From contig JAJXVK010000001.1 in assembly GCA_021782155.1 (NCBI GenBank), positions 1-37,828 of the forward strand: a stretch of 37,828 nt of DNA, written 5' to 3'. This document shows, in pieces, positions 1-37,828 of the stretch. Positions within the stretch are counted from its first letter, which is position 1. Every line of letters starts with the position of its first letter. The notes beneath the pieces are model-generated. The model searched no databases. It worked only from the letters and a program-made list of their open reading frames with translations, and was not told the origin of the DNA. Made by a program: the position numbers and the translations under genes. Origin of the DNA: Pseudomonadota bacterium. Its GTDB lineage: Bacteria > Pseudomonadota > Alphaproteobacteria > Sphingomonadales > Sphingomonadaceae.

Positions 1-731
1 ATCACGCAACCCGCCTGGTCGGGAGCTGTGCAGGCGGGAAGGCCAAGGACAGGCAGGTCGTGCTGCGTCGAGACCGGCCAGCCGACGACGTAGGCCGCAA
101 TCACCCGCGTCGCCAGCGGCGTCCCCGCGACATGGTCCTTCAGCAGGCGCATCAGCTGCAGTGCGCCCTGGCTGTGTCCGGCGAGGATTACCGGCTGGTC
201 GGCTGGAAGGCTCGCGATGAAGTGGGCAAAGGCGTTCTCGAGGTCGCCATAGGCGAGGTCGAGCGCTTGCCGCGCCTCGGGCCTGGTGGTCAGGAAAACG
301 CCGAAGGTGGCTTCGCGGTAGCGCGGCGCCCACAGATCGGCCGAGCGGTTGAACGCGCTCGCCATGCCCCTCGCGAACAGGTCCGCGCGCTGGTTTGCCG
401 TGTGGTCGTCGAGCGGGGCGTTCCAGGTCCGGCGCGCAAAATAGCTCGTGGGGTTGATGAAGAACACGGCCGCGCGCGATCTCGGTGCTGAGCCCTGCGA
501 GATGCCCGAGGGCAACCATTGCGCGGGATCGCCCGACCCCATTCCGGGCCGCGCCAGCCACATCCTCGGATCGTCGTAGGCCCTGGCGGACAGGGGGGGG
601 AGCTGCTCGAACGGCACGCGCGGTACGAAGGCGAATTCGGCAAGCTGCATCGACCAGATGCGCAGCGCCAGCAACGAGGCCAGCGTCATCACCACCAGGA
701 CGGCGACGAAATAGAGGAACTTGCGAGCCAT
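1..731 (-). CDS. DUF3089 alpha/beta-hydrolase-like protein (partial, 3' end outside window)
   Basis: About 243 codons are visible from an ATG at 731, and the frame stays open to the window edge, so the C-terminus is missing. The N-terminus (residues about 4-24) is one hydrophobic segment, a signal anchor or uncleaved signal. Residues 90-97 read FFINPTSY and 134-141 WAPRYREA, both resembling conserved blocks of the DUF3089 family. Residues 185-189 are GHSQG, a serine-hydrolase nucleophile elbow with Ser187. The family is predicted to be lipase/esterase-like, but its substrate is unknown. It lies 28 bp downstream of the AI-2E-family permease gene on the same strand, so it is probably the last visible gene of the pyrE-pdxJ-acpS-lepB operon. 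The family call is fairly safe; the function is inferred. Confidence 0.75.
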   Translation of the reverse strand, partial: MARKFLYFVAVLVVMTLASLLALRIWSMQLAEFAFVPRVPFEQLPPLSARAYDDPRMWLARPGMGSGDPAQWLPSGISQGSAPRSRAAVFFINPTSYFARRTWNAPLDDHTANQRADLFARGMASAFNRSADLWAPRYREATFGVFLTTRPEARQALDLAYGDLENAFAHFIASLPADQPVILAGHSQGALQLMRLLKDHVAGTPLATRVIAAYVVGWPVSTQHDLPVLGLPACTAPDQAGCV

Positions 732-759
732 TGTCCGATCGTGCTCCGTTGCCCGCGTC

Positions 760-1821
760 TCAGGCCGCTTCGTCGCCGTGATGGCGGTTGGACTGACGCT
801 CGAGCGCGATCTTGACCATCGCCACGAAGGGGTCGGCGAGCGCGAGCCCGAGAATGCCGAACAGTACGCCGAAGATCAGCTGCATGCCGAGCACCAGCGC
901 GGGGGCAAGGTCGGCGGTCTTCTTTGCGACCATCGGCACGATCACGTTGCCGTCGACCGTCTGCACCACGAGGTAGACGATGATGCAGTAGATTCCCATG
1001 TCGGGTCCGCCGGAGAACCCGACGAGCACCATCAGCGTGCCCGAAATCGGCGCGCCGATGTTGGGCAGGAAGGCGAGCAGCCCGGTCAGCAGGCCGAGCA
1101 GCGCGGCCATCGGTACGCCGTAGATCGCCAGAAGCACGCCCGTCGCCACGCCTTCGACCGCCATGCCGAGGACCCGCCCGAACAGAAGCATGCGCAGCGA
1201 ACGGCTCATCCGCGCCGCGGTCTCCTCGAAATAGTCGCGTTCCCCGCGCGGCAGCATCCAGGCGACGCCGCGCCGGTAGAGCGCGGGTTCGAGCGCGATG
1301 TAGATGCCAAGGATCATGATCAGGAACAGCGTGGTCAGCCCGCCGAACACACCACCGATCCAGCGCGTCACCGAGCCGACCCCGCCCAGCGCCGAATCGA
1401 TAAGGCCGCGTACGTCGAGATGGGCGGCGTCAACGCCGTGCGCACGCGCGAGGTCGAGCAGGCGGGTCACCTGCGCCTGGACCACGGCGGGGAACTCGCC
1501 GGCCTGGGCTGCGATCTGGCTGCCGCCGAAGATCACCAGCCAGACGAGGAAGGCGGTCGCGGCGAGCAGCACGATGACTACCCGGATCGTGCGCGGCAGC
1601 GGCAGCACGCGGCCGATCAGCCGCGCGCCGCCATCGATCATCGCGGCGAAGACGATGCCGCCGAAGATCACCAGCAGCGGCTGGGCGAGCAGAACGACCA
1701 GCGCGAACAGCGCGGCCATGCCGATCCATACCGCGGCCTTCTTGGCCTCGCTGCGCACGGTCTCGTCGCGGATGTCGGTGGGGCCCGGTGCGCGGGGGCG
1801 GGATTCCTCGCTCGTGCTCAT
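760..1821 (-). CDS. AI-2E family transporter (PerM/UPF0118-type permease)
   Basis: This 353-residue membrane protein has a short charged N-terminus, paired hydrophobic helices at about 31-62 and 78-102, a soluble middle section (about 105-150), and five or so further helices. That is the usual layout of the AI-2E exporter/PerM family. The C-terminal half carries family-like blocks, such as FLPNIGAPISG and a segment reading DGNVIVPMV. Members move small solutes across the inner membrane; autoinducer-2 or sodium antiport has been proposed for some, but the substrate here cannot be read from sequence. The ATG at 1821 overlaps the lepB stop by 4 bp (ATGA), which fixes the start and indicates translational coupling. 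Longer upstream extensions of this frame lie inside lepB and are not plausible. Confidence 0.88.
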   Translation of the reverse strand: MSTSEESRPRAPGPTDIRDETVRSEAKKAAVWIGMAALFALVVLLAQPLLVIFGGIVFAAMIDGGARLIGRVLPLPRTIRVVIVLLAATAFLVWLVIFGGSQIAAQAGEFPAVVQAQVTRLLDLARAHGVDAAHLDVRGLIDSALGGVGSVTRWIGGVFGGLTTLFLIMILGIYIALEPALYRRGVAWMLPRGERDYFEETAARMSRSLRMLLFGRVLGMAVEGVATGVLLAIYGVPMAALLGLLTGLLAFLPNIGAPISGTLMVLVGFSGGPDMGIYCIIVYLVVQTVDGNVIVPMVAKKTADLAPALVLGMQLIFGVLFGILGLALADPFVAMVKIALERQSNRHHGDEAA

Positions 1822-2759
1822 GGCGCCTTCCTGTGCTGATCGAGCGCCGGGTGCAAGCTGGTCAGTGCGCGATAGCCGCGCGCCGCGCGCCACCATGACA
1901 TCGGGTTCCAGCCCTCGCTGCCGTCGAGCGAGAAGGTGACGAACTCGGCCCGCCCGCCCACGTCGGACAGCGGCACCGGCCCGCCCAACCCCTTTTCCGA
2001 AACCGGCACGCGGCTGTCGGCCGAGACGTCGCGGTTGTCGCCCATCAGGAACACTTGGCCCGGCGGCACCCGGATCTCGGGATAGTCGTCGAGCGGCGAG
2101 CCCTGCCTGAGGTCGATCACACTGTAGCTCGCGCCGTTGGGCATCGTCTCGCGCAGGATCGGCAGTTCGCAGAAGTCGTGCCCCTGCGCGTCGCGGAAGC
2201 GCAGGCCGGGGTATTCGGACGGGTCGCAGGGCTGGTTGGCGTCGACCGGCAGGTCGAGCGGCGGCTCCACCTGTTGCGGCACGGGCCTGCCGTTGAGCAC
2301 GATCTGGCCGTTGACCACCGCGATCCGGTCGCCGGGCAGCGCGACGACGCGCTTGATGTAGTCCTCGTTGCCGCCGCGCGGCACCACGATCACGATGTCG
2401 CCGTACTTGGGATTGCGCGGGAACAGGCGCCAATGGCCGCGTGGCAGCAGGTGGAAGGAGACTGACGACCAGTTCCAGCCATAGGGATACTTCGCCACCA
2501 CCAGCCGATCGCCCACCAGCAGGTTTGGCATCATCGAGGTAGAGGGGATATAGAAGGGCTTGGCGATGAAGGTGTGGAAGCCAAGCACCGCCAGCAGCAT
2601 GAATACCAGCCCGCGCAACTCGCCCCACCAGTCGACATGCGCTTCGCCGTCGTCGTCAGCGACCTGCCCGGGGACGCCGTATTCGGTGTCTCCGCCAGGT
2701 GGCGACTCCGGCGGGGACACCGAATACGGTGTCCCTTCAGGCTTGCTCTCATCGCTCAC
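1818..2759 (-). CDS. lepB: Signal peptidase I
   Basis: The 313-residue inner-membrane protease cleaves signal peptides from secreted pre-proteins. One transmembrane helix (about 49-67) is followed by the serine motif [14 protein letters not shown], with nucleophile Ser75, and the lysine motif [13 protein letters not shown], with general base Lys136. The conserved GDNRD box appears later as [14 protein letters not shown]. Only one N-terminal helix is seen, as in many alphaproteobacterial LepB proteins. Residues 9-30, before the helix, are encoded by a near-perfect palindromic DNA repeat (see the repeat at 2671-2735) and look like an in-frame insertion into a tolerant cytosolic tail. The gene overlaps acpS upstream and the permease gene downstream by 4 bp each. 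In many relatives rnc and era follow lepB; here they do not follow immediately. Confidence 0.95.
2671..2735. repeat. Palindromic repeat inside the lepB reading frame
   Basis: The two arms, 2671-2696 and 2710-2735, are inverted copies matching at 24 of 26 positions around a 13-nt centre. Each arm is itself a small palindrome: GACACCG and CGGTGTC around a 4-nt AATA/TATT core (one base differs in the left arm). The unit is therefore a double palindrome. It is read in frame by lepB as residues 9-30 without a stop. This resembles in-frame palindromic elements such as those known in Rickettsia. Whether it is a dispersed repeat in this genome cannot be judged from one copy. Confidence 0.8.
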
Positions 2760-3157
2760 AGCGCGCGCGCCTCTATCACCACGAAGGCCTGCGCCCAGGG
2801 ATGGTCATCGGTCAGCGTCAAGTGGACCACCGCCTCGTGCCCCTCGGGCGTGATCGCCGCGAGCCGCGCCGCCGCGCCGCCGGTCAGCGCCAGCGTGGGC
2901 GCGCCCGAACGTGCGTTGACCACGCCGATGTCCTTCATGAACACTCCCGCCTTGAAGCCGGTGCCGACCGCCTTGGAGAACGCTTCCTTGGCGGCGAAGC
3001 GCTTCGCATAGGTTCCCGCGCGCGTGAACGGACGTTTGGCGGCCTTGGCGCGCTCGACCTCTGTGAACACGCGCAGCTCGAAACGCTCGCCGAAGCGTTC
3101 GAGCGAGGCCTGGATGCGCTCGATGTTGCAGAGGTCGGAGCCGATGGCGATGATCAC
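2756..3157 (-). CDS. acpS: Holo-[acyl-carrier-protein] synthase
   Basis: AcpS transfers the 4'-phosphopantetheine arm of coenzyme A to a serine of apo-ACP, activating it for fatty acid synthesis. The 133-residue length fits the small trimeric AcpS type. The metal-binding motif is visible at the start, [13 protein letters not shown] with Asp8, and the second conserved box is [11 protein letters not shown] with Glu58 after Lys57. The start ATG at 3157 overlaps the end of pdxJ by 4 bp, and its stop overlaps the lepB start by 4 bp. pdxJ-acpS-lepB is a familiar order in proteobacteria. No anomalies are seen. Confidence 0.95.
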
Positions 3158-3897
3158 CGCGCCGAATCCATCAGATCGCGCATCCGCCGCAAACTCGCTT
3201 CCAGCCCGACGAAGATCGCCTCGCCGATCAGGAAGTGCCCGATGTTGAGCTCGGCGACCTGCGGGATCGCGGCGATGGGCACCACATTGTCGTAAGTGAG
3301 CCCATGGCCCGCGTGGGGCTCGATCCCGTTCTTCGCCGCCAATGCGGCCATGTCGGCAATGCGCTTGAGTTCCACCGCGCGTTCCTCGCCAGTGAGGTTG
3401 GCATATTCGCCGGTGTGGAACTCGACCACCGGGGCCTTGAGCTTCAAGGCCGCCTCGACCTGCCGCGCATCAGGTTCGATGAACAGGCTGACGCGGATGC
3501 CCGCATCGGACAGCCGCGCCACCAGCGGTGCAAGCCGATCGAACTGCCCGGCGGCGTCGAGCCCGCCCTCGGTGGTGCGCTCTTCGCGCTTTTCGGGGAC
3601 GATGCAGGCGGCGTGCGGCCTGTGGCGCAGCGCGATGGCGACCATCTCCTCGGTCGCCGCCATTTCCAGGTTCAGCGGCAGGTCGGTCGCGGCCATGATC
3701 CGCGCGATGTCCTCGTCGCGGATGTGGCGCCGGTCCTCGCGCAAGTGCGCGGTAATGCCGTCGGCGCCAGCGGCGACGATCGCCTCGACCGCACGCGCCG
3801 GATCGGGATTGTCACCGCCGCGCGCGTTACGGACCGTGGCGATGTGGTCGATGTTGACGCCGAGACGCAGCTTGCCGGGGTTGAGGGTGCTCGACAT
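3154..3897 (-). CDS. pdxJ: Pyridoxine 5'-phosphate synthase
   Basis: PdxJ condenses 1-deoxyxylulose 5-phosphate with 3-amino-2-oxopropyl phosphate to make pyridoxine 5'-phosphate, the last step of DXP-dependent vitamin B6 synthesis. The 247-residue TIM-barrel protein shows the N-terminal signature [15 protein letters not shown] at about residues 13-27, a VEFHTGEYA block, and the late GHGLTYDNV motif. The ATG at 3897 is preferred because family similarity begins a few residues later; an upstream extension would only add Arg/Pro-rich sequence. It sits 28 bp after pyrE and overlaps acpS, placing it second in the operon. Length and motifs are normal for the family. Confidence 0.95.
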
Positions 3898-3925
3898 GCC
3901 TTGGATCCTTCGGGACTTGGCTACT

Positions 3926-4510
3926 TCAGGGTTTGGCGCGGCTGCCCGGCTTGACCGCGGGTTTGGCGGCAAGCTCGGGCGGCAGTTCGTCCTCCGCATA
4001 GGTCGGGAAGTTGAGCGCGACGAGCGGGAAGAACGGCACGCCCAGGTCGACCGTCCCGGCCGAGCGGTCGACCAGCGCGGCCGCGGCGATCACTTCGCCG
4101 CCCGCCTGCTCGATCGCGCGGATCGCCTCGCGGCTGGAAAGGCCGGTGGTGACCACGTCCTCGACCATCAGCACCTTGTCGCCCGGTTCGAGGCTGAAGC
4201 CGCGGCGCAGCTCGAATGTGCCGTCGGGCCGCTCGACGAACATCGCCTCCACGCCCAGCGCGCGCCCCATCTCGTGGCCGATGATCACCCCGCCCATCGC
4301 CGGCGAAACGACCTTGCCGATCTGCTGGCGCACCTCGCGCGGCATCTTCTGGGCGAGCGCTGCGGCGAGGCGCGAAGCGCGCATCGGATCCATCAGCACG
4401 CGCGCGCATTGCAGGTAGTGCGCGCTGTGCCGGCCCGAGGAGAGCAGGAAATGCCCTTCGAGCAGCGCCTGGCTCGCTCGGAATTCGGCGAGAACCTCTT
4501 CGTCTTGCAT
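3926..4510 (-). CDS. pyrE: Orotate phosphoribosyltransferase
   Basis: PyrE joins orotate to PRPP to give orotidine 5'-monophosphate in pyrimidine synthesis. The 194-residue protein has the early block [19 protein letters not shown] and the PRPP-binding loop [13 protein letters not shown], typical of type I phosphoribosyltransferases. The C-terminus is a short Lys/Pro-rich tail. The ATG at 4510 is chosen because the conserved fold starts within a few residues; an upstream in-frame ATG at 4615 would add 35 non-conserved residues overlapping the promoter region. It is the first gene of the minus-strand operon and is divergent from coxB. Confidence 0.95.
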
Positions 4511-4697
4511 GGTTGGAGAATCTTCCCTGATTTCGTCGCCGGTCCATAGACGGCGACGTTGCGCTAGGTCAAAAATCGCCGTAGGGGCGGTTGAGTGGAC
4601 GGGCAAGTCATGCAATTACGCTAATATGCCCTCCGGTATATCGAGCAGGGGCGCGCTATCCCAAGGCGCCGAACAGGGACAGGTGGAAACAACGGCG
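4511..4697. promoter_or_regulatory. Divergent pyrE/coxB promoter region
   Basis: This 187-bp gap separates the divergent pyrE and coxB starts. On the minus strand, TTGACC (4567-4572) and TCTATG (4545-4550), 16 bp apart, make a plausible sigma-70 promoter for pyrE. Toward coxB there is an A/T-richer patch with TAATAT at 4622-4627 and CAATTA at 4613-4618, the latter 16 bp after TTGAGT (4591-4596). None is a strong consensus match. The assignments are inferences from spacing only. Confidence 0.35.
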
Positions 4698-5783
4698 ATG
4701 AGTCTTTCCCACACCATGCGAATCTTCGGAAAAGCGGCGCGTGCCGCGGGCCTCGCGCTCGCCCTGACCGTCGCTCCTCAGGCACTGGCGCAGGCAGCGG
4801 CTCCCGCAGCCGCCCCCGTCGAAGCGCCGATGGCGGCCGCAGCGCCGAGCGCGGCTGCCAGCGATTCGGCGGCTGCCAAGAGCGGCGCGACCTATACCCC
4901 GCAGAAGCCCACTCCGGGCATCGGCATGCCGGTCGATGGTGGCGTCACCTTCCAGAAGCAGTTTTCTCCGACCGGGCAGGAAGCCCTGGCGATGAACGAT
5001 TACGTGCTGCTGCCGATCATCGTCGCGATCACGATCTTCGTGCTCATCCTGCTTCTGGTGGTGATTGCGCGTTTCAATCGCCGCGCGAACCCGGTCGCTT
5101 CGAAGACCGCGCACAACACCATGATCGAAGTGGTCTGGACGCTCGTCCCGGTGCTGATCCTGGTGGTGATCGCGGTTCCCTCGATCCGCCTGCTCGCGAA
5201 CCAGTACAAGGCCCCGCCGAAGAACGCGCTGACCGTCAAGGTCACCGGCTACCAGTGGTACTGGGGCTATACCTATCCCGACAACGGCGGGTTCGAGGTC
5301 ATTTCGTACATGCTCAACACTCCCGGCCAGCCGGTTGTGAACCCCGGCGTGCGCGAAGACGGCTCCAAGCCCTGGGACGGCCCCGAGCATCTCGAGGTCG
5401 ACAACCGGATGGTTGTGCCCGCCGGCGTCCCGATCCGTCTGCAGACCACCGGCGCCGACGTGATCCACTCGTTCGCGGTGCCCTCGCTGTGGTTCAAGCT
5501 CGACGCGATCCCGGGCCGCATCAACGAGAAGCTGCTCTTCATCGACAAGCCGGGCGTCTATTACGGCCAGTGCTCCGAACTGTGCGGCGACAAGCACGGC
5601 TACATGCCGATCGCCGTCGAGGCGGTGTCGATGCCGGTGTTCAACGACTGGGTGAAGCAGCAGGGCGGCCAGGTGAACGCCTCGATCGAGGGTGAACAAG
5701 GCGTTGCCGCTCCGGCCCCCGCCGCTCCGGCTCCCGCGGCCGGCGCTCCCGCTCCCGCCGCGTCCGCGGCTCCTTCCGCCTGA
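4698..5783 (+). CDS. coxB: Cytochrome c oxidase subunit II
   Basis: Subunit II of the aa3 oxidase takes electrons from cytochrome c at a dinuclear CuA centre. The 361-residue protein has a signal peptide ending near the AQA at 31-33, two transmembrane helices (about 102-124 and 143-163), the aromatic YQWYWGYTY patch (185-193), and a complete CuA site: His257, then Cys292, Glu294, Cys296, His300 and Met303. The tails are low-complexity Ala/Pro/Ser at both ends of the mature protein (about 33-63 and 336-361). The ATG at 4698 is chosen because it directly precedes the signal peptide; an ATG at 4716 is an alternative. ctaD follows 36 bp later. Confidence 0.95.
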   Translation: MSLSHTMRIFGKAARAAGLALALTVAPQALAQAAAPAAAPVEAPMAAAAPSAAASDSAAAKSGATYTPQKPTPGIGMPVDGGVTFQKQFSPTGQEALAMNDYVLLPIIVAITIFVLILLLVVIARFNRRANPVASKTAHNTMIEVVWTLVPVLILVVIAVPSIRLLANQYKAPPKNALTVKVTGYQWYWGYTYPDNGGFEVISYMLNTPGQPVVNPGVREDGSKPWDGPEHLEVDNRMVVPAGVPIRLQTTGADVIHSFAVPSLWFKLDAIPGRINEKLLFIDKPGVYYGQCSELCGDKHGYMPIAVEAVSMPVFNDWVKQQGGQVNASIEGEQGVAAPAPAAPAPAAGAPAPAASAAPSA

Positions 5784-5819
5784 GCCCAGAAGCAATCGAA
5801 AAGGACAGGGTCCAAACTC

Positions 5820-7514
5820 ATGGCTACCATTCCTGCCGGCACCGAGGGCTTCCAGGCCCACCACGATGACCACGCGCACGACCACGACCACAAGCCGGGT
5901 TTCTTCGCGCGCTGGTTCATGTCGACCAACCACAAGGACATCGGCACGCTCTACCTGATCTTCGCGATCATGGCGGGCGTGATCGGTGGCGCCGTATCGG
6001 GCATCATGCGCGCCGAACTCGCCGCGCCGGGTATCCAGTATCTCGGCTGGTGGGCAAGCTTCCTTGGCGAGAACGGCAAGGACTTCACCACGACGCTGCA
6101 CCTGTGGAACGTCCTGATCACCGCGCACGGCCTGATCATGGTGTTCTTCCTGGTCATGCCGGCGATGATCGGCGGATTCGGCAACTGGTTCGTTCCGATC
6201 ATGATCGGCGCGCCCGACATGGCCTTTCCGCGCATGAACAACATCTCGTTCTGGCTGACCGTCGCGGGCTTCACCTCGCTGATGATCTCCGCTTTCGTGC
6301 CCGGAGACGTCGCCGGCCACGGTGCGGGTACCGGCTGGACCGTCTATGCGCCGCTGTCGACCTATGGCTCGCCCGGGCCAGCGGTCGACTTCGCGATCTT
6401 CTCGCTGCACCTTGCCGGTGCTGCCTCGATCATGGGCGCGATCAACTTCATCACAACCATCCTCAACATGCGCGCGCCGGGCATGACGCTGCACAAGATG
6501 CCGCTGTTCGTGTGGTCGATCCTCGTCACCGCGTTCCTGCTGCTGCTGGCGCTGCCGGTGCTCGCCGCGGCGATCACCATGCTGATCACCGACCGCAACT
6601 TCGGCACGACCTTCTTCGATCCGTCGGGTGGCGGCGATCCGGTGCTCTATCAGCACCTGTTCTGGTTCTTCGGCCACCCCGAGGTGTACATCATGATCCT
6701 GCCGGGCTTCGGCATGATCAGCCAGATCATCTCGACTTTCTCGAAAAAGCCTGTGTTCGGCTACCTCGGCATGGCCTACGCCATGGTCGCGATCGGTGTG
6801 GTCGGCTTCATCGTCTGGGCCCACCACATGTACACCACTGGCCTGTCTGAGGACGTGAAGATGTACTTCACCGCGGCGACGATGGTCATCGCGGTGCCCA
6901 CCGGCATCAAGATCTTCTCGTGGATCGCGACGATGTGGGGCGGATCGCTGGAGTTCAAGAGCCCGCTGGTCTGGGCGATCGGCTTCATCTTCCTGTTCAC
7001 CGTCGGCGGCGTGACCGGCGTGGTGCTCGCCAACGGCGGGATCGACGACAACCTCCAGGACACCTACTACGTGGTCGGCCACTTCCACTACGTGCTGTCG
7101 CTGGGTGCCGTCACCGCGCTGTTCGCGGGCTTCTACTACTGGTTCCCGAAGATGAGCGGGCGGATGCACTCCGAACTGCTCAGCCACATCCAGTTCTGGA
7201 TCTTCTTCGTCGGCGTGAACCTGATCTTCTTCCCGATGCACTTCCTGGGTGTTCAGGGCATGCCGCGCAGGTATCCCGACTACACTCCGGCGTTCGCCTA
7301 TTGGAACCACATCTCGACGATCGGCTACATGATCATGTCGGTCTCGGTCGTGATCTTCTTCGTGAACATCATCTACGCGTTCGTCGCGGGCAAGAAGGCC
7401 GCACCGAACTACTGGGGCGAAGGCGCGACCACGCTGGAGTGGACGCTGTCGAGCCCGCCGCCGTTCCACCAGTTCGAGACCCTGCCGGTCATCGACGAAC
7501 TGGCTCATCACTGA
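5820..7514 (+). CDS. ctaD: Cytochrome c oxidase subunit I
   Basis: This is the catalytic subunit of the proton-pumping aa3 oxidase: heme a, heme a3 and CuB in twelve transmembrane helices. The 564-residue protein shows all ligands: His103 and His423 (heme a), His421 (heme a3), and His286, His335 and His336 (CuB). Tyr290 is in the GHPEVYI motif, which also carries the D-channel glutamate of A1-type oxidases. The first 24 residues include a His/Asp-rich stretch (14-24) ahead of the conserved [15 protein letters not shown] block. A hairpin terminator follows the stop, suggesting that much of the coxB-ctaD message ends there. Confidence 0.98.
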
Positions 7515-7541
7515 GCCGGCACGGAAACGGACCGAACCGCA

Positions 7542-7576
7542 CACCCCGGTCCCGATGGGCCGGGGTGTTCGCTTTT
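7542..7576 (+). terminator. Rho-independent terminator after ctaD
   Basis: CACCCCGG (7542-7549) pairs with CCGGGGTG (7560-7567). An additional CCC/GGG inside extends the stem around a GAT loop, and a T-rich tract (TTCGCTTTT) follows. It lies 28 bp after the ctaD stop and before the epoxide-hydrolase-like gene, so it probably separates or attenuates transcription between coxB-ctaD and the downstream assembly genes. Confidence 0.7.
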
Positions 7577-7614
7577 CCAGAGGCCCTGGCGAAGGAAAGC
7601 CGGAAGACATCGCG

Positions 7615-8598
7615 ATGGTCGAAATGCGCAGGATCGATGCCGGCGAACTGACGCTGCGCGCGGCCGTGGCGGGCGAGGGCCCGCTGGTCGTGATGGTCCA
7701 CGGCTTTCCCGAGAGCTGGTATTCGTGGCGTCACCAGATCGGCCCTGTGGCGGAGGCCGGCTTTACGGTCTGCGCGATCGACGTGCGCGGCTACGGCGGA
7801 TCGGACAAGCCGCACGAGGTCCCGGCCTATTCGCTTGAGCACATCGTTTCCGACGTGGTCGGCGTGGCGCACGCGCTTTCGCCCCGAGCGCCCGCGATCC
7901 TCGTCGGGCATGACTGGGGCGCGCCGATCGTTTGGAACTCGGCGTTGACCAACCCCGATCGGTTCCGCGCGGTCGCCGGCCTGTCGGTGCCCTTCGCGGG
8001 CGTACCGCAGCGCCCCTTCACCGAGGTGTTCCGCGAACATTTCACGTCCAGGGGCCGGTTCTTCTACCAGGAATACTTCCAGCAGCCTGGCGTCGCCGAA
8101 GCCGAGGCCGAAGCCGATCCGCGCGCCTTCGTGCGGCGCATGATGTATTCGATCTCGGGCGATGTGCCCGAGGGCGACTACTGGGACAAGCCGGCAGGTG
8201 CGACCTTCCTCGACGGTCTGCCCGACGTGACCGATCCCGAGGGCCTGCCCGGCTGGCTGTCGGACACGGATCTTTCGTTCTACGCAGCCGAGTTCAAGGC
8301 CTCGGGTTTCCGCGGACCCCTGAACCGTTATCGCAACCACGAGGCCGATTATGAATGGCTGCAGGGCTGGCAGGGCAAGCGCATCGAGAGCCCTGCGCTG
8401 TTCATCGGCGGCAGCCGCGATCCCGCGACGACGCTGTTCGGCGCGGTTGCCGACCCGGTGGCGATGATGCGCATGTTTGCTCCCAGGGTCGAAGGCCACG
8501 TACTCGAAGGCTGCGGCCACTGGACGCAGCAGGAGCGCCCAGCAGAGGTCAACGCGCTGCTGCTCGACTGGCTTGCACGGCTCGAATCCGCTAACTGA
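7615..8598 (+). CDS. Alpha/beta hydrolase, epoxide-hydrolase-like
   Basis: This 327-residue cytosolic alpha/beta hydrolase carries the markers of soluble epoxide hydrolases: the oxyanion-hole motif HGFPESW at 29-35 and the nucleophile elbow GHDWGA at 98-103, with aspartate (Asp100) as nucleophile rather than serine. A C-terminal GHWTQQERP supplies the catalytic histidine. Haloalkane dehalogenases and fluoroacetate dehalogenases share parts of this pattern, so the substrate is not settled. The ATG at 7615 has a GAAGGAAAG ribosome-binding site upstream; ATG 7624 is an alternative. It lies after the ctaD terminator, and its TGA overlaps the ctaB ATG by 1 bp, so it is translationally coupled to heme O synthase despite no known link to oxidase assembly. 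Confidence 0.85.
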
Positions 8599-9521
8599 TG
8601 TCCGCCATGGTCGATCCCACGCCCCTCGTCATGCCCACCGACTGGCGCGACTTCTTTGCGCTGACCAAGCCGCGTGTGATGAGCCTCGTGATCTTCACCG
8701 GGCTGTGCGGCATGCTGGCGGCGCCCGTCTCGATCAACCCGGTGCTGGGCTTCGTCGCGATCCTGTGCATCGCGGTCGGCGCTGGCGGCGCGGCGGCGCT
8801 CAACCAGTGGTGGGAAGCAGATATCGACGCGGGAATGAAGCGCACGCAGGCGCGCCCGCTTCCCGCGGGCCGCATGGACCGGACCAGCGCGCGTGACTTC
8901 GGCTTCGCGCTGTCGGGCGGCTCTGTGATGGTCATGGGCCTTGCGATCGATTGGCTCGCGGCGACGTTGCTCGCGGTCTCCATCTTCTACTACGCGTGGG
9001 TCTACACGGTGTGGCTCAAGCCGCGCACGCCGCAGAACATCGTGATCGGCGGCGGCGCGGGCGCGTTCCCGCCGTTGATCGGCTGGGTCGCGGCGACGGG
9101 CCACGTCACGCTGATGCCCGTGCTGCTGTTCGCGATCATCTTCGTCTGGACCCCGCCACACTTCTGGGCGCTCGCGCTGTTCGTGCAGACCGACTACGCC
9201 AAGGTCGGCATCCCGATGATGCCGGTGGTCGCGGGCGAAGCTGCAACGCGCCGGCAGATCCTGGCCTATGCCGTGTTGCTGCTGCCGATCGCGCTGGCGC
9301 CCTGGCTGATCGGCGCGACGGGGATCGTCTATGGCGTCTCGGCGCTGGTGCTGGGGCTCGCCTTCATCGCCTTCTCGCTTCCGGTGGGAACACGCCGCGC
9401 TGTCGAGGGCGACCGGATGAAACCGGAAAAGCGCCTGTTCGGCTTTTCCATCCTCTACCTGTTCGCGCTGTTCGGCATGCTGGTCGCCGATCGCTTCGCG
9501 AGCCTTGCGGGACTGCAATGA
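8598..9521 (+). CDS. ctaB: Protoheme IX farnesyltransferase (heme O synthase)
   Basis: CtaB adds a farnesyl group to heme b to make heme O, the precursor of heme a in the aa3 oxidase. It is a UbiA-type polytopic membrane enzyme. The 307-residue protein shows the prenyl-diphosphate-binding motif [19 protein letters not shown] (Asn69, Asp75 and Asp77, then MKRT and RP) and about eight or nine transmembrane helices; a second conserved stretch is [13 protein letters not shown]. The start ATG overlaps the stop of the epoxide-hydrolase-like gene (TGATG), and its stop overlaps the next small gene (ATGATGA). Length is normal for the family. Confidence 0.96.
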
Positions 9522-9691
9522 TGACCGACGACACGCCGCCAGAAAAGCCCGCCGACATCCCCGTGGACATGGAAGCCTTTCGCGCCCGCCAGCGCTCGCG
9601 CAACCGTGCACTCGGGCTGGTGCTGGCGGCACTGGTGGTGCTGTTCTTCGCCATCACGATCGTCAAGATGAAGGCGAAGGGGCACCTGTAA
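9518..9691 (+). CDS. CoxF-like small single-helix membrane protein
   Basis: This 57-residue protein has an acidic, Pro-rich N-terminus, a basic stretch (RARQRSRNR), one transmembrane helix (about 32-49) and a short Lys-rich end. Small single-helix proteins of this kind lie between ctaB and ctaG in many alphaproteobacterial cox clusters and are often called CoxF; their job, probably in oxidase assembly or stability, is not well defined. The ATG at 9518 overlaps the ctaB stop; the adjacent ATG at 9521 could also be used. ctaG begins 5 bp after its stop. The identification rests on size, topology and position, not on a recognised motif. Confidence 0.7.
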
Positions 9692-9696
9692 GCGCC

Positions 9697-10284
9697 ATGG
9701 CGACCACGCCCACCCCCGAATCGGACAACCGCAAGGCGCGCAACCGCCGCGTCGGCTTCGCGATGCTGCTGATCGCGCTGGGCATGCTCGGGCTCGGTTA
9801 CGCGGCGGTGCCGCTTTACCGCGTGTTCTGCCAGGTCACCGGCTATGGCGGAACGCCCAGGCGCGTGGACGAACTGCAGGCCAGCGGCATCAAGGCGATC
9901 GGCAAGACAATCTCGATCCGCTTCGACGCCAACATCGACCGCGACATGCCCTGGGCCTTCAAGCCCGAACAGATCACGCAGACGATTTCCATCGGCTCGC
10001 GCTCGATGGCGCTGTTCGACGCCGAGAACAATTCGGACCAGACGATCACCGGCACGGCCAGCTTCAACGTTTCGCCCGACGCCGCGGCGGCCTATTTCAA
10101 CAAGATCCAGTGCTTCTGCTTTACCGAGCAGACGCTGCAGCCGCACGAAAAGGTGCGCATGCCCGTGATCTACTACGTCGATCCCAAGATCCTCGACGAC
10201 AAGGACGCGAAGGATACCGAGCAGATCACGCTCAGCTATACGTTCCATGTCGCCGCCGACAGTCCGTCGCTGGCAAAGAAATGA
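9697..10284 (+). CDS. ctaG: Cytochrome c oxidase assembly protein CtaG (Cox11 family)
   Basis: CtaG/Cox11 is a membrane-anchored copper chaperone that delivers copper to the CuB site of subunit I. The 195-residue protein has a short cytosolic N-terminus, one transmembrane helix (about 19-36), then a periplasmic beta-rich domain. Conserved features include the VPLYRVFCQVTGYGGT block just after the helix and the copper-binding NKIQCFCFTEQTL motif with the CxC pair. It begins 5 bp after the CoxF-like gene. A 106-bp gap separates it from ctaE. Length and motifs are standard. Confidence 0.95.
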   Translation: MATTPTPESDNRKARNRRVGFAMLLIALGMLGLGYAAVPLYRVFCQVTGYGGTPRRVDELQASGIKAIGKTISIRFDANIDRDMPWAFKPEQITQTISIGSRSMALFDAENNSDQTITGTASFNVSPDAAAAYFNKIQCFCFTEQTLQPHEKVRMPVIYYVDPKILDDKDAKDTEQITLSYTFHVAADSPSLAKK

Positions 10285-10390
10285 CGCCCGCAAAGGCACT
10301 GGACCGGCGCGCCGGGCGACGATAGAGAGCATTCAACCTAGGCGTTCCCGACTGAGAGGGGCACGTCAAATGTGGGGGTATTGAACAGCC

Positions 10391-11212
10391 ATGGCCGGCA
10401 CCAAGAACCACGATTATCACATCCTTCCGCCCGACATCGTGCCGCTGGTCGCCACGATCGGTGCGCTGACCTTCACTTCGGGCATGGTGCTGTTCATGCA
10501 CTCGCTGCCGGGCGGCCACTTCGTGCCGTGGCTCGGCATGGCGGTGCTGCTGGCCAGCATGTTCCAGTGGTTCACCAAGATCGTGGCCGAAGCCAAGGCG
10601 GGCGATCATACCCCGGTCGTGCAGCTCCACCAGCGCTATGGCATGATCCTGTTCATTGCTTCGGAAGTGATGTTCTTCGTCGGCTGGTTCTGGGCCTATT
10701 TCGATTTCTCGCTGTTCCCCTCGCAGCTGGCCGACGTGGTTGGCGGGCAGTGGCCGCCCAAGGCGATCGAAGCGGTCATGGATCCGTTCGACCTGCCACT
10801 GATCAACACGCTGATCCTGCTGTGCTCGGGCACTACGGTCACCTGGGCGCACCATTCGCTGATCCATGGTGACCGCGACGGGCTCAAGAAGGGCCTGTGG
10901 GCGACGATCCTGCTGGGCATGCTGTTCACCTCGCTGCAGGCCTACGAGTACATGCATGCGCCGTTCGCCTTCGGCAAGAACACCTACGGTTCGGCCTTCT
11001 ACATGGCGACCGGCTTCCACGGCTTCCACGTGATCGTCGGCACCATCTTCCTCGCCGTCTGCCTCAAGCGCGCCTACAACGGCGACTTCACGCCGCGCCA
11101 GCACTTCGGTTTCGAAGCGGCGGCGTGGTACTGGCACTTCGTCGACGTGGTGTGGCTGTTCCTGTTCACCGTGGTCTACGTCTGGGGTGGCTGGGGTTAC
11201 CCGACCCACTGA
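10391..11212 (+). CDS. ctaE: Cytochrome c oxidase subunit III
   Basis: Subunit III stabilises the aa3 oxidase and supports proton uptake; it has no metal cofactor. The 273-residue, seven-helix protein shows HDYHILPPDIVPL at the N-terminus, the HQRYGMILFIASEVMFFVGW region with the conserved membrane Glu92, HAPFAFGKNTYGSAFYM, and a C-terminal AAWYWHFVDVVWLFLF helix. Its TGA overlaps the ATG of the DUF983 gene by 1 bp. The 106 bp upstream hold no convincing gene. Confidence 0.97.
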   Translation: MAGTKNHDYHILPPDIVPLVATIGALTFTSGMVLFMHSLPGGHFVPWLGMAVLLASMFQWFTKIVAEAKAGDHTPVVQLHQRYGMILFIASEVMFFVGWFWAYFDFSLFPSQLADVVGGQWPPKAIEAVMDPFDLPLINTLILLCSGTTVTWAHHSLIHGDRDGLKKGLWATILLGMLFTSLQAYEYMHAPFAFGKNTYGSAFYMATGFHGFHVIVGTIFLAVCLKRAYNGDFTPRQHFGFEAAAWYWHFVDVVWLFLFTVVYVWGGWGYPTH

Positions 11213-11604
11213 TGACCGACTCAGCGGACAAGCAGACCGAAGGGCAGCCCGGCCTCGTCGCGGCTGCCCTTTCCGCTTCGTGCCCCCGCTGCGGCACGAA
11301 GGGCATGCTGTTCGACGGCGTGGCGCAGTTCGCCAGCCGCTGCCGCACCTGCGGGCTCGACTACACGCAGTTCAACGTCGGTGACGGCCCGGCCGCGTTT
11401 CTGACGCTGATCATCGGCACGATGATCGTGATCCTCGCCGTGGTGGTCGACTTCAAGTTCTCGCCGCCGTGGTGGGTTCACGTGCTGCTGTGGGTGCCGA
11501 TCACCGCCGGCGCCGTGATCGGGGCGCTGCGCGTCGCCAAGGCCGCGTTGCTGATCGCCGAATATCGCCGTGCCGCCGGGCAGGGCCGCCTCAAGGACGA
11601 TTGA
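11212..11604 (+). CDS. DUF983 family zinc-ribbon membrane protein
   Basis: This 130-residue protein has two CxxC knuckles (Cys24/Cys27 and Cys44/Cys47) forming a probable zinc ribbon, followed by two transmembrane helices (about 61-79 and 87-106) and a basic tail. The arrangement fits DUF983, a family commonly found beside ctaE and SURF1 in alphaproteobacteria and suspected to take part in oxidase assembly, without a defined reaction. It is translationally coupled to ctaE (TGATG), with SURF1 starting 11 bp after it. The family call is based on the motif pattern and context. Confidence 0.88.
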   Translation: MTDSADKQTEGQPGLVAAALSASCPRCGTKGMLFDGVAQFASRCRTCGLDYTQFNVGDGPAAFLTLIIGTMIVILAVVVDFKFSPPWWVHVLLWVPITAGAVIGALRVAKAALLIAEYRRAAGQGRLKDD

Positions 11605-11615
11605 CCTCCAGCGCC

Positions 11616-12209
11616 ATGATTCGCCGCATTCCGATAATCCCGACACTGCTTGTTTTGGCGGGTGTCTCCACGATGATCGGCCTCGGCGTGTGGCAATTGC
11701 ATCGCAAGCAGTGGAAGGAAGGCCTGATCGCGCAATACCAGGCGGCGCGCGCGGGCGGCGGCGAGGTGTCGTGGCCGACCTCGCCGGCCGAACTGGAGTC
11801 GGCGCTGTTCTATCGAAGCCGGGTCGATTGCCTGCAGGTGACCGGCTTCGACGCGCTGTCCGGGCGTTCGTCGGCGGACCAGCCAGGCTGGTCGCACATC
11901 GCCCATTGCCGCCTGCGCGGCGGCGGTACGGCCGAAGTCGCGCTGGGCTGGTCGAACGGGCCCGCCCAACCGGCGTGGAGCGGGGGCGAGGTGACGGGCT
12001 GGGTCACCGAGGGCCTTTCGGGCGCACGGCTCGTCGCGGATCCGCCGCAGGCTGGCCTTGCGCCCCTCGAACGCGCCGGCCCGCCGGACCCGACGCCGAT
12101 GGGGCACTTGTCCTACGCGCTCCAGTGGTTCGCCTTCGCTTTCGCCGCGACGGTGACCTATGCGCTGGCACTGCGCAAGCGCCTTGCCGGAACCGGCGCG
12201 CGCGGCTAA
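11616..12209 (+). CDS. SURF1 family cytochrome oxidase biogenesis protein
   Basis: SURF1 (Shy1) proteins help insert heme a into subunit I. The 197-residue protein has the expected two-helix layout: an N-terminal helix (about 7-24) running into GLGVWQLHRKQWKEGLI, a periplasmic domain, and a C-terminal helix containing HLSYALQWFAFAFAATVTY. The N- and C-terminal signatures are both clear. At 197 residues it is shorter than many SURF1 proteins (often 220-250), and the middle domain is compact. It lies 11 bp after DUF983, and thrC follows 25 bp later. Confidence 0.9.
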   Translation: MIRRIPIIPTLLVLAGVSTMIGLGVWQLHRKQWKEGLIAQYQAARAGGGEVSWPTSPAELESALFYRSRVDCLQVTGFDALSGRSSADQPGWSHIAHCRLRGGGTAEVALGWSNGPAQPAWSGGEVTGWVTEGLSGARLVADPPQAGLAPLERAGPPDPTPMGHLSYALQWFAFAFAATVTYALALRKRLAGTGARG

Positions 12210-12234
12210 CCCGCGCGCCCAAAGGACAGCATCA

Positions 12235-13641
12235 ATGGACTACGTCAGCACTCGCGGCAGCGCGCCCGCGCTCGATTTCGAAGGCGTCACGCTTGCCGGC
12301 CTCGCGTCGGACGGCGGGCTTTACGTGCCGCGCGAATGGCCGCGATTTACCCAGGACGAGATCGCGGCGATGGCCGGCCTGCCCTACGCCGAACTGGCAG
12401 CGAAGGTCATGCAGCCCTTCGTCGGCGATTCCATCGCGCCCGACCGCCTTCTTGAACTGACGCGCGAGGCCTATGGCCGCTTCGCCCACGCGGCGGTCAC
12501 CCCGCTGGTCCAGCTCGACGAGCGGCATTGGGTGCTCGAACTGTTCCACGGCCCCACGCTGGCCTTCAAGGACGTGGCGTTGCAGTTGCTCGGCCTGTTG
12601 TTCGAGGAATTCCTCAGCAAGCGGGACGACCACATCACCATCGTCGGCGCGACCAGCGGCGATACCGGCTCGGCGGCGATCGACGCGGTGGCGGGGCGCG
12701 CCAAGGTGGACATCTTCATGCTCCACCCGTTCGGCCGCGTGTCCGACGTGCAGCGCCGCCAGATGACCACGGTGCTCGCCCCCAACGTTCACAACATCGC
12801 CATCGACGGCAGCTTCGACGACGCGCAGGCGATGGTGAAGCGCATGTTCGCCGACACCGCGATGACCGGGCGTTTCGCGATCAGCGCGGTGAACTCGATC
12901 AACTGGGCGCGGCTGATGGCGCAGGTGGTCTATTACTTCGCCAGCGCACTCCAGCTCGGCGCACCCTGTCGCAAGGTCGCCTTCAGCGTGCCGACCGGCA
13001 ACTTCGGCGACGTGTTTGCCGGCTATGTCGCGGCGAAGATGGGGCTGCCGGTCGAACGGCTGATCGTCGCGACCAACGTCAATGACATCGTCGCGCGCGC
13101 GATCGCCAGCGGCGACTATTCGTGCGGCACGGTGGTGCCCACCGCCGCGCCCTCGATGGACATCCAGGTCTCCTCGAACTTCGAGCGGCTGCTGTTCGAC
13201 GCGGGCGGCCGCGACGGCGCGGCGCTTGCGGCGCAGATGACGGGCTTCGAGGCGTCGAAGGCGATGCAGCTGACCAACGCGCAGCGCGAAGGCGCGGCGG
13301 CGCTGTTCACCTCGGCGCGTGCCGATGCCGGCGACATGAGCCAGGCGATGCGCTGGGCCTTCGAGGCGGCCGGGCAGGTGCTCGACCCGCACACCGCGAT
13401 CGGCCTCCACGCCGCGCGCGCGGCCGAAGGGCTTCCCGCCGATGTGCCGGTGGTGACGCTCGCCACCGCGCATCCCGCCAAGTTCGTCGACGCGGTCGAG
13501 CGCGCCACAGGCGTGCGTCCGCCGCTCCCCGCGCGCGTGGGCGACCTGTTCGAGCGCGAGGAGCGCTTCGACCACCTGCCGGGCGACTACGACGCGGTCG
13601 CCGCCTACATCGCCGAACGGGCGACGCCGCGTAACGGCTGA
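12235..13641 (+). CDS. thrC: Threonine synthase
   Basis: ThrC converts O-phosphohomoserine to threonine using pyridoxal phosphate. The 468-residue protein has the N-terminal block YVSTRGSAPALDFEGV and the PLP-lysine region LFHGPTLAFKDVALQLLG with Lys112, followed by GATSGDTGSAAI and, later, the phosphate-binding VPTGNFGDVFAGY. The length fits the long proteobacterial class. The ATG at 12235 has an AAAGGAC ribosome-binding site; earlier in-frame ATGs lie inside the SURF1 gene. Its TGA overlaps the ATG of the methyltransferase gene. thrC after the oxidase assembly genes is an order I recall from sphingomonads. Confidence 0.96.
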   Translation: MDYVSTRGSAPALDFEGVTLAGLASDGGLYVPREWPRFTQDEIAAMAGLPYAELAAKVMQPFVGDSIAPDRLLELTREAYGRFAHAAVTPLVQLDERHWVLELFHGPTLAFKDVALQLLGLLFEEFLSKRDDHITIVGATSGDTGSAAIDAVAGRAKVDIFMLHPFGRVSDVQRRQMTTVLAPNVHNIAIDGSFDDAQAMVKRMFADTAMTGRFAISAVNSINWARLMAQVVYYFASALQLGAPCRKVAFSVPTGNFGDVFAGYVAAKMGLPVERLIVATNVNDIVARAIASGDYSCGTVVPTAAPSMDIQVSSNFERLLFDAGGRDGAALAAQMTGFEASKAMQLTNAQREGAAALFTSARADAGDMSQAMRWAFEAAGQVLDPHTAIGLHAARAAEGLPADVPVVTLATAHPAKFVDAVERATGVRPPLPARVGDLFEREERFDHLPGDYDAVAAYIAERATPRNG

Positions 13642-14528
13642 TGGCTGAACTCGACCCGCAGTCGCAGCTTCTCGCCGGATCGGGCTGGGCCGATTTCGGG
13701 CTGCTCGACAGCGGACACGGTCGCAAGCTCGAGCGTTACGGGCGCTATCGCTTCATCCGGCCCGAGCCGCAGGCGATGTGGGCGCCGCGGCTCGCCGACT
13801 GGAAGGCCGAGGGCGAGTTCGTGCCCGGCTCGGACGAGGACGGCGGCGGACGCTGGCACTTCGCTTCGCCCGTCCCGCGCGAGGGCTGGGAACTTGAGTG
13901 GAACGAGGTGAAGTTCACCGCGTCCTGCACGCCCTTCCGCCACCTCGGCTTCTTTCCCGACATGGCCCCGGTGTGGGACTGGATGGGTGATCAGCTCGAA
14001 GCCCGATCCGATGCCGCGACGATGAACCTGTTCGGCTACACCGGCGTCGGCACGCTGGCGCTGTCGCAATACGGGCCCGTCACGCACGTCGACGCCTCGA
14101 AGAAGTCCGTCGCCCAGGCGCGCGAGAACGCCGCGCTCTCGGGCATGGCCGAGCGCCCGGTGCGCTGGATCGTCGACGATGCCGCCAAGTTCGCCGCGCG
14201 CGAGGTGCGGCGCGAGAAGCGTTACGACGGGATCATCCTCGACCCGCCCAAGTTCGGGCGCGGTCCCGGCGGCGAGGTCTGGCGGCTGGAGGAGCACTTG
14301 CCCGCGCTGGTGTCCGACTGCCGCAAGCTGCTCGACGGCGAGAGCCGCTTCCTGTTCCTCACAGTCTACGCGGTCCGCATGAGCAGCCTTGCCATCGGCG
14401 GCCTTCTGGCGGAGGCTTTCGCCGACATGCCCGGCACGATCGAACACGGCGAACTGGCGATTCGCGAGGAGGGACCGGACGGCCGGCTTCTCCCCACCGC
14501 GATCTTCGCGCGCTGGCGCAACGGCTAG
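13641..14528 (+). CDS. Class I SAM-dependent methyltransferase (RlmI/RlmK-like)
   Basis: The 295-residue protein has a Rossmann methyltransferase domain with motif I NLFGYTGVGTLA (129-140), acidic motif II HVDASKKSV, and a catalytic-type DPPKFGRG (201-208), as in the COG1092 group of 23S rRNA methyltransferases. It lacks an obvious N-terminal PUA domain; instead, the first 100 or so residues are Trp- and Arg-rich (such as YGRYRFIRPEPQAMWAPR). The target, rRNA base or other, is inferred from family similarity only. The ATG overlaps the thrC stop (TGATGG). Confidence 0.82.
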   Translation: MAELDPQSQLLAGSGWADFGLLDSGHGRKLERYGRYRFIRPEPQAMWAPRLADWKAEGEFVPGSDEDGGGRWHFASPVPREGWELEWNEVKFTASCTPFRHLGFFPDMAPVWDWMGDQLEARSDAATMNLFGYTGVGTLALSQYGPVTHVDASKKSVAQARENAALSGMAERPVRWIVDDAAKFAAREVRREKRYDGIILDPPKFGRGPGGEVWRLEEHLPALVSDCRKLLDGESRFLFLTVYAVRMSSLAIGGLLAEAFADMPGTIEHGELAIREEGPDGRLLPTAIFARWRNG

Positions 14529-14538
14529 AGCGCGCACC

Positions 14539-15420
14539 ATGGGCGCCCGCGATTTCCTGATCATGGTGGCGGTTTGCGCGATCTGGGGCCTCAACAACAT
14601 CGTTTCGAAGCTGGTGGTCAGCACCTGGGACGTGCCGCCGCTGTTCTATGCCTCGGTCCGCTTCGCGCTGGTTCTGCTGCTTGCCCTGCCCTGGGTGCTG
14701 CCGCTGCCGCGACCGTTGTGGCGGATCGTGATGGTGGGTCTGTGCATGGGCGCGGGCAGTTTCGGGCTGATGTTCGTGGGCCTCACGACTTCCTCCCCGT
14801 CGGCTGCGGCGGTGGTTGTGCAGGCGGGCGTTCCCGTTACCACGCTGCTCTCGATCGTCGTGCTGGGAGAGCGCATCCACTGGCGGCGATGGCTGGGCAT
14901 TGCGCTTACCCTGCTGGGCGTCCTCGCGGTGATCTGGAAGCCGGGCTTTGCAGTTTCTACTGGCCTGCTGTTCGTGTTCGCATCGGCGGTGACAAGTTCG
15001 ATCGGCGCGATCCTGATGAAGCAGATGCCCGGCATCGCGCCGCTGCGCTTCCAGGCCTGGGTAGCCTTGTCGAGCTTCGTCGCACTGGCGGCGGCCAGCG
15101 CGGTGGGCGAAAGCGGCCAGTGGGGCGCCGCCACCGCGGCAGGCTGGCCATTCGTCGCGGCGGTCGTGTTTTCGGCAGCGGTGGTCTCGGTGGGTGCGCA
15201 CACGGCCTATTACGGGCTCATCGCGCGGCACGAAGCGAACCTGATCGCTCCGCTGACACTGATGACCCCGCTGGCGACGATTGCGCTTGGCGTGACGATC
15301 ACCGGCGACCAGCTTGACGCGCACATGATCGCGGGCACCGCCCTGGCGCTGCTGGGTGTATTGATCATCGCTGTGCGGCGCACCGGTGCGCCGGTGGTCG
15401 AAGCGCAGCAGCGCGCCTAG
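14539..15420 (+). CDS. EamA/DMT-superfamily transporter
   Basis: This 293-residue protein has ten hydrophobic segments in two five-helix repeats, as expected for the drug/metabolite (EamA) superfamily. The first repeat opens with CAIWGLNNIVSKLVV and ends around LGERIHWRRWLGIALTLLGVLAVI, a typical EamA hallmark; the second ends with ALALLGVLIIAVRR. The substrate is unknown. It begins 10 bp after the methyltransferase stop and converges on the HerA-like ATPase gene, sharing the 4-bp palindrome CTAG that supplies both stop codons. Confidence 0.87.
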   Translation: MGARDFLIMVAVCAIWGLNNIVSKLVVSTWDVPPLFYASVRFALVLLLALPWVLPLPRPLWRIVMVGLCMGAGSFGLMFVGLTTSSPSAAAVVVQAGVPVTTLLSIVVLGERIHWRRWLGIALTLLGVLAVIWKPGFAVSTGLLFVFASAVTSSIGAILMKQMPGIAPLRFQAWVALSSFVALAAASAVGESGQWGAATAAGWPFVAAVVFSAAVVSVGAHTAYYGLIARHEANLIAPLTLMTPLATIALGVTITGDQLDAHMIAGTALALLGVLIIAVRRTGAPVVEAQQRA

Positions 15421-16898
15421 TCGAGCGCGGCGGTCTGCAATCCCAGCCCGGGCACGCCCACGCTGCGCCGTCCGCCGAAGTCGGTGCGCACCACGATCAG
15501 GCCGTCGCGCTCCATGTAGTCCAGCAGGCGGCGGATGCGTCCCGGCGAATGCGTGCCGTAGAGCCGCCCCAGCGCGTCGTCGCCGGGGCAGGGTTCGCCC
15601 TCGATCGCGGCGCGGCCGATGGCGAGGAACGGAGCGAGCATGTCGTCCGGTACGCCACGTGCATGCTCAAGGAGTGCGGCCCAGCGTTCGTCGCCCGCGT
15701 CCTCCATCCCGGCGAGCGCCAGCGCGAACAGGCGCCTGAAGCGCACCGGGTCGAGTCCGGGGTCGCCCAGCCGCTCCATCCGGCAACGAACCGAAAAGTC
15801 CTGCAGCAGCGCGGCGTTCGTCTGGAAAGAGGCATCGGGCTGGTCTGCCATGGCGCGCAGCACGCGGCGCAGAGTGGCCTCGCGTTCGCCGGTGTCCATC
15901 GCGGGGACGACGGCGCGCAACCCGACTTCGTCCGGCGACACGAGGTCGGGCAGGGCGAATGCGCCAATCGTCTCGACCAGCGCCTCGCTGTCCGCGGGGC
16001 TGGCGCGGCGAGGCCGGGGCGGGGCGGGGATATGCTCGTCCGCGCTCCAGTCGGCGAAGAGCATCGCCTTCATGTCTTCGGCACTGGCCTCGGGAAGCGG
16101 GGCGAGCGCTGGTGCGGCGCTCTTCGCGCCGGTGCGCACCGCGCCGATCCGCACCGAGACGGGGCGGCGGCTGATCGCGGGGCCGAGCCCGAGGAAGTGG
16201 CCGCGCTGGAGATCGCGGATCTGTTCGGCCTGCCGCCGCTCCATGCCGAGCAGGTCGGCGGCGCGCACCATGTCGATATCGAGGAAGGTGCGTCCCATCA
16301 GGAAGTTCGAGGCCTCGGCGGCGACGTTCTTGGCAAGCTTCGCCAGGCGCTGCGTGGCGATCACCCCGGCCAGCCCGCGCTTGCGCCCGCGGCACATCAG
16401 GTTGGTCATCGCGGCAAGCGATAGGCGGCGCACTTCGTCGGTCACGTCTCCGGCCGCGGCGGGCGCGAACATCTGCGCTTCGTCGACCACCACCAGCGCG
16501 GGAAACCATTGCTCGCGCGGCGCATCGAACAGCGTGTTCAGGAACTGCGCGGCGCAGCGCATCTGGCCTTCGATCTCGAGTCCGTCGAGCGCGAGCACGA
16601 CCGAGGCGCGGTGCTGGCGGATGCGCGCGGCGAGCCGGGCGATGCCGTTCGCGTCGTGCTCGGACCCGTCGATCACCACGTGGCCGAATGGTTCGGCGAG
16701 CGTGACGAAATCACCTTCGGGATCGATCACCACCTGCTGCACCAGCCCGGCGCTCTCTTCAAGCAACCGGCGCAGCAGGTGCGATTTGCCCGAGCCCGAA
16801 TTGCCCTGCACCAGCAGGCGCGTGGCGAGGAGTTCCTCGATGTCGATGCCGACAGGCTTGCCGCCCGCTTCCTCGCCAATGATCACGCTTGCGCCCAC
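15417..16898 (-). CDS. HerA/DUF87-type P-loop ATPase of unknown role
   Basis: From a GTG at 16898 the protein is 493 residues. Walker A is GNSGSGKSHLL (32-42), and Walker B is LVVVDEAQ with Asp139-Glu140. ATQRLAKLAK resembles a sensor region, and RGHFLGLGPAI ends the ATPase core; the C-terminal 200 residues are helical with a winged-helix-like end. This matches the HerA/VirB4-like DUF87 ATPases annotated as ATP-binding proteins in alphaproteobacteria. No nurA nuclease or sirtuin-like partner is adjacent, so the role is open. The start is uncertain: GTG 16898 or TTG 16916 are both possible, and a farther ATG at 17099 would overlap folB on the other strand and is unlikely. Confidence 0.8.
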   Translation of the reverse strand: MGASVIIGEEAGGKPVGIDIEELLATRLLVQGNSGSGKSHLLRRLLEESAGLVQQVVIDPEGDFVTLAEPFGHVVIDGSEHDANGIARLAARIRQHRASVVLALDGLEIEGQMRCAAQFLNTLFDAPREQWFPALVVVDEAQMFAPAAAGDVTDEVRRLSLAAMTNLMCRGRKRGLAGVIATQRLAKLAKNVAAEASNFLMGRTFLDIDMVRAADLLGMERRQAEQIRDLQRGHFLGLGPAISRRPVSVRIGAVRTGAKSAAPALAPLPEASAEDMKAMLFADWSADEHIPAPPRPRRASPADSEALVETIGAFALPDLVSPDEVGLRAVVPAMDTGEREATLRRVLRAMADQPDASFQTNAALLQDFSVRCRMERLGDPGLDPVRFRRLFALALAGMEDAGDERWAALLEHARGVPDDMLAPFLAIGRAAIEGEPCPGDDALGRLYGTHSPGRIRRLLDYMERDGLIVVRTDFGGRRSVGVPGLGLQTAALD

Positions 16899-16919
16899 GT
16901 CAGGGGGCTTAGGCAATGG

Positions 16920-17046
16920 GGCGAGGGCGGGACAAGGCCGGCAGGGCTTCCCGCTGGGGAAAACGGCAAGGCCCCTGCGCGGGCGTGGACTTTTCGCGCC
17001 GGCCCTGCCAAGTCGCGGCAGCCCGATCGTATCAGGAACCCGCCCC
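16920..17046. promoter_or_regulatory. Divergent spacer between HerA-like ATPase and folB
   Basis: About 127 bp of GC-rich DNA lies between two divergently read genes, so it should contain both promoters. No clear sigma-70 hexamer pair was found on either strand. Short GC-rich inverted repeats are present, but none stands out. Confidence 0.3.
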
Positions 17047-17421
17047 TTGGCCGACAGCCTCTTTCTTGAAGTCACCAATATCGAGAGCGACGTGCTCACC
17101 GGGATCTACTCGGAAGAAACCGGCCGGCCGCAGCCGCTGCGCATCTCGATGCGTGTGAAGCTGAAGGCGCTGGACCACTATGGGCCCGACAACCACCTCA
17201 GCGACAGCAAGAACTACATGGACCTGAAATGGGCCGCGACAGAGGGATTGCCGCGCGGGGTTCACTTCAAACTGATCGAATCGGTCGCCGATCACATCTG
17301 CGAGACGCTGTTCGCGCAGGATTCCCGCGTGCTCTCGGTCGAGGTCAAGATCGTCAAGCTGGCGATCAGCGAGCACGGTGAGGAGATCGGGATCTCCCTG
17401 ACGCGCGAGCGCAAGGGGTGA
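17047..17421 (+). CDS. folB: Dihydroneopterin aldolase family protein (FolB/FolX-like)
   Basis: FolB cleaves 7,8-dihydroneopterin to 6-hydroxymethyldihydropterin in folate synthesis; the related FolX epimerises dihydroneopterin triphosphate toward monapterin. The 124-residue protein shows the family pattern: NIESDVLTGIYSEETGRPQPLRI at the start, YMDLKWAATEG, LIESVADHICETLF, and a C-terminal VEVKIVKLAI strand. There is no ATG near the expected N-terminus; TTG at 17047 is the best start. Its stop overlaps the GTG start of the pteridine reductase gene by 4 bp, so the two are coupled. Because the neighbour is a PTR1/FolM-like reductase, a role in making a reduced pterin such as tetrahydromonapterin is possible besides folate. 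Confidence 0.85.
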   Translation: MADSLFLEVTNIESDVLTGIYSEETGRPQPLRISMRVKLKALDHYGPDNHLSDSKNYMDLKWAATEGLPRGVHFKLIESVADHICETLFAQDSRVLSVEVKIVKLAISEHGEEIGISLTRERKG

Positions 17422-18182
17422 GTGAGGCGCGTCCGCTCGCCCTGGTCACCGGCGGCTGGCGGCGCATCGGCGCGGCGATCGCGCGCTGCCTTGCCGCCGA
17501 CGGATGGGACCTGGTGCTCCACGCGCACCATTCGGACACCTTCGAGGACGGGCTGCAAGCCGCGCTCGAAGCGAGCGGGGCAAGCGTCCACCGCATCATC
17601 GCTGACCTCGGCCATGCGGCCAGCGCCGAATCGCTGCCGGCAACTGCCGCGCGGCTGGCGGGCCGGCCGGCGAGCCTGCTGGTCAACAACGCCTCGCTGT
17701 TCCGGGAGGATGCGCTCGCGACGCTGACCGCCGAATCGCTGGAAGCCCATTTCCGCGTCAATGTCTTCGCTCCAGCGCTGATGTCCAAGGCCTTCGCTCT
17801 CGAACTCGGCGAGGCAACCGGCGCCGTTGTCGGCGTGGTTGACCAGCGCGTGATGAACCCGGTGGCGGATCAGACCAGCTATACGCTGTCCAAGCAGGCG
17901 CTCCACGCCGCGACGCGCACGCTCGCCCGCGCGATGGCGCCGCGCATCCGCGTCAACGCGGTGGCGCCGGGGCTGACGCTGCCCACGCCCGATTATACGG
18001 AGGCGCAGTGGGAGCGGCTTGCACGGCTGATGCCGCTAGAACGGCTCGCCACGCCGGGTGAAATCGCCGAGGCCGTGCGCTACCTCGCGTGCGCGCGTTC
18101 GGTGACCGGGCAGACGATTTTCGTCGATGCGGGCGCGCATCTTGAGTCCTTCCCCCGCGATTTCGTATATCTGGAGACGTGA
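17418..18182 (+). CDS. Short-chain reductase of the pteridine reductase (FolM/PTR1) type
   Basis: This 254-residue SDR protein begins with TGGWRRIG (11-18). That fits the TGX3RXG signature separating pteridine reductases (PTR1, FolM, PruA) from ordinary SDRs, which have TGX3GXG. It has NNAS at 90-93, the catalytic pair Tyr155 and Lys159, and an Asp at 142 at the position corresponding to the proton-relaying aspartate in PTR1. Such enzymes reduce dihydropterins or dihydrofolate with NADPH. The start is GTG, overlapping the folB stop; the end overlaps moaA. Classification is strong as a pteridine reductase, weaker for the exact substrate. Confidence 0.85.
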
Positions 18183-19189
18183 GCACTCCTTCCGCCTCTC
18201 CGCTGGTGGACCGATTCGACCGGCGCATCACCTACCTGCGGCTGTCGGTCACCGACCGCTGCGACCTGCGCTGCGCCTATTGCATGCCCGAGCGGATGGA
18301 GTTCCTGCCGCGCGCCGAAGTGCTGACGCTGGAGGAAATGCACCGCATGGCGCTCGCCTTCATCGCGCGCGGCGTGACCAAGATCCGCCTGACCGGCGGC
18401 GAGCCGCTGGTGCGGCGCGACATGATCGAGCTGGTGCGCGCGCTCGGGCGCAAGCTGGGCGATGGGCTCGAGGAACTGACGCTTACCACCAATGGCACGC
18501 GCCTTGCCGAACTCGCCGATGACCTGCGCGCGGCGGGGGTCGATCGGATCAACGTCTCGCTCGATACGCGCGATCCGGCGCTGTTCGCGCGGCTGTCGCG
18601 GCGCGACATGCTGGGGCAGGTGCTGGACGGCATCGCAGCGGCAAAGGCGGCGGGGCTCAGGGTCAAGATCAACACGGTCGCGCTCAAGGGGCGCAACGAG
18701 CATGAGATCCCCTCGCTGGTCGGATGGGCGCATGGTGAAGGCTTCGACCTGACGCTGATCGAGGTCATGCCGCTGGGCGAGGTCGAGGGCGACCGCTTCG
18801 ACCACTACCTGCCATTGGACGCGGTGCGGCGCGATCTCGCAGCGCGCTGGACGCTGACCGACAGCGTGGCGAGCAGCGGCGGCCCCGCGCGCTATGTCGA
18901 GGTGGCCGAGACCGGCGGGCGGATCGGCTTCATCACGCCGCTGACGGGCAACTTCTGCGCGGGCTGCAACCGCGTGCGCGTCACCGCGACCGGGCAGCTG
19001 TTCATGTGTCTGGGCGGCGAGGGCAAGGTCGACCTGCGCGCCGCGCTGCGCTCGGACGATCCGGACACGGCACTGGCAGAGGCCTTCGCGCGGGCGATGG
19101 GCGAAAAGCCCGAACGCCACCACTTCGCGATCGACGCGCCAGGCGCCGCACCTGCGCTTTTGCGCCACATGTCCACCACCGGAGGCTGA
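18179..19189 (+). CDS. moaA: GTP 3',8-cyclase MoaA
   Basis: MoaA is the radical-SAM enzyme that rearranges GTP in the first step of molybdenum cofactor synthesis. The 336-residue protein has both iron-sulfur clusters: the radical-SAM CX3CX2C (Cys28, Cys32, Cys35) and the C-terminal CX2CX13C (Cys260, Cys263, Cys277). It ends with the Gly-Gly tail needed for activity. The GTG start overlaps the stop of the pteridine reductase gene by 4 bp (GTGA). moaD follows 5 bp downstream. moaC is not in the window. Confidence 0.97.
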
Positions 19190-19194
19190 CCCGA

Positions 19195-19443
19195 ATGGCC
19201 GCGACGCTGCAATTCCTCGGCCGGCTCGAAGATATCGCGGGCGCGCCCGAGCTGCACATGGCGCTCGGCGGGCCGCAGGCACTCGAAGTGCTGGCCCACC
19301 GGCTCGATCCCGACCTCGCCAATGCCGTGATGGCGCCCGACGTGCGCGTGGCGATCAACGGCGCGCTGGTCGCGCATCCTTGGGAGACCCTGGTCGGCCC
19401 GGGAGACGAAGTCGCCTTCCTTCCCCCCGTCAGCGGCGGCTGA
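19195..19443 (+). CDS. moaD: Molybdopterin synthase small subunit MoaD
   Basis: MoaD is the ubiquitin-like sulfur carrier of molybdopterin synthase; its C-terminal glycine is thiocarboxylated. The 82-residue protein ends in VAFLPPVSGG, with the required Gly-Gly, and starts with a beta-strand pattern typical of the fold (ATLQFLGRLEDIAG). The ATG at 19195 is 5 bp after the moaA stop. moaE starts one base after its stop, so the two synthase subunits are made together. Confidence 0.95.
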   Translation: MAATLQFLGRLEDIAGAPELHMALGGPQALEVLAHRLDPDLANAVMAPDVRVAINGALVAHPWETLVGPGDEVAFLPPVSGG

Positions 19444-19444
19444 C

Positions 19445-19900
19445 GTGGCGAGCGAGGTCCGCATCGCCGCCGCTGCGTTCGACCCGGCGGCCGAACTCGC
19501 GCGCTTCACCGCCGCGCATGCCCGGGCGGGCGGGGTGGTCAGCTTCCTGGGCCAAGTGCGCGCCGAAGCGGGCGAGGGGGCGGTGCTCGAGCTCGAACTG
19601 CGGCACTACGAACCGCTGACGCTCGGCGGGATGGAAGACCTTGCCGCCGAGGTGCAGGCGCGCTGGGCGCTCGACGGGCTGCTGCTGCTCCACCGCTTCG
19701 GATCGATGGGGCCGGGCGAGGCGATCGTGCTGGTCGCCGCCGCCGCGCGGCACCGGCGCGATGCCTTCGCCGCAGCCGACTTCGCGATGGACCACCTGAA
19801 AAGCCGCGCGTGGTTCTGGAAGCGCGAGCGCACCGCCGCGGGCTGGCGCTGGATCGAACCGCGCGGGGAAGACCACGCGGACCTTGCGCGCTGGACCTAA
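19445..19900 (+). CDS. moaE: Molybdopterin synthase catalytic subunit MoaE
   Basis: MoaE binds cyclic pyranopterin monophosphate and, with MoaD, inserts two sulfurs to make molybdopterin. The 151-residue protein shows the family pattern: [40 protein letters not shown], and the active-site stretch [13 protein letters not shown] with the conserved lysines. The start is GTG at 19445. It ends in TAA at 19898-19900, sharing bases with the stop of the convergent lipoprotein gene. Confidence 0.95.
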
Positions 19901-20433
19901 CCTGCCAACCGCGCGGTCAAGGCGTTCACCTTCGCGCTTTCCTCGTCGACCAGTGCGCTGACCTGTTCGTGCGCTGCGCGAGCCGGGGCGAGCTCGGGCG
20001 CGGGAGCGTTCACCGAGGCCAGCTGCGCGGCGAGCACCATTGCGTCTATTTCGGTCAGCGCGAGCGAGCTGTCGTTGCGCGCCGAGACCAGCCCGGCGAG
20101 CGCGATTTGGGCGACCGACCAGCCTTCATCGCCCATCGCGCTACCGCTGGCAGCCGCGGTCAGGCGGTCGGCCCGCGGCAGCCGGTCGAGAAAGCGCTGG
20201 TGAGCGGACTTGGCATCGGCGGTGAGCGCCGCGAGCTTCGCGGTCACCGAGGCGCCGGCGGGCACCGGCGTCTCGCCCGGCGGGGGCCCGGGCTCGACCG
20301 GCTTCGCCTGCCAGTAGGCGCGCTCCATCGGGCTGATCGCCAGCGCGGGATAGCCGCCCTCGGGACCCGCGCAGGCGGCTGTCAGCGCGGTGAGCGTCAC
20401 GGCAACGAGATGGGAGGGGGCGGGGCGGCGCAT
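19897..20433 (-). CDS. Putative lipoprotein of unknown function
   Basis: From ATG 20433 the protein is 178 residues, with a signal peptide and lipobox ending TALTAAC (Cys21), so it should be lipidated and membrane-attached. After a Pro-rich linker (about 46-60) the rest is Ala-rich and predicted helical, resembling a periplasmic helical bundle (such as [20 protein letters not shown] and [20 protein letters not shown]). No known domain was recognised. An ATG 12 bp upstream (20445) is an alternative. It converges on moaE with a 4-bp overlap. Confidence 0.7.
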
Positions 20434-20518
20434 GGCAATCGCCATAGCACGCCGATGCCGCAGCGCCAGCCCGGTGGAATCCGGCCCGCGCGCGCAGCGT
20501 GTTTCCCGCTATCGCGCG

Positions 20519-20547
20519 TTGACAGGTGCGGCCTTCTCGATTATCGG
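20519..20547 (+). promoter_or_regulatory. Likely sigma-70 promoter for rplU-rpmA
   Basis: A consensus -35 TTGACA (20519-20524) is followed by a 17-bp spacer and TATCGG (20542-20547), a -10 of moderate quality. The spacing is ideal, and the site lies about 140 bp before the rplU ATG, giving a sizeable 5' leader. It is the cleanest promoter match in the window. Confidence 0.5.
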
Positions 20548-20563
20548 CGCCTCTCTTTCCGGC

Positions 20564-20581
20564 CCCCTGCCCAAGGCGGGG
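20564..20581 (+). promoter_or_regulatory. GC-rich hairpin in the rplU leader
   Basis: CCCC and GCC on the left (20564-20571, with a bulged T) pair with GGC and GGGG (20575-20581) around a 3-nt loop. It sits within the leader between the putative promoter and the rplU start. It could be a regulatory leader structure or chance pairing in GC-rich DNA. Confidence 0.25.
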
Positions 20582-20685
20582 TGCTGGGGTGTTGCCCGAT
20601 TCGGCACGATTCGCATTTGCCGCTTGGCACTTGGGGCTCGTTGCAGGGGTGGGCGGCCACACACTGGAAACGGATAGCAGGTACC

Positions 20686-21057
20686 ATGTTCGCAATAGTG
20701 CGCACGGGCGGCAAGCAGTATCGGGTTGCCGCCGGAGACAAGATCGCGGTCGAGAAGCTGGCGGGTGAAGCCGGCGACAAGGTCACGCTGGGCGACGTCC
20801 TCCTGGCTGGCGAGGGCGCCGACATCGCCGACGCCGCGAAGGTTGTGGTTTCGGCCGAGATCATCGCGCAGGCGAAGAGCGAGAAGGTCGTGGTGTTCAA
20901 GAAGCGCCGCCGCCACAACTATCGCCGCAAGAACGGCCACCGCCAGCAGATGACCCTGCTGCGCATCCTCGCCGTTGGTGACGAGAAGAAGGCGGCGAAG
21001 AAGCCCGCCGCCAAGAAGGACGAGGCCCCGGCTGCTGAAGCCGGCGAGGCCGCCTGA
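20686..21057 (+). CDS. rplU: 50S ribosomal protein L21
   Basis: L21 binds 23S rRNA in the large ribosomal subunit. The 123-residue protein starts with the standard [14 protein letters not shown] and contains [16 protein letters not shown]. It ends with a Lys/Ala-rich tail (about 100-123), an extension common in alphaproteobacteria. The ATG at 20686 is fixed by the conserved N-terminus. rpmA follows 22 bp downstream, the universal rplU-rpmA pairing. Confidence 0.98.
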
Positions 21058-21079
21058 GCTGAATTCGGAGTAGATCGAC

Positions 21080-21349
21080 ATGGCACACAAGAAAGCAGGC
21101 GGCTCCTCGCGTAACGGTCGCGATTCGGCAGGCCGTCGCCTTGGCGTGAAGAAGTTCGGCGGCGAGCAGGTCGTCGGCGGCAACATCATCATCCGCCAGC
21201 GCGGAACCAGGGTGTACCCGGGCAACGGCGTCGGCATGGGCAAGGATCACACCCTGTTCGCGCTCGTCGATGGCCGCGTCCGCTTCCACGCCGGCAAGCT
21301 TGGCCGAAAGTACGTTTCGGTCGACATGATGGCGCAAGCCGCCGAATAA
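21080..21349 (+). CDS. rpmA: 50S ribosomal protein L27
   Basis: L27 reaches toward the peptidyl-transferase centre of the ribosome. The 89-residue protein has the conserved N-terminus [21 protein letters not shown], then [20 protein letters not shown] and [13 protein letters not shown]. There is no N-terminal cleavage extension of the Staphylococcus kind. It is followed by two hairpins, the second a classic terminator. Confidence 0.98.
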
Positions 21350-21365
21350 CCGGATGGTCGATTAA

Positions 21366-21389
21366 GGGCCATCCTTGATGGGATGGCCC
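21366..21389 (+). terminator. Hairpin downstream of rpmA
   Basis: GGGCCATCC (21366-21374) and GGATGGCCC (21381-21389) form a perfect 9-bp stem with a 6-nt loop 16 bp after the rpmA stop. No T-tract follows, so it may serve as a message-stabilising 3' structure, with the real termination at the next hairpin. Confidence 0.45.
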
Positions 21390-21422
21390 CGCCGGGCACT
21401 CGCAAGAGCCCCGGCAGAACGA

Positions 21423-21452
21423 GGGAGAGGGGCCGACCCGTCTCCCTTTTTT
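21423..21452 (+). terminator. Rho-independent terminator of rplU-rpmA
   Basis: GGGAGA (21423-21428) pairs with TCTCCC (21441-21446), extended by GGG/CCC inside, and is followed directly by six T residues (21447-21452). This is a textbook intrinsic terminator about 75 bp after rpmA. Confidence 0.8.
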
Positions 21453-21580
21453 CGTTTCTCCCTCCTCACTCCGCCGCCCGGCGCAGATCGCGCACCGGTC
21501 GGCGAACAGCGAAATACTTCCGTCATGGCAGGGCGTTACAGGCACACCTGCCACTCGGGGGCGAGAGGAGAGCGAGCAAG

Positions 21581-22156
21581 ATGTTCATTCGTACCGAGAG
21601 GTTGTTCCTGCGGCCCGGCTGGCCCGAGGACTGGCGCGAACTGCACGGCGCGATTGCCGACGAGGCGATCGTGCGCAACCTCGCACGGGCGCCATGGCCC
21701 TATTCGCCCGACGACGCGCGCGACTTCATCGCGCTGCCACGCGACCCGCGTTTGCCGCGCTTCCTGGTGACTCTGCCCGGCGCCGATGGCGCGCGGATCA
21801 TTGGTGGCTGCGGGCTGCACGCAGACGAGGGCGAAGTGGCGCTCGGCTACTGGCTGGCGCGCCACGCCTGGGGCAAGGGCTATGCGACCGAGGCGGCTTG
21901 CGCGCTGCTCGGGCTCGCCCGCGCGCTGGGCCACCGCAAGCTCGCCGCCTGTCACGCGATCGACAACCCGGCTTCGGGCCGCGTGCTCAGGAAGGCGGGC
22001 TTTCGGCCAACCGGTCGCGTGACCGCGAGGCACAGTGCCGGGCGCGGCGAAGCGATGCTGTCAGCGCTCTACGCGATCGACCTCGCCGATGGCGGGGATT
22101 CGGACAATTCGGGCGGTGATGACGCGATGACCGGCAAGATTCGTCGCGCGGCGTGA
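21581..22156 (+). CDS. GNAT family N-acetyltransferase (RimJ/RimL-like)
   Basis: GNAT enzymes transfer acetyl from acetyl-CoA to an amine on a protein or small molecule. The 191-residue protein opens with FIRTERLFLRPGWPEDW, the usual start of the RimJ/RimL subgroup. It has the acetyl-CoA loop in YWLARHAWGKGYATEAA (motif A) and the family-like NPASGRVLRKAGFRPTG near the C-terminal part. The last 25 residues are a polar, non-conserved tail. The ATG at 21581 follows a strong GAGAGGAG ribosome-binding site. The acetyl acceptor cannot be deduced. Confidence 0.87.
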   Translation: MFIRTERLFLRPGWPEDWRELHGAIADEAIVRNLARAPWPYSPDDARDFIALPRDPRLPRFLVTLPGADGARIIGGCGLHADEGEVALGYWLARHAWGKGYATEAACALLGLARALGHRKLAACHAIDNPASGRVLRKAGFRPTGRVTARHSAGRGEAMLSALYAIDLADGGDSDNSGGDDAMTGKIRRAA

Positions 22157-22180
22157 GCGATCGGATCCTGTCCACCCCCA

Positions 22181-22204
22181 CCCCCTTCCGCAAGCGGGAG
22201 GGGG
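22181..22204. repeat. GC-rich palindrome between convergent genes
   Basis: CCCCCTTCCGC (22181-22191) faces GCGGGAGGGGG (22194-22204), 11 bp with one G-T pair, around a tiny centre. It sits 24 bp after the GNAT stop and about 50 bp before the end of the convergent hydrolase gene, a good place for a bidirectional terminator or a REP-like repeat. Similar C-rich palindromes are, from memory, frequent between sphingomonad genes. Confidence 0.55.
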
Positions 22205-22256
22205 CAAGACTTGGCCGTGTTAGCGGCCTGGTCGCAGCGGGGCGGGCAATAGCCGC

Positions 22257-23159
22257 TCAGGCCGGCTGCATCGCCGCGTCGGCGAACTCGCTGTCGGCCC
22301 TGGCGATCAGCTTGCGGTCGTCGTGGTTCCACGGGTGGAAGCCGGGCAGGAAATAGCTCAGCCAGGCCGGGAACACGCGGCGCAGCACGCCGGGCGTCAC
22401 CAGCAGGTAGCTCGCCAGCCGCCACTTCCACTTCGCGCCGACAAGGCCGTCCTGCGCAAGCAGGTCGAGCGTGTCCTGCACCCTGTTGGCAACGAAGTTC
22501 TTGGTCACCACCAGCATCATCAGCGACTTGACCTTCCAGCGCTTCCACCGGCTCCAGTCCTTTGTCGCATGCAGCCAGGTGTCATAGGCGACGCCCTTGT
22601 GCTCGATCTCCTCGCTGGCGTGCCAGCGCCACATCGCGGCGGTTTCCGGCTCGGCCCCGCAGAAATGCTTCGGGTTGGCGAGGAACTCGTGCGCCATCAT
22701 CGCGGTGTAGTGTTCGAGCGCCATTGTCGCGGCGAGGTTGAGGATCGCGGGGCGGTCCCTGGTCAGCGCCAGCATCTCGGCAACGCGCGCGTCGATCTTT
22801 TCGATGTCATAGCCCGCTTCGGTCGCGGCGCGGTTGAACGCCACGTGCTCGCGCGTGTGATTGATCTCCTGCTTCACGAAGGCGCGGATCTCGGCTTCGA
22901 GCTTGGGCGAGGCGCCTTCGCGGTGCGCCTTGACCGCTTCGATGAAAAAGGCCTCGCCGCGCGGGAACGTGGCCGAGAGCGCATTGTGCCAGGCGGTCGC
23001 CACCGGATCGTTGTTGAGCCACCAGCGACCGGGCTTCTTGTCCCGCCCGAAGCGCAGGTCGCGCACGGTGATCGAGAGGTCGGCAGGCGTCGGCGTGGCA
23101 GGCTTGCCCGCTGCACCCGCGCGTTCTAGGTCGTGAGACAGGTTGGTAACAGCGTTCAT
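22257..23159 (-). CDS. Predicted metal-dependent hydrolase (PF10118/COG3687 type)
   Basis: This 300-residue helical protein carries repeated acidic/histidine motifs like those of ferritin-like di-metal proteins: KQEINHTREHVAFN (about 96-109), ATMALEHYTAMMAHEF, and WRWHASEEIEHKGVAYD. These match the family annotated as predicted metal-dependent hydrolases; a substrate has not been fixed and could be oxidised rather than hydrolysed. The ATG at 23159 is chosen because it opens the region directly next to the divergent TetR gene. Only 28 bp separates the two starts, so the TetR protein is the probable local regulator. Confidence 0.82.
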   Translation of the reverse strand: MNAVTNLSHDLERAGAAGKPATPTPADLSITVRDLRFGRDKKPGRWWLNNDPVATAWHNALSATFPRGEAFFIEAVKAHREGASPKLEAEIRAFVKQEINHTREHVAFNRAATEAGYDIEKIDARVAEMLALTRDRPAILNLAATMALEHYTAMMAHEFLANPKHFCGAEPETAAMWRWHASEEIEHKGVAYDTWLHATKDWSRWKRWKVKSLMMLVVTKNFVANRVQDTLDLLAQDGLVGAKWKWRLASYLLVTPGVLRRVFPAWLSYFLPGFHPWNHDDRKLIARADSEFADAAMQPA

Positions 23160-23194
23160 GCCCGCTCGGATAGAGTAACTTACACATATGTCAA
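23160..23194. promoter_or_regulatory. Compact divergent promoter/operator between hydrolase and TetR genes
   Basis: On the minus strand, TTGACA (23189-23194, inside the start of the TetR gene) and TATCCG (23167-23172) are 16 bp apart. That would start hydrolase transcription at or just before its ATG (a possibly leaderless message). The spacer contains ACATATGT (23184-23191), a perfect 8-bp palindrome that includes the TetR start codon and is a natural operator candidate. No Shine-Dalgarno sequence precedes the TetR ATG. The promoter and operator assignments are inferred. Confidence 0.45.
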
Positions 23195-23778
23195 TAAGGA
23201 AGCGCCTGAGTCCCGAGGAATCGCGCACCGCCGCGCTCAAGGCCGCGCGTGCGCTGTTGATCGAAACGGGGCCGCAGTCGGTCACGCTGAAGGCGGTGGC
23301 GGGGCGAATCGGGCGCTCCCACGCCAACCTGCTGCACCACTTCGGCTCGGCCTCGGGGTTGCAGAAGGCCTTGGCCGAGGACCTTGCTTCGTCAATCTGC
23401 GCCAAGATCGCCGACGCGGTGATCGCCAGCCGCTCGGGCGCCGGAGCCCCGCGCGACGTGGTCGACCTGACCTTCGACGCCTTCGACAAGGAAGGCGCGG
23501 GGGCGCTCGCGTCGTGGATGCTCCTTTCGGGCAACGAGGACGCGCTCGACCCGATCGTCGACGCGGTTCACGACCTTGTCATCGATCTGAACGACTTCGG
23601 CTCGGAGGGGCTGCGCGACACCACGCTGGCGCTCACGCTGATGGCGCTGGGCGACGCGCTGCTCGGCGGGCCGCTGTCGGCCGCGCTCGAACTGCCGCGC
23701 ACCGCCGCACGCGACCGGGCCGAGAAACTGCTGATGGAATCGATCGAAACGCAGTCGGCGGCGCTGCCCAAGGACTGA
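23188..23778 (+). CDS. TetR family transcriptional regulator
   Basis: This 196-residue protein has an N-terminal TetR helix-turn-helix (about residues 31-55: VTLKAVAGRIGRSHANLLHH then FGS) and a helical ligand-binding C-terminal domain without recognisable specificity. TetR proteins usually repress a neighbouring gene until a small ligand binds. It is divergent from the metal-dependent hydrolase gene, whose promoter overlaps its start, so autoregulation and control of the hydrolase are likely. The start ATG lacks a ribosome-binding site and sits in a palindrome. Confidence 0.9.
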   Translation: MSIRKRLSPEESRTAALKAARALLIETGPQSVTLKAVAGRIGRSHANLLHHFGSASGLQKALAEDLASSICAKIADAVIASRSGAGAPRDVVDLTFDAFDKEGAGALASWMLLSGNEDALDPIVDAVHDLVIDLNDFGSEGLRDTTLALTLMALGDALLGGPLSAALELPRTAARDRAEKLLMESIETQSAALPKD

Positions 23779-23784
23779 GCGCGT

Positions 23785-24531
23785 TCAGTCTTCCCCGGTG
23801 GTGGGGAAGAGGTCCATCCACGCCGGCGCCCAGTCGGGCGCGATGTCCTCGACCCGCAAATGATCGACCGCCAGGCCCAGTTCGGGATAGGTGGCGCGCC
23901 GGCGTTTCTCGTCCGATGCGTTGAGCGGCACGACCAACAGGCGCCGGTTGACCTTCTGCCGCCAGTTCATCCGCGCGGTGTTTTCCTGTCCGACGTAGCA
24001 GCCCTTGGAGAACGATACGCCGTTCAGTTCCACCGCGTTTGCCTCGAGCCACAAGGTCTCGCCGTCGCCCAGTTCGGCGCGGCCCTCGGTGACACCTAGC
24101 TTCAGGCGATGTTCGCGCCAGGCCGTATCGGCGCCCTCGTCGCTGTCCGAAACCGGCGCGATCCTGCGCCGGCCCAGTGCGGCGAGGCGCGGGTCGGCAC
24201 TGCCGCCCTCGCCCTCGCCGGCCTGCCAGTGGACGCCCAAGGCGTCGTCGCGCGCGATGGCGATCTTGCGGCGCAGGCGATAGAGCGAGAGGCGCTTCAC
24301 CAGCGCGTCGGCGGCCTCTGATTCGCAATCGAGCAAAAGGTGCTCGCCGGACGGCCAGACGATGAAGTCGAACAGCGCCTTGCCCTGCGCGGTGAGCAGC
24401 GCGGTCCAGACCGGCAGCACGCCCTTGACGTCACTGGTGACGAGGCCCTGCAGGAACGCGGCGACGTCCTCGGACGGATCGAGCGGGGCGAGGCGCACCA
24501 CGGCGCGATCGAACAGTCTGGTTGCGGTCAT
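23785..24531 (-). CDS. ygfZ: YgfZ/GcvT-like folate-binding protein
   Basis: YgfZ proteins bind tetrahydrofolate and help iron-sulfur cluster assembly or repair, for example for MiaB. The 248-residue protein has the diagnostic KGCYVGQE motif (176-183) with the conserved Cys178, and an N-terminal LDPSEDVAAFLQGLVTSDV block resembling GcvT. The ATG at 24531 is preferred over an upstream ATG (24588) that would overlap pyrC. It is divergent from pyrC with a 38-bp gap, and its stop lies 6 bp from that of the convergent TetR gene. Confidence 0.92.
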   Translation of the reverse strand: MTATRLFDRAVVRLAPLDPSEDVAAFLQGLVTSDVKGVLPVWTALLTAQGKALFDFIVWPSGEHLLLDCESEAADALVKRLSLYRLRRKIAIARDDALGVHWQAGEGEGGSADPRLAALGRRRIAPVSDSDEGADTAWREHRLKLGVTEGRAELGDGETLWLEANAVELNGVSFSKGCYVGQENTARMNWRQKVNRRLLVVPLNASDEKRRRATYPELGLAVDHLRVEDIAPDWAPAWMDLFPTTGED

Positions 24532-24569
24532 GGATGACAGATAGGCATCGCCGCGATTAAGGGGAAGCC

Positions 24570-25613
24570 ATGGCCATCGACCAGACACTCACCATCCGCC
24601 GACCCGACGACTGGCACGTCCACCTGCGCGACGGCGCCGTGCTGGCGGGCGTGACCCCTTACACCGCGCGCCAGTTCGCCCGCGCGATCGTCATGCCCAA
24701 TCTCTCGCCCCCGGTGACGAGCGTCGAGGCGGCGCGTGCCTATCGCGAACGCGTGCTGGCGGCGGTGCCCGAGGGCATGGACTTCACGCCGCTGATGACC
24801 TGCTACCTGACCGATTCGATTCGGGCCGACGAGGTTGCGCGCGGTCATGCCGAAGGCGTGTTCACCGCCGCCAAGCTCTATCCCGCGCACGCCACAACGG
24901 GATCGGCGCACGGGGTGACCGACATTGCCAACATCATGCCCGTGCTCGAACGCATGGCGGCGATCGGCATGCCACTGCTCGTCCACGGCGAGGTCACCGA
25001 CCACAACGTCGACATCTTCGACCGCGAGGCGGTGTTCATCGAGCGCACGCTCGCCCCGCTGGTCGCGCGGCTTCCCGAGCTGCGCGTGGTGTTCGAACAC
25101 ATCACCACCCGGCAGGCTGTGGAGTTCGTGGAGAGCGCTGGCGACAACGTCGGCTCGACGATCACCCCGCAGCACCTGCACATCAACCGCAACGCCATGC
25201 TCGTCGGCGGTATCCGTCCGCACGCCTATTGCCTGCCCGTCGCCAAGCGCGAGGAGCGTCAACTCGCGCAGCCCAAGGCGGCGACGTCGGGCTCGGCCAA
25301 GTACTTCCTCGGCACCGACAGCGCGCCGCACGCGGTCAGCGCCAAGGAATCGGCCTGTGGCTGCGCGGGGCTGTTCAACGCGCCCTTCGCGCTGGAAAGC
25401 TATGCCGCGGTGTTCGAGGAGGAGGGCGCACTCGACAAGTTCGAGGCTTTCGCCAGCGAGAACGGTCCGCGCTTCTACCGCCTGCCGCTCAACGAAGGCA
25501 CGGTGACGCTGGACCGGGCAGAGCTGGAAGTTCCCGCCACGATCGATGCCAACGGCACGCCGATCGTGCCGTTCCACGCGGGCGAGACGCTGCGCTGGAA
25601 GTTGCGCGCCTGA
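24570..25613 (+). CDS. pyrC: Dihydroorotase (type II)
   Basis: PyrC closes carbamoyl-aspartate to dihydroorotate in pyrimidine synthesis. The 347-residue enzyme has all binuclear zinc ligands at the numbering of the E. coli enzyme: His16 and His18 in DWHVHLRDG, the carbamylated Lys102 in [11 protein letters not shown], His139, His177, and catalytic Asp250 in FLGTDSAPH. The ATG follows an AGGGGAAG ribosome-binding site. It is not linked to pyrE, found some 20 kb away in the window. A decayed rarD fragment lies immediately downstream on the other strand. Confidence 0.97.
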
Positions 25614-25619
25614 CAGCGC

Positions 25620-25905
25620 CGTGCGGTGAGCCGGCGTACCAGCCGCCGATGCCCGGTGCGGGCACGAACAGGACCACGGTCTCGATTGCCAGGCCGGGCT
25701 CCGTGCCGATCGGCGTCAGCTTGCGGATGAAGCCATGGCCGCCGAAGCTCAGCGCCAGCGCCAGCGCCAGCGCCAGCGCGATGCCCGGCATGTCGGCGGC
25801 GTGGCCCGCCAGAAGCAATGTCCCGCCCGCCGCCACGGCAATGGCGGCCCGCTGGCGGGCGCTCAGCCTCCTGCCCGGCACAGCGCGGTGCCGAGCCAAG
25901 CGGGA
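25620..25905 (-). pseudogene. rarD: Remnant of a RarD-type EamA transporter gene
   Basis: The minus strand encodes about 90 residues of recognisable RarD sequence: LSARQRAAIAVAAGGTLLL, then LSFGGHGFIRKLTPIGTEPG, and LAIETVVLFVPAPG ending near GGWYAG. In intact RarD (about 300 residues) this is the centre of the protein, at the junction of its two helix repeats. Here both the N-terminal half and the C-terminal half are missing: upstream is the start of a lipoprotein gene and downstream the end of pyrC. No ribosome-binding site or matching ends exist. It is best read as a deletion remnant that also fills the 330-bp gap between pyrC and the lipoprotein gene. Confidence 0.7.
25751..25780. repeat. 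Short tandem hexamer repeat (AGCGCC)
   Basis: Four exact AGCGCC units and one variant (AGCGCG) lie in tandem, encoding an Ala-Leu run in the rarD remnant on the minus strand. Such runs expand by polymerase slippage, which fits a sequence no longer under selection. Confidence 0.8.
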
Positions 25906-25943
25906 AACGCCGAATTAACCATGCCGGGCGCATGGAAGCGGAC

Positions 25944-26687
25944 ATGATCGCCGTTCATCGCCTGCCGACCGCCGCGGGCCGCACGCTCGTGTTGTGCGCG
26001 GCGCTGGCGCTTGCCGGTTGCGGAAGGAGCAACGGGCCCGTCGGCCCGCCTGAATTCGATCCGGCGATGACCGCCGCGATCGAGGCGCCCATCATGGTTG
26101 ATCCCGACCTGTCACTTATGAACGCACGCTTCGCCGCGCTCTCGCCGGGCGGTCCCGCCGATGGTTCGCTGCCCACGCTCGACGTCTCGGACAGTGAGCG
26201 CCTGCATTCGCGCGCCGAGGCGCTGGCGCTGGCGGGCGGCGAGTTGCTCACGCTTCCGGCCGCGCAGGGAGATGCCGGGCGCGTTTCGGCCATCTCAGTG
26301 GAAATCATGCTCTCGGCAAGGGCCACGCGGATCACCGGGCGAGCCGATTGCACCTCCGGGGCCGGCCAGGCAATGATCTGGGGCGCGCGCCTGCCCGCCA
26401 GCTTGCCGGCCTATCCGCGTGCCCACCTGCTTGTGGCGCTGGGCGGCGATGCAAAGGATTGCGACCTGCGCGCGGCGAGCTTCGTTGCTGTCGCCACCGC
26501 GGACGACGCACTGGGTTTCTATGCGACGCTGGCGAGCCGCGCGGGCTTCACCCTGGTGCTGTCGCGAGACAACTCGAATGCGCTGCTCGAGGGCGAAACC
26601 AAGGGGGGCAGGGCGCGTTTCGGGGTGCTCGTCCGCCCGGGCCCGCGCGAAACCGTGCTGATCGACGTGGTGACCCTGAACGCCTGA
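25944..26687 (+). CDS. Putative lipoprotein of unknown function
   Basis: This 247-residue protein has a signal peptide and lipobox LALAGC (Cys26). The mature part shows no recognised domain; it is rich in Ala, Gly and Leu, has two cysteines (in ADCTSG and KDCDL) that could form a disulfide, and ends in beta-strand-like sequence (ARFGVLVRPGPRETVLIDVVTL). ATG 25944 is preferred because GGAAG lies 5 bp upstream; ATG 25932 is an alternative. It converges on astD, with 30 bp between stops. Confidence 0.72.
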   Translation: MIAVHRLPTAAGRTLVLCAALALAGCGRSNGPVGPPEFDPAMTAAIEAPIMVDPDLSLMNARFAALSPGGPADGSLPTLDVSDSERLHSRAEALALAGGELLTLPAAQGDAGRVSAISVEIMLSARATRITGRADCTSGAGQAMIWGARLPASLPAYPRAHLLVALGGDAKDCDLRAASFVAVATADDALGFYATLASRAGFTLVLSRDNSNALLEGETKGGRARFGVLVRPGPRETVLIDVVTLNA

Positions 26688-26717
26688 TCGCGGACCTTAC
26701 GTCACCTGGCTCCAAGA

Positions 26718-28148
26718 TCAGTCGCTGCGCAGGCCCACGCCGATACTGGCGCGCGGCTGCTCGACCTCGCTCGAGGCGACCGGATAGGCGCAATAGTCGG
26801 CTGCGTAATAGGCGCTGGGACGGTGGTTGCCCGACAGGCCGATCCCGCCGAACGGCGCGGCGGAGGCGGCGCCGTTGGTCGGGCGGTTCCAGTTGACCAC
26901 GCCCGCGCGGACGTTCGCCCAGAAGCGGTTGTATTCCTGCGGATTGCCGCCGACCAGCGAAGCCGAGAGGCCAAAGCGCGTGGCGTTCGCCTCTTCGATC
27001 GCCTCGTCGAAATCGTCGACCTTGATCACCTGTAGCAGCGGGCCGAACAGTTCGACGTCGGGACGCTCCTTCATCGCGGTCACGTCGATGATCGAGGGGC
27101 TCAGGAACGGTAATCCCTCGCGCGTGCGCACCAGGTTCTTGATCACCTTGCCGCCGCTGGAGAGCAGGTAGACGAAGCTTTCGATCAGTCCGTCCGCGGT
27201 GTGGTTGTCGATCACCGGGCCCATGAACGGTGCGGGCTCGTCGAACGGGGCACCAACGATGATGCGGTTGGCCAGGCGCTTCACTTCGTCGATCACCGCG
27301 TCGTACATTGATGCCTTGACGATCATCCGCCGCGCCGCGGTGCAGCGCTGGCCCGCGCTGGTGAAGGCCGACTGCGCCACGAGGATCGCCGCGTCGCTGA
27401 CCTTGGGGGTGTCCCAGATGATGATCGGGTTGTTGCCGCCCATCTCGAGCGCGACGATCTTGCCGGGATTGGCCGCGAGCTTGCGGTTGATGGCGATGCC
27501 GGCATGGGCCGAACCGGTGAACAGCACACCGTCCACCCCGTCGTGCGCGACGAGCTTCCGGCCTTCGTCCGGTCCGCCGAGGAGCACCTGCACGACCGCC
27601 GCCGAAATTCCCGCGCGGTGGAAGCACTGGGCGAGGAGGTGACCGGTGGCCGGGGTCTTCTCCGAGGGCTTGAACACCACCGCGTTGCCCGCGATCAGCG
27701 CCGGAACGATGTGGCCGTTGGGCAGGTGCGCGGGGAAGTTGTAGGGCCCCAGCACCGCCATTACGCCGTGCGGCTTGTGGCGCACGGCGGCGGTGCCCTG
27801 CAGCGCGTTGTCGAGCTTGCGCTGTCCGGTGCGCTCCGCATAGGCGCGGATCGAGATCTCGACCTTGTTCACTACGCTTTCGACTTCGGTGCGCGCCTCC
27901 CAAAGCGGTTTGCCGGTTTCCCGCGCGATCAGCGTGGCGAGCGCGTCGCTCTCCTTGCGGACTTCGTTCGCGAAGCGGCGGACCAGTTCGATCCGGGTGG
28001 CGAGAGGCTGAGCGGCCCAGGCCGGCCAGGCGCGCCGCGCCCGCGCGACGATTTCGTCGACGTCGTCGATCTTGCCGCGCCAGATCTCTTCGCCTGTCGC
28101 GGGCTCAAACGATACGATTTCGGCCGCAGCCTTGGTTTCGGCGCTCAT
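26718..28148 (-). CDS. astD: Succinylglutamate-semialdehyde dehydrogenase
   Basis: AstD oxidises N-succinylglutamate semialdehyde to succinylglutamate with NAD in the arginine succinyltransferase (AST) pathway. The 476-residue protein is a standard aldehyde dehydrogenase: Asn137 in GPYNFPAHLPNGHI, Glu235 in ALEMGGNNP, and catalytic Cys269 in FTSAGQRCTAARR. The GGNNP and SAGQRCTAARR forms favour AstD over other aldehyde dehydrogenases. No astA, astB, astC or astE is adjacent in the window, so this copy is isolated from the usual operon, or the operon is split. Related dehydrogenases are possible; AstD is the best match. Confidence 0.85.
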   Translation of the reverse strand: MSAETKAAAEIVSFEPATGEEIWRGKIDDVDEIVARARRAWPAWAAQPLATRIELVRRFANEVRKESDALATLIARETGKPLWEARTEVESVVNKVEISIRAYAERTGQRKLDNALQGTAAVRHKPHGVMAVLGPYNFPAHLPNGHIVPALIAGNAVVFKPSEKTPATGHLLAQCFHRAGISAAVVQVLLGGPDEGRKLVAHDGVDGVLFTGSAHAGIAINRKLAANPGKIVALEMGGNNPIIIWDTPKVSDAAILVAQSAFTSAGQRCTAARRMIVKASMYDAVIDEVKRLANRIIVGAPFDEPAPFMGPVIDNHTADGLIESFVYLLSSGGKVIKNLVRTREGLPFLSPSIIDVTAMKERPDVELFGPLLQVIKVDDFDEAIEEANATRFGLSASLVGGNPQEYNRFWANVRAGVVNWNRPTNGAASAAPFGGIGLSGNHRPSAYYAADYCAYPVASSEVEQPRASIGVGLRSD

Positions 28149-28241
28149 CTTGGTCCTGTTTGGAAGGCATGGATCGATCGCATGCCCATGGTTAACATCG
28201 TCTTTACTATCAAAAGTGCAAGCAAACCAAGCTTAGTAGCA
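28149..28241 (-). promoter_or_regulatory. astD upstream region
   Basis: These 93 bp separate astD from selO, both on the minus strand. The region is markedly A/T-rich for this genome, with TTTACTATCAAAAG and AAGCAAACCAAG runs, as expected for a promoter. A loose hexamer pair on the minus strand (TTGGTT and TAAAGA, 18 bp apart) is possible. The assignment is tentative. Confidence 0.3.
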
Positions 28242-29669
28242 TCAGGATCGGATGTGGCCCTGCGGCAGTGGCGGCGGAGCGAGCGATTCGCCCATTCGCC
28301 GAACCGCGCCGATCTTGGTTTCGAGCGTGCTCCAGTCGTCGCCTTCCGCGATTTGCGCCCAGATTGCCTCGACTTCGTCGATCAGCATCGACTGCGGTTC
28401 GGGGTCCGACCAATAGGAATGGTCGAGCGCCCCTGCGGCCGGCTCGTATCGTTCCAGCGCCGCGTCGAGCGCCCGCTCCGCGTCGCCGCGCGCGGGCTTC
28501 GGGCGCTTGCCGCGGCGGGCGAAGAAGAACGCGTCGGGCCCGTCCTGCGTTTCGCGCATCGCCATCTCGCAGGCGGCGATCATCGCCGCATCCTCCTCCA
28601 GCCCGCGCGGGCGGACACCCAGCCGCCAGCACCAGCGCCGCGTCATGGCCTGCCGGTAGAGCAGGGGGAAGCGGTCCAGCGCCTCGATCAGCGGCGGCGC
28701 CTCGCTCAGCGTGCGCAGCGCGATGGCGAGCTGGGCGCAGTTCCAGTGGATCGCCTCGGGCTGGCGGCCGAAGGCGTAGAGACCTGAATGGTCGAAATAG
28801 GCGGCGGTGAAGCCGGGGTCCCATACCGGCAGCCAGCGCCACGGGCCATAGTCGAAGCTCTCGCCCGACACGTTCATGTTGTCCGAGTTGAGCACGCCGT
28901 GGACGAAACCGGCGACCATGTAGCTGGCGGCAAGGTCGGCCAGTCGCTCGACGACGTGGTGGAGCAGCAGCGCCGCCTTGTTGTCCGGCTCGGATGAGCC
29001 TTCGGGCATGGCGGGGCCGGGGAACGCGGCGAGGCAGTAGTCGACGAGTTCCGCCATCTCGTCCGCCAGCCCCAGCGCGGCGAGGCGCTGGAAGGTGCCG
29101 ATGCGGATGTGCCCGTGGCTGAGCCGCACCAGCACCGCGGAGCGCGTGGGCGAGGGCTCGTCCCCGCGATGCAGGCGCTCGCCGGTCTCGATCACCGACA
29201 GCGTGCGGCTGGTATGGACGCCCAGCGCCTCGAGCATCTCGGTCGCCAGGATCTCGCGCACCGCGCCCTTGAGCGTCAGCCGCCCGTCGCCCTGCCGGCT
29301 CCACGGCGTCTGGCCCGACCCCTTGGTGCCGAGGTCCATCAGCCGCCCCGCGTCATCGCGGAGCTGGGCGAAGAGGAAGCCGCGCCCGTCGCCGATCTCG
29401 GGGTTGTACACGCGGAATTGATGACCGTGATAGCGCAGCGCAAGCGGGCGGGGCAGGTTTCCGTCGAGCGCCTCGAAGCGGCCGAGGTGCGCGATCCAGC
29501 GGCTCTCGTCGAGCTCGGCCAGGCCAACGCTCCGCGCGGCGCGCGCATTGCGGAAGCGCAGGACGGCCTGAGGGAATTTCGCGGCATCGACCTCGTCGCC
29601 GATCCATCCGGCGAGTGCGGCGATCCGGGGGTCGGGACGGTAGATCGCGTCTTGCGGGGATTGCGCCAT
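28242..29669 (-). CDS. selO: Protein adenylyltransferase SelO (YdiU/UPF0061)
   Basis: SelO is a pseudokinase-fold enzyme that transfers AMP to Ser, Thr or Tyr of target proteins and has been linked to redox stress. The 475-residue length is normal. Family hallmarks are present: RYHGHQFRVYNPEIGDGRG (79-97), the nucleotide loop LGTKGSGQTPWSRQGDGR (113-130), and VHGVLNSDNMNVSGESFDYG with the metal-binding Asn and Asp residues. Eukaryotic SelO ends in selenocysteine; here the end is PLPQGHIRS, without Cys or Sec. The ATG at 29669 is used; an upstream one would overlap the divergent hydrolase gene's leader. Confidence 0.93.
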   Translation of the reverse strand: MAQSPQDAIYRPDPRIAALAGWIGDEVDAAKFPQAVLRFRNARAARSVGLAELDESRWIAHLGRFEALDGNLPRPLALRYHGHQFRVYNPEIGDGRGFLFAQLRDDAGRLMDLGTKGSGQTPWSRQGDGRLTLKGAVREILATEMLEALGVHTSRTLSVIETGERLHRGDEPSPTRSAVLVRLSHGHIRIGTFQRLAALGLADEMAELVDYCLAAFPGPAMPEGSSEPDNKAALLLHHVVERLADLAASYMVAGFVHGVLNSDNMNVSGESFDYGPWRWLPVWDPGFTAAYFDHSGLYAFGRQPEAIHWNCAQLAIALRTLSEAPPLIEALDRFPLLYRQAMTRRWCWRLGVRPRGLEEDAAMIAACEMAMRETQDGPDAFFFARRGKRPKPARGDAERALDAALERYEPAAGALDHSYWSDPEPQSMLIDEVEAIWAQIAEGDDWSTLETKIGAVRRMGESLAPPPLPQGHIRS

Positions 29670-29742
29670 GGGGGCAATAGTGGAGACGAGGGCCGCTGCT
29701 TGCAACCTGGCGCCTCGCTGCGAAGGACCGTTACCGAACGTC

Positions 29743-30615
29743 ATGGCTGAAACGAAGGAACGGATCTGGGAGGACCGCTACTGGACCACCCGCGACGGGC
29801 TGCGCCTCCACTACCGCGAATATCCCGGCCCCGCCTGGCGTCCACCGGTGCTGTGCCTGCCCGGCCTGACGCGCAATGCGCGCGATTTCGAGGATCTCGC
29901 CGCTCGGCTTTCGCCGACCTGGCGAGTGTTGTGCCTGGAAATGCGCGGGCGCGGCGACAGCGACTATGCGCGCGATTCGATGACCTACAACCCGCACCAG
30001 TACATCGAGGACATCGAGGCGCTGATGGCCGAGCAGGCGATCGCGCGCTTCGTCGCCATCGGCACTTCGCTCGGCGGGCTGCTGACCATGTTGCTGGCGG
30101 GCCGCAATCCCGACCGCATCGTCGCGGCGGTGCTGAATGACATCGGTCCCGAGGTCGATCCGCAGGGAATCGAGCGGATCCGCGGCTATGTCGGGCAGGG
30201 CCGCAACCACGAGACGTGGATGCACGCGGCGCGCGCGCTCCAGGAGGCGCAGGGCGACGTCTATCCCGGCTACGAGATCGCCGACTGGCTGCGTCTCTCC
30301 AAGCGCGTGATGGTTCTGGGAAGCGGGGGACGCATCGCCTTTGATTACGACATGAAGATCGCCGAGCCCTTCGACCACGACGACGGCACGCAGGTCGCCG
30401 ACCTGTGGCCGCTGTGGCACGCGCTCTCGGGGCGGCCGGTCCTGCTGCTTCGGGGCGAGAACTCGGACATCCTGCCCGCCGCGGCGGCGCAGCGCATGGT
30501 CGCGGACCTGCCCGGTGCCGAGCTGGTCACGATACCCGCGACCGGTCATGCGCCGACCTTCGACGAGCCCGAAGCGATCGCGGCGGTCGAACGGTTATTG
30601 GCCAAGCTGCAATAG
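29743..30615 (+). CDS. Alpha/beta hydrolase
   Basis: This 290-residue cytosolic hydrolase has the oxyanion loop CLPGLTRNARDFE, the conserved EMRGRGDSD turn, the nucleophile elbow GTSLGG (Ser109), an acid in LLRGENSDIL, and the catalytic histidine in ATGHAPTFDEP. The pattern is that of small ester/lactone hydrolases; the substrate is unknown. ATG 29743 begins 73 bp from the divergent selO start. A glycosyltransferase gene begins 25 bp after its stop. Confidence 0.88.
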   Translation: MAETKERIWEDRYWTTRDGLRLHYREYPGPAWRPPVLCLPGLTRNARDFEDLAARLSPTWRVLCLEMRGRGDSDYARDSMTYNPHQYIEDIEALMAEQAIARFVAIGTSLGGLLTMLLAGRNPDRIVAAVLNDIGPEVDPQGIERIRGYVGQGRNHETWMHAARALQEAQGDVYPGYEIADWLRLSKRVMVLGSGGRIAFDYDMKIAEPFDHDDGTQVADLWPLWHALSGRPVLLLRGENSDILPAAAAQRMVADLPGAELVTIPATGHAPTFDEPEAIAAVERLLAKLQ

Positions 30616-30640
30616 GGCCGCACCGCAAGTGTCGACTCTC

Positions 30641-31789
30641 ATGCCGAACCGCGCCACGCCGCTGCGTATCCTCCACCTCCACTCGACCTTCGGGACGGGC
30701 GGCAAGGAGGCGCGCGCGGTCGCGCTGATGAACGCCTTCGGCAAAGGGCTGCGCCACGCGATCGTCTCGGCCGAGCCCGGCGCGACCGGCGCCAGCGCGG
30801 CGATCGACGCATCAGTCGAGTACGGCTTCCCATTCGGATTCCCGCCGCTAGCCGGCAAGTTCTCGATGCAGCGGCTGCGCAAGCTGGCGCGGGCAATGAA
30901 GGACTTCGACCTCGTCCTCACCTACAACTGGGGCGCGATGGACGCGGCGATGGCGCACGCGCTGTTCGCGCCATCGATGCGCCTGCCCCCGCTGGTCCAC
31001 CACGAGGACGGCTTCAACGCAGACGAGGCGATGCGGCTCAAGCCCACGCGCAACTGGTACCGCATGGTCGCGCTGTCGCGCGCCAGCGCGGTCGTGGTGC
31101 CTTCGCGGCGGCTCGAGCAAGTGGCGCTGGGGACGTGGCGCCAGCCGCGCGAGAAAGTGGTGCGCATCGCCAACGGGGTCGATACAGCCGCCTATGTCGC
31201 GGCGCCCAGACCCGATGTCCTGCCGCGCGTCGTCAAGCATAAGGACGAGTACTGGGTCGGCACGATGGCCGGGTTGCGCCCGGTCAAGAACCTGCCGCGG
31301 CTGGTTCGCGCTTTCGCCCCGCTCGACGAGCTGTGGCAGCTCGTCATCCTCGGCGAGGGGCCCGAGCGCGACGCGATCCACGCCGAGGCCCTGCGGCTGG
31401 GCGTTGCCCACCGCGTCCACATGCCCGGCCATTTCGCAAGGCCTTGGGACGCGGCCGGGCTGTTCGACATTTTCGCGCTGTCTTCCGACAGCGAGCAGTT
31501 TCCGCTCTCGGTGATCGAGGCGATGGCGGCCGGGGTGCCGGTCGCGGCGCCGGCGGTGGGCGACGTCGCCGAGATCGTCGCGGCCGAGAATGCGCCGTAT
31601 ATCGTCGAGGCGGGAGACGAGGCCGCGCTTTCGGGGTCGCTGGCGGCGCTGGCCGCCTCGCATTCGTTGCGCAGGGCGGTGGGCGCCGCCAATCGCGACA
31701 AGGCGCGCGCCGATTTCGATCGCGCCGGGATGGTCGCGGCCTATGCCCGGCTCTATGCGCGGGTGATGGGCCGCGAGGGCTTTCCCTGA
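30641..31789 (+). CDS. Glycosyltransferase family 4 protein
   Basis: This 382-residue GT-B-fold protein has the N-terminal ILHLHSTFGTGGKEARAVAL (acceptor domain) and, in the second domain, GTMAGLRPVKNLPRLVRAF and the retaining-glycosyltransferase EX7E motif (SSDSEQFPLSVIEAMAAGVP). GT4 enzymes add sugars from NDP-sugars to lipids or glycans at the inner face of the membrane. No polysaccharide cluster surrounds it, so the product is unknown. The ATG at 30641 is chosen; GTG 30629 in frame is an alternative. Confidence 0.88.
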   Translation: MPNRATPLRILHLHSTFGTGGKEARAVALMNAFGKGLRHAIVSAEPGATGASAAIDASVEYGFPFGFPPLAGKFSMQRLRKLARAMKDFDLVLTYNWGAMDAAMAHALFAPSMRLPPLVHHEDGFNADEAMRLKPTRNWYRMVALSRASAVVVPSRRLEQVALGTWRQPREKVVRIANGVDTAAYVAAPRPDVLPRVVKHKDEYWVGTMAGLRPVKNLPRLVRAFAPLDELWQLVILGEGPERDAIHAEALRLGVAHRVHMPGHFARPWDAAGLFDIFALSSDSEQFPLSVIEAMAAGVPVAAPAVGDVAEIVAAENAPYIVEAGDEAALSGSLAALAASHSLRRAVGAANRDKARADFDRAGMVAAYARLYARVMGREGFP

Positions 31790-31852
31790 TCGCGCTCCGC
31801 CCGAAAGCGCTTCACCGGGCGTTCACCGCGGGCCAGCCACGAATCTTCGCCG

Positions 31853-31880
31853 TTGAATTGGCAGGCCCATCCGCTAAACA
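31853..31880 (+). promoter_or_regulatory. Possible promoter before the yfgM-bamB pair
   Basis: TTGAAT (31853-31858) and TAAACA (31875-31880) are 16 bp apart in the 131-bp gap before the YfgM-like gene. The match to consensus is loose, but the position, 40 bp before the TTG start, is right. Confidence 0.3.
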
Positions 31881-31920
31881 GCCCGCCAACCCGTAACATC
31901 CCGCCAGAGAGCATTCCCCC

Positions 31921-32688
31921 TTGGCCCTGCGACCCGACAATTCCAAAGCCCGCTCCAACCAACTCGCCGAGCGCAAGGCGCTGCAGGAAGACGTGTTCCT
32001 GCGCGAAGTCGACGATGCGCTGCGCGAAGACCAGATGGTGGATGCGTTCCGCCGTTACGGGAAGCCGGTGGGCGCGCTGGTCGCCGCCGGCCTTGTCGCG
32101 CTCGGAGGCTACCTGTGGTACGACAATCACAAGTCCGGACTGGCCGATACCCGCGGCGAGGAGATGGTCAAGGCGCTCGACACGATCGAGGCGAACGACC
32201 TCGTCAACGGCAATCGCGACCTCCTGCCGCTCGCCAAGGACGGCGGCGGTTATGGCGCAGCGGCGAAGCTGCTTGAAGCAGGGGTCGCGCAGCAGGGCGG
32301 CAAGAGCGACCAGGCGGCGAAGATATTCGCCGAGGTTGCCGCTGACACCAGCGCGCCGCAGGCCTATCGCGACCTCGCCACAGTGCGCGAAGTGGCGGCC
32401 GGGTTCGACAAGATGAAGCCCGAAGACGTTGTCGCGCGCCTCAAGCCGCTGGCCGTGCCGGGCAACCCCTGGTTCGGACCCGCGGGCGAGATGGTCGGCG
32501 TCGCCTACATGAAGATGGGCAAGAACGATCTCGCCGGTCCTCTTTTCGCCGCGCTTTCGAAGGACAAGGATGTGTCGGAGACGCTGCGCCGCCGCACGCG
32601 CCAGCTCGCCGGCCTGCTCGGCGTCGACGCTATCGACGACCCGGGCAAGACGGCCGAGCAGGGTCTGGCACAGGATCCGGGCCAGTGA
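31921..32688 (+). CDS. YfgM-like tetratricopeptide membrane protein
   Basis: This 255-residue protein has a cytosolic N-terminus, one transmembrane helix (about 49-67) and a periplasmic helical domain with TPR-like pairs (YGAAAKLLEAGVAQQGGKSDQAAKIFAEVAA). This resembles YfgM (PF09976), which works with the Sec translocon and chaperones and is encoded just upstream of bamB in many proteobacteria, as here. The start is TTG at 31921; no ATG is near the expected N-terminus. Its TGA at 32686-32688 lies 26 bp before the preferred bamB start. Confidence 0.8.
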   Translation: MALRPDNSKARSNQLAERKALQEDVFLREVDDALREDQMVDAFRRYGKPVGALVAAGLVALGGYLWYDNHKSGLADTRGEEMVKALDTIEANDLVNGNRDLLPLAKDGGGYGAAAKLLEAGVAQQGGKSDQAAKIFAEVAADTSAPQAYRDLATVREVAAGFDKMKPEDVVARLKPLAVPGNPWFGPAGEMVGVAYMKMGKNDLAGPLFAALSKDKDVSETLRRRTRQLAGLLGVDAIDDPGKTAEQGLAQDPGQ

Positions 32689-32714
32689 ACGAGCCCGCGA
32701 AGAGGAGCGATGCG

Positions 32715-34067
32715 ATGACCAAGGCCATTACACTCCGGCGCGGCAAGCGCCAGGCCGCGCTCGTCGCGGTAACTGCCCTGGCCATGGCGCTCGGCGGCTG
32801 TGGCGTGCTCGGCAAGGGCAAGATGCGCACGACGCCAACGATCGGCAAGCGCGAACCGGTCCTTTCGCGGATCGAATCGGGCGCGACGGTCGACGATGCG
32901 ATCGCGTCGATGGCGGTGGTGCTGCCGCCGCCCGCCGAGAACGCCCAGTGGGCGCAGCCAGGCGGGTCGGCCAGCAAGTCGTACGGCAATCTCGCGCTCG
33001 CCGACGCGCCGCAGCGCGCCTGGACCGCAAGCATCGCCGGATCGAACAAGCGCCAGCGCCTCGCCGCCTCGCCCGTCGTCGGCAACGGTTCGCTGTTCGT
33101 GTACGATACCGCCGGCGTGATCCACGCATTCGACGCGAAGAACGGCGGCCGCCTGTGGAGCGTCTCGTTCCATAGCAAGGCCAACACCAACGCCCTGTTC
33201 GGCGGCGGCGTTTCCTACGCCGACAACCGCGTCTATGTGACCACGGGCCTGGGCGAGGTCGCCCAACTCGATGCCGCCAGCGGCAAGGAGCTGTGGCGGG
33301 TGCAGACCGGCATGCCGCTGCGCGGATCGCCAACGGTCGCCTATGGCGCGGTCTACGTGATGACGCAGGACAACCAGATCCTCGCGCTCTCGCTCGACGA
33401 CGGGTCCACGCTGTGGAACGAGAGCGGCGCGCCGGGCCAGACCGGCGTGTTCGGCGTCGCCGCCCCGGCGGTTGGGCAGAGCACCGTGCTGGCCGGTTAT
33501 TCGACCGGCGAGCTGGTCGCCTATCGCTACGAGAACGGCCGCCAGCTGTGGAACGACGCGCTGGCGCGCACCAGCATCGCCACCAGCGTTTCCACGCTGA
33601 CCGACATCGACGCCGATCCGATCATCGATTCGGGCCGGGTCTTTGCGCTCGGCCAGGGCGGCCGCATGGCGGCCTACGAACTGGTGACCGGCCAGCGCAT
33701 CTGGGAACTGAGCCTTGCAGGCATCTCGACCCCGGCGGTCGCGGGCGACTGGATTTTCACGCTGACCGACCAGGACAAGCTGCTGTGCATCGCCAAGGCC
33801 ACCGGCAAGGTGCGCTGGGTGACGCAGTTGCAGAACTGGGAAAATGTCAGGAAGAAGAAGGGGGCGATCTACTGGACTGGCCCGGTGCTCGCCAACAGCC
33901 GGCTGTGGGTGGCGAACTCGCGCGGCGAGATCGCCTCGGTCTCCAGTGCTGACGGCACGGTCCAGCCGTTCACGCGCGTGAAGGACAGCGTTTCGCTCGC
34001 CCCGGTCGTCGCGGGCAGCACGCTCTACGTGCTCGACGACGGCGGCCACATCACCGCCTGGCGCTGA
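32715..34067 (+). CDS. bamB: Outer membrane protein assembly factor BamB
   Basis: BamB is a lipoprotein of the BAM complex that assembles beta-barrel proteins in the outer membrane. From ATG 32715 the protein is 450 residues, with lipobox ALGGC (Cys29). It is followed by an eight-bladed propeller of PQQ-like repeats, visible as recurring blocks such as LFVYDTAGVIHAFDAKNGG, LGEVAQLDAASGKELW and LCIAKATGKVRWV. The ATG at 32715 has AGAGGAG about 8 bp before it; a GTG at 32685 overlapping the YfgM stop is an alternative. In relatives der (engA) often follows; here a gene remnant follows instead. Confidence 0.93.
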   Translation: MTKAITLRRGKRQAALVAVTALAMALGGCGVLGKGKMRTTPTIGKREPVLSRIESGATVDDAIASMAVVLPPPAENAQWAQPGGSASKSYGNLALADAPQRAWTASIAGSNKRQRLAASPVVGNGSLFVYDTAGVIHAFDAKNGGRLWSVSFHSKANTNALFGGGVSYADNRVYVTTGLGEVAQLDAASGKELWRVQTGMPLRGSPTVAYGAVYVMTQDNQILALSLDDGSTLWNESGAPGQTGVFGVAAPAVGQSTVLAGYSTGELVAYRYENGRQLWNDALARTSIATSVSTLTDIDADPIIDSGRVFALGQGGRMAAYELVTGQRIWELSLAGISTPAVAGDWIFTLTDQDKLLCIAKATGKVRWVTQLQNWENVRKKKGAIYWTGPVLANSRLWVANSRGEIASVSSADGTVQPFTRVKDSVSLAPVVAGSTLYVLDDGGHITAWR

Positions 34068-34074
34068 CGCGGCA

Positions 34075-34101
34075 GCGCCGGCCCCGGGAAGCGGCCGGCG
34101 C
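34075..34101 (+). terminator. Strong GC hairpin after bamB
   Basis: GCGCCGGCC (34075-34083) and GGCCGGCGC (34093-34101) form a perfect 9-bp stem, 8 bp after the bamB stop. No T-tract follows, so it may be a factor-dependent terminator, a 3' stabiliser, or simply GC-rich DNA at a deletion junction. Confidence 0.4.
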
Positions 34102-34583
34102 GCCCACGCGCGAATCGCCTGCGTCTCATGGTCGACCCCGGCCTGCGCGCTGGAAAGGTCGGGCGCGGTCGCGGAACAGGCGATGGTCCAGGTGGCGAGG
34201 TCGGCGGTCACTTCGCGCTTGGACAGCCCGCGCACGGTCACCGTGCTCTAGTGGTCCGATTCTGACATTCGATACCGTCTGCGGCTCGGTCGCGTTCGAA
34301 TGTCAGATTCTCTTCGGACCACTAGAAACTTATGATTCTAGTAGATTTTACGATTTTGACATTTGCAGACCAATCCCAGCCGCCAAGGGATGCAAATGTC
34401 AAAATCAATCCACCAGTGCGCGCGCAACAGACCGTTGCCGAACAGGTAGCCGCCCGCGACCATGCCCAGCGCAAGGATCCCCGAACTGGCCACCCATCGC
34501 AGCGTCGCCGTCTGACGCCAGAACATGCGGGGTTCAGTTCCGGGATCGCCGGAGCTATCGTAAGTGGAATCAGCAGCGTTCAC
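34102..34583 (-). pseudogene. SIMPL (DUF541) domain protein gene, interrupted and truncated
   Basis: The minus strand first encodes a signal-anchor N-terminus (34583 down to about 34417: MFWRQTATLRWVASSGILAL then GMVAGGYLFGNGLLRA). Reading is then broken by a palindromic element (34248-34416), after which the same protein resumes at 34247 with STVTVRGLSKREVTADLATW, TIACSATAPDLSSAQAGVD and HETQAIRAW. This joined order matches SIMPL-domain periplasmic proteins of about 230-250 residues. After about 34100 the similarity stops beside bamB, so the C-terminal three quarters are gone. The gene is therefore broken twice, by insertion and by deletion, and cannot make a working product. Confidence 0.8.
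34248..34416. mobile_element. MITE-like element made of two nested palindromes
   Basis: Palindrome 1 (34248-34325) has perfect 12-bp outer arms CTAGTGGTCCGA/TCGGACCACTAG and perfect 12-bp inner arms TCTGACATTCGA/TCGAATGTCAGA. Palindrome 2 has perfect 16-bp arms (34352-34367 and 34391-34406, core TTTTGACATTTGC). The two share the GACATT core, giving four copies in alternating orientation. The outermost 24 bases of the whole element match as imperfect terminal inverted repeats (18 of 24). It encodes nothing, is A/T-richer than its surroundings and interrupts the SIMPL gene. No clear target-site duplication was found. It is probably non-autonomous. Confidence 0.75.
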
Positions 34584-34674
34584 CGCAGCACTCTCCCTCG
34601 GACCTGTGAGCGACCATTTGCGATGAAGCGTTCGATTTTATCGATGAACCGAGTTTGAACGGGAGGGCAACCGC

Positions 34675-35109
34675 GTGACCAAGTATCTCCACAGCATGAT
34701 CCGGGTGAGCGACCCCGAAGCGACGATCGCTTTCTTCGAACTCATCGGTCTGTCCGAAGTGCGCCGCTTTGAAAGCGAGCAGGGGCGCTTCTCGCTGATC
34801 TTCCTAGCCGCGCCGGGGGAGGAGGGGATCGCCGAGGTCGAGCTGACCTACAATTGGCCGCCAGAAGGCGCCTCGGGCGAGGCCTATTCGGGCGGTCGCA
34901 ATTTCGGGCACCTCGCCTATCGGGTAGACGACATATACGCGACCTGCCAGCGGCTGGCCGACGCCGGCCACACCATCCACCGCCCCCCGCGCGACGGGCA
35001 CATGGCCTTCGTCAAGTCGCCCGACGGAATCTCGGTCGAGCTGTTGCAGGACGGCAACCTGCCGCCGCAGGAGCCGTGGGCGAGCATGGCGAACACCGGG
35101 ACCTGGTGA
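34675..35109 (+). CDS. gloA: Lactoylglutathione lyase-like VOC protein (glyoxalase I)
   Basis: Glyoxalase I isomerises the methylglyoxal-glutathione hemithioacetal to lactoylglutathione. The 144-residue protein has the two VOC repeats with all four metal ligands: His6, Glu56, His79 and Glu122, close to the E. coli GloA positions. NFGHLAYRVDDIYATC and FVKSPDGISVELLQ are typical blocks. The start is GTG at 34675, after GGGAGG 8-13 bp upstream. It stands alone as a transcription unit between the SIMPL remnant and a small orphan gene. Confidence 0.9.
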   Translation: MTKYLHSMIRVSDPEATIAFFELIGLSEVRRFESEQGRFSLIFLAAPGEEGIAEVELTYNWPPEGASGEAYSGGRNFGHLAYRVDDIYATCQRLADAGHTIHRPPRDGHMAFVKSPDGISVELLQDGNLPPQEPWASMANTGTW

Positions 35110-35217
35110 GGCCGGTCCGCCTGCATCGCGGCAAGATGAAATTGCCGTAACGACACCAGTCGGTAACCACACTCTGCGACAGTCGTGGCGGGGGCACATC
35201 GTCATGAGGTTCGTGTC

Positions 35218-35490
35218 ATGTCCATCGAAGTCGTCGAAGCCGCCGTTTCCGTTACCTGCCTCGCCGTCGCCGCGCGACTGCTCAAGCGGTCGTCGAGGCC
35301 GACAGGATGGGCGCATCCGCTTTCCGGGCGGCGCGCCGCGGGGCTGATAATGGACGAGTTCGGCCAGACCTGCCGGCTCGATCTGGTGGACTGGTCGGTT
35401 TCGGGAGACAAGCTGCGCGGCCGCTGCCCGGTGTCCGGCAGGACCAAGGCAGTGCCGCTTGCCAGCCTGCGCAGCTTCCAGCCGATCTGA
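35218..35490 (+). CDS. Small hypothetical protein
   Basis: This 90-residue protein has a hydrophobic N-terminal segment (about 3-21, VVEAAVSVTCLAVAARLL) that could anchor it in the membrane, and a polar part reading RLDLVDWSVSGDKLRGRCPV then RTKAVPLASLRSF, which may be a small beta domain. No family was recognised. ATG 35218 has GAGG 9-12 bp upstream; an in-frame ATG at 35185 is less likely. It converges with the LysR gene, 41 bp between stops. Confidence 0.55.
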   Translation: MSIEVVEAAVSVTCLAVAARLLKRSSRPTGWAHPLSGRRAAGLIMDEFGQTCRLDLVDWSVSGDKLRGRCPVSGRTKAVPLASLRSFQPI

Positions 35491-35531
35491 CGGGAGCCTC
35501 CGCCTGCTCGCCGCCGCCCGCCTGGCCCGCG

Positions 35532-36443
35532 TCAGGCGTGCGCGGCGCGGTACATGCCGCGCGCGATTTCGGCGAGTGCCGAGAACACCGGGGTGCGCGC
35601 GAACTCGGCTGGAGACAGCAGCCAGCATTCGTAGGTGAGCGGGGGCTTCGCGGTCGGGATCGTCACGATCGTTCCGGCATCGAGCAGGTCGCTGAAGAAG
35701 GATCGCGGCGCCAGCGACAGGTGATCGGACTGCCGTATATGGTCAATCAGGACGTCGAAACTGTCGGATTCCAGAACCACGCCGTAATCGGGGCCGGCAT
35801 CAACCGGCATCTCCAGCCAGTCCATCACGTGCGCCCGGATGCCCGACAGCGCGAAGGGAAAGGCGTGCAGGTCCTGCTGGGCGACGCCATCGCGATTCTG
35901 TAGCGGATGGCCGCTGCGTGCGATCACCGCGATGTCGTCGCTGAAGATCTTGGCGCGGATCAGATCATCGTGGCCCAGCGCGACTTCGTGGTAGACGAAG
36001 ACCGCGTCGATCCTGCGCTGCATCGCCAGTTCGATCAGCTCTTCGGCGCCGGTCTGGGTGATCTGGTAGTGGATGTTGGGGAAGCGCTCCCTGACCCGCC
36101 GAACGATGTCGGGCAGGAGCAGGTGCTTGAGCATCGGGCCGATCCCCATGCGCAGGCGGCCGTCCTCGCCTGCCTGGCGGCGCCCGGCCTCGGCCACGAG
36201 GCGCGCGGCGCCCTGCAGGAGCGGCTCGGCGCCCCGGGCGAGGTATTCGGCCGCGGGCGTGGCGCGCGCACCGGTGGGCGAGCGGTCGAACAGCTTGTAA
36301 CCCAGGCTGGCTTCGAGCCGCATGATCGCCTTGCTCAGGGTTGGCTGCGAGATCCTGAGCTCGCGTGCCGCGCCCCTGAAGCCGCCCGTGCGATGGATTG
36401 CGGCAATCATTTCCAATTGGTACAGGCTTATCACGTTCTCCAC
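35532..36443 (-). CDS. LysR family transcriptional regulator
   Basis: The 303-residue length and layout are typical of LysR regulators. The winged helix-turn-helix lies at about 17-60 (FRGAARELRISQPTLSKAIM, then RLEASLGYKLFDRSPTGARAT), followed by a two-lobed substrate-binding domain (RMGIGPMLKHLLLPDIVRRV onward). The start is GTG at 36443 with AGGAGAGG just upstream; the protein begins ENVISLYQLEMIAAIHRTGG, the usual distance before the HTH. It is divergent from the DUF3604 gene, its most likely target. The effector is unknown. Confidence 0.92.
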   Translation of the reverse strand: MENVISLYQLEMIAAIHRTGGFRGAARELRISQPTLSKAIMRLEASLGYKLFDRSPTGARATPAAEYLARGAEPLLQGAARLVAEAGRRQAGEDGRLRMGIGPMLKHLLLPDIVRRVRERFPNIHYQITQTGAEELIELAMQRRIDAVFVYHEVALGHDDLIRAKIFSDDIAVIARSGHPLQNRDGVAQQDLHAFPFALSGIRAHVMDWLEMPVDAGPDYGVVLESDSFDVLIDHIRQSDHLSLAPRSFFSDLLDAGTIVTIPTAKPPLTYECWLLSPAEFARTPVFSALAEIARGMYRAAHA

Positions 36444-36554
36444 CTCTCCTGAGCGGGTGATAGTCCCAGGCTTTCAGGTGCGCAAATTTTTTGGCACCGC
36501 AAGGCAGTCCGGTTGGTGCTAGTCGTCAGATCGGAGAGTTTGGGGGATGAGGTC
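36444..36554. promoter_or_regulatory. Divergent LysR/DUF3604 intergenic region
   Basis: This 111-bp region separates the two start codons. GGTGC (36477-36481) and GCACC (36494-36498) flank an A/T-rich core (CAAATTTTTT), a dyad that could be a LysR operator; a further GGTGC lies at 36515-36519. A clean T-N11-A site was not found. GGATGAGG before 36555 is the DUF3604 ribosome-binding site. Confidence 0.4.
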
Positions 36555-37828
36555 ATGAAAAAGTCGGTTCTCGTTGCGTCTGCTGCCATGCTGGCGGTTG
36601 GGTTCGCCTTGTCGGGCTGCGACAAGTCCGGAGGCAAGCAGGCGGGGGTCGACGCTGCGGCCGACGTCGCGCTGACCGATGTGCCCGAGCATGTCTATTG
36701 GGGCGACACGCACCTCCATACCGCCAACTCGGTCGACGCCTTCGGCTTCGGCAACCGCCTCATGCCAGAAGATGCGCTGCGCTTTGCGATGGGCGAAGAG
36801 GTGACGTCGTCGAGCGGGGTCAAGGCCAAGCTCGATCGTCCGCTCGATTTCCTCGTGATCACCGATCACTCCGAAGGGCTCGGCTCGACCAAGGCGTTCT
36901 ACGACACGCCGCGCGACAAGATCACAGACCCCAAGATGCTGCGCTGGTACGACATGATGCACCAGGGCATCGGCGGTTCGCTCAAGGCAACCGCGGAAAT
37001 GCTGCTCGCCCGAGGCAACAAGGAAGGCTCATTCGGCTTCGGCACGGCGAGCGACAAGCTCACCCGCTCGGTGTGGGACGCCAACATCGACACGGTCGAA
37101 CGCTACAACCAGCCTGGCAAGTTCACGGCGTTCATCGGCTTCGAATACACGCTGATGGACGGCGGCAACAACTTGCACCGCAACCTCGTGTTCCGCGATG
37201 GCGCCGACAAGGCCAAGCAGGTCATTCCAGCTGTCCCCACCGACACGATGTCGCCCGACAGCTTGTGGGATTACATGGACGCCTACGAGAAGAGCACCGG
37301 CGGCAAGGTGCTGGCTATCCCGCACAATTCGAACCTCTCGAACGGCCTGATGTTCATGATGACCGAGCCCGGCGGCGGCCCGATGAGCGCGGCCTACGCC
37401 CGCCGCCGCGCCGCGCACGAGCCGATCGTCGAGATCACCCAGATCAAGGGCGACAGCGAGGCCCATCCGTTCCTTTCGCCCAACGACGAATTCGCCGGGT
37501 ATGGCGTCGCGGGCTGGGACCAGAACAACCTGCTGATGAGCCAGCCGACGAAGCCCGGAGACTACGCCGGCAGCTATGTTCGCGAGGCGCTCAAGCGCGG
37601 GCTCCAGATCGAGCAGCGCACGGGTGAGAACCCCTACAAGTTCGGCGTGGTCGGCTCGACCGACAGCCACACCGCGCTCTCGACCGCAGACGACGACAAC
37701 TTCTTCGGCAAGCATCCTGGCGTCGAACCCAATCCGCACCGCGCCACCGACACCTTCGTGCCCGGGTTGTCGCGCGAGCAGGTCGGCCGGATGAACTGGC
37801 AGTCGCTGGCGAGCGAATATGTGGCGGT
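36555..37828 (+). CDS. DUF3604 domain lipoprotein (partial, 3' end outside window)
   Basis: At least 424 residues are visible; the gene runs past the window edge. The signal peptide ends in a lipobox, ALSGC (Cys22). The body follows the DUF3604 pattern with PHP-like metal motifs: VYWGDTHLHTANSVDAFG (His53, His55), FLVITDHSEGLG (Asp104, His105, Glu107), LAIPHNSNLS (His257), DSEAHPFLS (His304) and GSTDSHTALS (Asp370, His372). This suggests a metal-dependent hydrolase, perhaps a phosphoesterase, outside the cytoplasm; the substrate is unknown. It is preceded by a ribosome-binding site (GGATGAGG) and is divergent from a LysR gene that may control it. Confidence 0.85.
   Translation, partial: MKKSVLVASAAMLAVGFALSGCDKSGGKQAGVDAAADVALTDVPEHVYWGDTHLHTANSVDAFGFGNRLMPEDALRFAMGEEVTSSSGVKAKLDRPLDFLVITDHSEGLGSTKAFYDTPRDKITDPKMLRWYDMMHQGIGGSLKATAEMLLARGNKEGSFGFGTASDKLTRSVWDANIDTVERYNQPGKFTAFIGFEYTLMDGGNNLHRNLVFRDGADKAKQVIPAVPTDTMSPDSLWDYMDAYEKSTGGKVLAIPHNSNLSNGLMFMMTEPGGGPMSAAYARRRAAHEPIVEITQIKGDSEAHPFLSPNDEFAGYGVAGWDQNNLLMSQPTKPGDYAGSYVREALKRGLQIEQRTGENPYKFGVVGSTDSHTALSTADDDNFFGKHPGVEPNPHRATDTFVPGLSREQVGRMNWQSLASEYVA

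Follow-up and report, generated by a model that had tools for sequence, protein, structure and literature searches.

A 169-bp double-hairpin repeat within a decayed SIMPL gene of a member of the Sphingomonadaceae, a probable IS630-family MITE inserted at CTAG

The 169-bp unit at positions 34248-34416 of the window (the whole stretch of 37,828 nt that was analysed here) is very probably a non-autonomous MITE of the IS630 family, which would be moved in trans by an ISAr1-like transposase and inserted at CTAG. A preliminary description, made from the letters of this DNA, had proposed a non-autonomous, MITE-like mobile element, and this view is now supported by further copies, by matching ends of an insertion sequence (IS) and by empty sites. 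The element is repeated, its ends can be placed, it is inserted at CTAG where the corresponding empty site has a single CTAG, and its ends are like those of an IS found in relatives. In the mechanism that we propose, the outermost 25-30 bp would be the recognition ends for an ISAr1-like transposase of the IS630 family, supplied in trans by a 1.15-kb IS. Once bound to both outer ends, the transposase would excise the element and place it into the TA within a CTAG site, and duplication of the TA would then leave CTAG at both ends. As judged from sequence, the acting transposase is probably of the ISAr1-like IS630 type, and the cut-and-paste chemistry is assumed by analogy with other IS630 members for which it is known; published work on ISY100 describes an IS630-family transposase that alone cuts and pastes into TA, with duplication of the TA (PMC2170065). 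This reading gives a family of small repeats in the Sphingomonadaceae a proposed motor, ends and target site, and makes it nameable and testable.

The element consists of two neighbouring palindromes, each bounded by CTAG, that are separated by a 12-nt linker. The left palindrome (34248-34325) reads CTAGTGGTCC...GGACCACTAG, and the right one (34338-34416) reads CTAGTAGATTTT...CAATCCACCAG, its final CTAG being CCAG here. The features referred to in the text are as follows.

34248..34416, plus strand: whole element, 169 bp, from CTAG to a mutated CTAG, a probable gene-less MITE (repeat copies in its own genome)
34248..34325, plus strand: left hairpin, from CTAGTGGTCCGATTCTGACATT... to the inner CTAG (inverted repeat, fold, solo copies)
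34326..34337, plus strand: linker AAACTTATGATT, 12 nt, joining the two hairpins (length 12-13 nt in 58 of 60 pattern-selected copies)
34338..34416, plus strand: right hairpin, from the inner CTAG to the outer CTAG, here CCAG (inverted repeat, fold)
34248..34277, plus strand: outer left end, an IS630-like terminal repeat spaced as in the IS (TGACATT core after 15 nt)
34387..34416, minus strand: outer right end, IS630-like terminal repeat (likeness to the ends of ISAr1-like IS)
34248..34251, no strand: left CTAG, putative target site with duplicated TA (Sphingobium empty sites of a homologous copy)
34413..34416, no strand: putative right copy of the target site, mutated to CCAG (from the sequence; ATAG at this place in genome G156)
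34067..34241, minus strand: SIMPL (DUF541) remnant, N-terminal 48 of 205 profile positions (PF04402, E 3.4e-7)
34417..34583, minus strand: signal/anchor region of that SIMPL remnant, lying upstream of the element (alignment with the G156:C1 frame)

A repeat search returned the arms of the right palindrome (34352-34367/34391-34406; 16 nt, 100%), the inner arms of the left palindrome (34258-34272/34296-34310; 15 nt, 93%) and its outer arms (34247-34259/34314-34326; 13 nt, 100%). GACATT or its complement occurs four times, once in each arm. Folded as single-stranded DNA, the 169-bp unit reaches −43.3 kcal/mol (z −8.8), compared with a mean of −16.6 kcal/mol (sd 3.0) for 200 shuffles, none of which was as good as the element. 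The sequence, the repeats and the fold thus bear out the bounds and the four alternating GACATT copies that had been described before. No transposase gene lies within the 169 bp.

The genome from which the window comes is a 2.67-Mb draft in 270 contigs with a completeness of 82%. In this genome the element was found at 24 places (36 match rows, grouped by us), of which 18 cover at least 150 of the 169 bases, three consist of the left hairpin alone (on contigs C166, C101 and C102) and three are other fragments. By our reading, only 8 of the 18 nearly full copies have kept CTAG at both ends, and many of these copies therefore look old. The genus search yielded matches to the element in 27 of 195 genomes at E <= 0.001, and in 21 at 1e-15; since four candidates were scored per genome, copy numbers from this search are lower bounds, and its weakest matches, such as one of 37 nt in G036, may be due to chance. 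The further copies that the preliminary description had suggested looking for thus exist, both in the same genome and in other Sphingomonadales genomes, and the element is not single-copy in all genomes. The exact 25-nt left end was present in 49 stretches among genome contigs, the carriers being titled Sphingobium, Novosphingobium and Sphingomonadales MAG, with one Alphaproteobacteria MAG. BLAST recovered 86 distinct full-length copies, and in 71 of them CTAG is present at both ends. The element was detected in 3 of 72,556 plasmid records, and a search of 50,697 phage records gave no match to it. No open-access PMC text was found that links MITE, IS630 and sphingomonads, an absence that the open-access scope makes weak. 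Based on the present data, we file the element as absent from the sources searched here and as ordinary in kind, namely an IS630-family MITE.

We compared a homologous copy in Sphingobium sp. YR768 (L100:1928-2096) against 94 Sphingobium genomes. The YR768 locus reads CTAG-161 bp-CTAG, whereas six genomes (G609, G548, G580, G492, G573 and G572) have a single CTAG at this place, so that the insertion represents a net gain of 165 bp over the empty site. Empty sites that reveal a target duplication, which had been named beforehand as a way to examine the element, were thus found for this homologous copy, and the clean empty sites all come from this one locus. Because CTAG is palindromic, duplication of TA and duplication of CTAG are inseparable here. 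Genome G617 carries a copy at the same CTAG as YR768 and in the same orientation. With two further copies in G617 it shares 97.6% and 93.5% identity, but with the YR768 copy only 82.6%; the YR768 copy in turn is 94.7% and 93.4% identical to two other copies in YR768. Since the identity is higher within than between these genomes, the simplest and best explanation would be that one CTAG received two separate insertions, homogenisation of an old shared copy being a less likely alternative. Tandem copies of the element in G122 have one CTAG in common, as would be expected if a later copy entered the CTAG that bounds an earlier one. According to a title cited in the ISY100 work, an IS630-associated transposon reportedly transposes preferentially to the TA in CTAG. 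Among the matches listed, no flank-joined empty site was present for the three plasmid copies, and no flank-joined record for one Sphingobium lactosutens copy compared with 347 genomes. When the flanks of 90 loosely matched candidates were joined, the 25 longest joined frames contained no convincing split gene and resembled chance frames or separate adjacent genes.

In the window itself the element lies inside the remnant of a SIMPL gene on the minus strand. The stretch 34067-34241, downstream of the element in the sense of the gene, covers only positions 2-48 of the 205 positions of the PF04402 profile. The upstream piece (34338-34583, minus strand) gave no Pfam match at 0.01 and no NCBIfam match at 0.001; its counterpart by alignment is the membrane-anchor part of an intact SIMPL frame that genome G156 has at the equivalent position. 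This frame, which reads CGGTCGGCATAG between the flanks, is without the element and provides the intact allele that the preliminary description had hoped to find. In G156, 466 nt (940966 and 941433) separate two stretches that adjoin in the window, and the SIMPL remnant, which is also without its other end, is a decayed gene. The claim that the element interrupts a SIMPL gene is therefore correct in that it lies inside a SIMPL remnant, but the gene is itself decayed and its other end is gone, and for the window the element accounts for one interruption of such a gene. The junctions in the SIMPL gene had also been taken to define the ends of the element. This did not hold, since the gene is decayed and the left flank in the window is about 6 nt shorter than that in G156, whose right junction reads ATAG; the ends were set instead by the alignment of copies and by the Sphingobium empty sites. 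The window junction appears compatible with the CTAG rule but is not clean.

A candidate partner was identified in genomes that carry the element. A DDE_3 (IS630-type) match is present in 10 of 16 carrier genomes, 9 of these being above the cut-off, and in four genomes that carry both the element and an ISAr1-like IS (G011, G150, G176 and G122) CTAGTGG and CCACTAG stand about 1.15 kb apart with a transposase gene between them. Hence, a transposase gene with terminal repeats that match CTAGTGG..., the partner that had been sought for the element, occurs in some carrier genomes as an ISAr1-like IS630. This transposase matches NCBIfam NF033545 (transpos_IS630) with an E value of 3.9e-76 and DDE_3 in Pfam, and the nearest named element by annotation is ISAr1. 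The 22 ISAr1-like IS that we examined measure 1149-1156 bp and have CTAG ends; at two loci (L134 and L140) the terminal CTAG and the transposase frame have their last base in common, which places the TAG stop of the transposase within the target site. The element and these IS share CTAGTGG.../...CCACTAG ends, CTAG bounds and similar end sequences, whereas the IS, of about 1.15 kb, encodes its transposase. Five element variants compared with the IS630 loci gave no BLAST match at E 0.01; the likeness is therefore limited to the short ends, and the element did not arise from such an IS by simple deletion.

The consensus of the 22 IS is CTAGTGGATTGATTCCAACGTTTGGTGCCC on the C-side and CTAGTGGATTGATCGGAACGAAAGAGTCCG on the N-side; it was computed with one of them (L141, 1 of 22) offset by 3 nt, while the counts for the ends of individual IS were made with L141 aligned. 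With CTAG excluded, the right end of the element agrees with the C-side consensus at 19 of 26 positions (0 of 200,000 shuffles) and with the N-side consensus at 15 of 26 (23 of 200,000 shuffles). The corresponding values for the left end are 16 of 26 (29 of 200,000 shuffles) and 13 of 26 (654 of 200,000 shuffles). Compared with the better end of each of the 22 IS, the consensus of the element agrees at 19-24 of 30 positions for its right end and at 19-22 of 30 for its left end, and the two ends of the same IS agree with each other at 17-22 of 30 positions. A more distant CTAG-bounded IS630 clade scored 13-19 against the element ends and loci without such an end pair mostly 6-14, CTAG being included in both ranges where present. 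No IS was found with the exact GACATT core in its ends.

These comparisons bear on the possibility that the element is instead a MITE of the IS5 family, similar to MITEPsy1, with a 4-bp target duplication of CTAG (YTAR). A CTAG duplication of this kind would look identical at the Sphingobium empty site. However, the ends of the element match IS630/ISAr1-like ends well beyond CTAG, in a comparison that covered IS630 ends, and we regard the IS5 explanation as improbable. MITEPsy1 of Pseudomonas syringae is, like the element, a MITE that inserts at CTAG; it is 100 nt long, its insertions at CTAG or YTAA are accompanied by a 4-nt duplication, and it differs from the element in that its authors link it to ISPsy2, in being tabled as 'IS5?' and in having other ends with 18-nt terminal repeats (PMC3189936).

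The distribution of element and transposase over genomes was also considered. The genome of the window, with its completeness of 82%, contained no IS630 transposase above the cut-off. The G122 transposase, used as a query, matched 37 of the 195 genomes of the genus search at 1e-30, and 10 of these are carriers of the element. Conversely, 17 of the 27 carriers had no ISAr1-like transposase match at 1e-30, and 27 genomes with the transposase were without a detected element. Co-occurrence in 10 of 27 carriers, as compared to 27 of 168 other genomes, corresponds to a Fisher p-value of 0.016, which becomes 0.055 without G036 (the 37-nt match, probably due to chance), 0.08-0.14 with stricter cut-offs for the element and 0.07-0.09 with the transposase list limited to about 70% identity or more; kinship is ignored in all of these values. 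The transposase is present in 26 of 94 Sphingobium genomes. The association between element and transposase is weak and not robust, and the case for an IS630 motor rests on the ends and the target site rather than on co-occurrence.

A different motor would be required if the element were a REP/BIME-like unit (REPIN), the alternative that the preliminary description had put beside the MITE, in which two REP-like hairpins are moved as single-stranded DNA by a RAYT, a Y1 tyrosine transposase. Paired hairpins with a short linker do look like a REPIN, 7 of 16 carrier genomes contain Y1 transposases, among them six whose frames are RAYT-sized (225-247 aa), and at two G122 loci (L155 and L159) a Y1 element abuts the final 14 bases of the right end of the element. 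Nevertheless, none of the RAYT-sized genes examined was flanked by hairpins of the element (19 Y1 rows in 16 carrier genomes), and the five element variants gave no BLAST match (E 0.01) at these 19 rows with flanks of up to 1.5 kb on each side. At L155 and L159 the Y1 sequence is a short IS200-like fragment, located at a contig end and seemingly inserted into a copy of the element, and the two Y1 matches in the genome of the window look like one IS200-like gene split by another IS. Moreover, the element is flanked by two CTAG copies in place of the single CTAG of the empty site, and its ends match those of a DDE transposon, which makes the REPIN explanation highly improbable.

For the preferred reading, an IS630-family MITE, the internal build of the element is the unusual feature. 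Spacing was counted on the 86 distinct copies found by BLAST, in which CTAG and core were located separately. At the outer ends the TGACATT core follows after 15 nt in 83 of 86 copies on the left and in 80 of 86 on the right, and the IS ends align with these outer ends without gaps. At the inner end of the left hairpin, 74 of 86 copies have a spacing of 20 nt (84 lie within 18-21 nt), at that of the right hairpin 80 of 86 have one of 19 nt (83 lie within 18-21 nt), and an inner-end spacing of 15 nt was seen in two of the 86 copies. The element is thus built from four copies of a transposon end, the inner two being shifted by 4-5 bp. Because the inner two carry 4-5 extra bp, we take the outer pair to be the one that would normally be used for transposition, the inner pair probably not being used. 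Single hairpins also occur as separate copies that end at the inner CTAG, which suggests that the inner ends may sometimes work. The near-constant inner shift of 4-5 bp represents a natural experiment on end recognition in the IS630/Tc1-mariner group. Tentatively, and with less than even likelihood, the element could be a compound MITE in which two half-elements were fused, all four arms bind transposase, the inner pair is shifted by 4-5 bp (about half a helical turn) and binds without cutting, and the whole spreads as one 169-bp unit. If so, the inner ends would tune or titrate the transposase, and the difference between outer and inner spacing would test how an IS630 transposase reads its ends.

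Covariation was analysed in 22 copies that differ by more than 8 letters, drawn from pattern-selected copies with near-consensus outer ends. Of the arm cells, 97.7% pair, and 6 of 49 arm pairs have changed on both sides (0 of 500 shuffles). This pattern may reflect either selection on the hairpin or the maintenance of both arms as the same binding site. That the arms stay complementary as their letters change could also mean that the hairpins have been retained because they act in RNA or DNA (as a terminator, in mRNA end processing or as a small RNA), with spread being secondary. We consider this very unlikely, because the same covariation is expected if both arms are one protein-binding site, and even unstructured sequences can exceed shuffles when they are related. 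Furthermore, no Rfam family reached its gathering score (two miRNA matches being far below), and at one locus two Sphingobium genomes carry a copy while six have the empty site.

GANTC, its middle base varying, occupies positions 11-15 of the C-side end in 22 of 22 ISAr1-like IS and positions 24-28 of the other end in 21 of 22. The motif is found at positions 11-15 of both ends in all five actinobacterial relatives and in the Deinococcus one; of three betaproteobacterial IS, two are without GANTC and no ends were found for the third. The right end of the element is without GANTC and has GATTT there. A role of GANTC in CcrM methylation was considered and rejected, since the actinobacterial and Deinococcus relatives keep the motif and CcrM is not known from those bacteria. 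We treat GANTC as a likely part of the transposase-binding end.

Among known systems, RUP of Streptococcus pneumoniae appears closest in mechanism and CIR of Caulobacter closest in layout (PMC2229807). Like the element, RUP is small, gene-less and multi-copy, with IS630-like ends and a TA target; it is 107 bp long, and IS630-Spn1 is its proposed mover (PMC2229807). Compared by description, it differs in occurring in other bacteria, and the element has two hairpins and four end copies. CIR, known from the alphaproteobacteria Caulobacter and Brucella, shares with the element two inverted-repeat arms with a linker and a terminal TA, and the same review leaves the mechanism of its mobility open (PMC2229807). 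Of the traits that would mark a CIR (two hairpins with a linker, a terminal TA and GANTC), the layout, CTAG and a GATTC are present in the element, in a comparison made by description.

Several other elements were observed near or within the copies. Seven loci (L008 and L019 in the genome of the window; L094, L112, L115, L155 and L159 in G122) include several copies whose right hairpin breaks off at GTCAAA or close to it and gives way to CTGAA(G/C)GACTACC..., with nearly the same junction in both genomes. Together with the Y1 fragments at L155 and L159, these junctions suggest that an IS200-type element has entered the right arm at one fixed position. On G000:C26 (L059 and L060) an IS200-like Y1 gene lies in two pieces about 3 kb apart, with an apparent IS66-type element between them.

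Five loci of G122 (L079, L086, L097, L106 and L107) contain a second small CTAG-bounded palindrome, CTAGAGCAAGATGCGAT...ATCGCATCTTGCTCTAG, which adjoins the element with a common CTAG in L079, L097, L106 and L107. Beside some copies of this palindrome in G122 there is a longer repeat with GGCACGATGCTCTA, which we presume to resemble the rhizobial RIME elements. A separate single-hairpin MITE of about 101 bp, beginning CTAGTGGTTTGAACGCAACAG..., is located at L141:1275-1375 in G122, where it adjoins an IS630 with an open transposase frame, the two having one CTAG in common. At L078 (Novosphingobium Leaf2), L080 and L105 (REEB22) the element is broken at or beside a CTAG by other IS-looking sequence, as if CTAG were a target common to several insertion sequences.
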